Assembly: GCA_009698615.1 (NCBI GenBank)
Contig: WLPU01000007.1
Location: 1 to 64,000 of the forward strand
DNA: 64,000 bases
Reading direction: 5' to 3'
From: Actinomycetota bacterium
GTDB lineage: Bacteria > Actinomycetota > Actinomycetes > Nanopelagicales > Nanopelagicaceae
Each line of letters opens with the position of its first letter. Position 1 is the first letter of the stretch. The notes beneath the pieces are model-generated. The model saw only the letters and a list, made by a program, of their open reading frames with translations. It was not told where the DNA came from and did not search any database. Both the position numbers and the translations under genes were made by a program. Positions 1 through 64,000 of the stretch are shown piece by piece.

Positions 1-1118
1 AAATACCAGCGGTGCTCCAAAGTCTCATGAAAGAGTTGAGCTGGCTCTATACGACCATGCAGTTCTTCCGGAACTAATCCGTTAATGCGATGGAAGACGT
101 CACTGAGCCATTTTCTAGCACTTGTTTCTATTGAAATTGCAGGATTTTCTTCTCTTGCACGATAACGATCAAAGGAAGCAAGCAAGCGTTTGGCTTGTAA
201 TTCTTCAGTGGAAAGTCCGGTCAAGTCATACAAACGTTGAGTGTGATACCCGGCGGCAACTAATTTTGGTTGGAACTTCAAGGCTTGCCGATCGCCATCC
301 ATAGAAACAGAAACTTCTTCTACTGCAAAGCCTAAATCTTGTAAGGCTCGCATAGCGCGCTCTACCGCATGGCGATCTTTTGGATCCAATAATTGAGGTT
401 CTTTGAGCGCTGCCCACAATCTGCGATATCGCTTAATGACTCCATCACTTGCGCGGATTGGATCCATACCAGCAAAGAGAACTCCGGAGATAGCTAGATC
501 TTCAAGTTCTGCAGCAACATTGAAATGTGCAATCTCAAGATCATGTTCGCGTTGACCATCACTCAGGGATTTTTGAAATTCTCCCGTTTCAGCATCGACT
601 AGATATGCAGCAAAACCTTCGGCATCACGTCGAAAAAGCGTATTGGATAGCGAACAATCGCCCCACCAGAATCCAAGTAAGTGCATGCGCACAAGTAGGA
701 GTGCCAGTGCATTTGCCATAGTGATTACATCGTGAGCGGTAACATCCCCAGAAAGTAAAACTCTATAAGGCAATGAATAGGGAAGAAATCTTGTTGCCAA
801 GGCTGATGGCAGTTCTTCACCATTGATGTCAGTTCTCCCATCAACAACAGCAATGGGTTCAACTGCTGGGGCCCCAAGTTGCGAAAGTTGGCGAAGTAGT
901 TTGTATTCACGGCTTGCAAATTCTGGAACAGTTTCCTTTACAGCATAAATTTCGCTATCCATCGCTTCGGTCGCTCGCACAAGTCTGACGACGTGGCGAG
1001 AGATGCCTCGTTTTTCAGCAAGCGTTGGATCTTCGGGCCATTGCTCCAACGGTTTCTCCCAGGGCAATCCGGCCACTGCACCGATCTCCTCTCCGAGGCC
1101 CGTAATCCGAAGTGTCAT
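1..1118 (-). CDS. DUF4032 domain protein (kinase-like fold), partial
   Basis: The reading frame is open from an ATG at 1118 to the left edge, so the C-terminus is missing; about 372 residues are visible. Translating the minus strand gives a conserved block around residues 170-200 (GFWWGDCSLSNTLF, then a YLVDAETGE stretch). It resembles the HxD/N catalytic-loop and DxE metal-binding parts of the aminoglycoside/lipopolysaccharide-kinase fold and is the hallmark of the actinobacterial DUF4032 family. No substrate is established for this family to my knowledge. The start is supported by GGGAAG about eight bases upstream. The gene is divergent from the AI-2E transporter, with an 86-base spacer. 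The family call is good; a kinase activity is only inferred from the fold-like motifs. Confidence 0.75.
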   Translation of the reverse strand, partial: MTLRITGLGEEIGAVAGLPWEKPLEQWPEDPTLAEKRGISRHVVRLVRATEAMDSEIYAVKETVPEFASREYKLLRQLSQLGAPAVEPIAVVDGRTDINGEELPSALATRFLPYSLPYRVLLSGDVTAHDVITMANALALLLVRMHLLGFWWGDCSLSNTLFRRDAEGFAAYLVDAETGEFQKSLSDGQREHDLEIAHFNVAAELEDLAISGVLFAGMDPIRASDGVIKRYRRLWAALKEPQLLDPKDRHAVERAMRALQDLGFAVEEVSVSMDGDRQALKFQPKLVAAGYHTQRLYDLTGLSTEELQAKRLLASFDRYRAREENPAISIETSARKWLSDVFHRINGLVPEELHGRIEPAQLFHETLEHRWY

Positions 1119-1192
1119 ATGGACATTCTTCCCTATTGATATGAACAGGAGATTACGTAATGCGCCTCTAGAAGGTGATTGTCGACACCGAT

Positions 1193-1198
1193 TACAAT
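1193..1198 (+). promoter_or_regulatory. -10 element of a leaderless promoter for the AI-2E transporter
   Basis: TACAAT lies exactly six bases before the ATG at 1205. No Shine-Dalgarno is seen. This spacing puts the transcription start at the start codon and favours 1205 over the upstream in-frame GTG at 1175. No clear -35 is visible. Confidence 0.6.
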
Positions 1199-1204
1199 GA
1201 TTTC

Positions 1205-2323
1205 ATGGCAATTTCAGATCGCATCAAGAAAGTTCGCACAAAGAAGGTCGTAACGCCAGATGATTTTGGCACACCAGGGGCTCCTATTAATCAATCGCAC
1301 CCGTTTTACTTTGGTTTTCTAGCAACCATCGGCGGACTCCTAGCGATCTTGCTTATGCGATCACTTGCGGCTGCAAGCCAAACCTTTGTGCTGATCATTA
1401 TTGCCCTCTTTTTAGCAATGGGACTTAACCCTGCTGTCGAGGCTCTGCGTAGTCGTGGACTCACACGCACTAAAGCCGTGACAACAATGTTTGCATTAGT
1501 CATTATTTTTGTTGGGCTTTTTGCTTGGCTTGTCATCCCACCAGTGGTGTCACAAGGAGCAGATTTAATCAATCGCGCTCCGACACTTCTGAACGAACTT
1601 AAGAATAACTCCACCATTGCATCTCTCAATGATCACTACGGAATTGTTGACACTTTGCAAGAAAAACTCAAAGCAGTTACCAAAGATGGCACACTGATAT
1701 TTTCAGCATTTGGAGGGGTTGTCGGCGTAGGCAAGACCGTTCTTTCGGGAACTTTTGCATCTTTAACGGTCTTAGTCCTCACACTCTATTTTCTATTTTC
1801 ACTTCCCACGATGACCGAGCTCGGATTGCGCTTAGTCCCTGCCACACGTCGTGATCGCGTATCTCGCCTTGCGAATGCAATCATCGCCCGCATTGGCGCC
1901 TTTGTTGGAAGCCAAATTACAGTTTCAATTTTGGCAAGCATCTTTGTTCTCATTCTTTCTGTGGTAATTGGCCTTCCTTCTCCATTCGCACTTGCAATGC
2001 TCATCCTTGTCTGCGGATTGATTCCATTGATCGGCCACTTCATAGGATGCTCTGTAGTTACGATTGTTGCCTTGACTCAATCTGTTTCAACTGGCCTCAT
2101 TGCCTTCGCCGCATATGTTATTTACGTTCAGATTGAGAACTACGTCATTACTCCAAGAATCATGCGTAAGTCTTTGGCGGTACCAGGTGCGGTAACCATC
2201 ATTGCTGCGTTACTAGGTTCTTCATTACTGGGATTAGTCGGAGCGCTACTGGCGGTGCCTCTAGCGGCAGCAGTAATTCTTATTTTGGAAGAAGTTATGT
2301 ACCCAAGATCTGATAACTCCTAG
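1205..2323 (+). CDS. AI-2E family transporter (PF01594)
   Basis: A 372-residue polytopic membrane protein. A hydrophilic N-terminus of about 35 residues is followed by a paired hydrophobic block (about residues 36-75), another segment near residue 100, a soluble middle (about 120-170), and a dense cluster of C-terminal membrane segments (about 190-360), the layout of the AI-2E/PerM permease family. The motif PFALAMLILVCGLIPLIG and the following YVIYVQIENYVITPRIM are the most conserved parts of that family. Members are proposed to export autoinducer-2 or act as Na+/H+ antiporters; the sequence does not say which. An in-frame GTG at 1175 would add ten residues but has no ribosome site, whereas the ATG at 1205 has a leaderless-type promoter. 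Confidence 0.85.
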   Translation: MAISDRIKKVRTKKVVTPDDFGTPGAPINQSHPFYFGFLATIGGLLAILLMRSLAAASQTFVLIIIALFLAMGLNPAVEALRSRGLTRTKAVTTMFALVIIFVGLFAWLVIPPVVSQGADLINRAPTLLNELKNNSTIASLNDHYGIVDTLQEKLKAVTKDGTLIFSAFGGVVGVGKTVLSGTFASLTVLVLTLYFLFSLPTMTELGLRLVPATRRDRVSRLANAIIARIGAFVGSQITVSILASIFVLILSVVIGLPSPFALAMLILVCGLIPLIGHFIGCSVVTIVALTQSVSTGLIAFAAYVIYVQIENYVITPRIMRKSLAVPGAVTIIAALLGSSLLGLVGALLAVPLAAAVILILEEVMYPRSDNS

Positions 2324-2464
2324 CGACAAGGGCCTTCACTTCCAAGTTTCCGCTTTCTGATTCATTGGAGCAAGGGCAATTACTGGTCTTGGCTAGTAAA
2401 ATCTGCAGCTTACATGCCAGCCATGAAAGTACTTAAACAATCAATCCTTAGTAATACAGTCGCA

Positions 2465-4792
2465 CTAGGTTGCTTTAGTCAATTCATCCATATTCAATCT
2501 CCTGATAATGTATTTTTGCCCAATTGAGGTTTTAAATGTAACGACATTAGATATGCATTCCGTGACTACAGTTTGACCATCTTCACTTGTAACCCCTAAT
2601 TCATGTTTGGAAAAAATGGAACAGACCGCACCAGCGCGAGACAGGACGATCGCTTTGTCGAGCTGCCAATTACTCCAGACAATTTCGACCTCAAATCCAC
2701 CGCGAACTCGAAGCCCGCTTATCATTCCTTGCGCCCATGCGGTCGGAAGTGCTGGCAATAATTTTATGAAGCCATTATGAGACTGAACGAGCATCTCCGC
2801 GACTGCAGCAACAACTCCCAAGTTACCGTCAATCTGGAATGTAGTAAGAGGATTTGTTCCTTGGGGGGGATGCGTTCCAAATAGGTTTGGGGAAGTCCTT
2901 TCTCGGAGGACGCGCATAATCATTTCCCTCGCCAGATCTCCTTCGCCAAATCGCGCCCATAAACAAGCAGCCCACGCCAAACTCCAACTGCTTGCGCCTG
3001 CGCCGGCATCAAGTCGTCTTTGAAGTGAAATTCGCGCGCCAGCAGTAAGAGAGGAATTGCCGAGAATTTGATTATCTGGATAAACCCCAAAAAGATGAGA
3101 AAAGTGTCTATGCCCTGGTTCAATCTCTTCATAATCTTCCATCCATTCCAAGAGTTGACCGTGACGCCCTAATCCAGGTTTCGGCAATTTAGGTAAGGCC
3201 TCGCGTACTGAATCGATAAACGCGTTATCGATTCCTAAAATTTCTGATGCGGCAATGCATTTTGTAAACAACCAATGAGCAAGCTGGCTATCGAGCGAAG
3301 GGCTCATTGTAAGAGCAATTCGAATACCTTCATGGTCTGAGTAGGCATTTTCCGGTGAAAGCGAAGGCCCAATTAAAAATCGCCCCAAATCATCCTCTAC
3401 TGCCATTGACAATAAGAATTCTGCTGCTTCTTGCATCGCCGGGTAGGCGCGATCACGTAAGAAATCGATGTTTAGGTCATATTCAAATCGTTGCCAATAA
3501 TGCCAGACCAACCAAACTCCACCAGTTGGCCATAATCCACAATAAACATTATCAAGTGGCGCTGAGTCAGCCCAGATATCGAGGTTTTGGTGCACAACAA
3601 ATCCACGAGCACCATAGTGAACTCGAGCTGTTTCGCTCCCGGTCGTCCGAGCTCTGTCAATTAAATCAAACAAGGCATCATGACATTCAGATAAGTTTGC
3701 AACTTCTGCCGGCCAATAGTTCATTTCAAGATTGATGTTGGTCGTAAATTTGCTATCCCAGGCCGGCGTAAAACTCTCATTCCAGATTCCTTGCAAATTT
3801 GCAGGTTGAGTGCCTGGTCTGCTGCTTCCATATAGCAGGTAACGCCCAAAACTTACATAAGTAGCTATCAGTTTTTCATCATTTTCTCCCACTCCCAAAT
3901 CCTTCAGTCGTTGGTCTGTAGGCAATTCAGTTTTACCGTGGGTTTCAGTCCCTAAAGATATTGTCATTCGTTTCATGGAAGGTGCGTGTTCTTCAATATG
4001 ACGCTGGCGGAGATCTTGGTAACCCAATGATGTGGCTTTTCTTATAATTTCCTCGGAAACACTGGCTTCATCTGATTTGTCGAAATCAGTGGTCGCAGAA
4101 ATTAGAATTGTTGCGGCATTTCCTTCTTCGATTAATAGATGGTCACCCAGAGCAGACACCGTTCCGCCCTCTGAATTAGCATCCACGCGTGCATGAAAAC
4201 TTACTCCGTAAGCCCCCGCTCGACCCACCATAAGTAATTGTTTCGGGCCGATCGGCATTGCTTGGCCGTCGTAGCGACGCGTTAACTCAAGTCCAAGCTT
4301 AAGCGTTAGAGGTCCGTCTTTTTCAATCCGAACTACAATCACATTATCAACAGCGCTTGCAAACATTTCGCGTTTGAAATTTGTCTCACCAATTCTATAT
4401 TCCACGCTTACGATTCCAGTAATCAAATCCAGAGTGCGTAAGTAATCCTTAGCGACTGCATCATGCTGACCATTAGAAAGAAGGGTCAATTGACCTAGAG
4501 TCTGATAGGCACTTTGCCAATGTGGAGTTCCAAAAGAAGCAAGTTCAGCTAGAAATTGCGCTTCACGCGGGCGACCTTCCATTAAATGCTGCCTCACCTC
4601 ATTCAAGTATTTTTTCGAGTCGTGATTGATTCGTGAAGCGGACCTTTTTGTCCAAATAGATTCTTCATTCAGCTGAATCTGCTCCTTATAAACTCGGCCG
4701 TGGATCATTGCCCCAAGGCGCCCGTTGCCTATTGGTAAAGCGGAAAGCCAATCATTCGCCGGTTGCTTGTAAAAAATAGATTCATTTTTCAT
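2465..4792 (-). CDS. Glycoside hydrolase family 95 (alpha-L-fucosidase-like)
   Basis: A 775-residue protein of GH95 length and layout: an N-terminal beta-domain opening with PANDWLSALPIGNGRLGAM, a central (alpha/alpha)6 barrel, and a C-terminal beta-domain. Family-typical motifs include QLNEESIW (about 40-50), SRPGTQPANLQGIWNE, IGPSLSPENAY, and FQIDGNLG near residue 650, which carries a conserved active-site Asp. GH95 enzymes cleave alpha-1,2-L-fucosyl or alpha-L-galactosyl links by inversion. No signal peptide is visible, so it should act inside the cell on imported material. The ATG at 4792 has AGGAGG seven bases upstream and overlaps the upstream aminopeptidase stop by 11 bases; an earlier ATG at 4819 is less likely. 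It is the last gene of the peptide-uptake operon. Fucosidase versus galactosidase specificity is not resolved. Confidence 0.88.
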   Translation of the reverse strand: MKNESIFYKQPANDWLSALPIGNGRLGAMIHGRVYKEQIQLNEESIWTKRSASRINHDSKKYLNEVRQHLMEGRPREAQFLAELASFGTPHWQSAYQTLGQLTLLSNGQHDAVAKDYLRTLDLITGIVSVEYRIGETNFKREMFASAVDNVIVVRIEKDGPLTLKLGLELTRRYDGQAMPIGPKQLLMVGRAGAYGVSFHARVDANSEGGTVSALGDHLLIEEGNAATILISATTDFDKSDEASVSEEIIRKATSLGYQDLRQRHIEEHAPSMKRMTISLGTETHGKTELPTDQRLKDLGVGENDEKLIATYVSFGRYLLYGSSRPGTQPANLQGIWNESFTPAWDSKFTTNINLEMNYWPAEVANLSECHDALFDLIDRARTTGSETARVHYGARGFVVHQNLDIWADSAPLDNVYCGLWPTGGVWLVWHYWQRFEYDLNIDFLRDRAYPAMQEAAEFLLSMAVEDDLGRFLIGPSLSPENAYSDHEGIRIALTMSPSLDSQLAHWLFTKCIAASEILGIDNAFIDSVREALPKLPKPGLGRHGQLLEWMEDYEEIEPGHRHFSHLFGVYPDNQILGNSSLTAGARISLQRRLDAGAGASSWSLAWAACLWARFGEGDLAREMIMRVLRERTSPNLFGTHPPQGTNPLTTFQIDGNLGVVAAVAEMLVQSHNGFIKLLPALPTAWAQGMISGLRVRGGFEVEIVWSNWQLDKAIVLSRAGAVCSIFSKHELGVTSEDGQTVVTECISNVVTFKTSIGQKYIIRRLNMDELTKAT

Positions 4793-6203
4793 TAGTTGCC
4801 TCCTGCTTTGTCGATTCATGCAATTTTTGTAAAATTCCTGGTTCTTTCATGACATCTTCTATTTCATCGCAATCAAGTGGCGCGCTAGAAGTCAAATTCT
4901 CGTATCCATCTTTTGTAATAACAACCGTATCTTCACATCGGATGTAGGACTTTTCATCCTCAATCCACATCATTGGATCCACTGAAAAAACAGTTCCTTC
5001 ACTTAACGGTCTATTTCTATACTCACCTATGTCATGGACACTCATCCCCACTGGATGTGAGAAGTGTCCTCGGAAATCTAATGCCTTAGATGCTGCTTGT
5101 TTTTGACTGTCATTTGCAAATTTCGTCTCGTCTATAACCTTTGACATTCGCGCTGCAACATCATCCATAATTTGGTTCGGCACTCTGCCAGGACGGGTTT
5201 GTTCTAAGAGTGATCGATGATACTTAACGATAAAACTATAGAGAGTTCGTTGTTCTGATGAAAATTTTCCATTTACGGGCCACATTCGACCAATGTCACT
5301 CGTATAGTATGCAAAATCTGGAGCAAAATCCATAAGAACTAGTTCGCCATCAGTCAATTCACTGTTTAGTTTTCCGTAGTGACCATGCCAAGCATTCTTT
5401 CCAGTAGCTACTATCGCCCGATAGCCTTCACCGCGCGCTCCTCCTTGATTAAACAAGAAACTCGCAACCGCCGCCAATTGATACTCAAAAATGCCTGGAA
5501 TAGTTGACCGCATTGCTTCAGTAATTCCTTGCGCACAAAGCTCTCCAGCTATTCGTAGTACCTCGATCTCGCGAGTATCTTTTTGCTCACGCATTGCATC
5601 TAACATTGGAGAGAGATCTGCGAAAACCGCCTCGGGGAATGCTCCTTTCAACTTATTGATAAAAAATGAAGGTGTGCTAACAGACTTTCTCCATGGATCG
5701 GCAAGAGAATACGCAATTGCTTTTAGAATTCCATCTCGACTCTCCGAACCTAATTCGGGGCCACGCATTGGAGTGTAAAACTTCGGCTTGTTAGTCTTTA
5801 GAACAAATAAGGACAAATCATGTGGCAAGGCTTCTAAAGGCCGAACAGAGTCGACCCCCACTAATTCAGTCACCATAATATTTTCACTTGCATTTAAACT
5901 TTTCCCTTCATCACGCTCCGCGCCAGGGTTCAGATGAGGTAAATACAAAATGCTAAAATTATTTTGTCCGCTGATTGTTAGATAAGCATGGGGAACTTCG
6001 ACCCCACTCAAATAGTACATATCATTGGTTTGTCGAAATAATACAGAGCCACTTGGTCTCGGAGCTCCTTGGATTATTGCCATGCCGGAATTTTCTAGTT
6101 GCGACGATACGATAGCCCTTCGCGCACTCAATATCTCTTTGCTAAAAGATTCTTGGTAAAGGCCTGGCAGTCCCTGATGATTCAAATCATTTTTAGTGGC
6201 CAT
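4782..6203 (-). CDS. M24B family aminopeptidase (Xaa-Pro aminopeptidase-like)
   Basis: A 473-residue cytoplasmic metallopeptidase with an aminopeptidase P N-terminal domain (about residues 20-165) and a pita-bread M24 catalytic domain (about 195-455). Metal ligands visible are the two Asp of LMDFAPDFAYYTSD, His in HPVGMSVHD, and Glu in RCEDTV. At the position where most family members have the Glu of a VEPG motif, this protein reads SVDPMMW, so one ligand may be Asp. The family removes the N-terminal residue from peptides with Pro at position two. It sits between the ABC ATPase gene (3 bases away) and the fucosidase-like gene, which suggests it degrades imported proline-containing peptides. 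Substrate is inferred from family and context. Confidence 0.85.
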   Translation of the reverse strand: MATKNDLNHQGLPGLYQESFSKEILSARRAIVSSQLENSGMAIIQGAPRPSGSVLFRQTNDMYYLSGVEVPHAYLTISGQNNFSILYLPHLNPGAERDEGKSLNASENIMVTELVGVDSVRPLEALPHDLSLFVLKTNKPKFYTPMRGPELGSESRDGILKAIAYSLADPWRKSVSTPSFFINKLKGAFPEAVFADLSPMLDAMREQKDTREIEVLRIAGELCAQGITEAMRSTIPGIFEYQLAAVASFLFNQGGARGEGYRAIVATGKNAWHGHYGKLNSELTDGELVLMDFAPDFAYYTSDIGRMWPVNGKFSSEQRTLYSFIVKYHRSLLEQTRPGRVPNQIMDDVAARMSKVIDETKFANDSQKQAASKALDFRGHFSHPVGMSVHDIGEYRNRPLSEGTVFSVDPMMWIEDEKSYIRCEDTVVITKDGYENLTSSAPLDCDEIEDVMKEPGILQKLHESTKQEATNEK

Positions 6204-6206
6204 AAA

Positions 6207-8132
6207 TCATTTGTCCTTATCTTTTTTGAGAAGTAGAGTTTGATCTTTTTCTGCTAACTGTGATGCAGAAGATGGTACAGATGACAATAATTTCTGAGTG
6301 AATTCATTCTGTGGTCGAGAAAGTACATCGTCTACCAAACCGGATTCGACAACTAAGCCATTTTTCATCACGTAAGCCCTATCTGCAATTTGACGTACTA
6401 CGGCAAGATCATGTGTGATGAAAAGCAAACTAATCCCCATTTCCTTTTGAATCTTACGAAGCAAAGAAAGAATTTGCGCTTGAACTGAAACATCTAGAGC
6501 GGAAACAGCTTCATCACATATAATTAACTTCGGTTCAACTGCTAATGCTCGTGCAATAGCGACTCTTTGCCGTTCCCCGCCAGATAAAGATTCCGGTAAT
6601 CGCACTCTATAGCTCTCGGGTAAGCCAACATGCTTTAACAAAGCATCAATTCTGCTGTTACGGCTATCTTTGCCTTCTCCATTGACCTGCATTACCTCGC
6701 TTAAGCAATCTGCCACTGTTTGCCTGGGATCTAAGGAAGAATATGGATCCTGAAAAACGATTTGCGCTTTCTTTCTTAGAGCGGCACGGGATTCGCGACT
6801 GATTGAGTTGTAGTTAGTTGCCTCCAACCCATCTAATTCAATCGAGCCAGATGTCGGAACCTCCAGCCCTACTATGCATCTGCCAAGGGTAGTTTTTCCG
6901 GATCCAGATTCACCTACTAATGCGACGCATTCGCCAGGGGCAATTTCCAGACTTACGTTTTGGACCGCTTCCACCTTGCGGTTCTGGCTATTGATAAAAG
7001 TCTTTTTGAGACTCTGGATTCTCAGCACTGGAGTTATTGAGGGAAGTGCTGACTGAGTTGATAAATTCACGAATGGCGAATCCGCCGTCTTTCGGCCTGT
7101 TCTGTCAACTATTAATTCGCTTTTAATTTCTTGTAACCGCAGACAAGAACTCACATGCCGTTCGCCAACATTTCTTAATTGCGGCGTACTATCCAAGCAA
7201 ACTTGAGTTTGCCAATTACAACGCGGGGCAAAAGCACATTTGCCTAAAACGTTATCAAATGAAGGTACTGAACCGGGAATGGAAGTTAGAACTTCAATTC
7301 GTCGATCAATCGGCGGTTCCGAGAGTAGTAATCCATGTGTATAGGGGTGCAAAGGCGCCTTTTCCAATTCCACAGAAGGGCCAACTTCAAGAATCGAGCC
7401 AGCATATAAAACATAAATTCTGTCACAAACCGAAAACGCTACTCGAAGATCATGGGTAACTAAAATCAAACCCATTTGACGAGACTGTTGAACATTTTTC
7501 AAAAGTGCGAGAATTTCAGCTTGAGTAGTATTGTCAAGAGCCGTAGAAGGCTCGTCTGCAATTAAGAGCTTGGGGTTTCTTGCTAATGCAGTTGCAAGGG
7601 CAATTCTTTGTCGCATTCCACCAGAAAGTTGAAAAGGAAAGCGGCCAGCGACTGCAGCATCATGAATTCCAACTTCGGAAAGTCTTTCCAGGACTATTTT
7701 TTTTGATTCTTGTTTGGAAATCTCCTTTCTAAACTTTTTATTGGCGCGCAACGCTTCTAAAATATGTTCTCCGGCAGATAAAACCGGGTTCAGCATCGTG
7801 AATGGATCTTGAAACAGCAACGTCATCTGATCGCCTCGCAATTGATGAACTTTTCTGAGCGATAGATTCGTAATCTCCTGCCCGTCAAGTTCGATTCGAC
7901 CTTCATGGGCCATATAAGGAGGCAGCATCCGCATAATGGCTTTGGTAAGCATTGACTTTCCGCTACCTGATTCGCCTACGATCCCGATGGTTTCACCCCT
8001 GGCCACGCTTAAATCAACATTGGAAAAAATAGTTCTCTCATGTTCCGCGCCAAGATGTCTAACTGTTAGTCCGGAAACCTTTAGTAGGGGCTCTGAACTA
8101 TTTAGCTCTAAATTCAAAACGTCAGCCATCAT
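6207..8132 (-). CDS. Fused oligopeptide ABC transporter ATPase (DppD-DppF type)
   Basis: A 641-residue protein with two complete ABC ATPase domains. The first has Walker A GESGSGKS at residues 53-60 and signature LSGGMRQR at 169-176. The second starts near residue 365 and has GESGSGKT and LSGGERQR. Between them is the Cys-containing oligopeptide-transporter C-terminal extension (KCAFAPRCNWQTQVC), typical of DppD/OppD and often binding an Fe-S cluster. In most systems these are two separate proteins; here one polypeptide drives the DppB/DppC permease pair. The start overlaps the DppC stop (ATGATGG; a second ATG is at 8129), implying translational coupling. Role: ATP-driven import of oligopeptides. 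Confidence 0.93.
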   Translation of the reverse strand: MMADVLNLELNSSEPLLKVSGLTVRHLGAEHERTIFSNVDLSVARGETIGIVGESGSGKSMLTKAIMRMLPPYMAHEGRIELDGQEITNLSLRKVHQLRGDQMTLLFQDPFTMLNPVLSAGEHILEALRANKKFRKEISKQESKKIVLERLSEVGIHDAAVAGRFPFQLSGGMRQRIALATALARNPKLLIADEPSTALDNTTQAEILALLKNVQQSRQMGLILVTHDLRVAFSVCDRIYVLYAGSILEVGPSVELEKAPLHPYTHGLLLSEPPIDRRIEVLTSIPGSVPSFDNVLGKCAFAPRCNWQTQVCLDSTPQLRNVGERHVSSCLRLQEIKSELIVDRTGRKTADSPFVNLSTQSALPSITPVLRIQSLKKTFINSQNRKVEAVQNVSLEIAPGECVALVGESGSGKTTLGRCIVGLEVPTSGSIELDGLEATNYNSISRESRAALRKKAQIVFQDPYSSLDPRQTVADCLSEVMQVNGEGKDSRNSRIDALLKHVGLPESYRVRLPESLSGGERQRVAIARALAVEPKLIICDEAVSALDVSVQAQILSLLRKIQKEMGISLLFITHDLAVVRQIADRAYVMKNGLVVESGLVDDVLSRPQNEFTQKLLSSVPSSASQLAEKDQTLLLKKDKDK

Positions 8133-8977
8133 CTCTGTAAGCTTTTCTTGGAATAAAAGTCATAAACCCAATCGCCAATTAAGTTTACTGAAACTGCAAG
8201 CAGCACAATCGTAATCCCAGGACTTAAGGCCGCCCAATAATTCGTAAATAATGAAGGTTGGCCGTCTGACAACATTCTTCCCCAATCTGGGGTACCAGGC
8301 TGCGAACCTAACCCCAGGAACGATAATCCGGATAAGGCCACCAAGGCTCCTGCAAAGTCAGTTGCAAAGTTCGCAATAAGTATTGGATAAATATTGGGGA
8401 CGATATGTTTGTACATTATTCGCCAGCGCGGAACTCCTACTACTCGCAGCGCTTCAATATAAGGCAATTTTCGCTGCTCCAAAGATACTCCACGAACAAT
8501 TCGAATATCTCCTTGCACATTAAGTACACCTAGTACTAAGAGGGCCATCCAATAACCCCCGTGAGTTACAGATACAACAACTATCGTCAATAAGAGTCCA
8601 GGAAGCGCGACAATGAAATCTACGCCACGCATTATCAGATTATCTATTGAACCACCTCTATAGCCAGCAAATATTCCAAGAATTGCCGAAACAACGAGGC
8701 CGCTAAATGCAATAAGAAATGGACCAATAATGGCACCTCGAGATCCAGCAATTAGTCGGGAGAATACATCGCGGCCAAGTTCATCCGAACCCAACCAATG
8801 TGAGGATGTTGGTTTGAGAGAGACTGCCAAAAGATCTTGCTCCATTGGATTAAATGGAGATATAAATTGTGCCGCAACCGCTGCAAAGCAGATAATGATG
8901 ATTATTAATGATGCTACAAGAACTGAGCCCGGTACATCTCTTAACTTACTTACTCGTGATCGCAACGTTAATGTCAT
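8129..8977 (-). CDS. Oligopeptide ABC transporter permease, DppC type
   Basis: A 282-residue inner-membrane permease of the binding-protein-dependent transport family. It has an N-terminal membrane segment (about residues 18-40), an SDELGRDVFSRL motif typical of DppC/OppC near residue 70, several further membrane helices, and a cytoplasmic coupling loop (EALRVVGVPRWRIMYKHIVPN, the EAA motif) contacting the ATPase. It is two bases from the DppB gene and overlaps the ATPase gene, so the genes are co-transcribed. Together with DppB it forms the membrane channel. Confidence 0.92.
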   Translation of the reverse strand: MTLTLRSRVSKLRDVPGSVLVASLIIIIICFAAVAAQFISPFNPMEQDLLAVSLKPTSSHWLGSDELGRDVFSRLIAGSRGAIIGPFLIAFSGLVVSAILGIFAGYRGGSIDNLIMRGVDFIVALPGLLLTIVVVSVTHGGYWMALLVLGVLNVQGDIRIVRGVSLEQRKLPYIEALRVVGVPRWRIMYKHIVPNIYPILIANFATDFAGALVALSGLSFLGLGSQPGTPDWGRMLSDGQPSLFTNYWAALSPGITIVLLAVSVNLIGDWVYDFYSKKSLQR

Positions 8978-8979
8978 AA

Positions 8980-9945
8980 TTAGTCAGATCCCTTTTCAAA
9001 AGTAATTCGTGGATCTATCGCTACGTACAGCAAATCGATAATAAAGTTTGCGAATATAATCCAAACTGCGACCACCAGAACGATTCCTTGGATAAGTGGA
9101 ATATCACTATTTTTGATTGATGAGACAAGTAAGCCTCCAAGCCCTGGTAATCCAAATACTGACTCCACAAAGACCGTGCCAGTTAATAACCCTACAAAGA
9201 CAAGACCTGAAGCAGTTACTATCGGAATCAATGCATTGCGGAGCGCGTAGCGAATAACAATTCGTACTTTAGACAAACCCCTGGCTAGCGCGAACATGTA
9301 GTGATCACTTTTGATTTCTTGCAGCATGGCTGCGCGAGTTAATTTAGTAATAAAGGCGAGAGGCCCAATTGAAACAACTGAAATCGGCAAAATCAGATGC
9401 CAGAAGTAATCCTTAAAACCACCACGCCCTGTTCCAAATATTGGAAAAAGTTGAAGCTTTAAGGCAAGCACGTAAAGGGCGAGAATTGCAACTACGAAAG
9501 CTGGAGAACTACTCATCAATGTGGTTGCCCCAACCGTGAGTCGATCAATCTTACGACCTCTATGTAAGGCTGCTAAGGTTCCGGCCAAAATACCGAATCC
9601 AACAGAAATTAGAAAAGCTGGAATCGTTATTGATAATGTCAATGGAATCCGAGACTTCAACTCACTCGATACTGGCATGCTACTGAATATAGATGTACCT
9701 AAATCTCCGTGGGCTACACCGCTAATCCAATAATAATATTGCATATAAATAGGACTATTAAGGTGGAATTTCTCTCGTAAGTTATTTACTGTTTCGGTAT
9801 TGGTTGGTTTCTCACCAATTAAAGCACCAACAGGACCCCCATGAACTAAATTGAGAAGAAGGAAGACTACGACAGTCACACCTAATGCGAGTGGAAGAAG
9901 AAAAGCTAAGCGCTTTATGATGTAAGAATACATACTTCTATTCAT
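8980..9945 (-). CDS. Oligopeptide ABC transporter permease, DppB type
   Basis: A 321-residue permease with the DppB/OppB layout: an N-terminal membrane segment after YIIKRLAF, a periplasmic loop with the LNLVHGGPVG and LREKFHLNSPIYMQYYYW motifs characteristic of this subfamily, then five further membrane segments and an EAA loop around ARGLSKVRIVIRYALRNAL. It overlaps the end of the S9 peptidase gene by four bases and is two bases from dppC. It is the partner of DppC in the peptide channel. Confidence 0.92.
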   Translation of the reverse strand: MNRSMYSYIIKRLAFLLPLALGVTVVVFLLLNLVHGGPVGALIGEKPTNTETVNNLREKFHLNSPIYMQYYYWISGVAHGDLGTSIFSSMPVSSELKSRIPLTLSITIPAFLISVGFGILAGTLAALHRGRKIDRLTVGATTLMSSSPAFVVAILALYVLALKLQLFPIFGTGRGGFKDYFWHLILPISVVSIGPLAFITKLTRAAMLQEIKSDHYMFALARGLSKVRIVIRYALRNALIPIVTASGLVFVGLLTGTVFVESVFGLPGLGGLLVSSIKNSDIPLIQGIVLVVAVWIIFANFIIDLLYVAIDPRITFEKGSD

Positions 9946-11894
9946 ACGTTTACCGTATCTGAATGCTTATCCAGCCAACTCAGGATCTGAACCCAACATT
10001 CTGATTTAGCCAAAGATCCATGCAGCCCATGTCCTTCACCCGGAAAAATTATTAGTTCGCTAGACACTCCTTTATCAATGAGCGCTCTGTAAAATTCTTC
10101 TGCTTGACTTACTGGGCAACATCGATCTTCTTTCCCGTGTAAAATTAACGTGGGTGCGCTTGAACTTGAAACTCGCATAAGCGGTGAACGCATTAAATAC
10201 TCATGCGAATTTGCAAGGGTTGGAGCACCCTTCATTAACTTGTCATAAAATGCTGGATTATTGCTACCAAATCGAGCGCTAAGTAGATTTGGATGCCCGT
10301 ACATAACGACTGCGCATCGAATTTGATCCGTCATAGTTGCGGCACATGCCGCCAAATACCCACCATAACTTCCACCTACTACGCTAACTTTGGACTCATC
10401 GATCGCTATATATTTTGCACACTCTGCTATTCCAAGAATTATGTCTGCAACTTCTGCCCCACTCGCGTCACCTAGATTGGCACGAGCAAACTCTTGTCCA
10501 CGACCAACGCTACCTCGCGGATTTGGTAGGAGCACTGCATAGCCCTCGCTTAAAAGAAGCAAAACTTCGGGGCGCAAGCTGTATGTCCATAAACTAGCAG
10601 GACCCCCATGAATGTATATGACTAACGGAGAAAGTTGGGTACGAGAATTCGGATCGTAAACCAATAATCCTTCAATCTTTCTGCCATCTGATGAGGACCA
10701 GCGCAATAAATCTGTTTTAAAGTTTGGAACCTTCTCTTGATTCTCTAAACCAAATTTAGAAATCCTTTTCCATTGGGTTAGCTTTGACCCGCTCGCGCCA
10801 ACAATTATTTCGGGCGATTCGAATTCGCGTGGGGCGCTTATAGACCAAATCGCCTGATCCAAAACAGTGTTTTCCGGACTTGATTGAAAGTTAGTGCTTG
10901 AGGCTTGTAAATCATCTAAATGCAACTCCCCAACCTCTCCGTCAATTTTAACCCATCCCCACGCACCGGAGAGATTCTGCCAACCTGTAAACCAGACACT
11001 ATCCCTCGAACGCCACCGAACCTTAGAAACATCGACACCAAATGATTTGATAGTTAGAACTTCTCCACTTGCAATTTCAATCACCTTAATTTCCCCGCAT
11101 ACCGTACCTCGATCGCTCGCCCATCCTTCCACTAGAGCAATCTGATTTTTGAGTGGATTTTTAGTTATGGAAGATATTTGCCAACTTGGTTTATAAAAAG
11201 TCTTTATATCGCCGCTATGACGATCGACAAACACGACGCTTGAGTCATACCAGCCAGACTCAGTTACATCGTTGGACCAGATTGCCGCAATAGAATTCTC
11301 ATCAAAATTTTCGAATTCCCAAATTGTGCCTTGCTTGGGTCCAAAGAAATATGGCTCTTTTGAGTCAAAATTGATTTCACACAAGTGCCGCTTCCCGGAA
11401 TCAATCCGCGTTGTGACTGGTAAATCAATATCTTCTAGTGAGGCGCTTCGCTGTGATCCCGAAGTGACGACGCTGTCTGAACCAGTTTCAGCCACCAGCG
11501 CCAAGATAGATAAATTCTCTGGCATCCAGAACAGGTCCTCGATAGATCCAGGAATCGTTGCAATTTCTTTGAAGTTGAAAAGTGGAGCGGAATAGATGCC
11601 AATGCTTGTGTATCCACTAGATACATGGCCTTGCATAGCAACAGCGAGTTGATCTCCACTCGGGGACCATCTTGGCAAAGAAATACTATGGTTTTCACTA
11701 AGACGAGATAATGGCGCTGGCATACTTTTCTTAAAACTTAGCCATACATTGGTTTCAGTTTCATTGCTGGACTTAATTGGTGATTTGACAGTAAACGCAG
11801 CGTATAGACCATCCTTCGACACATTGATATCACTGAGGAGATGTTGGTTTTGAATTTTCCGATTGAAAAAATCAAATCCGACATCACTTTTCAT
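9942..11894 (-). CDS. S9 family prolyl oligopeptidase/acylaminoacyl peptidase
   Basis: A 650-residue serine peptidase with an N-terminal beta-propeller (about residues 1-390) carrying repeated WSP/W-S-x-D blades, and a C-terminal alpha/beta-hydrolase domain. The nucleophile is the Ser of GGSYGG near residue 507, the Asp is in HGKEDRCCP near 588, and the His is in GEGHG near 621. No signal peptide is visible, so it should act in the cytoplasm on short peptides, consistent with a position between the peptide-binding protein and the permease genes. The start has AGAAAGG eight bases upstream. Exact specificity (prolyl, acylaminoacyl or dipeptidyl) cannot be read from the sequence. Confidence 0.88.
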   Translation of the reverse strand: MKSDVGFDFFNRKIQNQHLLSDINVSKDGLYAAFTVKSPIKSSNETETNVWLSFKKSMPAPLSRLSENHSISLPRWSPSGDQLAVAMQGHVSSGYTSIGIYSAPLFNFKEIATIPGSIEDLFWMPENLSILALVAETGSDSVVTSGSQRSASLEDIDLPVTTRIDSGKRHLCEINFDSKEPYFFGPKQGTIWEFENFDENSIAAIWSNDVTESGWYDSSVVFVDRHSGDIKTFYKPSWQISSITKNPLKNQIALVEGWASDRGTVCGEIKVIEIASGEVLTIKSFGVDVSKVRWRSRDSVWFTGWQNLSGAWGWVKIDGEVGELHLDDLQASSTNFQSSPENTVLDQAIWSISAPREFESPEIIVGASGSKLTQWKRISKFGLENQEKVPNFKTDLLRWSSSDGRKIEGLLVYDPNSRTQLSPLVIYIHGGPASLWTYSLRPEVLLLLSEGYAVLLPNPRGSVGRGQEFARANLGDASGAEVADIILGIAECAKYIAIDESKVSVVGGSYGGYLAACAATMTDQIRCAVVMYGHPNLLSARFGSNNPAFYDKLMKGAPTLANSHEYLMRSPLMRVSSSSAPTLILHGKEDRCCPVSQAEEFYRALIDKGVSSELIIFPGEGHGLHGSLAKSECWVQILSWLDKHSDTVNV

Positions 11895-11949
11895 AGATTA
11901 AACCTTTCTGCTAGCCGCTAAGAAATGGAGTATCGCATCATCGAATTAG

Positions 11950-11995
11950 TTGAAAAATGAATGCGCCGTCCTTTTCTTAGGACGGCGCATTCATT
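11950..11995 (-). terminator. Intrinsic terminator between binding protein and rest of operon
   Basis: A 16-bp perfect stem (11956-11971 with 11980-11995) with an 8-base loop is followed on the minus strand by a short T run. It lies just after the binding-protein gene and before the S9 peptidase gene, so most transcripts probably stop here and a minority read through. Confidence 0.88.
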
Positions 11996-12005
11996 CTTAA
12001 TCTAA

Positions 12006-13610
12006 TTAATTGGTTTTAATCAAATTAACCCACAGGCTTGTGTCAAAGAATGCTCCTGGGGCAATTGCGCTCCAAGAATCTTTAACAGCAATAGCACTGT
12101 CACCCCAAAGGATCGGGATAATCGGAATATCCTGTGCCGCCAGTGTCTGAGCTTCCAACACCAACTTAGCTCCAACCTTTACATCTTTAGCCTGTTGGGC
12201 TTTTTCGATGAGGGCATCAACTTTTGGATTACGGTAGTTAGATGAGTTGTTTCCATTTACAGCTGCTTGGCTGCTGTGGAAATACAAAAACGCCATCTGC
12301 GTTGGATCGGGTCCATCTGGCTTGTTTCCAATGATCTGAATACCAAGATTTGGCGCATGATCGAGGATAACTTGGAAGCGAGGTCCACCAGGCATTGAAT
12401 TCAGTTTCAAGGTAACGCCAATTTTGGCGAAATCTTGCACCAATACCTGTGAAATCTTCCCAATTGTCGCACTATCTGCTGGCACATTCATAGTTGTTTC
12501 AAATCCATTTGGTACTGAAGAAAGTGCTAATTCAGCCTTAGCTTTCTCGATACTAAATGGATAGGTTGCTATAGATGAGTAGCCAGCTTTAATTGTCGCG
12601 GCATCAAGAACTCCCTTGAATATGTTTGGATCATTGATCGTAGTTGACGGTCTACCTAGTCCAGGAGTCAGTCCAGTCACAATGGCACTTGAATTTGTCG
12701 CATAGTACAGAGCCCTGCGCACGTGAATGTCATCAAATGGCGCTTGTGTCATGTCTAGAGTGAGACCGCGGAAAACCAAATTTGAAACCGGAGTCACAGA
12801 AAAGACAGACTTCCACTGAAGGAATGATGCAGACGGCACGCTAAAAGTGCCGTCAATTTGCCCACCAATCATTGCGAGCTGAAGTGTCTGTGCATCAGGG
12901 ATTACTCGGAATGTAATTTGGTCAAATTGAGTTTTTGGTCCAGTGTAAAATTTATTCCGCACAAGAATCAATCTTGAATCAGGAGTGTATTCTTTTACTT
13001 TGTATGGACCGCTACCGATTGGCAAAACTTTTGGGGTGCCATAGTTGGCTAAGTTAGCCTCAACATGTGCTTTTTTCCAAACAAATCCCACCAAAGTGGC
13101 TGGTAAGTACTTCCACATACTGTCTGCTGTCTTCAGCTTCACAGTCATAACATCACCAGAGGATGTAATAGATTGTACATTTGACAGTAGTGCCGCTTCT
13201 TGTGATGCCACAGTTGGATCTAGATGCATTTTTAAGGAATAAACTACATCGGCAATTGTTAATAGGCTGCCATCAGAGAACTTGATGCCTTTTTTGATTG
13301 TGTATGCGTATTCTGTCTCGGATACTTTCTTCCAAGAAGAGGCAACTGATGGAACAATAGAACCATCTGGGTTTGTTGTGAGTATTTGTCCTTGTATTAA
13401 CGACATTACCTCGTTGCCAACGTCTGAATAATTCGTTGGAGCAAACAACGTACGTGGGCCGTACGCTAGTCCCCAATTTAGATTCTTGACGGTTGCTGCT
13501 GAGGCCGGCAAAGAAATTAAGACGAGCGGCACCGCTAATACGAAAACGCTCCCGAGTGCGGACATTCGGCGAAACATTTTTTTCGGTTTCCTAGATTTGA
13601 AATCCAACAT
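12006..13610 (-). CDS. Peptide ABC transporter substrate-binding protein (family 5)
   Basis: A 534-residue secreted solute receptor of the SBP_bac_5 (DppA/OppA) family. A basic N-terminus is followed by a hydrophobic core and a signal-peptidase site after LPASA (about residue 38); there is no lipobox Cys, so anchoring is unclear. The mature part has the family-typical TNPDGSIVPSVASSW region and ends with PIIPILWG. The ATG at 13610 has AGGAGG five bases upstream, better than the ATG at 13625. It is the first gene of the uptake operon. The strong terminator after it would raise its level relative to the permease, as is common for binding proteins. Confidence 0.92.
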   Translation of the reverse strand: MLDFKSRKPKKMFRRMSALGSVFVLAVPLVLISLPASAATVKNLNWGLAYGPRTLFAPTNYSDVGNEVMSLIQGQILTTNPDGSIVPSVASSWKKVSETEYAYTIKKGIKFSDGSLLTIADVVYSLKMHLDPTVASQEAALLSNVQSITSSGDVMTVKLKTADSMWKYLPATLVGFVWKKAHVEANLANYGTPKVLPIGSGPYKVKEYTPDSRLILVRNKFYTGPKTQFDQITFRVIPDAQTLQLAMIGGQIDGTFSVPSASFLQWKSVFSVTPVSNLVFRGLTLDMTQAPFDDIHVRRALYYATNSSAIVTGLTPGLGRPSTTINDPNIFKGVLDAATIKAGYSSIATYPFSIEKAKAELALSSVPNGFETTMNVPADSATIGKISQVLVQDFAKIGVTLKLNSMPGGPRFQVILDHAPNLGIQIIGNKPDGPDPTQMAFLYFHSSQAAVNGNNSSNYRNPKVDALIEKAQQAKDVKVGAKLVLEAQTLAAQDIPIIPILWGDSAIAVKDSWSAIAPGAFFDTSLWVNLIKTN

Positions 13611-13634
13611 GATTGCCTCCTCCATAGTAGATAG

Positions 13635-13649
13635 AGTCCCCTAGGGACT
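13635..13649. promoter_or_regulatory. Palindrome AGTCCC-CTA-GGGACT in the binding-protein leader
   Basis: A perfect 6-3-6 inverted repeat with a CTAG core lies 25 bases before the binding-protein start codon. It may be an operator or a small RNA hairpin. No regulator gene is visible nearby. Confidence 0.4.
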
Positions 13650-13717
13650 TCCCCGTTAAAAAATAGCGCGGCGGAAAATTATGGCCTCAATTCCTTTCTT
13701 TAAGTAGAAATGTTGGG

Positions 13718-13730
13718 TGCCAATTTGGCA
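13718..13730. promoter_or_regulatory. Perfect palindrome TGCCAA-T-TTGGCA, candidate operator
   Basis: A 13-base perfect inverted repeat (6-1-6) lies about 108 bases upstream of the binding-protein start in the divergent spacer. The shape is that of a dimeric repressor or activator site. The cognate regulator is not in the window. Confidence 0.45.
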
Positions 13731-13934
13731 GATTATCCGCAATGTGAGAGAGCTCAAGCATCGCTATGGAGTAGGTATCGACCTAAACCTGGCCAATCTG
13801 TACGAATTCAATTTCTAAATGCCATGGGCTAAAAAGCAAGATTGGGTACTGTGGAGCTCGAACTTGAATAGTTTCTCTGCTCACGCGACACATCGTAAAT
13901 TTAATTTCTGTGCCTCTCTATTTTAGCTAGCAGA

Positions 13935-13963
13935 TTGACAGCCAGTTAGACGATCGGGATAAT
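13935..13963 (+). promoter_or_regulatory. Sigma-70-type promoter for aconitase X genes
   Basis: TTGACA (13935-13940), 17-base spacing, then GATAAT (13958-13963). This is close to consensus and the best vegetative promoter in the window. Transcription would start near 13970, giving a leader of about 130 bases before the ATG at 14099. The CTCTAGAG palindrome (13974-13981) sits at the expected start site. Confidence 0.75.
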
Positions 13964-14098
13964 AATTTAACTACTCTAGAGCAATAAAAATGTAAGTTCA
14001 TGATTGGTGGATCTTGTCCTTATTATTAGATGGTTCAGCAAAGGTTCACTAAATTAAAGATATTTTGACCCAAAATACTCTAGGGAGTTAAAAGAGCC

Positions 14099-15376
14099 AT
14101 GCATGGACTAGTACTTACTGACTACGAGCAGGAAATGCTGAATGGTCAACATGGCGAAGCTGTAGCGATGTGCATGCGCTTAGTAGTTGGTGTTGCCCGC
14201 GCTAACCAAGCGCCACGCTTAGTAGAAATTGAGTCAGCCCATGCGGATGGTTGTCTTTATCACGGGATCGCTGGCCTTGAATACACCGAGAAGTTAGTCG
14301 AACTTGGTGCAAAAGTTAAAGTCAGAACCACGACAAATGTAAGTTCGCTCGATTTATTACACCCGAGTCTTATGAAAGCTGATGCACTGTTTTCGGCGAA
14401 TTCTCGACGCTTAATGGATGCCCACCTTGCGATTGGATGCGAAGCCACGTGGACATGTGCTCCTTACCAAACCGGACACCGCCCTGCATTTGGATCGCAA
14501 ATTGCTTGGGCCGAATCGAATGCAATTGTATTCGCTAATTCAGTTCTAGGTGCACGAACAGATCGTTACGGAGATTTCCTTGACATCGCCGCCGCCATTG
14601 TCGGCCGAGTGCCATTTTCCGGATTACATACCGACGCTGGCAGAAAAGCAGTGCTCGTCTTAGATTTTTCCGACATCTCCCGCGAATTGTTGGATGAAGA
14701 AAGCTCCTGGCCCTCTATTGGTGCGCTCTTAGGAGATATTGCCGGAAGCAAAGTAGTTGCATTGCTGGGGCTTCCTGGAAACCTTTCAGATGGAGGGCTG
14801 ACCGAAGATCGACTCAAAGGACTAGGCGCAACCGCAGCATCATCTGGTGGAGTCGGGCTTTTTCATGTTGTAGGCGTAACACCAGAAGCACCAACATTGG
14901 CTGCAGTCGTTGGCCCAAATGTTGCAACGATGAAAATAAGTACTGCACAACTACGAGCATCACGCGATCGACTCACCACAGCAGTAGGAGACGGGCTGGA
15001 TGCAGTAAGTCTTGGGACGCCACATTTCTCTCTAGCAGAATTCGCTGCTTTGACTAAAGAATTAGAAATCGGCACTAAGTTCGCGGAATCGATCGATTTC
15101 TATGTTTCAACGAGCCGCGGTGTTTTAAAGCGCGCCGAAGAATTAGGTTACGACAAAATACTCTTGAACGCGGGAGGTCGCATCGTGACCGACACCTGCA
15201 CTTACGTAACACCGATACTAAATCCGAATATTAAAACTGTGATGACTAACTCTGGTAAATGGGCTTGGTATGCCCCAGGCAATTTAGGTATCGACACAAT
15301 TTTAGGTTCCGTTAAAGAGTGTGTCGCTTCAGCAATTGCAGGAAAGTTGGTGCGCAATGACGCTCTCTGGCAATAA
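14099..15376 (+). CDS. Aconitase X catalytic (large) subunit
   Basis: A 425-residue protein matching the aconitase X catalytic domain (DUF521). Visible family traits are the N-terminal MLNGQHGEAVAMCMRLVVG motif, conserved Cys in the CEATWTCAPY region, the GRVPFSGLHT block, the HFSLAEF motif and a C-terminal TNSGKWAWYAPGNLG motif. Split two-subunit bacterial aconitase X enzymes have been assigned cis-3-hydroxy-L-proline dehydratase activity, while the archaeal relatives are phosphomevalonate dehydratases. The peptide-uptake neighbours favour the hydroxyproline role, but this is inference. The small subunit overlaps by 20 bases. AGGGAG lies about 11 bases before the start and AGAG closer. Expected to be cytoplasmic, with a metal or Fe-S centre. 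Confidence 0.85.
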   Translation: MHGLVLTDYEQEMLNGQHGEAVAMCMRLVVGVARANQAPRLVEIESAHADGCLYHGIAGLEYTEKLVELGAKVKVRTTTNVSSLDLLHPSLMKADALFSANSRRLMDAHLAIGCEATWTCAPYQTGHRPAFGSQIAWAESNAIVFANSVLGARTDRYGDFLDIAAAIVGRVPFSGLHTDAGRKAVLVLDFSDISRELLDEESSWPSIGALLGDIAGSKVVALLGLPGNLSDGGLTEDRLKGLGATAASSGGVGLFHVVGVTPEAPTLAAVVGPNVATMKISTAQLRASRDRLTTAVGDGLDAVSLGTPHFSLAEFAALTKELEIGTKFAESIDFYVSTSRGVLKRAEELGYDKILLNAGGRIVTDTCTYVTPILNPNIKTVMTNSGKWAWYAPGNLGIDTILGSVKECVASAIAGKLVRNDALWQ

Positions 15377-15791
15377 AATACTTACCGGCCGCGCTTTACA
15401 TCCAGGAGTCGGTACGGGTGAAGTTCTAGTTCTAGATCAACCAATATCATTTTGGGGCGGAGTTGACCATCACGGTGTAATTATCGATGTGCATCATCCG
15501 CAATGTGGCCAGAGCGTTGCCGGAAGAGTGCTAATCATGCATTCAGGCCGCGGATCAAGTTCAGCCACTGCCGTACTTGCTGAATTAATTCGAGCCAAAA
15601 AAGCACCAGCCGCGATGCTCTTTACGGAGTGCGACACAATTTTAGTAATCGGTGCGCTCGTTGCTGCTGAGCTATATGCAATATCTATTCCGATTGCGGA
15701 ATTATCACCAAGTGACTACTCAAAACTACCTACATCCGGTTGCGTAACGGTCAGCGCGTCAACCGAAACCCTAATCGCCACTATCTCTTAA
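15357..15791 (+). CDS. Aconitase X swivel (small) subunit
   Basis: A 144-residue protein of the DUF126/aconitase X swivel family. It begins with an ILTGRALHPGVGTGEVLVLD segment and carries the hallmark HSGRGSSSATAVLAEL loop near residues 61-76, whose Ser residues are conserved and implicated in catalysis. An in-frame start at 15321 would put most of the extra residues inside the large-subunit gene, so the ATG at 15357 is preferred. It forms the active enzyme with the preceding large subunit. The 3' end overlaps the convergent hydrolase gene by four bases. Confidence 0.88.
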   Translation: MTLSGNKILTGRALHPGVGTGEVLVLDQPISFWGGVDHHGVIIDVHHPQCGQSVAGRVLIMHSGRGSSSATAVLAELIRAKKAPAAMLFTECDTILVIGALVAAELYAISIPIAELSPSDYSKLPTSGCVTVSASTETLIATIS

Positions 15792-16498
15792 TACTCGGTC
15801 GGAAGTGGCAACTTAGTCGGTGCAACACGTTTAACAATCTCGCTAAGCACGCGGTAAACCGAGGGTTCGCCTACCCAGAGATGCTTTGCTTCAGCAACTT
15901 CAATGATTTCAATTTTACTTAATGGCGCAAATCTTTCTTTGGCTTGATCTGGAGGTAAGAATGAATCAAGTTCTGGAACGAGAGCAATCACTGGTCTTGG
16001 ATCAGTATTCCAATATTTTAGTTGCTCAACAGTAGTCCGCTGCAGTGGTGGGCTCAAAAGGATCAATCCTTGATGACGCGGATCCTTTGCATATTGCAAA
16101 GCGAGATCGGTACCAAACGACCAACCAACAACCCAGAGATTATTTAGTGCTAACTCATCGAAACAATAGTTCAGCAACGCCTCCACATCGTTGCCTTCTT
16201 CATCGCCATTGGTAAATGTTCCCTCACTTGTGCCCGCATCACTGGTTGTACCCCGAGTGTTAAAGCGCACGACAGAAATGCCCGCGAGGGCTGGCAATCG
16301 ATTCGCTGCCTTCTTATAAATATGGCTATCCATCATTCCGCCAGCACTTGGGTTTGGGTGTAGACACAAGATCGCACCCGTTCCACCAATTAGTGGGCGG
16401 GCAATTTCCCCCACAAGATTGACCCCATCTTTAGTTCTTACGCTAAAGGCGGTACGTAGGGAAGGTAGGACTGAGTTGGCTCGAATGATCTCTGACAC
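15788..16498 (-). CDS. Alpha/beta hydrolase, uncharacterised
   Basis: A 236-residue single-domain alpha/beta hydrolase. The nucleophile elbow is GWSFGTD near residue 125, an oxyanion-type HPNPSAGG turn lies at about 46-53, and a late His is in AEAKHLWVGE near 205. It resembles the YpfH/dienelactone-hydrolase-like or KANL3/Tex30 group. The substrate is unknown. The start is a GTG at 16498 with a leaderless-type -10 six bases upstream. It is divergent from the aldehyde dehydrogenase by 41 bases. Confidence 0.78.
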   Translation of the reverse strand: MSEIIRANSVLPSLRTAFSVRTKDGVNLVGEIARPLIGGTGAILCLHPNPSAGGMMDSHIYKKAANRLPALAGISVVRFNTRGTTSDAGTSEGTFTNGDEEGNDVEALLNYCFDELALNNLWVVGWSFGTDLALQYAKDPRHQGLILLSPPLQRTTVEQLKYWNTDPRPVIALVPELDSFLPPDQAKERFAPLSKIEIIEVAEAKHLWVGEPSVYRVLSEIVKRVAPTKLPLPTEY

Positions 16499-16504
16499 CT
16501 TACA

Positions 16505-16510
16505 AGTCTA
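16505..16510 (-). promoter_or_regulatory. -10 element, leaderless promoter of the hydrolase
   Basis: On the minus strand TAGACT is followed by six bases and the GTG start at 16498. An alternative is that AAGG just upstream acts as a ribosome site. Confidence 0.5.
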
Positions 16511-16527
16511 TCTACCCGCTGCTCCAT

Positions 16528-16533
16528 TACACT
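16528..16533 (+). promoter_or_regulatory. -10 element, leaderless promoter of the aldehyde dehydrogenase
   Basis: TACACT, six bases, then the ATG at 16540; there is no Shine-Dalgarno. It lies 17 bases from the opposing -10 of the hydrolase gene, so the two promoters would compete for polymerase. Confidence 0.6.
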
Positions 16534-16539
16534 TTTTTA

Positions 16540-18024
16540 ATGGCCTCCAAAAGAAACACGACATTTGCTTCGCACTACCCAGCCACTGGTGAAATATTTG
16601 GATTCTTCCCGATATTTTCTGACGATGACGTCACGGGTGCGGTTGAAAATGCTCGCTCTGTTGCTGCCGCATGGCAAGGGTTAGATTTTTCCGGGCGGAG
16701 AAAAGTTTTATTGGCGTGGAGCAAGCTGCTCATCGGTCGGATTGATGAATGCGCAAAACTTATTTCTGATGAAACTGGAAAGCCAATCGGTGATGCGAAA
16801 TTAGAAGTAACGTTGGCAATTGGCCATCTTGCATGGGCTGCTCGTAACGCAAGAGAAGTATTGCGTCCGCAACATCGAACCCCTGGCTTGTTGATGGCAA
16901 ATATGGCGGCCAGAGTAGAGCGCTCCCCCCTTGGAGTTGTTGGTGTCATCGGACCGTGGAACTATCCAATCTTTACGCCAATGGGGTCGATCGCCTACGC
17001 ACTTGCTGCAGGAAATACTGTCGTATTTAAGCCAAGTGAATTTACTCCGGGTGTTGCTGTTTGGTTAGCCGAAACATTTTCTAGTGTTGCACCTAGCCAC
17101 CATATCTTTTCGGTGGTCACCGGTCTTGGTGATACAGGGCGGGCGCTGTGTGAAAGCGGAGTAGATAAGTTGGCTTTCACTGGATCAACGAAAACCGCAA
17201 AAGTTGTTGCTGCAACATGTGCCAAGACGATGACTCCCGTAGTGTTGGAATGCGGTGGTAAAGATCCCGTCATCATCGCCGAAGACGCAGATATCAAAAC
17301 TGCGGCAGATTTCACTCTATGGTCTGCAATGTCTAATGCTGGTCAAACATGTATCGGAGCAGAACGCGTCTATGTCCACGAAAGCGTGGCAGATCAATTT
17401 ACGTCAACGATCGTAGAACTTGGTAAAAAAATTACCCCTGGCGCACCTGGGCAAGGAAACTACGGTCCAGCAACCATGCCAAAACAACTCGACGTCATTA
17501 AGTCGCACATCGCCGATGCAATCAAGAAAGGTGGGAAAGCGTTAGTGGGAGGGTTGGACTCAGTTAAGCCTCCCTTTGTAGAGCCCGTGATTTTGATTAA
17601 TGTGCCTGAAGATTCAATTGCCATGCAAGATGAAACCTTTGGCCCAGTCATCATCATTAATCGCGTTAAAACTATGGATGAAGCGGTCAGGCTTTCTAAC
17701 GCATCACGCTATGGCTTAGGTGCATCGGTGTGGTCTAAGAGAAATGGAAACAAGATTGCCTCTCAATTGCAGTGCGGGATGGTGGCAATTAATTCAACAA
17801 TTTCCTTTGCGGCTGTTGCGTCTGTGCCTTTCGGCGGGGTTAAAGAGAGTGGGTACGGGCGGATTCATGGACCCGAAGGTCTCATGGAATTTACTTATGC
17901 ACGCACCGTTGTCAGAGCTAGGTTTCAACTGCCCGTTTCGTTCACCTCATTTGGCCGCAGCCCATTTGCTGACAAGGTTATTGTTGGATTAGTGAAGGCA
18001 CTTCACGGTCGGAGTATCGGTTAG
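16540..18024 (+). CDS. NAD(P)-dependent aldehyde dehydrogenase, succinate-semialdehyde type
   Basis: A 494-residue aldehyde dehydrogenase. Visible motifs are the cofactor-binding GPWNYP and FKPSEFTP region (about 145-170), FTGSTKTAK near 220, the general-base Glu in VLECGGKDP near 240, and the catalytic Cys in NAGQTCIG near 275. A hydrophobic, Arg-rich C-terminal tail (about 455-494) after the catalytic core recalls the GabD2/long-chain ALDH subgroup. The reaction is oxidation of an aldehyde to the acid; succinate semialdehyde is a plausible but unproven substrate. It is monocistronic with a leaderless-type promoter and convergent with the small zinc protein gene. Confidence 0.88.
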   Translation: MASKRNTTFASHYPATGEIFGFFPIFSDDDVTGAVENARSVAAAWQGLDFSGRRKVLLAWSKLLIGRIDECAKLISDETGKPIGDAKLEVTLAIGHLAWAARNAREVLRPQHRTPGLLMANMAARVERSPLGVVGVIGPWNYPIFTPMGSIAYALAAGNTVVFKPSEFTPGVAVWLAETFSSVAPSHHIFSVVTGLGDTGRALCESGVDKLAFTGSTKTAKVVAATCAKTMTPVVLECGGKDPVIIAEDADIKTAADFTLWSAMSNAGQTCIGAERVYVHESVADQFTSTIVELGKKITPGAPGQGNYGPATMPKQLDVIKSHIADAIKKGGKALVGGLDSVKPPFVEPVILINVPEDSIAMQDETFGPVIIINRVKTMDEAVRLSNASRYGLGASVWSKRNGNKIASQLQCGMVAINSTISFAAVASVPFGGVKESGYGRIHGPEGLMEFTYARTVVRARFQLPVSFTSFGRSPFADKVIVGLVKALHGRSIG

Positions 18025-18052
18025 TTTCTTGTAACTTTTTTATTGTTGAAAA

Positions 18053-18367
18053 CTAGTAACGAGGCGCGTTTCTTGTTCGTTCAGTACGTGGGGCGCGATG
18101 CGTTTTCTTAGCCCAACATGCGTTATGCCAATGTCTGCGAGTTTCAACATCGTATTCCAGCCATGCGACTGTGTGCGGTGTAGCCATCGGAATCATTTGA
18201 TCACATCCGGGACAGCGATAAGGCTTATTAGATGTTGATCCAGTTATTTTCCTAACAACATAAATGCCTTCATCATGTTCTTCGATTGAATCGCTAGAGG
18301 TAGCACCTAGTTCTCGATCTTCGCCTTTGGGTTTGCGACCCTTGGGGTGATTGCGACGTGGGCTCAT
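18053..18367 (-). CDS. Small zinc-ribbon-like conserved actinobacterial protein
   Basis: A 104-residue basic protein. A disordered N-terminus rich in Arg, Lys and Glu is followed by a compact domain with YRCPGCDQ near residues 50-57 and a HWHNACW motif near 80-86. This CxxC...HxxxC spacing suggests one bound zinc. The family is widespread in Actinobacteria and is often labelled as an ATP/GTP-binding protein without clear support; its function is unknown. The ATG at 18367 is chosen because family members begin with a short RRN-type sequence; an ATG at 18385 would add six residues. It is divergent from the ABC exporter genes. Confidence 0.72.
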   Translation of the reverse strand: MSPRRNHPKGRKPKGEDRELGATSSDSIEEHDEGIYVVRKITGSTSNKPYRCPGCDQMIPMATPHTVAWLEYDVETRRHWHNACWAKKTHRAPRTERTRNAPRY

Positions 18368-18414
18368 GAGAGTATCTTTTCGCATTTTTGCGTTCAGTGT
18401 GGCAAGGTAGCCAT

Positions 18415-19275
18415 GTGAACGTCATCGAAGTTCGAGGTCTGCGCAAAAGTTATGACGGCATTGAGGCTGTTGCAGGCGTGGACCTTTCCATTTCCAAGGG
18501 AGAAATTTTTGCTCTTTTGGGCCCGAACGGCGCAGGCAAAACTACTACGGTTGAAATTCTCGAGGGATTTCGCGCCAGAGATGGCGGAGATGTCCGAGTT
18601 TTAGATTTTGATCCTCAGGTCAAAGGACATGATGCTCGAGTATTTAGAAATCGCATCGGCATTGTTTTGCAATCAACCTCAGATGCGGGTGATCTGACCG
18701 TACGAGAAACCCTCCACCACTTCTGCGGGTATTACTCAAATCCAAGGGATCCCGAAGAAGTAATTACCTCTATCGGCCTGGCAGAAAAAAGTAGCTCGCT
18801 TATTCGTAGTTTGTCTGGTGGCCAACGTCGTCGCCTAGATGTTGGGCTTGGAATCATTGGCAACCCCGAACTTCTCTTTCTTGATGAGCCGACCACGGGT
18901 TTTGATCCTGAAGCAAGGCGTGCTTTTTGGGCACTGATTAGAAGTTTGAAAGATGGTGGCACAACGATCTTGCTGACAACTCACTACCTGGATGAAGCAG
19001 AAGCTCTGGCTGATCGCGTAGCAGTCATTAATCGCGGCAAAATTATAGAAATATCTACTCCTACAGAGCTTGGTGGCCGAGCTACTTCATTGGCGAGCGT
19101 GCAGTGGGAAAGTAATGGTGAAATGCACGATGAACTCACCTCAGAGCCCACTTCGGTGGTGACGCGCCTTGGCAAAGAATTCAACGGAGAGGTTCCAAAG
19201 TTGAGCGTCCATCGTCCAACACTTGAAGATATTTATTTGGAAATGATCGGATCATCGAAAGGGGGATCGGAGTGA
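18415..19275 (+). CDS. ABC-2 type transporter ATPase (DrrA/CcmA-like)
   Basis: A 286-residue ABC ATPase with Walker A GPNGAGKTT near residue 40, Q-loop VLQSTSDAG, signature LSGGQRRRLDVG near 138, Walker B ELLFLDEPTTG, and the H-loop TTHYLDEAE. The C-terminal 60 residues form the small domain seen in drug and polyketide exporters of the DrrA group. The GTG at 18415 has AAGG seven bases upstream; a TTG at 18388 is in frame but unsupported. The stop overlaps the permease start by four bases. It energises export; the cargo is unknown, and the following secreted Lys-rich protein may or may not be related. Confidence 0.92.
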   Translation: MNVIEVRGLRKSYDGIEAVAGVDLSISKGEIFALLGPNGAGKTTTVEILEGFRARDGGDVRVLDFDPQVKGHDARVFRNRIGIVLQSTSDAGDLTVRETLHHFCGYYSNPRDPEEVITSIGLAEKSSSLIRSLSGGQRRRLDVGLGIIGNPELLFLDEPTTGFDPEARRAFWALIRSLKDGGTTILLTTHYLDEAEALADRVAVINRGKIIEISTPTELGGRATSLASVQWESNGEMHDELTSEPTSVVTRLGKEFNGEVPKLSVHRPTLEDIYLEMIGSSKGGSE

Positions 19276-20066
19276 ACTCTCTTCCCAGCACACTTAACCT
19301 TGGGTTGCAGCGAGGCAAACTAGAAATTCGCCAATTCATGCGCCAACGCGAATCAGTTGTCTTTACATTACTTTTCCCGCTGATCCTGCTTGCAATTTTC
19401 GGTTCAGTATTTAAAGACACCATCGCGCCTGGAGTCACATTTAGCCAATATTTCGTGGCGGGAATGGTTGCATCCGGTCTTGTAAATAGCGGATTCCAAC
19501 AGTTAGCTATTATCATTCCGGTCGAACGCGACTTCGGGTCTCTTAAACGATTACGTGGAACACCAATGCCGGCAGCAAGTTATTTCATAGGTAAATCTCT
19601 TCTTGTCCTGGCCGGAATGATTGTTCAAGTCATTCTGCTATTAGCCGGCGGCGTCTTATTCTTTGGTCTCAATATGCCAACTTCTACATCTAAGTGGTTC
19701 ACTTTCGCGTGGCTTATCCTGTTAGGGACAGCAACTTCCACTGCGCTAGGAATCGCTTTCTCAGTGGTACCCAAAAGTGGTCGCGGCGCCTCGGCTGTCG
19801 TCTCACCCGTTGTTATCATTTTGCAATTCTTCAGTGGCGTTTTCTTTATTTTCACTCAACTTCCAACATGGATGCAGCAAGTTGCCGCAATCTTTCCCCT
19901 CAAATGGCTTACTCAAGGAATGCGATCAGTATTCTTGCCAGATTCATTTGCATCGCAAGAAGTAGCCCATTCGTGGGAAACTGGACGAACACTTCTTATA
20001 CTCATTGTGTGGCTCGTCGTCGGACTTTTCTTTTCAATAAGAACCTTCAAATGGGAGCGAGCATAA
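19272..20066 (+). CDS. ABC-2 type transporter permease (DrrB-like)
   Basis: A 264-residue membrane protein with a short cytoplasmic N-terminus (LEIRQFMRQRESVVFTLLFPL) and six predicted membrane segments, ending with a basic tail. The LKRLRGTPMPAASYFIGKS motif between the second and third segments is typical of ABC-2 permeases. It pairs with the preceding ATPase (four-base overlap). The last five codons overlap the start of the secreted protein gene. Confidence 0.9.
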   Translation: MNSLPSTLNLGLQRGKLEIRQFMRQRESVVFTLLFPLILLAIFGSVFKDTIAPGVTFSQYFVAGMVASGLVNSGFQQLAIIIPVERDFGSLKRLRGTPMPAASYFIGKSLLVLAGMIVQVILLLAGGVLFFGLNMPTSTSKWFTFAWLILLGTATSTALGIAFSVVPKSGRGASAVVSPVVIILQFFSGVFFIFTQLPTWMQQVAAIFPLKWLTQGMRSVFLPDSFASQEVAHSWETGRTLLILIVWLVVGLFFSIRTFKWERA

Positions 20067-20755
20067 AGCGCTCTCAAGGATCGTTAGGGCTCACATTAGC
20101 CCTAACGATTGCACTCCTTGCAGGAATCATCCCTGCAAATGCTGCCACCACAAAACCTTCTCCCAAGGCATCGACTAAACCTGCTGCGCAAAACTCAGCG
20201 CAACCTATGGCAAAGCCCAGCTCTACGGCAGTTGCGAAAAAGGTAATAGCAAAGAAGAAAGTAGTTACGAAGAAGCGAATTTATCGAAAGAAGAAGATTA
20301 TCAAAGTAATGCCATCTCCATCTCCGGCTTGGCCTCCTAAAGGATTTAGCGCTGACAACGGCGTCTATGCAAAGATTCCAACTAGTAAGGAATTAGTAGG
20401 TGTGATCTCTGCCGCCGCAACTTTGGCTTCGCAGGTAAAGGATTGTCAGAAGTTTGTCTGTGGAGCAGTACAAGTTGCATCAATAATTGGTTGCACCTGG
20501 TGGGAAGTCCAATCAGAAGTATCTGGACCAACTTCTGACACTGACGCAACTCTGCGCGTTCTCGGAACTTTACGCACGACGGCGAAAGCAACGAACGTCA
20601 AACAAATGATTACGATTTTGCTCATTAGCGCTGAGCCCATGAAAGATAAGACCAACATAGGAAAGATTGATATCACTTGCTATCACTCACCGCGCATTGA
20701 AGATGTTCCGACTACCGTTTACACGCCAGTTCAATTACCAACGAATACAAATTAA
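20051..20755 (+). CDS. Secreted Lys/Ala-rich protein of unknown function
   Basis: A 234-residue protein not recognised as a known family. A signal peptide (residues 1-31, ending PANA) is followed by a Pro/Ser/Ala-rich linker, a strongly basic stretch (about residues 62-92, repeated KK and one RKKK), and a C-terminal globular domain (about 100-234) with four Cys (VKDCQKFVCGA, GCTWW, ITCYH) that could make two disulfides. The start ATG at 20051 lies inside the permease gene; the frame is open further upstream to 19694 but only the signal-peptide start makes sense. The basic region could bind cell-wall polymers; this is inference. A perfect hairpin lies inside the signal-peptide codons. Confidence 0.68.
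   Translation: MGASIKRSQGSLGLTLALTIALLAGIIPANAATTKPSPKASTKPAAQNSAQPMAKPSSTAVAKKVIAKKKVVTKKRIYRKKKIIKVMPSPSPAWPPKGFSADNGVYAKIPTSKELVGVISAAATLASQVKDCQKFVCGAVQVASIIGCTWWEVQSEVSGPTSDTDATLRVLGTLRTTAKATNVKQMITILLISAEPMKDKTNIGKIDITCYHSPRIEDVPTTVYTPVQLPTNTN
20081..20108 (+). other. Perfect 11-bp hairpin in the signal-peptide codons
   Basis: TCGTTAGGGCT pairs with AGCCCTAACGA around a 6-base loop, starting 15 bases after the permease stop. There is no T run after it, so it is not a normal terminator. It could pause polymerase or ribosomes, or protect the exporter mRNA. Confidence 0.6.
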
Positions 20756-21324
20756 CGATTGGCCCCGGGCACCCATAGCTGATCGCCAATTTCTTTGTTT
20801 GCAATACGTGCGAGCACAAATAAAAGATCCGAAAGGCGATTGAGGTACTTTGCTGTCAACGGATTGACGCCTCCGCCAAATGCATGAATGGCAGCCCAAG
20901 TGCAACGTTCTGCTCTGCGTGTCACTGTACGTGCAACATGTAGGAGTGCAGAGGCGGGTGTGCCAGATGGTAAAACAAACGAGCGCAGTTGCTCAAGATT
21001 TTCGTTATACACATCAATCTGATTTTCTAGATATGTAATCTGGCTTTCTAGAACTCGTAATGGTTCAAAAGCTGGTGCATCCGAAACTGGAGTACATAGA
21101 TCTGCACCCACATCGAAGAGATCATTTTGAATTCGTACCAATAAAGTATTCAAGTCCTTGGATAATTCGCCCAATGCCAATACAACTCCGATTGCCGAAT
21201 TAGCTTCATCGACAGTTGCATACGCTTCAAGGCGTGGATCGTTCTTGGACGTCCTACTCATATCCCCCAGGGAGGTAGTCCCGTCATCGCCGGTCTTGGT
21301 GTAAATCCTCGTTAAATGAACCAT
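20752..21324 (-). CDS. cobO: Cob(I)alamin adenosyltransferase, PduO type
   Basis: A 190-residue ATP:cob(I)alamin adenosyltransferase, which makes adenosylcobalamin from reduced cobalamin and ATP. Family motifs are [13 protein letters not shown] at residues 9-21 (ATP binding) and [12 protein letters not shown] near residues 130-141. PduO/MMAB-type enzymes are trimeric and cytoplasmic. No other cobalamin gene is in the window, so it may serve salvage. It overlaps the convergent secreted-protein gene by four bases. The strict symbol for this fold is often pduO or mmaB; cobO is the usual label in Actinobacteria. Confidence 0.9.
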
Positions 21325-21330
21325 GGGGAG

Positions 21331-21336
21331 AGCCTA
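21331..21336 (-). promoter_or_regulatory. -10 element, leaderless promoter of cobO
   Basis: On the minus strand TAGGCT is followed by six bases and the ATG at 21324. No Shine-Dalgarno is present. The same hexamer is used at glyA and murI. Confidence 0.6.
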
Positions 21337-21386
21337 TTAGGACAGTTACGATGAGACCACTCAAGAGCGCAAGGAGGCAGAACCCC

Positions 21387-22652
21387 GTGGCTGCAGAACG
21401 CTTTCGGATCGTTGGTGGGGCTCGTCTCCATGGCGAAGTCCGAGTTTCTGGTGCCAAAAATTCCGCTCTGAAGTTGATGGCCGCCGCATTACTTGCCGAA
21501 GGTAAGACAACAATTCGAAACGTTCCAGATATTGCCGACGTAGCGATCATGGCAGATTTACTTACTCGCCTTGGCTGCACTGTTGTACGAACTGACGATT
21601 GTGTCAGCATCGATGTTCCAAAAGTCCCAGCACATCGCGCCGATTATGACTTAGTGCGCAAAATGCGTGCCTCAATCAATGTGCTGGGTCCATTAGTTGC
21701 ACGCGTTGGTATGGCAGAAGTTGCACTACCTGGAGGAGATGCCATTGGTTCGCGAGGTTTAGATTTTCACTTCAAGGGTCTTGTCACATTAGGTGCGACC
21801 GCCCATAACGAACATGGGTACGTCATTGCAACCGCTCCAGATGGATTAGTTGGCGCCGACATTGTTTTGGACTTCCCTAGCGTTGGTGCAACTGAAAATC
21901 TTTTGACAGCGGCAGTGCTTGCGCGTGGCACGACTACTATTGATAACGCTGCTCGCGAACCTGATGTAGTCGACCTCGGACAATTCCTCATCGGCATGGG
22001 CGCAAAGATAGAAGGACTTGGCACAACTAAATTAACAATTCATGGAGTGACAAAACTTAATCCGACGGATCACACCACTATCCCTGATCGGATTGTTACG
22101 GGAACCTGGGCATTTGCTGCCGTCATGACTGGAGGAGATATCACCATTCATGGTGGGCGCGCTGAAGATCTTGAACTGCCCCTAGAAAAACTTGCATCGG
22201 CTGGTGCAATTGTGACTTCAACACCAGATGGCATACGAGTGCGCATGGATGGTCGTCCTCAATCAATTGATGTCGCGACTCTTCCTTACCCTGGATTCCC
22301 GACAGACCTACAACCCATGGTTATTTCACTCAACTCCATTGCTCAAGGCGATGCAATAGTGACAGAGAATGTTTTTGAAGGTCGTTTCATGTTCGTGAAT
22401 GAATTAGTCCGACTTGGAGCTCAGATCACTGTCGATGGCCACCACGCAGCAATCAGCGGAATCCCTCAACTTTCAGGCGCCCCCGTCGCAGCAACCGACA
22501 TTCGGGCCGGTGCCGGACTAGTTTTAGCCGGGCTAGTGAGTGAAGGAATTACACTTGTGGAAGATTCATTTCATATCGATCGAGGCTATCCCCGCTTTGC
22601 AGAAGAACTCGCTGCCCTTGGCGCTGAAGTCACAAGAGAAACGGTGGAGTAG
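21387..22652 (+). CDS. murA: UDP-N-acetylglucosamine 1-carboxyvinyltransferase
   Basis: A 421-residue enzyme catalysing the first committed step of peptidoglycan synthesis, transfer of enolpyruvate from PEP to UDP-GlcNAc. Family motifs include [13 protein letters not shown] (residues 21-33), [13 protein letters not shown] near 94-106, and a catalytic loop [11 protein letters not shown] at 114-124. The residue equivalent to E. coli Cys115 is Asp118 (codon 21738-21740), as in mycobacteria. The GTG at 21387 with AGGAGG nine bases upstream gives the usual family length; an ATG at 21351 would add 12 residues. The next gene, glpX, begins two bases after the stop. Confidence 0.95.
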
Positions 22653-22654
22653 CG

Positions 22655-23617
22655 ATGGCTGAAAAAGTTAATCCAGATCGCAACTTAGCACTAGAGCTTG
22701 TTCGTGTTACAGAAACTGCGGCACTGGCGGGATCGGCCTGGGTTGGACGCGGCGATAAAAATTTGGCAGATCATGCCGCGGTTGAGGCAATGCGCAGAAT
22801 GATCAACACGGTTGATATGGATGGGGTAGTCGTCATTGGCGAAGGCGAAAAAGATGATGCCCCGATGCTTCATAACGGGGAGAACGTTGGTAACGGTTTG
22901 GGTCCCAAGTGTGACGTTGCAGTCGACCCCATCGATGGCACGTCCCTAACTGCAAATGGCATGAATGGTGCGATTAGTGTCATCGCACTATCGCCACGCG
23001 GCACGATGTATGACCCTTCAGCAGTTTTCTACATGAACAAAATTGTTACCGGTCCTGAGTGTGCAGATGTCATCGATATCACCGCTCCCCCTGCAGAAAA
23101 TGTCAGGAGAGTTGCGAAGGCAAAAAAGATTCCCGTGAGTGATGTGACTGTTGTTGTTCTTAATCGCCCACGACATAACGAACTCCTTGCCCAATTGCGC
23201 GATGCTGGTGCCAGAATTCGTCTCATCCAAGATGGTGATGTTGCCGCAGCTATTGAAGCTGCACGGCCCGGTACAGGTATTGATCTACTCATGGGAATTG
23301 GCGGAACACCAGAAGGTGTCATCACCGCAGCTGCCATGATCTGCCTGGGAGGCGTTATTCAGGGACAACTCCACCCTAAAGATGATGCAGAGCGCCAAGG
23401 TGCAATTGACGCCGGACATGATCTATCTAGAATTTTGCAAACGAGAGATTTGATTAATTCTGATGATGTTTTTCTCTCGGCAACTGGTATTACTAACGGA
23501 GAATTACTTCGGGGTATTCGTTACACGACTTCAGGAGTTATAAGTCACTCGATTGTCATGCGCGGTGAAAGCCGTACTGTGCGGATTATTGAAACAGAGC
23601 ACAACTTTAGAAACTAG
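22655..23617 (+). CDS. glpX: Fructose-1,6-bisphosphatase class II
   Basis: A 320-residue GlpX-type phosphatase of gluconeogenesis. Visible motifs are [18 protein letters not shown] near the N-terminus, [11 protein letters not shown] (metal ligands), and the inositol-phosphatase-like DPIDGTS near residues 89-95. It is co-directional and two bases from murA. The 3' end overlaps the convergent atpC gene by four bases. Class II is the standard FBPase in Actinobacteria. Confidence 0.95.
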
Positions 23618-23865
23618 CCCACGCTTTCGGTCAAGATTGAAACACGATCTTTGGATACTGAAAGAAAACCACCATTGACGACGAACTCTGTGGTTGTTCC
23701 ATCCACTGCTTTGATTTTGACTTGGCCGTCGACTAGGACGCCAAAGAGAGGTGCATGGCCCGAAAGAATTCCTAAATCCCCATCGATCGTGCGGGCAGAA
23801 ACCATCTCTGCCTCGCCCGACCACACTCTCTGCACTGGCGACACTAGCTCGACGTTAAGAGTCAT
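23614..23865 (-). CDS. atpC: ATP synthase epsilon subunit, short form
   Basis: An 83-residue F1 epsilon subunit. It contains the N-terminal beta-sandwich ([20 protein letters not shown], then [16 protein letters not shown]) but stops after VSILTESVG. Most bacterial epsilon subunits are 120-140 residues and carry a C-terminal helical hairpin that can inhibit ATP hydrolysis; this is absent. The gene ends by overlapping glpX, so no lost coding sequence can follow. It is the last gene of the ATP synthase operon, three bases after atpD. Confidence 0.92.
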
Positions 23866-23868
23866 TGA

Positions 23869-26207
<2,339 letters not shown>

Positions 26208-26210
26208 TTT

Positions 26211-27851
26211 TTACTTCTTCACCGGTGGCGGAGCGTATTTGGTTACCTGCTCTTGGCCTTCGCCATCGAGTGCCTTTGCGGCTGCTTCATTGATCGCGGC
26301 AGATACCGTAGGAACAAAGCGAGTCTTAAATGCTGTGACTGCTTCAACCATGGATGCAACGGTGTCATCTTTGAGTTCTTTGGTCTCAGAGATCACGTCG
26401 AAAATAGCTTTGCGTTCGCGGCCAATAAACTCAATGAGCTCGGCTTCAAAGCGACGAATATCTGCCACAGCAACATCGTCGAGTTGGCCAGAAGTACCTG
26501 CCCAGATCGAAACGATTTGGCTCTCGAGTGAATATGGTGAGTACTGACCTTGCTTCAAGAGTTCAACCATGCGAGCACCGCGCTCGAGTTGAGCCTTTGA
26601 TGCAGCATCAAGGTCGGAACCGAAAGCTGCGAATGCTTCAAGTTCGCGGAACTGCGCCAAGTCAAGGCGCAAACGTCCTGCGATCTTTTTCATTGCCTTT
26701 GTCTGAGCAGATCCACCTACGCGAGATACAGATACACCCACGTTAATAGCTGGACGCACACCGGCGTTGAAAAGATCTGTTTCCAAGAAACACTGTCCAT
26801 CGGTAATGGAAATAACGTTGGTAGGAATAAACGCTGACACGTCATTTCCCTTAGTTTCAATAATTGGTAGACCAGTCATCGAGCCGCCGCCGAGTTCGTC
26901 GGAAAGCTTTGCGCAACGCTCGAGAAGACGTGAGTGCAAGTAGAAAACATCGCCTGGATAGGCTTCGCGACCTGGTGGACGACGAAGCAACAATGAGACC
27001 GAACGATAAGCCTCAGCTTGCTTTGAAAGATCATCAAAAACAATGAGCACGTGTTGTCCTGCGTACATCCAGTGCTGACCAATAGATGAGCCAGTGTATG
27101 GAGCGAGGTACTTAAAGCCTGCAGGGTCAGATGCTGGAGATGCAACGATAGTTGTGTATTCCATCGCGCCAGCTTCTTCTAGAGATGCTTTTACAGATGC
27201 AATCGTGGATCCCTTTTGACCAATAGCAACATAAATACATTTAACTTGCTTCTTTGGATCCCCAGATTTCCAGTTCTCTAACTGGTTAATGATGGTGTCA
27301 ACAGCAACCGCAGTCTTTCCAGTCTGACGATCGCCAATGATCAATTGACGCTGTCCGCGACCAATAGCGGTCATCGCGTCAATTGCCTTAATTCCAGTCG
27401 CTAGTGGTTCCTTAACAGGTTGGCGTTGCACAACAGAAGGTGCCTGCACTTCGAGAGCACGACGTGCCTCTGCTTTGATCTCGCCTTTTCCATCAATGGG
27501 ACGACCTAGTGGATCGACAACACGGCCAAGGAATGCATCGCCCACTGGTACAGAAAGAATTTCTCCAGTGCGACGAACAGTTGTTCCTTCTTCAATGCCT
27601 GCATAGTCACCCAAAATAACGATACCGATTTCACGGACATCGAGGTTGAGGGCTAGACCGAGGGTGCCGTTTTCAAATTGCAACAACTCATTTGCCATTG
27701 TCGACGGCAATCCTTCAACGCGAGCAATGCCGTCGCCTGCTTGCGTGACGGTACCAACCTCGTCTCGAACAGCAGCGCCTGGATCGTATGACTTAACGAA
27801 GTTCGCCAAGGCATCGCGAATCTCCTCGGGTCGGATCGTGAGTTCGGCCAT
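26211..27851 (-). CDS. atpA: ATP synthase F1 alpha subunit
   Basis: A 546-residue non-catalytic nucleotide-binding subunit. Walker A is [11 protein letters not shown] near residue 172, with the [10 protein letters not shown] and SISDGQ-like [11 protein letters not shown] motifs. An N-terminal extension fits the delta-docking helix. A short C-terminal extension rich in Gly, Glu and Pro (residues about 530-546) is typical of actinobacterial alpha subunits; in mycobacteria such an extension limits ATP hydrolysis. Confidence 0.97.
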
Positions 27852-27891
27852 TGTGGTGTTCTCCCTCTTCTATCTTCTCTTGTGAATCTTC

Positions 27892-28737
27892 TTACGCGCT
27901 CTTGCTGGCAAGAGCGCGGTCTGCTTGGAGTAAACGGGTGATGAGTGTGCCGTCAATGAGTTCATCTGCGAATCGAATTGAAATGCCTCCAACGACATTC
28001 TTATCAACCGCAACATTGACTCTTACTTGTTGACCTATTTTTTGTGAAAGTGATTTAGAAAGGCGTTCTACTTGCTGGGAAGTTAACTCAACTGCTGTGG
28101 TGACATGTGCGATGAGACGGTTCTTACGGGCTGAAACTGCTTGAGCAAATTCAGCAAGTCCGCTTTCAATATTGCGACCACGTGAATGGTCAACCAGTGT
28201 TGAAATAAGTGTCACCGTGGAAGCAGTGGCCTTGCCGGAAAGAAGTGCGCTAACAAGCTGACTCTTAGGTGGTTGGCCCGGCACGGTGGAACGATTTGCT
28301 AGAACTGCGCGTAGCTCTGGGCTAGATGCGACGGTCTGTGAAAAGGTGAAGATTTCTGCTTCAAGTCGATCTAGCGTGCCATCTTTTTCTGCAGCTGCGG
28401 CTTGTGACTCCACTGCCAATAGTTCTAGGACATCGCCTAGATCCTTGGGCGATGACCAGCGCATTGCAATCATCTCGGAAAGCAAAGCCAGTGAACCGGG
28501 AGCAACTACCTTGCTGAAAAGTTGGGCTGCTAAAGAGTTCTTCTCTGCCTCTTGGCGCGCAGAATCTGTAAGGGCTCTGCGCAGAGCGATTGATGAGTCA
28601 AGCACTTGCACCATCGCGAAAAGATCAGAAGACAACTTTAAAATCACAGCAGAATCCAACCCAGATAATTTCTTATCCAGAGAGGTTCTGGTTGCGACTA
28701 GAGATAGTCGACTGGTGCCTTTCATGGTGAGTGACAT
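27892..28737 (-). CDS. atpH: ATP synthase F1 delta subunit
   Basis: A 281-residue delta (OSCP) subunit linking F1 to the peripheral stalk. The C-terminal VTTAVELTSQQVERLSKSL and NVVGGISIRFADELIDGT motifs are family-typical. It is longer than the roughly 180 residues of E. coli delta, as in other Actinobacteria. It starts two bases after atpF with GGAG 11 bases upstream. Confidence 0.95.
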   Translation of the reverse strand: MSLTMKGTSRLSLVATRTSLDKKLSGLDSAVILKLSSDLFAMVQVLDSSIALRRALTDSARQEAEKNSLAAQLFSKVVAPGSLALLSEMIAMRWSSPKDLGDVLELLAVESQAAAAEKDGTLDRLEAEIFTFSQTVASSPELRAVLANRSTVPGQPPKSQLVSALLSGKATASTVTLISTLVDHSRGRNIESGLAEFAQAVSARKNRLIAHVTTAVELTSQQVERLSKSLSQKIGQQVRVNVAVDKNVVGGISIRFADELIDGTLITRLLQADRALASKSA

Positions 28738-28739
28738 AG

Positions 28740-29279
28740 TTACTTGGACTCCTCCAAATCAGCGAGGAATCTTTCGACTACTCGTGATTGACGTGCCTGG
28801 TCTTCGAGCGCTTCGCCAACAATCTTGGAAGCAAGGGATGTAGCAATTGTGCCCACCTCGTTGAGAAGTGAGTTCACTGCTTGTTGACGTTCAGCTTCGA
28901 TCGAAGCACGTGCCGATGCAGTAATTCGTGCTGCTTCTTCTTGAGCAGTTGCACGCATTTCTTCAATGATCGCTGCGCCTTCGGTGCGTGCTTCTTCACG
29001 CATCTTGGCTGATTCACCGCGAGCATCTGCTAATTGCGCTTGGTATGTGCGAAGAGTCGATTCGGCTTCGAGTTGGGCTTTTTCAGCTCGCTCGAGTCCA
29101 CCCTGAATCGCGTTAGTGCGTTCGCGGTATGCCTCTTCAAACTTTGGAACTGCTTTAGTGCGAAGAAGAAAAAATAGAATCGAAAAGGCAACGAGCCCAA
29201 CGATAATTTCGGCAGGTTGTGGGATGACAGGACTTGGTCCCGCTTCACTTGCCGCAAGTACCCAAAGGTTATTGCTCAT
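28740..29279 (-). CDS. atpF: ATP synthase F0 b subunit
   Basis: A 179-residue peripheral-stalk protein. One membrane helix (about residues 22-41) is followed by a long charged coiled coil rich in Glu, Ala and Arg and the SLASKIVGEAL segment near the C-terminus that contacts delta. It lies between atpE and atpH in standard order. Confidence 0.95.
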   Translation of the reverse strand: MSNNLWVLAASEAGPSPVIPQPAEIIVGLVAFSILFFLLRTKAVPKFEEAYRERTNAIQGGLERAEKAQLEAESTLRTYQAQLADARGESAKMREEARTEGAAIIEEMRATAQEEAARITASARASIEAERQQAVNSLLNEVGTIATSLASKIVGEALEDQARQSRVVERFLADLEESK

Positions 29280-29317
29280 GTGTGACTCCTAACTTCCTAG
29301 TGTGTTTCGTCGCGTTC

Positions 29318-29524
29318 TTACTTGAGAACGAAAGCGAGAACGAGGCCAATGAGAGCCAAAGCTTCTGCCAAGGCGAATCCAAGGAATGCGATTGGTTGTA
29401 GAAGACCGCGAGCTTCAGGCTGACGTGCAACACCGTTGATATATGCAGCGAAAACCAGACCAGTAGCAACACCGGGACCGATTGTCGAGAGGCCGAAACC
29501 TACAATTGCCATTGTACCTGTCAT
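29318..29524 (-). CDS. atpE: ATP synthase F0 c subunit
   Basis: A 68-residue proteolipid of two membrane helices joined by a polar loop ([12 protein letters not shown]). The ion-binding carboxylate is the Glu of [10 protein letters not shown] near residue 54. There is no Gln/Ser signature of sodium-binding rings, so proton coupling is inferred. Confidence 0.96.
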
Positions 29525-29580
29525 GTAACTTCCCTTTCACGTAATGACTAGAGGTTCCTCTAGCCAAATCTATTTATTCT

Positions 29581-30363
29581 TTAGTGCTCATCTGCCAACG
29601 CGCCGGCGATATATAGCGCAGTAAGTAAAGTAAATATGTAAGCCTGGAGACATTCAATTCCGAGCTCAAAAAATGATAATCCGACGGCAAATCCGAAAGA
29701 GAAGATGCTGAGAATTTTCATGAGGATTGTGCTTGTGAGTAAATACTTACCGCCCATTGTAAAAACAAGTAGAAGTAAGTGGCCAGCAAACATATTTGCA
29801 AACAAACGAAGCGAAAGAGTTGCTGGGCGAATTATGAAATATGTGGCAAATTCAACTGGTGTGAGGATGACATAAATATATTTTGGGACACCGGGCATGA
29901 AGCAGATGTCCTTGATGTATTTCACGAGGCCATGGCGGCGAATTCCGACGGTGTGATAAACGAAATAGGTAAAGATTGCAAGGGCAATGGGGAAACCAAT
30001 ATGCGACATCGTTGGGAACTGAAGTAGTGGGATTACTCCGAAGATGTTGTTACACAGTACAAAGGTGAAGAGCGTGAACAAGAATGGTATGAACTTTAAG
30101 AATTCTGGCCCAATGACTTCTTCGCCCAAGCTATGGCGGACAAAGGAGTAGACACCTTCGCCAGCAAATTGAAGTCTGGAAGGCACGATGGCCGCTTTAC
30201 GGGAGGAGGCAATAAAGAAGACTGAAATCAAGACAACTGAAAGGCCAACAAGGAGTACAGGCTTAGTTCCCAAAATATTTGTGCCAAAGATTGGGTGAAA
30301 AAAGAAGTCGGCACTACTAGGTGGGACAAATCCATCCCCAGCCATATGTAGTGAAACGGACAA
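29581..30363 (-). CDS. atpB: ATP synthase F0 a subunit
   Basis: A 260-residue membrane protein forming the proton half-channels. The essential Arg is in LSLRLFANMFAGH near residue 195. The start is read as the TTG at 30363, seven bases after GGGAG; a TTG at 30369 lies too close to that site. A structured leader of about 95 bases separates it from the upstream atpZ-like gene. Confidence 0.95.
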   Translation of the reverse strand: MSVSLHMAGDGFVPPSSADFFFHPIFGTNILGTKPVLLVGLSVVLISVFFIASSRKAAIVPSRLQFAGEGVYSFVRHSLGEEVIGPEFLKFIPFLFTLFTFVLCNNIFGVIPLLQFPTMSHIGFPIALAIFTYFVYHTVGIRRHGLVKYIKDICFMPGVPKYIYVILTPVEFATYFIIRPATLSLRLFANMFAGHLLLLVFTMGGKYLLTSTILMKILSIFSFGFAVGLSFFELGIECLQAYIFTLLTALYIAGALADEH

Positions 30364-30428
30364 AATCAAACTCCCTTAAATGTCTTGATGGAGTGCTCTC
30401 GTACGGGCTTTCGGGGCTTAACTTAGAG

Positions 30429-30456
30429 CCTCGGGTCGCGATCTGCCAAACCGAGG
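30429..30456 (-). promoter_or_regulatory. Hairpin in the leader of atpB
   Basis: CCTCGG pairs with CCGAGG across a 16-base loop, in the 99-base gap between the atpZ-like gene and atpB. There is no T run, so it is not a terminator. It could stabilise or mark a processed 5' end of the main atp mRNA. Confidence 0.4.
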
Positions 30457-30462
30457 AAGGGG

Positions 30463-30651
30463 TTATTCTCGAATAAAGCGAAGCCAAATCAGGGATAAAC
30501 CAGCGGTCAGACCGACGACGAGTCCGACAAAGACCAAGATATGCAACTTAAAGAAATGGTCTGCAAGTGCTCCTACCCCGCCCCAAAAGGCCAACCCAGA
30601 AATAAGGTAGGCCAAAATTGTCCAAAAAGCGTTGTCATCTTGCTTGACCAT
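30463..30651 (-). CDS. AtpZ/AtpI-like small membrane protein
   Basis: A 62-residue protein with two hydrophobic helices separated by a short loop (GVGALADHFFKLHI). It fits the ATPase_gene1/AtpZ family found just upstream of atpB, thought to help c-ring assembly or carry Mg2+/Ca2+. GGAG precedes the ATG. Confidence 0.75.
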   Translation of the reverse strand: MVKQDDNAFWTILAYLISGLAFWGGVGALADHFFKLHILVFVGLVVGLTAGLSLIWLRFIRE

Positions 30652-30709
30652 CCAAGGCTCCTTTGTTACCTGTTAACGACTTTGGAAATCTTTCGAGCCG
30701 GTTGGCGCT

Positions 30710-31120
30710 CTATTCCTTCTTTGGTAGCGGCAAGTGCAATTCCAACTTCAGAAATGCTCGAATCTCCCCTGCCAACCACGCCAAGGTTATCGCAATCGCC
30801 ACTGCCCCAAAACTACGCCTATCTAGGCTTGCTTGATCGGTCGTCTTGATCATTATGACCAAAATTACACCCAGAATAATTACCTTAAGGAAATAAGAAA
30901 ACATGGCCAGAACCATAGTTCTGATCGGATCAAGATTTCGGGAAATTTTAGAAATTATTAAGTGCACTGCAAAAAAACCCAGAACGATCACTTGAGCTAC
31001 AAGTCCACCCAAGATTCCCGCCGATCCTCGCGTGAGGCCAACAATCAAGAGCCCGATCAGCCCAACAATAGTTGCAGGAATCACCGCACCCTTCCAGAGT
31101 TCCTTCTCTACTGATTGCAT
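30710..31120 (-). CDS. ATP synthase-associated AtpI-like membrane protein
   Basis: A 136-residue protein with four hydrophobic segments (about residues 13-30, 35-55, 68-90, 98-115), corresponding by position to mycobacterial Rv1303. The start ATG overlaps the upstream wecA stop by one base (TAATG), showing translational coupling; the open frame further upstream is the shadow of wecA. It probably helps F0 assembly; the function is inferred from position. Confidence 0.75.
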   Translation of the reverse strand: MQSVEKELWKGAVIPATIVGLIGLLIVGLTRGSAGILGGLVAQVIVLGFFAVHLIISKISRNLDPIRTMVLAMFSYFLKVIILGVILVIMIKTTDQASLDRRSFGAVAIAITLAWLAGEIRAFLKLELHLPLPKKE

Positions 31121-32196
31121 TAAGAAATCTTTTTTGTTGATCTCGTGAGGAGAAACGAAAAGACCGCAAGAGAGAATGCAACAAGACCTGCAATCCACAA
31201 TGGGGTAAACGCGGCAACGGTGACAGGAATTGCAATCGTTCCAGTCCATGAATACATAATCAGTGCCGTGCGTTCATGTGAGTGACCTGCACTTAAGAGA
31301 CGATGGTGCAAATGTTCTTTATCTGGGGCAAAGGGAGATCGACCAGCAAATGATCGTCTTAGTACGGCAAGAACTAAATCAACAAGCGGAATCGCAAGAA
31401 CCGCAAATGGCAATAAGAGTGGGAGTAGGGCAGGCCCATTGCCTTCAGCCGTAATTGCATTTGCATCAACTTGACCCGTTAGGGTGATTGAAGCGGCTGC
31501 AAGAAGTAGCCCTAGGAACATCGACCCCGAATCGCCCATGAATATGCGTGCGGGATGTGAATTATGAGGCAGAAAACCAATACAGACGCCAATAATTACT
31601 GCAGTGACCAATGATGGCGAACCTGCTCGGCTAAATCCATAAACGACTGCGAGTAGATAGGCGAATGCAAAAAATGATGCACCGGAGATAGCAACTATGC
31701 CTGCGGCCAGCCCATCTAAGCCGTCAATGAAATTAACTGCGTTAATTGTCACTAAGACTATGAGGACTGTGAGAAATTGACCGATGCTAGAAGGCAATGT
31801 GAGCACGCCATTAATTGGTAACCAGAGAATCTGAATTCCATACAAGAGCAAAATTCCTGCAGCAAGGGCTTGGCCGGCAAGTTTAGTCAGAGCGTCTAAT
31901 TGAAAACGATCATCAGCCATCCCTAAGACGATCACGAAAGTGGATGCTAAAAAGATTCCCTGAAGCTCGTGGCCGAAAGCCTCTCCCACAAGGGATAAGT
32001 GATTAACAATTACAAAAGTGATTGCCATGGCAATCCACATTGCAAGACCGCCCCAACGAGCTGTAGGTGTCGTGTGAACATCGCGACTTCTGATTTGCGC
32101 AACTGCGCCAGATCTCTCAGCTAATTTTTTCACAAAAGGAGTGATCAGATAACACAAAGCTGCTGCTAGCAGCGTAGTGACTAGATACTCACGCAT
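31120..32196 (-). CDS. wecA: Undecaprenyl-phosphate GlcNAc-1-P transferase (WecA/TagO-like)
   Basis: A 358-residue polytopic enzyme of the MraY/WecA family with about ten membrane segments. Visible motifs are the Mg-binding MADDRFQLD (about residues 93-101), NAVNFIDGLDGLAAG near 148, and the HLHHRLLSAGHS cytoplasmic loop near 295. It transfers a sugar-1-phosphate to a polyprenyl phosphate at the start of cell-surface glycan synthesis. In mycobacteria the same locus (Rv1302) begins linkage-unit synthesis; here the acceptor glycan is unknown. Gene order with atpI is conserved in Actinobacteria. Confidence 0.88.
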   Translation of the reverse strand: MREYLVTTLLAAALCYLITPFVKKLAERSGAVAQIRSRDVHTTPTARWGGLAMWIAMAITFVIVNHLSLVGEAFGHELQGIFLASTFVIVLGMADDRFQLDALTKLAGQALAAGILLLYGIQILWLPINGVLTLPSSIGQFLTVLIVLVTINAVNFIDGLDGLAAGIVAISGASFFAFAYLLAVVYGFSRAGSPSLVTAVIIGVCIGFLPHNSHPARIFMGDSGSMFLGLLLAAASITLTGQVDANAITAEGNGPALLPLLLPFAVLAIPLVDLVLAVLRRSFAGRSPFAPDKEHLHHRLLSAGHSHERTALIMYSWTGTIAIPVTVAAFTPLWIAGLVAFSLAVFSFLLTRSTKKIS

Positions 32197-32213
32197 TTTT
32201 TGAAGCCAACTTC

Positions 32214-33479
32214 CTAGGCGCTATAGATTGGAAAGCGTGCAGTGAGTTGATGGACTTCTGATCGGATTTGAGCCAAAACTTTTTCGTCCTCGGATGCAAT
32301 TGCTCGCGCGATGAAGGAAGCAATCAGCTTCATCTCGGGTGCGCCCATACCTTGGGTTGTAGTTGCAGCAGATCCCACACGGATACCGCTTGTTACTGCT
32401 GGTGATTCAGGATCAAAAGGAATTGCGTTTTTGTTAAGCACTATGCCCGCAGAGTCACAGCGTTGATCTGCAACTTTTCCATTAACTTTGGTGCTCCTTA
32501 TATCAATCAAAGCTAAGTGGGTCTGAGTGCCCCCAGAAACAGCACGCATGCCTTCATCTTCTAGCGATGCGGCCAGGACTTTGCAGTTTGCAATAACATT
32601 TTTTGCATACTGTTGGTAGGCAGGTGTTGCGCACTCTTTGAGAGCAATTGCCTTGCCAGCAACTGCTGACATGATGGGTCCGCCTTGCATTCCAGGGAAA
32701 ACAGCCTTATCAATGGCTGCTGCATGCTCGGCCTTACTTAAAATCATGCCACCGCGCGGGCCACGCAAAACTTTATGAGTAGTGAAAGAAACTACGTCTG
32801 CAAAGGGAACTGGGGATGGAATCGCCTTTCCCGCAACTAAGCCAATGAAGTGAGCGGCATCGACCCACATGATCGCGCCAACTTCATCACAGATCGAGCG
32901 GACCTTTTCAAAGTCAATCAAGCTCGGATAAGCGGTGGCGCCTGTACAAATCATCTTTGGCTTGTTAGCGATTGCTGCCTCACGAAGTTCATCGTAATCA
33001 ATAAGTTCGTTATCTTGGCGAACACCGTAGGAAACAATATTGAACCACTTGCCAGAGAAATTTACTTTGGCTCCGTGCGTGAGGTGGCCTCCGTGAGGCA
33101 AGGACATTGCCAAAATCGTATCTCCGGGTTTAGTAAACGCCGAGTAAACCGCGATATTGGCAGTGGCTCCAGAATGAGGTTGAACGTTCGCATGATCTGC
33201 GCCAAAGAGTGACTTTGCGCGATCGATGGCAATAGTCTCGGCTATATCTACTTCTTCACATCCGCCGTAATAACGCTTACCTGGATACCCTTCGGCATAC
33301 TTATTCGACAGCGTAGAACCCATAGCTGCAAGTACAGCGCGCGATGTGAAATTCTCGCTGGCAATGAGTTGCAGATCTGTTTGCTGGCGGTGAAGTTCTG
33401 AAAGCAAAACTGCCGCAATATCTGGATCTTGGCGAGAGAGTAGATCGAAATCTGGACCGTAAAAGGGAGTATTTGCCAT
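32214..33479 (-). CDS. glyA: Serine hydroxymethyltransferase
   Basis: A 421-residue PLP enzyme interconverting serine and glycine and charging tetrahydrofolate. The PLP Lys is in the SFTTHKVLRGPRGG motif near residue 230, with YPGKRYYGGCEEVD near 65 for substrate binding. It has its own leaderless-type promoter in a 20-base spacer after the tsaC-like gene. In Mycobacterium this locus lacks glyA, while some other Actinobacteria carry it nearby. Confidence 0.96.
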   Translation of the reverse strand: MANTPFYGPDFDLLSRQDPDIAAVLLSELHRQQTDLQLIASENFTSRAVLAAMGSTLSNKYAEGYPGKRYYGGCEEVDIAETIAIDRAKSLFGADHANVQPHSGATANIAVYSAFTKPGDTILAMSLPHGGHLTHGAKVNFSGKWFNIVSYGVRQDNELIDYDELREAAIANKPKMICTGATAYPSLIDFEKVRSICDEVGAIMWVDAAHFIGLVAGKAIPSPVPFADVVSFTTHKVLRGPRGGMILSKAEHAAAIDKAVFPGMQGGPIMSAVAGKAIALKECATPAYQQYAKNVIANCKVLAASLEDEGMRAVSGGTQTHLALIDIRSTKVNGKVADQRCDSAGIVLNKNAIPFDPESPAVTSGIRVGSAATTTQGMGAPEMKLIASFIARAIASEDEKVLAQIRSEVHQLTARFPIYSA

Positions 33480-33485
33480 GTCCGT

Positions 33486-33491
33486 AGCCTA
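33486..33491 (-). promoter_or_regulatory. -10 element, leaderless promoter of glyA
   Basis: On the minus strand TAGGCT, six bases, then ATG at 33479. It lies within a perfect inverted repeat GTAGCC-TATT-GGCTAC (33484-33499), which could be an operator or a short hairpin at the end of the tsaC-like transcript. Confidence 0.6.
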
Positions 33492-33499
33492 TTGGCTAC

Positions 33500-34126
33500 C
33501 TAAGAATTAACAGAGTCTGCGCGTGTAATTTCCGGCACGTGGACCAGCAAATCCTCAAAAGTTATTGCTCCTTCACGAAGCATGCGAACCGAATTGCCTT
33601 TGGCAACCACCACTGTTGAAAGGGGCCCAGCAACGAGATCGCCCATGTCACAGATTCGAATAATTTCATGTGTGGAATTTTGCAATTTGCTGATGTGAAG
33701 TAGTGGAGGTTCGCCAGATTGAGCTGCACTTGCACAAGCGAGGGGTCCTGTCTTACCTAAGAGTTCTAGAACAAATCCTGATTGTGGAGCTCTTACCGAA
33801 ACAGAATCTAATTTCCGATCATCGCCCAGATCCCAATTCAAGCCAACTTGAGGTTGGAGGTTAAGGGTGAGGAGCCCCGGCCAAAATTTATTCATGAGCA
33901 CATCCGCCGCTGGTGGGATCTGGCGAATTACTCCCACTGCAGTTTTGGCACTTGGCACAAGAACTTGCGAGGTTACCCCGGGAGCATCTTCACGCAAGAC
34001 GTGCATAGTGCGAACGGCATCATGGCTGAATGCATCAACTAGATAGACATATCCGTGTTCTAAAGGAGCAACCACAACATAACCCGAGGCTATCCATTGT
34101 GCTGCTTGGTCTACTGTTGGAATCAT
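33500..34126 (-). CDS. Divergent TsaC/Sua5 (YrdC-fold) protein
   Basis: A 208-residue protein of the YrdC fold at the locus where other Actinobacteria encode the threonylcarbamoyl-AMP synthase needed for tRNA t6A. The fold is recognisable (FWPGLLTL at 81-88, SVSVRAP at 108-114, PLACASAAQSG at 128-138), but key motifs are changed: the canonical PTET is PLEH at 21-24, the KxR motif is replaced by RED near 45-47, and the Asn of SAN is Ala at 134-135. Activity is therefore doubtful. It lies two bases after prmC. Either a second TsaC exists elsewhere or this is a strongly diverged active form. Confidence 0.75.
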   Translation of the reverse strand: MIPTVDQAAQWIASGYVVVAPLEHGYVYLVDAFSHDAVRTMHVLREDAPGVTSQVLVPSAKTAVGVIRQIPPAADVLMNKFWPGLLTLNLQPQVGLNWDLGDDRKLDSVSVRAPQSGFVLELLGKTGPLACASAAQSGEPPLLHISKLQNSTHEIIRICDMGDLVAGPLSTVVVAKGNSVRMLREGAITFEDLLVHVPEITRADSVNS

Positions 34127-34128
34127 TC

Positions 34129-34977
34129 TTAGTTTCTCGTTGCTGTCGTCCAGCGTGGTCTATTCGTTAAATCATTGTGTAATTTAATCTCATGAAAGTT
34201 TTCGCTTAAAGCCTTTGCTACTGCGGGACCCTGTTCTTCTCCGTGTTCTGTCACAAATAAACCTTCTGATTTAAGCAACCGTGCTGCGGCCCTATAAAAC
34301 CGCTTTGGAATGTCCATTCCATCAGGTCCGCCGAATAGTGCAATGTGTGGTTCAAAATCTTTTACTTCAGCAGGCAGTACTTCCTCACTGGGCACATAAG
34401 GCGGATTTGCGATAATGAGATCGGCCTTGACTCCCTGAAGAGCGGTGTCAACATCTTCTGCAACCACACGTACTTCAGCACCGATTGCTTCTATGTTCTT
34501 GCGCAACCAATAAACAGCCTCTGGATCAACTTCCACCGCGATCACGCGAGATTGTGGGGATTGCGTGGCAATAGCTAGCGCAAGTGATCCAGCACCTGCG
34601 CCCAAATCAATAACACTGGCAATCCCATCAAGGTTGTCGAGATGCTCAACAATGCGCTCAATCATTAATTCAGTCTCTGGTCTGGGAATTAAGACGCCAG
34701 GACCTACTTGTAATGTCAGGTCCCCGAAGTAGGCCAAACCGGTGATGTATTGAACCGGCTCATGTTTCAAGCGGCGCTTAATAAGTTGGTCATAGTCTTC
34801 AAGTAATTCGGCACTTTCATCGAAGTTTTTTAATGCGTTTTCCACGCGAATTGGATTATGTAAATCCATCCGACTGAGTCCGAGCAGATGTGCCAATAAG
34901 TGTTCAGCATCTACTTCTTCAAAGCCAGCGGACGCTAACTCTTTCTTTGCTGGTTTGAGCACATCTCGCACGATCAC
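34129..34977 (-). CDS. prmC: Release factor glutamine methyltransferase
   Basis: A 282-residue SAM-dependent methyltransferase that methylates the Gln of the GGQ motif in release factors. The SAM-binding DLGAGAGSLALA lies near residue 125 and the catalytic ANPPYVP motif near 190. The N-terminal helical domain (1-80) binds the release factor. It follows its substrate gene prfA by 12 bases. Confidence 0.94.
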   Translation of the reverse strand: MIVRDVLKPAKKELASAGFEEVDAEHLLAHLLGLSRMDLHNPIRVENALKNFDESAELLEDYDQLIKRRLKHEPVQYITGLAYFGDLTLQVGPGVLIPRPETELMIERIVEHLDNLDGIASVIDLGAGAGSLALAIATQSPQSRVIAVEVDPEAVYWLRKNIEAIGAEVRVVAEDVDTALQGVKADLIIANPPYVPSEEVLPAEVKDFEPHIALFGGPDGMDIPKRFYRAAARLLKSEGLFVTEHGEEQGPAVAKALSENFHEIKLHNDLTNRPRWTTATRN

Positions 34978-34989
34978 CGTTGCACCGTA

Positions 34990-36075
34990 TTAACTTGTTG
35001 CGGCTAACTTGGCTGCTTTGTCTGCATCCAAAAGTGCTTGAATCATCGGATCAAGTTCTCCGTCTAATACTGCGTCAAGATTACTTGCCTTGAAATTAAC
35101 GCGATGATCGCTAATTCGGTTTTCTGGGTAGTTATAAGTTCGAATTCGCTCGCTTCGATCTACCGTGCGAACTTGGCTTTTACGTTCTGCCGATGCTGCC
35201 TCTTGGGCTGCTTCTTGGGCTGCAAGAAGCATACGAGCCCGCAAAATACGAAGTGCAGATTCTTTGTTTTGTAGTTGGCTCTTTTCGTTCTGGCACGAAA
35301 CAACAATTCCGGTTGGCACATGCGTGATTCGAACCGCTGAATCTGTTGTGTTAACGCTTTGGCCACCAGGACCGCTCGAGCGGTACACATCGATCCGAAG
35401 ATCATTCATATTGATTTCGACTTCTACTTCTTCGGCTTCAGGCAAGACCATCACGCCAGCAGCAGATGTATGAATACGTCCTTGTGATTCAGTTTCGGGA
35501 ACTCGTTGTACGCGATGTACGCCGCCTTCGAATTTCAAACGAGCATAGGGAGATTTGCCAGGTTCTGGAATTCCTTTTGACTTCACCGCTACCGAAAGAT
35601 CTTTATACCCACCTAGATCACTTTCGGTTGCATCGATAATTTCGGTTTTCCAGCCATGTTTTTCTGCATACCGAAGATACATGCGCAACAAGTCTCCAGC
35701 AAAGAGTGCAGACTCGTCTCCACCTGCTCCAGCCTTAATTTCTAAAATGACATCGCGATCATCATTGGGGTCTCGAGGTAGCAATAGCTCTTCAAGTTTC
35801 GTTGCAGCGTTATCGCGCGCTAATTCAAGTCCGGCAACTTCGGCAGCGAAATCTGCATCAACTTCTGCTAATTCTTTCGCCGCTGCAAGGTCATCTTCAG
35901 CAGTTCGCCACTGACGAAAGCCTGCAACCACTGGACCAAGTTGGGCATAGCGGCGACCCAATTGGCGCGCTTTGCCTTGATCATTATGGATGGTCGGATC
36001 TGCCATCTGCGCTTCAAGGATTGCATACTCACTCACGAGTTCATGGGCTAAGGCAAAGCGATCTTCGTTGCTCAT
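34990..36075 (-). CDS. prfA: Peptide chain release factor 1
   Basis: A 361-residue class I release factor reading UAA and UAG. The catalytic [17 protein letters not shown] lies near residue 230, and the stop-codon-recognition domain lies around 100-220. The start has GGAGGCAAAG upstream on the minus strand. It is separated from rpmE by a strong terminator, so it probably has its own promoter. Confidence 0.96.
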
Positions 36076-36123
36076 CTTTGCCTCCTTTTCTTGTCCGAGA
36101 ATGAATGTGTGCGTTTATAGAGA

Positions 36124-36166
36124 AATAAAAAGACCGCAGCCGTTACGTAGGTAACGGATGCGGTCT
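36124..36166 (-). terminator. Intrinsic terminator after rpmE
   Basis: A stem of about 15 bp with one mismatch (36131-36146 with 36151-36166) and a GTAG-type tetraloop, followed on the minus strand by TTTTTATTT. It ends the rpmE transcript. Confidence 0.88.
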
Positions 36167-36176
36167 AGTTAGAAAT

Positions 36177-36392
36177 CTACTTGGCGCCAGATTTTCCAAA
36201 GCGCTCTTCGAACTTCGCAACGCGTCCACCAGTGTCGAGAATTCTCTGCTTGCCTGTGTAGAAAGGATGGCAAACCGAACACACTTCAACATAGATAGAA
36301 CCACTTGGGACAGTTGAGCGAGTTGTAAATGTCTCGCCGCAACCGCAGGTGACTTTAGTTTCACCATATTGCGGATGAATCTCTTTCTTCAT
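36177..36392 (-). CDS. rpmE: 50S ribosomal protein L31, zinc-binding form
   Basis: A 71-residue L31 of the Cys-containing type: CGCGETF at 16-22 and [13 protein letters not shown] near 37-49 give the four Zn ligands. Zinc-free paralogues replace it under zinc starvation. AAAGGGAAA precedes the ATG. The 114-base leader contains a possible regulatory hairpin. Confidence 0.95.
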
Positions 36393-36449
36393 TTCATTTC
36401 CCTTTCATTGGACTGGGTCGTACCAATTACGTGAACCAGTTCGTGATGG

Positions 36450-36481
36450 CCTAAGGGTAACGCCGAGGTGCTTCCCTGAGG
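36450..36481 (-). promoter_or_regulatory. Possible L31 mRNA leader hairpin
   Basis: CCTCAGGG and CCCTTAGG (minus-strand sense) form a stem of eight with one mismatch around a 16-base loop in the rpmE 5' leader. Ribosomal protein L31 leader motifs, proposed autoregulatory, are known in Actinobacteria. A match to the described motif was not tested. Confidence 0.3.
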
Positions 36482-36506
36482 AAATCGATGGTTTTTTTAC
36501 GCTTGC

Positions 36507-38069
36507 TTAGCCTTCGCTTCCGGGGCCAACCGTCGTCTTCTGGATCTGCATCAAGAATTCAACGTTGGACTTGGTGCCCTTCATCTTCTCTAGGAGAAGT
36601 TCTAGAGCTTGTTGTGGCTCAAGAGCATGAAGCACGCGACGAAGCTTCCAGACAATATTGAGCTCTTCGGTTCCCATAAGAATTTCTTCTTTACGAGTAC
36701 CGGATGCAACAACGTTCACTGCAGGGAAGATGCGCTTATCGGCTAAGCGGCGGTCCAAAATAAGTTCCATGTTTCCAGTTCCCTTGAACTCTTCGAAAAT
36801 AACTTCATCCATACGAGAACCAGTATCGACAAGGGCTGTAGCCAAAATAGTGAGAGATCCACCGTCTTCGATATTACGTGCTGCTCCAAAGAACTTCTTA
36901 GGTGGGTACAACGCAGCAGAATCAACGCCTCCAGAAAGAATGCGACCACTTGCAGGAGCTGCGATGTTGTACGCACGACCCAAGCGAGTAATCGAGTCAA
37001 GGAGTACGACGACATCGTGGCCTAGCTCGACCAATCGTTTTGCGCGTTCGATCGCTAACTCTGCAACTGTGGTGTGATCATCTGCTGGGCGATCGAAGGT
37101 AGAAGCAATAACTTCACCCTTCACTGAACGCTGCATATCCGTAACTTCTTCTGGGCGCTCATCAACAAGGACGACCATCAAGTGACACTCAGGGTTATTG
37201 GTTGTGATGGCGTTTGCAATTGCTTGCAAAACCATGGTCTTACCAGCCTTAGGTGGCGAAACAATCAATCCACGCTGACCTTTACCGATTGGTGAAATCA
37301 AGTCGATAACGCGAGTAGTGAGAATGTTTGGTTCAGTCTCAAGACGCAAGCGCTCTTGTGGGTAAAGAGGAACTAACTTTCCAAATTCAACACGGTTGCG
37401 TGCTTCATCTGGTTGCATTCCATTGATTGTTTCCAAAGTAATAAGGGCGTTGAACTTTTCGCGCCGTTCACCCTCGCGAGCTTGGCGCACCTGACCTGTT
37501 ACAACGTCGCCTTTTCTTAATCCATAGCGGCGTACTTGTTGTAGAGAAATGTAAACGTCGTTTGGACCCGGCAGGTATCCACCAGTACGAATAAATGCAT
37601 AACTTTCGAGAATATCTACTAAGCCGCCAACTGGTACCAAGACATCATCTTCAGAGAGCACTGGCTCGCGTTCTTCGCGTTGCCCCGCAGAACGATCTCC
37701 TCGGTCACCGCGATCACGAGAGCGACCACGATCTCGTCCACGATCTCTTCCGCGTCCACGATCTGAGCTTTCAAAGTTACGGTCATCACTTTTCGATTCT
37801 TGTGAATCGCCTTCAGGGTCTTCGCTCTTTTCAGAATCTTGGCGCTTTTTGTTGCGGTTGTTATTTCGTTCGGTTCGCTTTGCTTCGCGTTCTAATTTTG
37901 CAGCTTCGCGATTAGCCGCTTGCAAGTCACTAATGGCCTGCACAAGTGCAGATTTCTTCATCTTGCCGGCGCCCTCGACTCCTAATTGGCCAGCAACTTC
38001 TTGAAGTTGTGGCAGGAGCATGGAAGATAACTCAGGGCTGCTCGAGCGTACGGTTGTTTCAGTTGTCAT
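36507..38069 (-). CDS. rho: Transcription termination factor Rho
   Basis: A 520-residue hexameric RNA helicase. An N-terminal helical domain (about 12-60) is followed by a low-complexity insertion (about 60-135) rich in Arg, Asp, Lys and Ser, with RGRD-type repeats at 103-127. The RNA-binding cold-shock-like domain (about 140-220) and the ATPase core with P-loop PPKAGKT near 275 follow. Such basic insertions are typical of actinobacterial Rho and add RNA affinity. The gene is preceded by a 131-base leader with a hairpin, fitting the common autogenous control of rho. Confidence 0.95.
   Translation of the reverse strand: MTTETTVRSSSPELSSMLLPQLQEVAGQLGVEGAGKMKKSALVQAISDLQAANREAAKLEREAKRTERNNNRNKKRQDSEKSEDPEGDSQESKSDDRNFESSDRGRGRDRGRDRGRSRDRGDRGDRSAGQREEREPVLSEDDVLVPVGGLVDILESYAFIRTGGYLPGPNDVYISLQQVRRYGLRKGDVVTGQVRQAREGERREKFNALITLETINGMQPDEARNRVEFGKLVPLYPQERLRLETEPNILTTRVIDLISPIGKGQRGLIVSPPKAGKTMVLQAIANAITTNNPECHLMVVLVDERPEEVTDMQRSVKGEVIASTFDRPADDHTTVAELAIERAKRLVELGHDVVVLLDSITRLGRAYNIAAPASGRILSGGVDSAALYPPKKFFGAARNIEDGGSLTILATALVDTGSRMDEVIFEEFKGTGNMELILDRRLADKRIFPAVNVVASGTRKEEILMGTEELNIVWKLRRVLHALEPQQALELLLEKMKGTKSNVEFLMQIQKTTVGPGSEG
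37689..37763 (-). repeat. Tandem codon repeat encoding RGRD-type units in Rho
   Basis: The bases ccacgatct recur four times (plus-strand reading) in the part of rho that encodes residues 103-127. It is an in-frame low-complexity repeat, a likely site for length variation between strains. Confidence 0.7.
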
Positions 38070-38118
38070 TGAGCTTCATTTCAGTTATGGGAATAGTCCC
38101 GTGATTTTTTCTTTTGAT

Positions 38119-38156
38119 TATCTGAATTGTCTTTACGCCATTAGGCGAATCAGATA
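38119..38156 (-). promoter_or_regulatory. Hairpin in the rho leader
   Basis: An outer stem TATCTGA/TCAGATA encloses an inner CGCC-ATTA-GGCG hairpin, between thrB and rho. On the minus strand it is followed by an A-rich, not T-rich, tract, so it is not an intrinsic terminator. It could take part in rho autoregulation. Confidence 0.35.
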
Positions 38157-38200
38157 GGGAAATCGTAGCATCCCGATCAGGAATGGCACAACTGGCAAAT

Positions 38201-39136
38201 TTACGCTGAAATCACCGTGGCACCTGAGGCGGCAATTTCGAGGGGTTGCAGTTGGAAATGCTCCCCTGCGGCTTTACCCAATTCTGCAACATCAGTCGTG
38301 GATAGCCCTGCATGTAATACCAATACCGTCGGTCCGGCCCCAGATATAAATGCGGCAACACCCGCGCTACGCAACTTAGTTACTAATGAAAATGATTTAG
38401 GCATAACTTCTTGGCGATACTTTTGATGTAAGAAATCTTCAGTGGCAGTAAAAAGCAAGTCTGGGCGATGAGATAAAGCTTGAGACAGGAGCGCAGTTCG
38501 CGTTGAATTCGCTACAGCATCGCCGTGACTGATCGCCTCTGGTAATAACTTACGAGCCTTTGATGTTGGAACAGAATTATTTGGCACAAATGCCAGCGCG
38601 GTGATTCGCGGGTCAACTGTTATGCCGACAGCGCGGGCAACGGGATGACCATGTTGATCTTCTGTCCATGCGATGGTGGCGCCACCATAAAGTGCCGCAG
38701 CCACGTTATCTGGGTGGCCTTCCATCTTGGTTGCAATATTGAGGAGTTCATCATCAATCATTCGTTCATTTCCAGAAAGCACTAAAGCGCGAGCAAGAAC
38801 TAAGCCGCCCACAATGGCACTTGCCGATGATCCCAATCCGCGTCCATGAGGAATGACGTTGAGCGCGCGCACCGATAATCCTCGTGGCTTGCCTCCCATG
38901 AAATCAAAACCTTGGTACATGGCTTTCACCATTAAATTCTTTTCATCGCGACGAACAGTTTCTGAACCTTCGCCCGTCACATCAAGATCAAGACCTGCTT
39001 CATCCGTTATTTGTGCGATGAATCGATCATGTAAACCAAGAGCTAAACCAAAACAATCAAAGCCTGGTCCAAGGTTTGCACTGCTGCCAGGTACCTGCAC
39101 CTGAATAGGGTTCGCACGAAATGTTGGCTTTGCCAT
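38201..39136 (-). CDS. thrB: Homoserine kinase
   Basis: A 311-residue GHMP-family kinase phosphorylating homoserine in threonine synthesis. The ATP-binding motif PHGRGLGSSASAIVGG lies near residue 92, and the N-terminal VPGSSANLGPGFDCFGLAL is the other GHMP motif. The ATG at 39136 has AGAGG six bases upstream; the longer frame to 39184 runs into thrC. It follows thrC by ten bases. Confidence 0.94.
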   Translation of the reverse strand: MAKPTFRANPIQVQVPGSSANLGPGFDCFGLALGLHDRFIAQITDEAGLDLDVTGEGSETVRRDEKNLMVKAMYQGFDFMGGKPRGLSVRALNVIPHGRGLGSSASAIVGGLVLARALVLSGNERMIDDELLNIATKMEGHPDNVAAALYGGATIAWTEDQHGHPVARAVGITVDPRITALAFVPNNSVPTSKARKLLPEAISHGDAVANSTRTALLSQALSHRPDLLFTATEDFLHQKYRQEVMPKSFSLVTKLRSAGVAAFISGAGPTVLVLHAGLSTTDVAELGKAAGEHFQLQPLEIAASGATVISA

Positions 39137-39146
39137 ATCAGGCCTC

Positions 39147-40211
39147 TTAACCCAATCCCAGTGCCTGCGCAGCAACTGATGCAACAGGAGGAATTACAAC
39201 CGGATCAGCTGATCCCTCGAGTGCCCACGCTACATCTTTAAGGCCATGTCCAGTTACGGTAATAACAATTCTTTTCCCGTGCGGCAATTTTCCTTGGGCA
39301 TCATGCTTTATTAATCCAGCAAGACCTGCAGCGCTCGATGGCTCAACAAACACGCCTTCCTTGCCTGCGACAAGACGATACGCACTCAAAATTTCTTTAT
39401 CAGTTACTGAATCGATCAAGCCACCGGATTCATCTCGTGCCGCAATCGCTTGCTTCCACGATGCAGGGTTACCAATGCGAATTGCAGTTGCAATTGTTTC
39501 TGGATGGGAAACAATTTCACCACGGACAATTGGGGCAGAACCTTCGGCTTGAAACCCCCACATCTGTGGATTCTGCTTCGAGATTCCATCGGCGCGGTAT
39601 TCGGTGTAGCCCTTCCAATACGCAGTAATGTTTCCAGCATTTCCAACAGGCAATGCATGAATATCTGGAGCATCTCCAAGGAAGTCAACAATTTCAAACG
39701 CTGCAGTTTTTTGTCCTTCGATGCGGAATGGGTTGACTGAGTTCACGAGTGCGACTGGGTAACTTTCAGATAGCTCGCGAGCAAGGTTGAGGCAGTCATC
39801 GAAATTTCCATCTACTTGCAACAAAGTGGAACCATGAATAATTGCTTGAGCTAATTTGCCCATTGCGATCTTGCCCTGTGGCACCAACACGGCAGGAATC
39901 ATTCCGGCCTTTGAAGCATATGCCGCAGCACTTGCACTTGTGTTTCCGGTTGATGCGCAAATAACGGCTTTTGCACCATCTTCTGCGGCTTTAGAAATAG
40001 CCATAGTCATTCCGCGATCTTTAAAAGATCCAGTCGGATTGGCGCCTTCAAATTTTAACCAGACATCATTGTTGAGTAACTTCGATAAATGTTGAGCATG
40101 GATCAGGGGTGTTCCGCCCTCGCACAAAGTAATGACTGGCGTTTTTGCACTGACAGGCAAGCGGTCGCGGTATTCCTCAATTACTCCGCGCCATTGATGT
40201 GCTCCGGTCAT
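39147..40211 (-). CDS. thrC: Threonine synthase
   Basis: A 354-residue PLP enzyme converting O-phosphohomoserine to threonine. The PLP Lys is in [10 protein letters not shown] near residue 62, with the [13 protein letters not shown] phosphate-binding loop near 85. It belongs to the short threonine synthase group of Actinobacteria. The start overlaps the hom stop by four bases. Confidence 0.95.
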
Positions 40212-41509
40212 GACTGAACCGAGCCTTCCACGCGAATAACGCTTTCAACACTGCGCACCATCTCCATTTGCGAAAGCCGTTTTACTGTTGCAGCTAAAGA
40301 TTGTTCGGTTGCGTTGTGAGTGACAACAATTAACTCAGCATCCGCGCCGCGACCAGTCTGGCGCACAGTTTGAATCGAGACATTTTCGCTAGCAAATCCT
40401 TGAGCAATCGCAGCCAGAACACCTGACTTATCTGCAACATTGAGTCGGATCAAATACTGAGTCTTTGTTTGTCCGATAGGAACAATTGCGCGATCTGCAT
40501 AATCACTCTCGCGTGGACCCAGTGCGCCACCTGTGCGATGGCGAGCAACAGCAACAAGGTCTCCCAAAATTGCACTCGCTGTTGGTGCGCCGCCTGCGCC
40601 GCGACCATAAAACATTAATTCTCCAGCCGATTGTGCTTCGACAAAAACTGCGTTAAAGGCATCGCGCACTGCAGCCAATGGATGGGTACGAGAGATAAGT
40701 GCAGGGTGAACTCGCACCGAAATCTTGTCATCCTGAGTGAGTTCAGCAATAGCAAGCAACTTGATGACATGGTTCATAGACTTTGCTACGGCCACATCTG
40801 TAGCGGTGATGGCACTGATGCCTTCGCGATGTACATCGGCCGCAGTGACGCGGGTATGGAATGCCAGCCCTGCCAAAATTGCAGCCTTCGCGGCAGCATC
40901 AAACCCCTCAATATCTGCGGTGGGATCGGCTTCGGCATATCCCAACGCTTGAGCCTCTGCCAATACATCGTCGAATGCACGGCCTTCTTCATCCATTTTT
41001 GTCAAAATATAATTAGTCGTTCCGTTAACAATTCCCATGATTCTCTTCACGTGATCGCCAACAAGAGATTCGCGCAGAGGACGTAAGATTGGAATAGCGC
41101 CAGCAACGGCTGCTTCATAGTAAAGATCAACCCCTGCTTTATCTGCCGCGCTATATAAATCTGCTCCGTGGGTAGCCAACAGGGCCTTGTTTGCCGTTAC
41201 AACAGATTTTCCATGAGCAAAGGCAGAAAGAATAAGTTCGCGAGCAGGATCGATCCCGCCCATTACTTCAATAACAATGTCGATCTCCGGGTCAGTGACG
41301 ACAGATTGCGAATCTGAAGTGAGAAGAGATGCATCTACCCCCTCGCGTTTGGCTTTGAGATCGCGAACTGCAATTTTCGCCAGGACTAACTGCGCACCAG
41401 AACGAGTTGAAAGTTCGCGAGCATCACCTTTCAAAAGGCGAGCTACTTCTGCGCCCACAATTCCGCAGCCGAGCATGCCGACTTTGAGGACTGGAAGTGA
41501 GGAATTCAT
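40208..41509 (-). CDS. hom: Homoserine dehydrogenase
   Basis: A 433-residue enzyme reducing aspartate semialdehyde to homoserine. The NAD(P)-binding [13 protein letters not shown] lies near residue 12, the substrate motif [11 protein letters not shown] near 160, and a C-terminal ACT domain (about 350-430) carries threonine feedback in the family. It is the first of the hom-thrC-thrB cluster and lies 12 bases after lysA. Confidence 0.95.
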
Positions 41510-41521
41510 GTGCTTACTCTT

Positions 41522-42841
41522 TCACACATCGAGGCCGAGAAGATCGGCCTCACTCTCGCGACGCAAAATTACGCGGGCCTTACCATCTATTACAGCCACT
41601 ACTGGTGGGCGGGCAACGTGGTTGTAGTTACTAGCCATGCTTCGACCATAGGCGCCAGTTGCTGGAACAGCCAATAAATCGCCAGGAGAGATATCTCCTG
41701 GCAAATCAATATTGCGAATGACTATATCTCCGGTTTCGCAATGCTTTCCTACAACGCGAGAGGATCTGCTCTCTGAAGTTGATGTGCGATTAGCGATGAC
41801 TGCGATGTATTCGGCTCCATATAAAGAGGTGCGAATGTTGTCGCTCATCCCTCCGTCGACAGATACATAGTTGCGAGTAGCGCCTGATTCGAGGACGACG
41901 TTCTTAGTAGTTCCCACTTCATACAAAGTAAACATGGCTGGTCCAACAATTGCCCGACCTGGTTCTATTGAAATCTTCGGTACACCTAAATTGTATTTCT
42001 TACACGCAGCATGTACTGCCACGGCAAGAGCGCCTATTGCGACACTAGGCGATAATGGTTCATCAGTGGGAAGGTATGAGATTCCATATCCGCCACCGAG
42101 GTCCAACTCTGGAAGTTCTGCCCCGAATTCATCACGGTACTGGCCAAGTAAGGCGATGAGTCGATCGGCTGCAACTTCAAATGCGTCCATCGATAAAATT
42201 TGAGAGCCGATATGGCCATGAAAACCGCGTAGTTCAATTTCGGAGTGTTTGCGCACGGCCAATACTGCTTCCCAAGCAGCACCGCTTGCAATCGAGAAAC
42301 CAAATTTCACATCTTCATGGGCGGTCGCAATCGATTCGTGAGTATGCGCCTCTATCCCTGGCGTTAAGCGCAATAAAACTGCTTGTACCTTGCCCGCCTT
42401 CTTTGCTGCAGCAGCGATGCGTTCAATCTCAAACAAAGAATCGACAACAATTGTTGCCACTCCAATTTCTACTGCCCGAGTAATTTCTGCAACTGATTTA
42501 TTGTTTCCATGAACTTGAATCTTTGAGGGCGGGAATTTTGCGGCAAGAGCGACAGCAAGCTCTCCGCCTGTGCACACATCCAATCCAATTCCAGCTTGTT
42601 CAACCCAACGCGCAACTTCAACGCAAATAAATGCTTTGCCTGCGTAATAGACAGTTCCTGCATCTTTACCGAATGAATCATTGAGTGCCCTGGACCACGC
42701 TGCCGCGCGATCGCGAAAATCCTTTTCGTCCAAAAAGAATGTCGGTGTCCCGAATTCAGCGGCTAATTGTTGAGCCGGAATGCCGCATAAGGCCAGTTGG
42801 CCATCTTTAAAGTTGGCATTCGCAGACCAGACATTTGCCAT
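41522..42841 (-). CDS. lysA: Diaminopimelate decarboxylase
   Basis: A 439-residue PLP barrel enzyme making lysine from meso-diaminopimelate. The PLP Lys is in VYYAGKAFIC near residue 62, the phosphate-binding LDLGGGYGISY near 255, and the C-terminal VVGKHCETGD motif carries the active-site Cys. GAGG lies nine bases before the ATG. Six bases downstream of argS. Confidence 0.95.
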   Translation of the reverse strand: MANVWSANANFKDGQLALCGIPAQQLAAEFGTPTFFLDEKDFRDRAAAWSRALNDSFGKDAGTVYYAGKAFICVEVARWVEQAGIGLDVCTGGELAVALAAKFPPSKIQVHGNNKSVAEITRAVEIGVATIVVDSLFEIERIAAAAKKAGKVQAVLLRLTPGIEAHTHESIATAHEDVKFGFSIASGAAWEAVLAVRKHSEIELRGFHGHIGSQILSMDAFEVAADRLIALLGQYRDEFGAELPELDLGGGYGISYLPTDEPLSPSVAIGALAVAVHAACKKYNLGVPKISIEPGRAIVGPAMFTLYEVGTTKNVVLESGATRNYVSVDGGMSDNIRTSLYGAEYIAVIANRTSTSESRSSRVVGKHCETGDIVIRNIDLPGDISPGDLLAVPATGAYGRSMASNYNHVARPPVVAVIDGKARVILRRESEADLLGLDV

Positions 42842-42846
42842 CGCAA

Positions 42847-44511
42847 TTACATCCTCTCTGGCGCGCTGACGCCAAGAAGTTGAAGTCCGTTTCCTAGGAC
42901 TAGTTTAGTTGCCGCACACAAATTGGCGCGGGCTGAATGTGTTGAGGTAATCGCTTCATCTCCTAAAGGTAGAACTCTGCAGTCGGCGTAGAACCCGTGA
43001 TAAACCCCAGCAAGTTCTTCTAGATACCTAGCAACTCGATGTGGCTCGCGCATCTCTGCCGCACTTGCCAAGACGCGTGGGTATTCAGCAAGTGCACCAA
43101 GTAATTCGTTTTCACGATCATGTGCCAATAGCGCTGGATCGAAATCACTCAACGCATGTGGGACTTTGAGATCATCAGCATTTCGTAATACCCCTGCAAT
43201 GCGCGCGTGGGCATACTGCACGTAATAGACAGGATTGTCATTGGTTTTCTTCTTGAGGACATCTACATCTAAGACCATAGGTGTTTCGACTGGATAGCGA
43301 ATTAATGTGTAGCGAGCAGCATCTACTCCAACTTTTTCTACCAGATCTGCAAGAGTGATGATTGTGCCCGCCCGCTTAGAGAGTTTGACCTCTTGACCGC
43401 CTTCCATAATCTTCACAAGCTGACCGATCAACACATCAATGTTGTATGCGGCATCATCACCTGCACAGGATGCAATTGCTTTGAGGCGATGTACATATCC
43501 ATGGTGATCAGCACCAAGCATGTAGATACAAATGTCAGATCCACGTTCGCGCTTGTTGATGTAATAGGCCGTATCGGAAGCAAAGTAAGTCAACTCGCCA
43601 CCGCTTTTTACCAGGACGCGATCTTTGTCATCTCCAAAATCAGTGGTGCGAAGCCAGATAGCACCTTCTAGTTCAAAGACGTGACCTTGCGAGCGCAATT
43701 TATTTAATCCATGTTCTACGGCGCCACTGCTATGGAGGCTGCGTTCTGAAAACCACATATCAAAGTGTGTACCGAAGGTATCTAATACTCGTTGCTGATC
43801 TTTGAGTTGCAACTGATACGCACTCTCACGAAATGCCATGAGCTGCTCATCGCCAGATAATTTCAAAATACTTGGATCTGCCTTTACGACCTCTGCTGCC
43901 AAATCGGCAATGTAGGCACCCTGATAGCCATCTTCAGGAATTGCTTGACCGGTCGCCGCAGCCCTCACCGATGCACCAAAAAGATCCATTTGATTTCCGC
44001 GATCGTTTATATAAAATTCGCGAGTGACCGTGGCCCCTGCCGCCGCCAAAACGCTTCCTAATGCATCTCCTACCGCAGCCCAACGTGTGTGACCTAAATG
44101 CAATGGTCCTGTTGGATTTGCGCTGATAAATTCCAAGTTGATTCCAATGCCGGCTAATGTTTTTCCGTGGCCAAAGTTTTTGCCTTGAGTTAAAATCTGA
44201 CGAACAACTTCTCCCTGGCTCGCACGCTCTAACGTGATGTTGATAAATCCGGGTCCAGCAATTTCAACGGATGCAACCTCCGATAGGGCTTCAAGATCTC
44301 GCTTCAATAATTGAGCAACATCTCGTGGATTGCGCCCAGCGCTCTTAGCAACTTGCAGAGCGATCGATGAGGCGTAATCCCCATGGTCACGATTCTTTGG
44401 TCGCTCTAAAGGAATGGTCTGCGGGATTTCGCAGGTCAACTCTCCACGATCCACGCATGCCTTGAGAGCAGCCGTGATGTGAGTGGCTATGAGATCGCTA
44501 TGAGAGGACAC
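42847..44511 (-). CDS. argS: Arginyl-tRNA synthetase
   Basis: A 554-residue class I synthetase. The HIGH-type motif is PLHLGHTRW near residue 135 and the KMSKS-type motif is KLSKRAGTI near 345; a DALR anticodon-binding domain ends the protein. The frame is open upstream to 44685 across the opposite-strand tRNA, but those residues have no synthetase similarity. The GTG at 44511 gives the usual length and has a -10-like TAGCCT seven bases upstream. Confidence 0.94.
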   Translation of the reverse strand: MSSHSDLIATHITAALKACVDRGELTCEIPQTIPLERPKNRDHGDYASSIALQVAKSAGRNPRDVAQLLKRDLEALSEVASVEIAGPGFINITLERASQGEVVRQILTQGKNFGHGKTLAGIGINLEFISANPTGPLHLGHTRWAAVGDALGSVLAAAGATVTREFYINDRGNQMDLFGASVRAAATGQAIPEDGYQGAYIADLAAEVVKADPSILKLSGDEQLMAFRESAYQLQLKDQQRVLDTFGTHFDMWFSERSLHSSGAVEHGLNKLRSQGHVFELEGAIWLRTTDFGDDKDRVLVKSGGELTYFASDTAYYINKRERGSDICIYMLGADHHGYVHRLKAIASCAGDDAAYNIDVLIGQLVKIMEGGQEVKLSKRAGTIITLADLVEKVGVDAARYTLIRYPVETPMVLDVDVLKKKTNDNPVYYVQYAHARIAGVLRNADDLKVPHALSDFDPALLAHDRENELLGALAEYPRVLASAAEMREPHRVARYLEELAGVYHGFYADCRVLPLGDEAITSTHSARANLCAATKLVLGNGLQLLGVSAPERM

Positions 44512-44518
44512 CTGAGCA

Positions 44519-44524
44519 AGGCTA
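44519..44524 (-). promoter_or_regulatory. -10-like element before argS
   Basis: On the minus strand TAGCCT, seven bases, then GTG at 44511. It supports a leaderless argS message and the chosen start. Confidence 0.4.
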
Positions 44525-44603
44525 CCGTTTGGCCCACGTCCCTTGCGTAAAAACGCATTCGTCCAATTGCGGTACTTACCTCTAGCCTTCTCCTGTTGCT
44601 CTC

Positions 44604-44684
44604 GCGGGAGTGGTGAAATGGCAGACACGCAGGTCTTAGGAACCTGTGTCTTCGGACGTGCGGGTTCAAGTCCCGCCTCCCGCA
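44604..44684 (+). tRNA. tRNA-Leu, anticodon UAG
   Basis: A class II tRNA of 81 bases. The acceptor GCGGGAG (44604-44610) pairs with CTCCCGC (44677-44683) and the discriminator base is A. The anticodon stem CAGGT/ACCTG encloses loop CTTAGGA, giving anticodon TAG, which reads CTA and, by wobble, other CTN Leu codons. The T arm is GCGGG-TTCAAGT-CCCGC, and the long variable arm is intact. The terminal CCA is not encoded. It lies upstream of argS on the opposite strand. Confidence 0.95.
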
Positions 44685-44761
44685 CTTGGATGTGCCCCTG
44701 GCAGGATGCCTATTAAAGCAAAATCACTGTAACGGCCAATAAAGCATTATTTACGGTAGAT

Positions 44762-45571
44762 CTAGCTCTTCTGATTTCTCATAAATGAAAAAGAGTCTGT
44801 CTCATCAATATAGTGAAATTTCTCTGCGTACTCCACGCCATACATGGGGTCTGCTTTTTGTAAAAATTCACTTTCTACAAATTCGTCTTGAGTAATTTTT
44901 GCATCTGGATGTAAGTCTTTGTACGTGCGATACATGTTATCCATGGGAGTGACATGCAACTTCATGCACTCGAGTTTCTTATCGATCACCGGCGTGATGT
45001 CTACTACCCGATTCACTAACTGCGGGCCCCGTGCCACGAGATATTTGCGAGTGACAAATTTTGGCATCAAGCCCATATCTTTGAGTTCTGGCAAATCCAA
45101 TTGCCGACCCGCAGTCCACGAAGCGGTCTCTACAGCATGGGCGGTGATGTAGTGGTCAGGGTTTTCTTCGTAGTGTCCCCAAGGGTCAAAAGTAATGACA
45201 GTATCAACCTTGAGAAATCTAAAAAGCATAATCAGACGATGGCGAATCTCAGTTAATTGCGAGTGCTCGAGATAATGGTTTTTGTAGTCGAGGCTATACA
45301 GCTTTTCAAGCTTGAGATAATCGACAACATCCTCGGTTTCTTTTGCAATGCGATAGACCGTTTCTGCAAAAGAGAGATCATACGAATCCATCTCATCATT
45401 CGTTGTCTTGATGAAATATCCCTTGTAGCCCTCGGAGATCAGCTTCATCGCCGTCCCACCAGCAAAAATTGCTAGGTCGTCGGAGTGGGCAAAGACTGCG
45501 GCAAACACGCGACCTTCGCTAGGCCGGGTGGTTCCCCATTTCTCAACTACAAAATCTGGATCGTTTGGCAC
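44762..45571 (-). CDS. PIG-L family (LmbE-like) deacetylase
   Basis: A 269-residue zinc deacetylase of the PIG-L/MshB/LmbE family. The metal motif AHSDD (in VFAHSDDLAIFAGG, about 28-41) replaces the usual AHPDD, and a downstream His in ITAHAVETASW near 140 supplies the third ligand. Family members deacetylate N-acetylglucosamine-containing molecules such as mycothiol precursors. The divergent ABC transporter and SelA-like enzyme suggest a dedicated catabolic role rather than MshB. The GTG start has GGAG five bases upstream. The substrate is unknown. Confidence 0.82.
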   Translation of the reverse strand: MPNDPDFVVEKWGTTRPSEGRVFAAVFAHSDDLAIFAGGTAMKLISEGYKGYFIKTTNDEMDSYDLSFAETVYRIAKETEDVVDYLKLEKLYSLDYKNHYLEHSQLTEIRHRLIMLFRFLKVDTVITFDPWGHYEENPDHYITAHAVETASWTAGRQLDLPELKDMGLMPKFVTRKYLVARGPQLVNRVVDITPVIDKKLECMKLHVTPMDNMYRTYKDLHPDAKITQDEFVESEFLQKADPMYGVEYAEKFHYIDETDSFSFMRNQKS

Positions 45572-45874
45572 ACAGTCTCCGCCTCTGTAGGGAATGACTT
45601 TTTACGGTACCTCTTACTTAAGGCCTTGTCTAGATAAGTTGCTGCCTACCGGCCACTTACACACGACTCCGAATACCTCCTCCCTATGCGGAAAATGTCC
45701 TTCGTTGGGGTCAAAGATTAAATTTATAGGGGTTGGGGGCCAAATAACTTTGGAGTGAGGGTGCCAGTGTGAGTTGCCCAAACGTTATCTAAATGTTCTT
45801 GACTTCTGGCGGGCGTGCAAGAAGGCTATTGGCGCGGCGCAGACTGCGTTGTATGACCAAAAGGAGTGTAGTAA
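45572..45874. other. Divergent spacer between PIG-L gene and ABC transporter
   Basis: No gene was found. A TTGACT at 45799-45804 could be a -35 for the transporter, but no good -10 follows at 17-18 bases. A weak TTGG-GGG-CCAA palindrome lies at 45733-45743. AGGAG seven bases before 45875 serves the binding-protein gene. Confidence 0.5.
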
Positions 45875-46720
45875 ATGAAGAAACGTCATTTATATACGAT
45901 GGCATTAGCGGTTGCGTCACTGCTTGCCACAACTATTACAAGCGTCTCGAGCGCCCATGCTGCTTCGGGAACACTGCAGGACATTTTGTCTCGCGGAAAG
46001 CTCATTGTTGGTACCGGTAGCGGTAACCCACCATTCCACTTCCTAGACGCATCAGGAAAGCTTGTTGGTATGGACATTGATATCGCTAAGTCCATCGCAA
46101 AGGGACTTTTCGGCGATGAGAACAAAATTGAATTCGTTCAACAAGCTTCTGACGCACGTATCCCAAACTTGGTAACCGATAAAATTGACATCACATGTCA
46201 ATTTATGACTGTAACTGCACTTCGCGCTCAGCAAGTTGCATTCACAACTCCTTACTACCGTGAGGGTGTTGGCTTGCTACTTAAGAAGGGCGGAAAGTAT
46301 AAGGATTACGCAGCGCTTCTAAAGGCTGGAAGCAAAGCAAAGATCTCAATTCTGCAGAACGTAACTGCTGCTGACTATGTTCATGCTGCACTTCCAAAGG
46401 CAACTGTTCTTCAGTTTGCTGAAACAGCTTTGATTTACGCAGCTGTTGATGCTGGCCGTGCAGATGCTGCTGCATCTGATCAGTCTGCAATTGCTTGGCT
46501 CGTAGCACAGAGTCCAAAGAAGTACGCAGATTCAGGTTACGGCTGGATGCCACAGAGTTATTCCTGTGCTGTCAAGCAAGGAGATCAGGTTTGGCTTAAC
46601 TTCGTTAACCAGGTTCTCAATGAGGATATGAGTGGTGTTGATTTTGACGCCTACGCAGCTTCATTTAAGAAGTGGTTCGGCGTTACCCTTCAACCTCCAC
46701 ATATCGGCTTCCCTCGTTAG
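45875..46720 (+). CDS. Polar amino-acid-type ABC substrate-binding protein (family 3)
   Basis: A 281-residue secreted receptor of the SBP_bac_3 family. The signal peptide (1-30, ending SAHA) is followed by the LIVGTGSGNPPFHFLDASGKLVGMDIDIAK signature of amino-acid receptors. No lipobox Cys is present, so it may be free or held by the permease. AGGAG precedes the ATG. It heads a five-gene plus-strand operon. The ligand could be an amino acid, an amino-sugar acid or a related compound. Confidence 0.92.
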   Translation: MKKRHLYTMALAVASLLATTITSVSSAHAASGTLQDILSRGKLIVGTGSGNPPFHFLDASGKLVGMDIDIAKSIAKGLFGDENKIEFVQQASDARIPNLVTDKIDITCQFMTVTALRAQQVAFTTPYYREGVGLLLKKGGKYKDYAALLKAGSKAKISILQNVTAADYVHAALPKATVLQFAETALIYAAVDAGRADAAASDQSAIAWLVAQSPKKYADSGYGWMPQSYSCAVKQGDQVWLNFVNQVLNEDMSGVDFDAYAASFKKWFGVTLQPPHIGFPR

Positions 46721-46759
46721 AGATAGCCTTTAAGAAGTAAACAGAGAAAGGCTACGACT

Positions 46760-47422
46760 TTGGGTTATCATTTAGATTACGCAGTTATTTGGCGTAGTTT
46801 GCATGATCTATTCTATGGATTGGGTCTAGATCTTTACATGGCGCTTTTTTCAGTCGCTATGGGAAGTCTGATCGGCCTAGTCGTAGCCTTTGCTCTGGTT
46901 TCAAAGAGAAAGTTATTCCGGGTTGTATCCGGGGTTTATGTCACGGTTATTCGCAACATCCCGCTCATGATAATTATTCTTTTCATCTACTTCGGATTAC
47001 CAGATGCAGGATTTACTTTCGGAGAAATTCCTTCGTTCATCTTCGCTCTCACGATTTACGCAGGCGCCTACCTTGCTGAAGTTTTCCGCGGTGGAATTCT
47101 TGCTATCCATAAAGGCATCGGGGAAGCTGGGATGGCCGTGGGCATGTCTGGTTTCCAGATTATTGTTTTTATAAAGATTCCTATTTTGATTAGGTCCGTG
47201 ATGCCAGCGCTCAGTAATAACTACATCTCGCTCTTTAAAGATGCATCAGTAGCCGCCGTCATCGCGGTTCCAGAATTAACATTTCAGACTCGCAAGATAA
47301 ACCTTGAGACTTTCCGCACCATCGAAGCTTGGTCAACTGCCAGCGTCCTCTATGTAGCCTCGTGCTTTCTCATTGCCTTTTTATTAAGGCAAGTTGAGCG
47401 CCGAGTAGCGATTCCGAAATAA
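46760..47422 (+). CDS. Amino-acid-type ABC transporter permease 1
   Basis: A 220-residue permease of the His/Glu/Gln/Arg/opine family with about five membrane segments and the RNIPLMIIILFIYFGLP motif near residue 74 (typical RNTPLLVQL-type signature). The EAA loop GIGEAGMAVGMSGFQI lies near 125. The TTG start has GAAAGG eight bases upstream. It pairs with the next gene as a heterodimer. Confidence 0.9.
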   Translation: MGYHLDYAVIWRSLHDLFYGLGLDLYMALFSVAMGSLIGLVVAFALVSKRKLFRVVSGVYVTVIRNIPLMIIILFIYFGLPDAGFTFGEIPSFIFALTIYAGAYLAEVFRGGILAIHKGIGEAGMAVGMSGFQIIVFIKIPILIRSVMPALSNNYISLFKDASVAAVIAVPELTFQTRKINLETFRTIEAWSTASVLYVASCFLIAFLLRQVERRVAIPK

Positions 47423-47437
47423 GAAAGGAGAGATGAG

Positions 47438-48094
47438 ATGAGCACTGGCTTTTTCAATGAGTTCTGGATCAGCAAAATGATGATCTGGCGTGGTATCTAT
47501 ACCTGCCTTTTTGTCTCTTTCTCCGCAATCCTTATTGGAACTCTGCTGGGAATAGTTGTGGGACTTTTCCTCACATATGGAAACTTCTTCACTAAATTCC
47601 TCGCTCGCGCCTACACCGACATCATCCGCGGTATTCCTATTCTCGTTCTAATCCTTACTTTCTACTTTGTCTTATCGGTGATCCACATCAATCTCAGCGC
47701 CATGCAGGCTGGAATCACTTCGCTATCTATCTTTTGTTCTGCTCACGTTGCAGAGATGTTACGTGGCGGGCTCCAAAATGTGCCAAAGGGCCAGATTGAA
47801 GCGGCTAAGGCAGTCGGACTTGGATTCTTGCAGACATTCTTTTTTGTTTCGCTTCCACAGGCACTTCGCCAGATTCTCCCCACATGGACTAACACAGCAG
47901 TTGAGATTGTAAAAGGATCGACTTTGGTTTCCATGATCGGGGTTGTGGAAATCACCTTGGTAATGCAGCAGATTATTGGACGTAACTTCTTAACGATGCA
48001 GTTCTACGCATTGGCTGGTTTGATTTATTTCCTCATCGGATTCTCAATTGAACGTACAGGTAAGTTTGTTGAAAAGAAGGTCGCCATTAAATGA
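47438..48094 (+). CDS. Amino-acid-type ABC transporter permease 2
   Basis: A 218-residue permease of the same family, with [17 protein letters not shown] near residue 66 and the EAA loop [16 protein letters not shown] near 122. GGAG precedes the ATG by seven bases. It starts 15 bases after permease 1 and lies ten bases before the ATPase gene. Confidence 0.9.
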
Positions 48095-48104
48095 GGAGAA
48101 TAAA

Positions 48105-48872
48105 ATGAGCAATCGCGTACTGGATATATCCAATCTTCACAAGGCTTATGGGGACCATCAGGTTCTCAACGGCGTTAGCTTGGAGTTGGATAAAGGCGAC
48201 GTCATCTCCATCATCGGCTCTAGTGGTTCCGGCAAGACAACGCTGCTTCGTTGCGTCAACTTGCTTGAAGATTTCCACGACGGCGCCATCAAGATTGATG
48301 GCAAGGAAATTGGCTACGTAGATGTCAAAGGTAAGCGCACGAAAGTAAGTAACAAACAAGTCACTAAAGACCGCGGACTAACGGGCATGGTTTTTCAATC
48401 ATTCAACCTTTTCCCACACCTTTCGGCAGCTGAAAACATCACGCTGGCGCTTCGCAAAGTTCAGAAGAAATCTCAGACCGAAGCGGCAGAAATTGCACAG
48501 CACTGGTTGGAGCGAGTGGGTCTTCCTGATCGTGGGAAATCTTTCCCTGGTCAGCTTTCTGGAGGTCAGCAGCAACGTGTAGCTATTGCCCGCGCCATTG
48601 CGATGAATCCAAAGCTGATGCTTTTTGATGAAGTGACCTCAGCCCTTGACCCTGAATTGATCAATGAAGTGCTCGATGTCATCAAGTCCTTAGCCGTTGA
48701 GGGAATGACAATGCTCATTGTGACTCATGAAATGCGCTTCGCTTATGAAGTCTCCAAGAAGGTTATCTTCATGAATGATGGCGTGATTGCAGAGCAGGGC
48801 ACACCTGATGCGATCTTTAAGAATGCTTCCAGCGAGCGGTTGAATGCTTTCTTAAAGAACACTAAGTTCTAA
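48105..48872 (+). CDS. Amino-acid-type ABC transporter ATPase (GlnQ-like)
   Basis: A 255-residue ABC ATPase: Walker [10 protein letters not shown] near residue 38, Q-loop [17 protein letters not shown], signature [14 protein letters not shown] near 150, Walker [16 protein letters not shown]-loop IVTHEM. The ATG at 48105 has AGGAG seven bases upstream; an earlier frame start at 48048 lies inside the permease gene. Confidence 0.94.
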
Positions 48873-48901
48873 CTTACTAATTCAAGAACCGAGGGAGCAC
48901 A

Positions 48902-50020
48902 ATGGATTTCTATGACTCACTCGGGGTAACAAAACGCATTAATGCTGCTGCCTATTACACCGCATTGGGCGGCTCGATCATGAGCCCTGAAGTCATCGCT
49001 GCGATGAATGATGCTTCCAAGTCTTTTATTTCAATGCACGAGTTACAACTCAAGGCTGGCAAGAAGATAGCCAAGCTGACAAAAAACGAAGGTGCTTTTA
49101 TCACTACTGGTGCAGCATCTGCGATTGTCTTGTCACTTTTGGCTTTTAGAACTAAGGGTGACATCAACGAAATCCAAAGAATTATCGACGGCACCGCTAG
49201 ACCATCTGAGGTCATTATCCAAACCGGGCACCGTATTCCTTATGACCCAGCAATTCGGTTAGCCGGCTCCACAATTGTCACTGTTGGAAATGCAGTGCAG
49301 ACATTTGAATACGAACTTGAATCAGCAATTAATCCCAACACCACCGCAATTTTTTATGTTGCCGGCGCGCACCTTGCAACCCCTGCACTGTCTCTCGAAA
49401 CTGTTGTGCGCATTGCGCGCAAACACAAGGTGCCTGTTGTTGTTGATGCTGCTGCTCAACTACCTCCTCTATCAAACCTCTGGCATTTCACTAAAGAGTG
49501 CGGAGCTGACTTAGTCATCTTCAGCGGCGGAAAGACATTTAAGGGACCACAATCAACTGGACTCATTTTAGGAAAATCGATCTGGATTGAGGCAGTGCGT
49601 GTTAATGGCTCTCCTTTCCAGCGCCTGGCTCGTGCATTCAAGGTCGGCAAAGAAGAAATTGCAGGGATTGTTACTGCAGTTGAAAGATATGTAAACCATG
49701 ACCATGCCGCAGAATTCAAGAGCTGGGAAAAAGTTATCGATGCGTGGGTGGCTGAACTCTCTCCCATCCGCAATCTGAAGGTTGTAAGAGAAGAGCTCAA
49801 CGAAGCCGGACAACCAATTCCTCGTGTTGCTATTCATTTTCCTAAAGACATTGCTTTGGAAGTCATCGCAACTCTACAAAAGCTGGATCCCATTGTTGAA
49901 GTTGTCCATAACTTTCGCGACACCATTTGGCTCAGCGCAGATGGATTACAAAAGGGTGAAGAAAAGATCGTTGTTGCGCAGGTAAAAAAGGCTCTTGCAA
50001 AGTTTAATTTCAAGAGCTAG
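48902..50020 (+). CDS. SelA-like PLP-dependent enzyme (DgaE-type lyase family)
   Basis: A 372-residue fold-type I PLP enzyme related to selenocysteine synthase SelA and the D-glucosaminate-6-phosphate ammonia-lyase DgaE. Visible features are an N-terminal INAAAYYTALGGSIMSPEV, EGAFITTGAASAIVLSL near 65, the VVDAAAQLPPL motif near 180, and the PLP Lys in SGGKTFKGPQSTGLI near 208. It is too short for bacterial SelA and has no selenium context. As the last gene of the transporter operon (GAGGGAG before the ATG), it is probably a beta-eliminating lyase or racemase for the imported amine. The exact substrate is unknown. Confidence 0.82.
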   Translation: MDFYDSLGVTKRINAAAYYTALGGSIMSPEVIAAMNDASKSFISMHELQLKAGKKIAKLTKNEGAFITTGAASAIVLSLLAFRTKGDINEIQRIIDGTARPSEVIIQTGHRIPYDPAIRLAGSTIVTVGNAVQTFEYELESAINPNTTAIFYVAGAHLATPALSLETVVRIARKHKVPVVVDAAAQLPPLSNLWHFTKECGADLVIFSGGKTFKGPQSTGLILGKSIWIEAVRVNGSPFQRLARAFKVGKEEIAGIVTAVERYVNHDHAAEFKSWEKVIDAWVAELSPIRNLKVVREELNEAGQPIPRVAIHFPKDIALEVIATLQKLDPIVEVVHNFRDTIWLSADGLQKGEEKIVVAQVKKALAKFNFKS

Positions 50021-50102
50021 TTCGATTGGATCTTTCTTAGAAATTAACTTGCTCCACTTTATTGACTAATTTTTTAGCACTCACTTCGAATAAGGCGCAA
50101 GC

Positions 50103-51344
50103 TTATGGATAAAGACCGCGCAAGCGGTGCGCTTCTGCCACGCGACTGACTCCCAGCATGTTTGCTGACTCTCGCCACGTTACTTTCTTGGCGGTAGCAG
50201 TTTCTTCCACATCTAGGACTGCCTTCATCAGAATCTGGTTGAGGTTTTCTTTGACTTCTTTGGCACTCCAGAAGAAGTTCTGCTTATCCTGAACCCATTC
50301 AAAGTAAGACACGATCACTCCACCTGAGTTGGCGAGAATGTCAGGTACAACCAAAATCCCTTTGCTATTAAGGATTGCGTCACCTTCGGGGGTTGTCGGG
50401 GCATTAGCGCCTTCAACCACGATCTTGGCCTTGACCCCCGGCGCAGTTGCTGCAGTGATTGCATCTGCAAGGGCAGCGGGAATAAGTACATCAACATCAA
50501 GATGAAGAATTTCTTCATTAGTGAGTGGGTCCGTACCTGGCATGCCAATTACGCTGCCAGTCTTCAGCGAATATTCGAATACTTCTGCAACAGATTTAAA
50601 CCCAGTTACGCCGCCTTTAACATCACTGACTGCCACAACTTTAAGCCCCATGTTTTCTAAAGCAATGGCGGTCCAGTAACCCACTTTTCCAAAGCCTTGA
50701 ATAGCCACAGTCGCACCTTCTTGTTTGATACCGCGAGCACGAAGTGCCTCTCTCGTTGCAATTGCTACGCCATCGCCAGTAGCAGTTGTTCTGCCTAAGG
50801 ATCCGCCAAGGACGATTGGCTTGCCAGTAACAACACCGGGCACCGAAAAACCTGCGTTAACGGAATATGTATCCATCATCCACGCCATATTACGTTCATC
50901 TGTTCCGACATCAGGGGCAGGGATATCTCGCTCTGGTCCGATGATGGGCAAAATTTCAGATGTATAGCGCCGAGTCAATCTTTCATTTTCTGCCAAAGAA
51001 AGTGTGTGTGCATCAACAGCAACGCCGCCCTTTGCGCCGCCGTATGGCAAATTGGTAAGTGCGCATTTCCACGTCATTAACATTGCAAGTGCCACTGTTT
51101 CATCCAAGTCAATATCTTGGTGAAATCTCACTCCGCCTTTAGATGGTCCGCGTGTAGTGGAGTATTGAACTCGATAGCCTTTATACATCTCTACTCTGCC
51201 ATCATCTCGACGCAGAGGAACCGCAACTTCTAATATCCGTCGCGGGGTAGAGAGCGTATTCCAATCATTTTCTGAAAGTCCAAGTTGATCTACTGCCCGT
51301 CGCAATTGCGACAGGGCTGTTGCTATTGGTGACTCCGTTGTCAT
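50103..51344 (-). CDS. gdhA: Glutamate dehydrogenase (Glu/Leu/Phe/Val family)
   Basis: A 413-residue enzyme interconverting glutamate and 2-oxoglutarate plus ammonia. The substrate-binding GPSKGGVRFH and catalytic Lys in NLPYGGAKGGV (near residues 100-125) are intact, with a C-terminal Rossmann domain (IQGFGKVGYW near 217). The length fits the hexameric NAD-type group. It has a leaderless-type promoter and is convergent with the SelA-like gene. Confidence 0.94.
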   Translation of the reverse strand: MTTESPIATALSQLRRAVDQLGLSENDWNTLSTPRRILEVAVPLRRDDGRVEMYKGYRVQYSTTRGPSKGGVRFHQDIDLDETVALAMLMTWKCALTNLPYGGAKGGVAVDAHTLSLAENERLTRRYTSEILPIIGPERDIPAPDVGTDERNMAWMMDTYSVNAGFSVPGVVTGKPIVLGGSLGRTTATGDGVAIATREALRARGIKQEGATVAIQGFGKVGYWTAIALENMGLKVVAVSDVKGGVTGFKSVAEVFEYSLKTGSVIGMPGTDPLTNEEILHLDVDVLIPAALADAITAATAPGVKAKIVVEGANAPTTPEGDAILNSKGILVVPDILANSGGVIVSYFEWVQDKQNFFWSAKEVKENLNQILMKAVLDVEETATAKKVTWRESANMLGVSRVAEAHRLRGLYP

Positions 51345-51350
51345 GCTTTC

Positions 51351-51356
51351 ACAGTA
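51351..51356 (-). promoter_or_regulatory. -10 element, leaderless promoter of gdhA
   Basis: On the minus strand TACTGT, six bases, then the ATG at 51344. No Shine-Dalgarno. Confidence 0.6.
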
Positions 51357-51388
51357 GACCTGTTATGCATGCTTTCAAAATTACCCTC

Positions 51389-51823
51389 TTAATCCGTGAG
51401 GGCTATCCCTAATTGTTGGCGAAGCGTCAAAGAATCCCAAGCATCAAAACCAGAAGTCACTATATTATTTTCAATTCGGTCGATGCTTACACCATCAATA
51501 TTTATTTTCTTACCCGTGCCCGGATGTCCTAAATACTCACCAAGGTGCGTCCCAGTTAATTTCCAACGGCTTACGACGGTGTTTCCTTCAGCTACTAACT
51601 CTTCAATCGCAAAATTGATATCGGGAAAAGCTATGCGCCACTTCTTCCATTGAATCCGAAAGCTTTCTCGACCAACGCCAAACTTAGGATCATTGCCTGC
51701 GGCATCCTTGGCTATAAATCGATCAATTGCGGATTCGTCACCCTTGTTCCAAATCTCTTCAAAAAATGCTCGCGCAAGCGCCTTATTGTTTTCAAGATAT
51801 TCCGTAGAGTGAGAAGTAGTCAT
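51389..51823 (-). CDS. SnoaL-like/ester cyclase family protein
   Basis: A 144-residue single-domain protein with an NTF2-like fold. The pattern LARAFFEEIWNKGD, then FRIQWKKWRIAFPDINFAIEELVAEGNTVVSRWKLTGTH and the short FDAWDSLTLRQQLG end is typical of SnoaL-like proteins. Such proteins range from polyketide cyclases to general hydrolases of unknown role. It is monocistronic with a leaderless-type promoter. The function is unknown. Confidence 0.8.
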   Translation of the reverse strand: MTTSHSTEYLENNKALARAFFEEIWNKGDESAIDRFIAKDAAGNDPKFGVGRESFRIQWKKWRIAFPDINFAIEELVAEGNTVVSRWKLTGTHLGEYLGHPGTGKKINIDGVSIDRIENNIVTSGFDAWDSLTLRQQLGIALTD

Positions 51824-51829
51824 CTCGCA

Positions 51830-51835
51830 AGGTTA
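51830..51835 (-). promoter_or_regulatory. -10 element, leaderless promoter of the SnoaL-like gene
   Basis: On the minus strand TAACCT, six bases, then the ATG at 51823. No Shine-Dalgarno. Confidence 0.5.
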
Positions 51836-51935
51836 ATGCATCCCACTTGCATCTACGAAGCCCTCTTGAGAACTATTTCTGAGTCATTGCTAAAGTCTCC
51901 CTCTACCTTCCGCCTTCCTAGATTGTGAGCCCCAA

Positions 51936-53255
51936 ATGTCAGATGTAAATGAATGGTCATTTGAAACACTGCAGATCCATGCTGGTCAAGTTCCAGATCC
52001 AACTACCGGTGCTCGCGCACTTCCGTTGTATCAAACAACTGCCTACCAATTCCGTGACACTACGCATGCTGCAAATTTGTTTGGTCTTGCTGAACTAGGA
52101 AATATTTACACCCGAATCATGAACCCAACACAAGATGCGGTCGAACAACGTCTAGCAGCACTTGAAGGCGGAGTTGCAGCGCTATTGGTTGCATCCGGAT
52201 CCGCAGCAACTTCATTCGCGATTATGAATGTTGCCGAAGCTGGCGATCATATTGTTTCAAGTCCAAGCCTTTACGGCGGAACCTACAACCTTTTCCATTA
52301 CACGCTTCCGAAATTTGGGATCGAAGTAACTTTCGTAGAAGACCCTAACGATCTCGCTTCTTGGAAGAAGGCAGCTCGTCCAAATACAAAGGCATTCTTC
52401 GGAGAGACAATCGCTAATCCAAAAAATGACATCCTGGATATCGCAGGTGTTGCAAAAGTTGCCCATGAACTTGGACTTCCCTTGATTGTTGATAACACTG
52501 TTGCTACTCCCTTTGTCCTTCGTCCAATCGAACATGGTGCAGATGTTGTCGTGCATTCGGCAACTAAGTTCTTATCGGGCCATGGCAATGCAGTTGTAGG
52601 GGCAATCATTGATTCTGGAAAGTTTGATTATGCGCAATACCCAGAGCGCTTTAAGAACTTCAATGAGCCAGATCCTAGTTATCACGGTCTTGTTTATGCT
52701 CAAGCACTCGGAGTTGGTTCTGCATTTGGTGCCAACCTTTCCTACATCTTCAAGATTCGTCTGCAACTGCTTCGCGATATTGGAGCAGCGGTGAGCCCAT
52801 TCAATGCATGGCTCTTGGCTCAAGGTTTGGAAACTCTCAGCCTTCGTATGGAGCGCCATCTTGAAAATGCGAAAGCAATTGCAACTTGGCTTGAATCTCA
52901 TAAAGATGTTGAGAAGGTAAATTACGCATCTCTTCCATCATCTCCATGGCATTCACTTGCAAAGAAATATGTGCCGAAGGGATCTGGCGCTGTAGTTTCA
53001 TTTGAACTCAAGGGTGGAATTGAAGCTGGGAAAAAGTTTGTCGAATCCCTTAAACTCTTTAGCCACGTTGCCAACATTGGTGATGTTCGCTCTCTTGTCA
53101 TTCACCCTGCGACAACTACGCACTCACAACTGAGTCCTCAAGAACAACTGGATGCTGGCGTTACTCCAGGTTTGGTTCGCTTGAGCCTTGGCCTTGAGAA
53201 CATCGCTGACATCAAATCTGACCTTGAAACAGGATTCAAAGCCTCAAAGGCGTAG
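51936..53255 (+). CDS. metY: O-acetylhomoserine sulfhydrylase
   Basis: A 439-residue PLP enzyme of the Cys/Met metabolism family, using O-acetyl-L-homoserine and sulfide to make homocysteine. Motifs include TLQIHAGQVPDPTTGARALPLY at the N-terminus, YTRIMNPTQDAVEQR near 55, the PLP Lys in VVHSATKFLSGHG near 209, and SLGLENIADI near the end. The length and internal insert fit MetY rather than MetB/MetC. It uses homoserine from the hom branch. A TAGATT 11 bases before the ATG may be a -10, giving a very short leader. No SAM riboswitch was recognised upstream. Confidence 0.93.
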   Translation: MSDVNEWSFETLQIHAGQVPDPTTGARALPLYQTTAYQFRDTTHAANLFGLAELGNIYTRIMNPTQDAVEQRLAALEGGVAALLVASGSAATSFAIMNVAEAGDHIVSSPSLYGGTYNLFHYTLPKFGIEVTFVEDPNDLASWKKAARPNTKAFFGETIANPKNDILDIAGVAKVAHELGLPLIVDNTVATPFVLRPIEHGADVVVHSATKFLSGHGNAVVGAIIDSGKFDYAQYPERFKNFNEPDPSYHGLVYAQALGVGSAFGANLSYIFKIRLQLLRDIGAAVSPFNAWLLAQGLETLSLRMERHLENAKAIATWLESHKDVEKVNYASLPSSPWHSLAKKYVPKGSGAVVSFELKGGIEAGKKFVESLKLFSHVANIGDVRSLVIHPATTTHSQLSPQEQLDAGVTPGLVRLSLGLENIADIKSDLETGFKASKA

Positions 53256-53258
53256 AGT
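53253..53258 (+). promoter_or_regulatory. -10-like element overlapping the metY stop
   Basis: TAGAGT lies seven bases before the GTG at 53266, and its first three bases are the metY stop codon. It could start a leaderless mRNA for the PAQR gene. Confidence 0.35.
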
Positions 53259-53265
53259 TCTACAT

Positions 53266-53922
53266 GTGAAGGTTGAAGCAACAACTGCTGCTGTCGCACC
53301 TCCGAAGCTGCGTGGGTGGTTCCACCTTGGCGCTGCGCCAGTAGTTTTCGTTGCTTCTCTTGTCTTGTTTATCCTGAGCAAAAACTCATTGAAATTAGCA
53401 GTTGCACTTTATTCACTTACCGCAGTCACTCTCTTTAGCGTCTCGGCGATCTATCACCGCGTTCCATGGTCGCCTTCAAAAAAGAAGATTTGGCGTCGTT
53501 GGGATCATGCCAACATAAATTTGCTCATTGCTGGCTCATCCACGCCATTTGCTGTAACGCTACTCAATGGCCACGATCGCACGATTCTGCTTTCAGTTGT
53601 GTGGGCCGGTGCGCTCATCGGCGTTGCAATGCGAGTTTTCTGGGTTGGTGCACCTCGATGGCTTTATGTCGCCAATTACCTACTCCTTGGCTGGGTGGCA
53701 GTGTTTTATACCCCCCAGATGTACAGAGCTGGTGGACTCTGGATTTTATTGCCGATATTAATTGGCGGGCTTTTCTATTCTGTTGGTGCCATCTTCTACG
53801 CCCTCAAGTTTCCGGGCAAAAATGCTCGGTACTTTGGGTTTCATGAGCTCTTCCACATATTTGTAATTGCCGCGTGGATTTCACAGTACATCGCGGTTTC
53901 TTTTGCAATTTATCGCCATTAG
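53266..53922 (+). CDS. PAQR/hemolysin III family membrane protein
   Basis: A 218-residue protein with seven predicted membrane segments. Conserved family positions are SAIYHR near residue 63, the WRRWDHANINLLIAGSSTPF motif near 79-98, and HELFHIFVIAAW near the C-terminus, where the His residues bind zinc in PAQR relatives. It is labelled hemolysin III for historical reasons; a lipid hydrolase role is more likely for the fold. GTG at 53266 is the only reasonable start; the frame upstream lies inside metY. Confidence 0.88.
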   Translation: MKVEATTAAVAPPKLRGWFHLGAAPVVFVASLVLFILSKNSLKLAVALYSLTAVTLFSVSAIYHRVPWSPSKKKIWRRWDHANINLLIAGSSTPFAVTLLNGHDRTILLSVVWAGALIGVAMRVFWVGAPRWLYVANYLLLGWVAVFYTPQMYRAGGLWILLPILIGGLFYSVGAIFYALKFPGKNARYFGFHELFHIFVIAAWISQYIAVSFAIYRH

Positions 53923-54035
53923 TCACCCGCAATCAGCCCACAAAATCTTTAGTTGACGGGGTGATAGCGAGGGGCTTTTGGAGTAGAGCCCGCGTGCTCT
54001 AATCTGTACTCCTACAGACAGTGAGGACAAGGACT

Positions 54036-54833
54036 ATGGGCGAAAAAAACTCTTTCCTTAGTTGGGTTGGATTTAAGGGAGAAGAAACCGAAGCCCCTGG
54101 ATCGGTCGATCGTATTCGCGAACTCGAAAGTCAAATTGCTGATCTGCGTGCCCGTCGAGATATCACCACTTTGTCTAAAGAAGAATTTGAAATTCTCGCA
54201 ACTGAAACTGCAATGACAATGATTAAGTCTGCACAAATGCGTGAGGCAAAGGCGCAGGGCAAAGCAGATCGTTTAATTAATGAAACAGCCCGACAAGCAA
54301 AAGATGCCATTGAAGCTGCCGATCAAAAAGCAAAAGCGCTGCTCACAAGTGCAGAAACTCGTGGCCGCAAATATCTCCAGGCAGCCGAGTCTGATGCAGC
54401 CGAAAAGATTGAAACCGCAGAACTCCAAGCAGACACAATTTTGGAAACTAAGCGAAGAGAAGCCGCCGGTCTGGCAACTGCTGCACGTCGCGAGGGAGAA
54501 CGCATCGTCTCGGAAGCAGCAAGAGAAGTTACTGACTATCGCGAGTGGTTATCGGGTGTAATTTCAGAAGCTGAACGCCTTTATAAGATTCAAACACAAT
54601 CTCTCGATGCCGCTGAAAGCGCAATTCATACCTCGCGCTCGCGTCTGGAAGGGGCTTTTGCGCGTTTAGCTGAACTCCAAAGTAGCGTCTTAGAAAACTT
54701 GAGATCTGATGACACGCTAATTACAAAAACACCTGTGCGCGTTCAAAGTGAACGAACGAAACCAGCTATTGCTGCTCCTAAGCGCAAGACTGCAAAGAAA
54801 GCGAATAAGAAATCCGCAGCTAAACGTAAATAA
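54036..54833 (+). CDS. Coiled-coil protein with Lys-rich C-terminal tail
   Basis: A 265-residue protein without a membrane segment. After a short N-terminal SFLSWVGFKG segment it is almost entirely predicted coiled coil (about residues 25-215), rich in Ala, Glu, Lys and Arg, with long stretches lacking Pro and Gly. The C-terminus (about 240-265) is strongly basic (KRKTAKKANKKSAAKRK), like a nucleic-acid-binding tail. It recalls DivIVA/Wag31- or cell-wall-synthesis-associated coiled coils, but no DivIVA N-terminal motif is clear. AAGG lies before the ATG. It is five bases from the acyltransferase gene. Confidence 0.65.
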   Translation: MGEKNSFLSWVGFKGEETEAPGSVDRIRELESQIADLRARRDITTLSKEEFEILATETAMTMIKSAQMREAKAQGKADRLINETARQAKDAIEAADQKAKALLTSAETRGRKYLQAAESDAAEKIETAELQADTILETKRREAAGLATAARREGERIVSEAAREVTDYREWLSGVISEAERLYKIQTQSLDAAESAIHTSRSRLEGAFARLAELQSSVLENLRSDDTLITKTPVRVQSERTKPAIAAPKRKTAKKANKKSAAKRK

Positions 54834-54838
54834 TTTCA

Positions 54839-56602
54839 ATGGAAGAAAAACGAGGCGTACGTTACATCCCAGCAATTGATGGTCTTCGTGCCATTGCTGT
54901 TGTCGCAGTCATGCTTTATCACCTTGGATTTAATTGGATTCCTGGTGGATTTCTTGGCGTAGATCTATTTTTCGTTATCTCTGGATATGTGATTACGAGA
55001 TTACTCTTAGATTCAATACAACGAAGCGGTGGCCTAGATCTTCGCGGATTTTATATGGCAAGAATTCGAAGATTAGTACCAGCGCTGATATTCATGATTT
55101 TCACCACGGCGCTATTCGTCGGTGCGTGGGCACCTGAAGCGATTAAACGCTTCGTTAAAGATTTGCCCTTTGTCTTAACAGGAACAATGAACTGGGCCTT
55201 GGTCTACCGCCACCAAGATTACTTCGCAACAATTGGACGTCCACCCCTTTTGCAACACACATGGTCCCTTGCTGTAGAGAGTCAGTTCTATCTCTTTTGG
55301 CCACTGATCTTGCTCATTGTTTTGAGATACTTTGGCAAAAATCGGATCCCTGGTGCCGCACTCGCCATTGCGGGGATTTCAGGCACGGTGCTTCTACTTC
55401 TATCTCTCAAGTTAGATGCATCTAACGCACAAAGTGTGAGCCATGTTTACTTTGGTACAGACACCCACAGCATCGGACTTTTCCTCGGCGCTGCACTTGC
55501 CGTGAGTTGGATTCCTCAAAACCTCACGACAAATATTGCGGCGCGCGCGCAAGATTTTATTGATGGCATTGGTGTATTCGGTTTACTCGGCTTAGTCTCC
55601 TGTTTTCTATTTATCGATGAAACCAACGCGAATCTCTATCGAATAGCTTTCCCTCTTGCTGGAATTTTCGGCTGTGCAATTATTATTTCCTTGGTACATC
55701 CAGCCTCGCGCTTTGCTCCCATTCTGAGCATTCCTCCAATTCTTTGGATCGGACAGCGTTCATACGCCATTTATTTGTGGCACTGGATCATCTTCCAAGT
55801 CACAAGACCAACAATGGATCTGGCTGGTCAACCATGGGCGCTATATGCCCTGCGAGTTCTCATTGTCTTTGCACTAGCTGACATTTCTCTTCGCTGGGTG
55901 GAACTACCAATCCGGAGCGACTCAGTTGGCGAATGGTTCCGCGGTATGAAATATCGCACGAAGAAGGTGCGAGTTCGTCAGCAAAGTACTGTAATTGCTG
56001 GGCTTTTAATTCTCTTTGTTTCTGCGGCAATCGTAAGCACAAATGCAATTACACAAAGTGACAAAGCCCAACGAATTCTTGAAAAATCTTTGACTGCAGT
56101 ACCTACAACTCCACCCACAATTTCCAATGTGCCAGGGCTGTGGGTTGCAGGAGATTCAGTAATTCTGGGAATTCGTTACGAACTTGCGCAGTTTGAACCG
56201 ATCGATCTCATTAATGCAAAAGTTGGCCGCCAAGCCAATGAATTAATCACTGTACTCAAGCATGATAAGACGCTCATGGCGAACTCTCCTGTCATTTTAG
56301 ATCTGGGAAATAATAATCGTCTTACAGAAGCTGAGGTTGCGAACGTTTTTGATGTCATTAAGGATCAACCGCAAATCATCATCGTGAATACCGCTGTGCC
56401 ACGAGGGTGGAGAGATGCAAACAACGCTTTAATCGCTAAGTACACACATAAGTATTCTCAAGCATCACTCGTGGATTGGTTCTCGATTTCGACCGGCCAC
56501 CCAGAGTATTTCGGACCAGATGGCGTGCATTTAGTTCCCGAAGGTATAACTGCTTATGTAAATGCGATTATTTCAAAGATTTATGCCCCAGAAATAAAAT
56601 AA
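54839..56602 (+). CDS. Surface acyltransferase with C-terminal SGNH domain (OafA-like)
   Basis: A 587-residue membrane enzyme. The N-terminal acyltransferase-3 domain (about residues 8-355) has about ten membrane segments and the family motifs YIPAIDGLRAIAVVAVMLYH and GGFLGVDLFFVISGYVI. After an eleventh membrane segment (near 385-405), an extracellular SGNH hydrolase-like domain carries the nucleophile motif AGDSVILG near 440 and the DGVHLVPEG Asp/His motif near 565. Such proteins O-acetylate cell-surface glycans. Ribosome-site support is weak; it is probably translated after the coiled-coil gene. Confidence 0.9.
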   Translation: MEEKRGVRYIPAIDGLRAIAVVAVMLYHLGFNWIPGGFLGVDLFFVISGYVITRLLLDSIQRSGGLDLRGFYMARIRRLVPALIFMIFTTALFVGAWAPEAIKRFVKDLPFVLTGTMNWALVYRHQDYFATIGRPPLLQHTWSLAVESQFYLFWPLILLIVLRYFGKNRIPGAALAIAGISGTVLLLLSLKLDASNAQSVSHVYFGTDTHSIGLFLGAALAVSWIPQNLTTNIAARAQDFIDGIGVFGLLGLVSCFLFIDETNANLYRIAFPLAGIFGCAIIISLVHPASRFAPILSIPPILWIGQRSYAIYLWHWIIFQVTRPTMDLAGQPWALYALRVLIVFALADISLRWVELPIRSDSVGEWFRGMKYRTKKVRVRQQSTVIAGLLILFVSAAIVSTNAITQSDKAQRILEKSLTAVPTTPPTISNVPGLWVAGDSVILGIRYELAQFEPIDLINAKVGRQANELITVLKHDKTLMANSPVILDLGNNNRLTEAEVANVFDVIKDQPQIIIVNTAVPRGWRDANNALIAKYTHKYSQASLVDWFSISTGHPEYFGPDGVHLVPEGITAYVNAIISKIYAPEIK

Positions 56603-56633
56603 CCCCCGCACACATTTGCGCGAGGGTTATTTT
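56596..56633. terminator. Bidirectional terminator between acyltransferase and H1-like gene
   Basis: AAAATAACCC pairs with GGGTTATTTT around an inner CGCA/TGCG stem. A and T runs flank both sides, so it can stop transcription of the two convergent genes. Its left arm overlaps the last codons of the acyltransferase gene. Confidence 0.85.
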
Positions 56634-56644
56634 AACTTCAGAGT

Positions 56645-57499
56645 TTAGGAATAAAGCCCTGGGAGACCGAAGGATGCTTTTCCAAGCACTGTCGTTCCGA
56701 TTACTGTTTGAGAATCCGAATAAACACTCGAAACTCTAAAAGCGGTCCAAGAATTTCCAGAAGATTCACCCTTGGTAACGGCTAAAGAAGTGCTCATTGC
56801 GGGTACGGCAGATAACAACTTCCATTCGCCGTTATTGACAGAAATTTCAACGTTATACGTCGTGAGACCTTCTACTGCAGCAGGAGCCTTCCAAGTGATG
56901 TTGGCTCCAGTTGCTGTGAGGTGAGAATTAATTGCGACGGGACCTTCGTGCGCAGACAAAGCCGCAGCTGTTTCTGAAGCGGTTTCCGATGGAGTTGCTT
57001 CAGGGGTAGCAGCAGCAGATTCAGTTGATTCTGCGGTAGTTGAAGGCAAAGGTTGCGCCGCATCGTCATTTCCTTTGGACTTGGAAACAACAACAAGTGC
57101 TAGCAAAACAATTCCGATAATCACTGCATAGACAACCCGATTTGACGCACCTGGCTTCTTAGCGGTTGATGAGGCTGGAGATTTTGAAGAAGCCTTTGCT
57201 GGTGCTGGAGTCGTGCTCACTGAAACGCTAGGTTTCCCACTTCCACCACGCAGAGGTACAGCGGGTACGACAAAATTAGCTGATACTTTTGCTGCGCTCT
57301 TTCGCGCTGAAGATTTCTTCGTAGCCTTGCGAACAGGAGCCTTCTTAACAGCTCTCTTTGCCGTCTTCTTCTTCGCTGCCGATTTCTTTGCAACAGATTT
57401 TCTAGGAGAAGCCTTCTTGGCAGTTCTCTTAACTGCAGTCTTCTTTACGGACTTCTTCTTCGCCACTGACTTCTTGGCGGTTGATTTCTTTACAGCCAC
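56645..57499 (-). CDS. Membrane protein with histone H1-like tail and FN3-like domain
   Basis: A 284-residue protein of unusual layout. Residues 1-72 are a Lys/Ala/Ser/Thr-rich tail with repeated KK-S/T/A units, like the C-terminal tail of histone H1 and bacterial H1-like proteins. A Ser/Pro/Ala linker follows, then one membrane helix (121-139), a Ser/Thr/Glu-rich linker (about 150-185), and a C-terminal fibronectin III-like beta domain (about 190-284). The positive tail should be cytoplasmic and the FN3 domain outside. GTG start with AGGAG five bases upstream. The function is unknown; a link between nucleoid and envelope is one possibility. Confidence 0.75.
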   Translation of the reverse strand: MAVKKSTAKKSVAKKKSVKKTAVKRTAKKASPRKSVAKKSAAKKKTAKRAVKKAPVRKATKKSSARKSAAKVSANFVVPAVPLRGGSGKPSVSVSTTPAPAKASSKSPASSTAKKPGASNRVVYAVIIGIVLLALVVVSKSKGNDDAAQPLPSTTAESTESAAATPEATPSETASETAAALSAHEGPVAINSHLTATGANITWKAPAAVEGLTTYNVEISVNNGEWKLLSAVPAMSTSLAVTKGESSGNSWTAFRVSSVYSDSQTVIGTTVLGKASFGLPGLYS

Positions 57500-57556
57500 G
57501 ATAACTCCTTGGTTTGAGTGTGTACTTAGCGCAAAAGGACACTTATAGGGCTAAGG

Positions 57557-58177
57557 CTACCTTAATGAGGCAAGCATTGTGACGACCTTCGGCGCAATTG
57601 CGCGAAGAGATTGGCCTCTATGGCTAATTGCATCCTTCGCACTCGAGTCCATCTGCGCAAGAGAAAGCTCACTTCCTACCGGGTGAAAGATTGGGTCATA
57701 GCCAAACCCTTTATCGCCAGCAGGCATATTTGCTATGTAACCCTTCAAAATGCCCTCTTGTGTGATGCTGGATCCGTCAGGCATGGCTAATGAAGTCACA
57801 CATGTGAAATGTGCAGTCCGATCAACTATAGATACGTGTGCTAATTCCAATAGAACTTTTTCAAGATTTGCTTTGTCGTTTCCATGCACACCAGACCATC
57901 GGGCTGAAAAGATTCCAGGGTTTCCATCAAGTGCATCTACGCATAATCCGCTGTCATCTGCAATTGCTGGTAACCCTGTCTGCTCGCACACTGTTCGTGC
58001 TTTGAGAAGGGAATTCTCTTCAAAGGATGTCCCAGTTTCTTCAACATCTCCGAGTTCTGGAAATTGTTCTAACCCCACCAAGTCAATCTGACCCGGAGCT
58101 ATGTCATCAAGAATTCGGCGAAATTCTTCAATCTTTCCGACATTTCGAGTCGCAAGCACTAGCCGATGTCGCGTCAT
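57557..58177 (-). CDS. rdgB: dITP/XTP pyrophosphatase
   Basis: A 206-residue Ham1/RdgB-type enzyme hydrolysing non-canonical purine nucleoside triphosphates. Motifs are LATRNVGKIEEFRRIL (2-20 region) and ADDSGLCVDAL near 73, with the GFGYDPIF and SHRGQ motifs near the end. The ATG at 58177 lies eight bases after the rph stop; upstream in-frame codons lie inside rph. It is the last gene of the operon. Confidence 0.94.
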   Translation of the reverse strand: MTRHRLVLATRNVGKIEEFRRILDDIAPGQIDLVGLEQFPELGDVEETGTSFEENSLLKARTVCEQTGLPAIADDSGLCVDALDGNPGIFSARWSGVHGNDKANLEKVLLELAHVSIVDRTAHFTCVTSLAMPDGSSITQEGILKGYIANMPAGDKGFGYDPIFHPVGSELSLAQMDSSAKDAISHRGQSLRAIAPKVVTMLASLR

Positions 58178-58185
58178 TGCAATAG

Positions 58186-58911
58186 TTATTTGGCGAAAAT
58201 TGCGATTTGAAGTGCGGCTAACTCTTTGCATCCAGCAACCGCTAGATCTAATAGCGAATCTAGCAACGCACGGTCAAATGGTTGACCTTCTGCGGTTCCT
58301 TGAACCTCAATGAACTTTCCATTTCCACTGCAGACAACATTCATATCTGTATCTGCGCGAACATCTTCTTCATAGCAAAGATCCAACATTGGAACGCCAT
58401 CGATAATCCCTACGCTTACTGCCGCCACCGAATCAGATAACGGCTGAGATTTTGCGGGGATATGACCTTTCTCCTTCGCCCAAGCAATTGCATCAGCTAA
58501 GGCAACGTAGGCTCCGGTGATCGCAGCTGTGCGTGTTCCGCCATCTGCTTGTAAGACATCGCAGTCAATAACAATTGTGTTCTCGCCAAGTTCTTTCATA
58601 TTGACGATGGCACGAAGTGAGCGGCCAACAAGTCGAGATATTTCTTGTGTGCGCCCGCCCAGTTTTCCTTTTACGCTCTCACGATCTGACCGTGTGTGAG
58701 TTGCACGTGGCAGCATTGCATATTCGGATGTCACCCAACCGGTACCAGAATCTTTGAGCCATCGTGGAACGCCAGGGGTAAAAGAAGCGACACACAGAAC
58801 TCTTGTGCCCCCAAACTCAACAAGGACTGATCCTTCTGCGTTGTCTAACCAGTTGCGAGTGAACTTAATTGCTCGCAGATCTCCATTGCTTCTTCCATCG
58901 TTGCGGGACAT
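58186..58911 (-). CDS. rph: Ribonuclease PH
   Basis: A 241-residue phosphate-dependent 3' exoribonuclease acting on tRNA precursors. Conserved parts are the R-x-x-x-FTRNW N-terminus, [13 protein letters not shown] near 65-77, and [18 protein letters not shown] near 120, which forms the phosphate-binding site. The ATG at 58911 has GAGAGGAAATC upstream. It lies between murI and rdgB, a common actinobacterial order. Confidence 0.95.
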
Positions 58912-58934
58912 GATTTCCTCTCCTAGGGTCAAAC

Positions 58935-59732
58935 TTAAATATCTTGATGTTCTACATGTCCAACTTCTGGACCAAGAAATCTTCGCGCTAACTTCTCAAA
59001 TGCTGCGGCATCACCGGTGGCCAGGAATCGGTGACTGGGCAGCGCCGACTGGGTACTGCGCGAAAGAGAATTCTCAATCAAGACTCGGTAAAGATCTTTT
59101 GCGGTTTCTTCGGCACTTGATACAAGAGATACATCATTTCCCATCACGTAAGAAATTACTCCCGTCAATAGCGGATAGTGCGTGCACCCGAGTACCAAGG
59201 TGTCGACCTTTGCCTCCATAATTGGGGCTAGGTATTCGCGAGCAATCTTTGTAATTGCTTCACCTGAAGTTTCGCCACGTTCTACAAATTCCACAAATAA
59301 TGGACAAGCTGCGGAGGCAATAACAAGCTGCGGTGCTGCAGCAAAAGCATCGGCATAAGCCTTCGACTCAATAGTCGCAAGCGTGCCTATAACTCCAACT
59401 CGGCCACTGCGAGTTGCAGCAACTGCGCGTCTGACCGCGGGTTGGATTACTTCGATCACCGGAATCGAATATCGCTCTCGTGCATCTCGCAACATTGCAG
59501 CACTGGCAGTATTGCAAGCAATAACAATTGCCTTACATCCTTGATCTACAAGAAAATCTAAAGTCTCTAAACCGAATTCACGAACTTCGGCCAATGGGCG
59601 TGGACCGTAGGGACCGCGTGCTGTATCACCAATATAAAGAGTTGACTCATGCGGAAGTTGATCAAGAATCGCGCGAGCAACTGTCAGGCCACCCACTCCT
59701 GAATCAAATATTCCAATCGGTGCATCACTCAC
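58935..59732 (-). CDS. murI: Glutamate racemase
   Basis: A 265-residue enzyme making D-glutamate for peptidoglycan. The two catalytic Cys are in IACNTASAA near residue 73 and [10 protein letters not shown] near 187, with the N-terminal [11 protein letters not shown] motif. Start is a GTG with a TAGGCT -10-like element six bases upstream, in a 24-base gap after DUF2017. Confidence 0.95.
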
Positions 59733-59738
59733 AATGCA

Positions 59739-59744
59739 AGCCTA
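59739..59744 (-). promoter_or_regulatory. -10 element, leaderless promoter of murI
   Basis: On the minus strand TAGGCT, six bases, then the GTG at 59732. It would let murI, rph and rdgB be transcribed apart from the upstream clpS genes. Confidence 0.55.
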
Positions 59745-59756
59745 CCCGTAAGGGAC

Positions 59757-60320
59757 TTACTCTTCCGAATCATCCATTAATGCATGAAGCAAACTCTCTT
59801 GCAGCCAACCTAGCCACGTATACACGGCATACACTCCCCGCATCGGATCATCTGGTGCAAGCAGCTCTAATTGATCGTGTGAATTTTCCTCTACTTTTAG
59901 CCGCACTCCCAGTGCCAACCGAATGTCATTCATTGCGCCAAGCCAGGCACCTGCGCTATCTCGATTAATCCTTACAAGAGAGTCCTCGCTATTGAGTAAA
60001 TGGCTTCGGATTGCCATTGCATGCGCGCGTTTTTTATCTCGCAAAACAGATTCAGTGAAGCGCCGAAATTCTGCTGAATCGACAGGGTCTGCATAGGCAT
60101 TTGGTAAGAGCCGAAGAAGTACATCATCATCTGGCGGTGAATCATGACCTGTTATTCCCACCATCGCTGCAAGCGGATCGCTATGCACATCATCGATTCG
60201 CTCAGCCAGGATTTCAATTAATTGTTCTGCCAAATTGATGAGTACCTCACGCTCACTTTGAGCAAAGGCCGCTTCAAAAGAATTATCGCCGTGTCGCGTA
60301 AAACCGGATGGTGTTGTCAT
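59757..60320 (-). CDS. DUF2017 family protein
   Basis: A 187-residue protein of the actinobacterial DUF2017 family, recognisable by EREVLINLAEQLIEIL, DPADSAEFRRFTE-like and RIN..AGAWLGAMNDIRLALG segments and a YTWLGWLQESLL end. It has no known activity. It almost always follows clpS in Actinobacteria; here the two genes are directly adjacent, which suggests a shared role in proteolysis. Confidence 0.85.
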   Translation of the reverse strand: MTTPSGFTRHGDNSFEAAFAQSEREVLINLAEQLIEILAERIDDVHSDPLAAMVGITGHDSPPDDDVLLRLLPNAYADPVDSAEFRRFTESVLRDKKRAHAMAIRSHLLNSEDSLVRINRDSAGAWLGAMNDIRLALGVRLKVEENSHDQLELLAPDDPMRGVYAVYTWLGWLQESLLHALMDDSEE

Positions 60321-60611
60321 TTATTGATCATCACGTTGCAACGTTGCCCAAAGTCCGAATTCGTGAAGGCGTTGCACATCGCGCTCCATCTCTTCACGGC
60401 GTCCACTCGAAACGACTGCTTTGCCCTCGTTATGCACTTTGAGCATCAACTCGTTTGCTCGCTCTTTAGAATAATCAAACAGTGTCATCAAGACATAAGT
60501 TACATACGTCATCAAATTAACTGGGTCATCCCAAACAATTGTTACCCACGGCCGATCAACGAGAAAGGTTGGATCGACTAAATCTTCAACCTTTTCTGCG
60601 GTGCGAACCAT
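60321..60611 (-). CDS. clpS: ATP-dependent Clp protease adaptor ClpS
   Basis: A 96-residue adaptor that delivers N-degron substrates to ClpCP/ClpAP. The [11 protein letters not shown] motif (residues 27-37) forms the N-degron-binding pocket, and the [10 protein letters not shown] motif near 60 contacts the ATPase. The ATG at 60611 has AGGAG upstream; an earlier ATG at 60632 overlaps the GH18 gene. Confidence 0.93.
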
Positions 60612-60618
60612 TGCACTC

Positions 60619-62415
60619 CTAACGAACGACAATGCTAAATATAGGACTTTTAATCGCGCTAAATTTCGAATCGCTGACTACGCTTACTCTCAATCGTAGG
60701 AGCCCTCGCGACTTTTCGATTCCTTCAATGTTGAATCCCCCACTTTGATCTGTTACGAATGGTTGTCCAGTTGTTACCCAGCCGCCCTTGGAAAATCTTT
60801 CGAGTAAAACTCCGACGCCGGCTTGGTGAGGTTGAACTATTCCCGTGATGCTAAATTTGCTTCCAGCGCTTACTGAAGTTGGTGCGGTTATCGAAATTCT
60901 GCGGTTTAAGGAAATGTTCACTTCAGGACTTTGGGATGCACTCTTATCCCACGTTCCTTCAGTAGATATTCGAAGAGAAGAAGTTGAACCCACGAGCAAT
61001 TGCGCACTTAACACTCCAGAGGCATCTGTGGCAGTCTTTAGTAGCTCACGCCAAGTTGTCTCACCCGGTGCCTTACTTTCAAGACGTACTGCCAGTCCAG
61101 CAACTGGTGTCTTGTCGGCCAATCGCAATTCACCTTTCACTGTCACTGGCGTGCCAAATGCAATTCCATTTTGATCAACAACTGGTTCCACGCTCAATGT
61201 GCTGACAACTTGGTCAGGTGCAATGGATTGGGCAACTTGGCGAAGGGCATCAGTCGCCGTTGTGTCTTCCATACCTAAAGTCCACGCTGTTATTCCACCA
61301 ATATGATATTTAGCAACTAGTGCCGCTCTTGCCGCGTAGCTTCGGGAATCTTGATACCACGCAACTCGTGAAGCCGTACACGATGTAGCAAGCCCGGATG
61401 AATTAAGCCCGCTATAAACCTTGTCATATGAAAAGGTCACTTCGGCATTTGCATCCACATATAGTGGTTGTGCGCCGTAGCTGGTAATAAGCGATGTCGC
61501 ATCTCGCATGACAAATGTGGCTGCTTTTGCCGTGGGAGAGATTGCCTTTATATATTGCTCTGGACAAATCCCAATGACTTTCGTCACCCAATCTCGACCA
61601 TATCCTGCAACACCTAAATACACTTTCGATGCAGCCACAACTTTGACTGCGTATTGAAGACTCTGCTCTGCCCACGTAATTGGTCCGATGGGGCCAGGGG
61701 TGGTGGTAGAAAAGTCGTAAGTCATAATTCTTAAACGATCGATCATTGATGAAATAGAAGCCCAGTCATAGAGGTAATAACCTTTTTTGCCAGAGGTCGG
61801 ATCGAAAAGTACGGGTGTTGTGATGGAGAGCAATTTATTGCGCGAATGCAACGCTGTGCTGAGCTCTTGAACAAATGCGACCCAATTAGGTTGCGTTGTA
61901 GTCCATGTTGTATTGGCATCTACAAAGGCAAAACCTTCAAAATCTAAGTCAATACCATCAAAATTATTTGTCATCACTAAGTTAGTAATAGTCGCAACTG
62001 TCTGCGTTCGAGTAGTTGGATTTGCAATTAGATTAGCAAGGACCATCTTGTCGGTTCCGTCAGTAATTGTTGGAATAATTGTAAAACCAGAATCATGCAT
62101 AGAGGCCAATGGGATTGCCATTGGCACGCTCGGATTCGCAGGCGAATACAAATCTGTAATTAATTTCTCGCTCTTAAGCGTGTACCAAAAAGGCATCACC
62201 TCTTTTATGAGATCGCCATTTGCTATCGCTGAAGGCAGGGCCGTTTTCATGCCGTAGTAAGGAATCCACCCCGTCAAGATTTTTCTTGGAGATCCGGTAG
62301 CTTGAGCAGGTGAAACTGCAATGACCAGACTTGCACTACTTAACATCAAGACTGAGACCACAACTATTGCCTTCTTAAGAATTACTGCATTCAACTTCAA
62401 TCGCCTCTTCACCAT
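60619..62415 (-). CDS. Secreted GH18 glycosidase with C-terminal Ig-like domains
   Basis: A 598-residue protein. The signal peptide (about 1-40, ending SPAQA) is followed by a GH18 TIM barrel (about 45-400), with the catalytic [10 protein letters not shown] motif near residue 156 (DxxDxDxE intact), SYD-type and WYQD motifs. It resembles the YaaH/spore-germination peptidoglycan glucosaminidase group more than true chitinases. The C-terminal 180 residues look like two Ig-like or carbohydrate-binding beta domains. A cell-wall remodelling role is likely. Confidence 0.88.
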
Positions 62416-62425
62416 TTTCCTCGGC

Positions 62426-62692
62426 TTATTTGTCGTCAGGAGGTGGACGCAGGCCGGCGTGAATTTCTTTGCAGACAGGGCAAATTGGAAAACGCTCTGG
62501 GTCTCGAGATGGAATCCATTTCTTGCCGCAGAGAGCGCGAATTGCTTTACCGCTCATGGCTGATTGCAGAATCTTTTCTTTTTTCACATAGTGGGAGTAA
62601 CGATCATGATCGCCATCATCAACGCTGAGCTCCGGTTTTGAGAGTAAATCGGTGCCTCCATCTGGCTCGGAAGGACGACTAAATATTCCCAT
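62426..62692 (-). CDS. DUF3039 family protein
   Basis: An 88-residue protein of the actinobacterial DUF3039 family: YSHYVKKEKILQSAMSGK, ALCGKKWIPSRDPERFPICPVCKEIHAGL, with a CxxC-type zinc motif. The function is unknown. The ATG at 62692 is preferred to 62761, which is in an unrelated N-terminal extension. It is the first gene of the GH18-clpS-murI operon. Confidence 0.87.
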   Translation of the reverse strand: MGIFSRPSEPDGGTDLLSKPELSVDDGDHDRYSHYVKKEKILQSAMSGKAIRALCGKKWIPSRDPERFPICPVCKEIHAGLRPPPDDK

Positions 62693-62699
62693 GCGGGCA

Positions 62700-62705
62700 A
62701 GAATA
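62700..62705 (-). promoter_or_regulatory. -10-like element before DUF3039
   Basis: On the minus strand TATTCT, seven bases, then the ATG at 62692. It lies 10 bases from the opposing -10 of argF. Confidence 0.45.
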
Positions 62706-62715
62706 CTTGTTTGAG

Positions 62716-62721
62716 TACAAT
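62716..62721 (+). promoter_or_regulatory. -10 element, leaderless promoter of argF
   Basis: TACAAT, six bases, then the ATG at 62728. No Shine-Dalgarno. The two divergent start codons are separated by only 35 bases. Confidence 0.65.
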
Positions 62722-62727
62722 AAAGAG

Positions 62728-63666
62728 ATGAAGGACCTACTTCGCACCGCTGATCTGTCACGAGCCGATGTTGATCTGCTCTTGGCTACTGCTGCAGATT
62801 TTGCAAAAGATCCTCTTAAAGCCAGTTCTGCACTTGCTCATCGCACCGTCGCCATTTATATGACCAAACCTTCGACACGTACCAGGCTCTCATCTGAAAC
62901 TGCGGTTGCACATTTAGGTGGCACCCCAATTTTTATTCGTGGAGATGAATTGCAACTAGGCCGCGGTGAAACTATTGCAGATACCGCCCGAATTATTAGT
63001 GGTTATGCAAGTGCTTTGATCATTAGAACTTTTGCTCAATCAGATGTTGATGAATTAGGAGCAAACGCAACAATCCCAGTGATCAACGCTCTGACAGATG
63101 ATGACCACCCCACACAGCTACTCGCAGACTGGCTCACTATTCAAGAGAAGTTTGGTAGCAATGTTTCCGGACGCAAATTTGTTTATTGTGGAGATGGAAA
63201 CAATATGTCGCATGCTTGGTTGACGATGGGCGCCATCATGGGAGCGCATGTTGTTGCTGCAACACCTGAGGGCAAATGGGCCCCTAACGCTGATGTCGTT
63301 GCTCGCGCACAAGAGATCGCTCGCGAAACAGGAGCAACTATTGAAATTTCACACGATGCACGCGCTGCAGCTAAAGATGCGAGCGTTCTCTACACTGATG
63401 TATGGATGTCCATGGGAGATCCTGAAGCAGAACGCGCAGAAAAAACCAAAGTATTAAAACCATTCGCAGTAACAAGCGACCTCATGAATCTGGCCACGAG
63501 TGATGCAATATTTATGCACTGCCTTCCTGCGCATCGCGGCGAGGAAGTATCAGCCGACGTCATCGACGGGCCTCGCTCGGTGGTGTGGCGTGAAGCACTT
63601 CATCGGCGCACCACTATTCAATCTCTCCTGTATCACCTAGTACGGGGCGAGATTAAAGGGCGCTAG
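62728..63666 (+). CDS. argF: Ornithine carbamoyltransferase
   Basis: A 312-residue enzyme making citrulline from ornithine and carbamoyl phosphate in arginine synthesis. Motifs are the carbamoyl-phosphate-binding STRTRLSSE near residue 48, HPTQLLADW near 127, and the ornithine-binding HCLPAHRGEEV near 265. The ATG at 62728 fits the leaderless promoter; the frame start at 62707 would add seven residues. Other arg genes are not nearby. Confidence 0.95.
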   Translation: MKDLLRTADLSRADVDLLLATAADFAKDPLKASSALAHRTVAIYMTKPSTRTRLSSETAVAHLGGTPIFIRGDELQLGRGETIADTARIISGYASALIIRTFAQSDVDELGANATIPVINALTDDDHPTQLLADWLTIQEKFGSNVSGRKFVYCGDGNNMSHAWLTMGAIMGAHVVAATPEGKWAPNADVVARAQEIARETGATIEISHDARAAAKDASVLYTDVWMSMGDPEAERAEKTKVLKPFAVTSDLMNLATSDAIFMHCLPAHRGEEVSADVIDGPRSVVWREALHRRTTIQSLLYHLVRGEIKGR

Positions 63667-63713
63667 CACTAGAAAAAAATCCCAGATGCATGACAAGTGC
63701 AATAGCGACCCAC

Positions 63714-63719
63714 TACGGT
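63714..63719 (+). promoter_or_regulatory. -10 element, leaderless promoter of pntA
   Basis: TACGGT, six bases, then the ATG at 63726. The next in-frame ATG choice at 63721 is out of frame. No Shine-Dalgarno. Confidence 0.5.
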
Positions 63720-63725
63720 TATGTC

Positions 63726-64000
63726 ATGCGCGTATGTGTACCAACTGAAACTCGAGTTGGCGAGAAACGTGTAGCACTCGTACCGGACATCATTAATAAA
63801 TTGATTCGTCTTGGATTAGACGTCTCCATTCAATCTGGCGCAGGTCTACACGCTCAAGCTTCTGACTCTGAATATGAAAAGGCGGGAGCAACCGTCGTTT
63901 CTGGAGATGTGCTTAAAGCTGCCGACATTGTTCTCTCTGTCCAACCTCTGACACCAGAACAGATGGCCACACTGAAAAAAGGTGCCATCACTATCTCTTT
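63726..64000 (+). CDS. pntA: NAD(P) transhydrogenase alpha subunit, N-terminal part
   Basis: The first 91 residues of a protein running off the right edge. The MRVCVPTETRVGEKRVALVP start, SGAGLHAQASDSEYEKAGA motif and VLSVQPLTPEQM match the NAD-binding domain of transhydrogenase alpha (PntA) better than alanine dehydrogenase. It would couple proton flow to NADPH formation. The rest of the gene is outside the window. Confidence 0.8.
   Translation, partial: MRVCVPTETRVGEKRVALVPDIINKLIRLGLDVSIQSGAGLHAQASDSEYEKAGATVVSGDVLKAADIVLSVQPLTPEQMATLKKGAITIS

Follow-up and report, generated by a model that had tools for sequence, protein, structure and literature searches.

A lysine-tailed membrane protein with a predicted outer fibronectin type III-like domain in Nanopelagicales: a candidate link between DNA and the cell envelope

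The locus and its gene order

The window analysed here is a stretch of 64,000 nucleotides from a member of the Nanopelagicaceae (assembly GCA_009698615.1, contig WLPU01000007.1). It contains, on the minus strand (56645..57499), a gene called X in what follows, which was identified from the open frame list and from its relatives and encodes a membrane protein of 284 amino acids. The coordinates agree exactly with those of the original prediction, which gave no strand. X starts with a GTG codon at 57499, preceded by the Shine–Dalgarno sequence AAGGAG (57505..57510, minus strand), and the same motif is found 5' of the gene in its relatives. In 28 of 30 relatives a comparable ribosome-binding sequence precedes a protein that begins with MAVKK, MAAKK, MATKK or MAVAKK; in the remaining two the start is truncated by contig ends.

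Upstream of X, and also on the minus strand, lies rdgB for a non-canonical purine NTP pyrophosphatase (57557..58231, given as the longest open reading frame, so that the true start may be later), with rph for ribonuclease PH (58186..58932) and murI for glutamate racemase (58935..59732) beyond it; all three were assigned from Pfam or NCBIfam matches and synteny. Facing X on the plus strand is a gene for a membrane acyltransferase of the Acyl_transf_3 family (54839..56602), assigned from Pfam, synteny and ortholog comparison, whose C-terminal part shows SGNH-like motifs (GDS and DxxH-like) that can be read from the translation. Further on, again on the plus strand, is a gene for a coiled-coil-type protein (54021..54833), defined by the alignment of its relatives, which is highly conserved, also in its FLxWVGFKGE start and its basic C-terminal tail, and matches no Pfam family. 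The functions named for these neighbours are putative ones. Between the convergent genes for X and the acyltransferase the sequence reads as a palindrome, AAAATAACCC...GGGTTATTTT (56596..56633), which is likely to be a two-way terminator; it was not listed by the hairpin scan, whose loops were of 3–8 bases only.

The order murI–rph–rdgB–X, with the acyltransferase gene opposed to it and the coiled-coil gene beyond, is found in essentially every locus that is long enough. The acyltransferase ortholog is absent from all ten X-less genomes tested, which have either paralogs of 30–34% or none; the same ten also lack the coiled-coil protein, except for one partial match at a contig end. Both are present in 9/9 X-bearing genomes tested, and the rph–rdgB core remains in the X-less genomes wherever it can be read. 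Within a single genus, one genome (G025) has X and the acyltransferase whereas another (G125) has neither. Losses and gains affect all three genes (X, acyltransferase and coiled-coil protein) together. The coiled-coil protein keeps its basic C-terminal end in 77 relatives, with 10–18 lysines or arginines in the last 40 residues, and hence two of the three members of this module have lysine-rich tails.

The coiled-coil protein was considered as a DivIVA/Wag31 protein and rejected, as it scores 18 bits against the NCBIfam Wag31 profile, where the cut-off is 260, and gives nothing with the DivIVA family (PF05103). That family found no match in ten Nanopelagicaceae genomes, including the window's own, whilst the control, Corynebacterium glutamicum, is matched. 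As judged by this profile, the Nanopelagicaceae may be a group without a recognisable DivIVA.

Domain architecture of X

The N-terminal tail of X (residues 1–72; 57284..57499, minus strand) is H1-like, being composed almost wholly of lysine, alanine, serine, valine, threonine and arginine, with no acidic residue and with KK pairs every 4–5 residues. The first 73 residues of the protein contain 26 lysines and 5 arginines and neither aspartate nor glutamate. When the tails of 61 sequences were compared with shuffles, lysine and arginine were found to recur at lags of 4–5, 9–10 and 14 (z +16 to +36) and to avoid lags of 2–3 and 7 (z down to -44), where the z values are descriptive only, since the 61 tails are related and hence not independent. 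The tails of orthologs are 49 to 120 residues long, exact length being less well kept than composition and spacing. The Pfam HC2 profile (PF07382) makes a partial match, with 21.9 bits for the whole protein and 23.8 bits for the tail, both below the gathering cut-off of 40, a value that is exceeded by the tail of one relative (43.5 bits). None of four shuffled tails of X is matched. As judged by spacing and profile, the lysine-repeat pattern goes beyond mere composition, and the KK-rich, H1-like tail that had been proposed from the sequence is borne out.

Similar AKK-repeat tails are carried at the C-terminus by HU (L168 1309-1836) and by the ribosomal protein bL17 (L155 1144-1680) of the same genome, so that the tail of X is of a kind that is found in this organism on nucleic-acid-binding proteins, those for DNA and for rRNA alike. 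No winged helix-turn-helix domain was matched by Pfam in the N-terminal 118 residues, which consist of the low-complexity tail and a linker and are predicted by AlphaFold to have no secondary structure (pLDDT 45–58). The linker between tail and helix contains a short conserved motif, FxVPxVP in the alignment, which in X reads FVVPAVP (residues 76–82; 57254..57274, minus strand) and is kept as VPxVP (P79 and P82).

The single transmembrane helix (residues 120–141; 57077..57142, minus strand) is indicated by an AlphaFold helix, by hydropathy and by the charges that flank it. In the family the net charge averages about +38 on the N-terminal side of the helix and -5 on the C-terminal side, whilst the immediate flanks carry +2.9 and -2.1 respectively. 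The positive-inside rule is well established and, in conjunction with this asymmetry, it predicts that the tail of X lies in the cytoplasm and the C-terminal domain outside. A layout with the tail inside, one helix and an outer domain had been put forward in the original prediction, and is supported, as a prediction, by the charge difference, by the depth of the helix within the protein and by the Ser/Thr/Pro-containing linker that follows. The idea that the hydrophobic stretch acts as a late signal peptide was rejected in view of charge and of its position about 120 residues from the start, and no cleavage site was seen there. The second linker (residues 142–182; 56954..57076, minus strand), rich in serine, threonine, proline and glutamate, is predicted from the alignment and AlphaFold to be disordered and to lie outside.

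The C-terminal part of X is a fibronectin type III (FN3)-like domain (residues 183–284; 56648..56953, minus strand). AlphaFold, run on the family alignment, predicts eight strands over residues 188–280, with a block pLDDT of 88–98 over residues 181–284 and of about 95 over the fold itself (183–281). Foldseek and VIA-align both return FN3 domains, the best structural match being the FN3 domain of Clostridium perfringens GH84C (2w1n; VIA Z 12.0, 2.2 Å over 91 residues). A profile search with the X family picks up FN3con (E 3.2e-7) as well as domains of titin, whereas the window's domain alone scores 14.5 bits against Pfam fn3, where the cut-off is 25; a match to fn3 at E<0.01 is obtained with 12 of 43 relatives. 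On the model the outer domain has an FN3 fold, and the profile match to FN3con agrees with the fold and with the FN3-like domain originally claimed. This domain is the best conserved part of X, with a mean column entropy of 1.24 bits compared with 1.42 in the tail.

Distribution and selective constraint

When 60 relatives were searched, X turned up in all 20 genomes of the same genus and in the majority of the family's genera. The X family profile matches 197 of 201 genomes of the order Nanopelagicales, although 14 of these matches are weak (E about 1e-4 to 1e-11) and those of the genomes concerned that were rechecked with a helix-plus-FN3 profile gave mostly nothing or an FN3-like match in another protein. 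Named carriers include Ca. Planktophila, Ca. Nanopelagicus and actinobacterial single-cell genomes. Several public metagenome bins under the names Streptomyces griseus or Bifidobacterium breve (L034, L049, L069, L088, L091, L094, L102) also carry the X locus with its gene order, and hence these names look wrong.

An assembly gap as the cause of the absence of X from three genera (g5, g9 and g12) is ruled out wherever rdgB is there and the sequence runs on past it, a call that leaves aside four genomes lacking rdgB and two in which the contig ends. Outside Nanopelagicales, a profile of the transmembrane segment and FN3 domain gave just weak FN3 or transmembrane/linker matches in other families of the class, and so no wider distribution is claimed. 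As far as these searches extend, X appears to be specific to Nanopelagicales (freshwater acI actinobacteria). No literature on X in Nanopelagicales or acI was found among open-licence papers, a scope that makes this weak evidence of absence. As a separate observation, a contig from another genus of the family (C57 of genome G024; L133, L137, L140, L141, L143) contains an open frame of some 16,900 codons with many FN3-like matches, which encodes a giant protein, probably of the surface.

The layout of X was surveyed in 80 named loci, which gave 74 relatives readable at full length. All 74 keep a lysine-rich segment (24–51 lysines or arginines and 0–8 acidic residues before the helix), one helix and a C-terminal domain, so that the domain order, which the original prediction had proposed to seek in related genomes, is indeed found there. 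In close pairs the dN/dS ratio is 0.04–0.28 for the N region, 0.04–0.28 for the helix and linker and 0.03–0.19 for the FN3 domain; the low values at the N region and at the FN3 domain mean that both ends of X are under purifying selection. X is a real gene, as its layout recurs across Nanopelagicales, each of its segments has a dN/dS of 0.03–0.28 and the surrounding genes keep a fixed order. A chance frame or a repeat artefact is ruled out by the conservation and by dN/dS below 0.3.

Comparison with known systems

X had been described as having a layout for which no characterised protein was known. This stands for the outer FN3 domain, for which no precedent was found, but not for the tail with a membrane helix, a pairing that is known in Rv3852, the so-called H-NS of Mycobacterium tuberculosis. 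Rv3852 combines lysine-rich KAAK/PAKK repeats with a membrane helix at its C-terminus; it reportedly remains tethered to the membrane when DNA-bound, and it interacts with the polar scaffold Wag31 (PMC8233713, PMC4433263). Its loss disturbs nascent wall synthesis (PMC8233713), and the physiological relevance of its DNA binding is called uncertain, a knock-out being without the phenotype sought (PMC4433263). Like X, Rv3852 has N-terminal lysine-rich repeats and a membrane helix further on in the same protein. Unlike in X, the helix is at the C-terminus, there are only about five repeats and no outside domain is described. Moreover, Rv3852 is confined to slow-growing mycobacteria, and its likeness to X is one of layout and composition. 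A Wag31-type partner for X is not established, since the ten Nanopelagicaceae genomes gave no DivIVA-family match.

Lysine tails of the AKKA/PAKKA type are shared with HbhA and HupB, in which they are C-terminal and occur without an FN3 domain. HupB is built on an HU core and is not known to have a membrane helix. HbhA, with a coiled coil and a C-terminal lysine-rich tail, is closer in layout to the neighbour of X at 54021-54833. The tails of HbhA and HupB bind DNA, and in HbhA the AKKA-repeat domain is both necessary and sufficient for this (PMC10665949). The same study found that the ribosomal protein RplV, which has AKKA motifs, binds 23S rRNA and failed to bind DNA, and mycobacterial HbhA associates with sulfated glycoconjugates (PMC10665949).

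The chlamydial HC2 and bacterial histone H1-like proteins (PF07382) resemble X in tail composition and KK spacing and in the profile match, but the window protein, at 21.9–23.8 bits, falls below the family cut-off of 40. We know of no membrane helix and no outside domain in these proteins. Regulators of the ToxR/CadC type have the general layout of X, namely a cytoplasmic DNA-binding part (a predicted one in X), a single helix and an outside domain. These regulators bind specific sites through a winged helix. X differs in having a disordered lysine-repeat tail and no winged helix. In CadC, clustering follows DNA binding (PMC6320335). Hence, as far as was searched, a tail with a membrane helix is not new, whereas the outer FN3 domain, the conservation across an order and the three-gene module are.

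Proposed role and alternative explanations

The reading preferred here, to which a probability of about 0.5 is given, is that X may be a membrane-anchored nucleoid-binding protein that links DNA to an envelope-modifying site. The lysine-repeat tail would stay in the cytoplasm and bind DNA, probably irrespective of sequence, the single helix would hold the protein in the membrane, and the FN3 domain would reach into the cell wall to bind or position an envelope component. X would serve to bring the nucleoid to a certain site of the envelope, or to mark that site, and would work with the neighbouring basic-tailed coiled-coil protein and with the acyltransferase, which would modify a surface or wall polymer. 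Support comes from the layout kept in 74/74 relatives, the non-random spacing of lysine and arginine, the HC2 match, the tail on HU, the fixed synteny and the joint presence or absence of the three genes. DNA binding by the tail is plausible because similar repeats bind DNA in HbhA, and yet RplV with such motifs did not; AKKA motifs are no guarantee of DNA binding, and bL17 of the same genome has such a tail, which counts against a DNA tether. We infer the joint work of X, the coiled-coil protein and the acyltransferase, and likewise the ligand of the FN3 domain.

The tail could instead be an electrostatic clamp on acidic lipids, polyphosphate or another polyanion at the inner face, which would fix or slow the FN3 domain at an envelope site with no involvement of nucleic acid. 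Tails that vary from 49 to 120 residues while keeping composition and spacing would suit such a clamp, as would the basic tails on both X and its coiled-coil neighbour. It is nonetheless unlikely, for the helix already anchors X, a lipid clamp of 70 residues exceeds the need, and the tested tails of this kind bind DNA (PMC10665949).

A further alternative, for which we see a small chance, is that RNA or ribosomes are the target of the tail, which would keep mRNA or ribosomes engaged in translation at the membrane whilst the FN3 domain works outside. The tail on bL17 and the behaviour of RplV, which binds 23S rRNA and not DNA (PMC10665949), point in this direction, but such tails bind DNA in HupB, HbhA and Rv3852. 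Moreover, rph alone among the neighbours of X concerns RNA, and rph and rdgB adjoin without X in other genera.

It is equally improbable that X is mainly an envelope protein, in which the FN3 domain recognises a polymer of the wall that the acyltransferase makes or modifies, the tail serving only as a positive-inside topology signal and as a docking signal for protein partners such as the coiled-coil protein. This would fit the co-occurrence and synteny of the three genes and the FN3 domain being better conserved than the tail (1.24 as against 1.42 bits of entropy), but 24–51 regularly spaced positive charges far exceed what topology requires, and a basic tail would not dock on the basic tail of a partner, though it could bind a coiled coil. 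A reversed topology, with the hydrophobic stretch as a late signal peptide or an N-out anchor and the tail outside on acidic wall polymers, is most improbable: a lysine-rich tail is able to act at the surface, as HbhA illustrates (PMC10665949), but the charges (+2.9/-2.1 at the flanks, +38/-5 net) run against it under the positive-inside rule, and the helix starts 120 residues in with no cleavage site seen.

If X does link DNA to the envelope, a larger proposal can be made, which is possible though rather doubtful. X would be a dedicated single-protein link from chromosome to wall in freshwater Nanopelagicales and, together with the coiled-coil protein and the acyltransferase, would form a module, specific to the order, that serves to expand the envelope or to position the nucleoid in small cells with no recognisable DivIVA.

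Significance

Direct tethers between chromosome and envelope are rare and mostly site-specific. A DNA-binding X would be a conserved one-protein tether in one of the most abundant groups of freshwater bacteria, and the coordination of nucleoid and wall growth in streamlined cells without a recognisable DivIVA would become directly testable. It would also suggest that the odd layout of the mycobacterial Rv3852 belongs to a theme more widespread among actinobacteria. Should the tail of X bind something else, the module is still a well-defined and apparently unstudied set of genes, specific to the order, that includes an envelope-modifying enzyme.
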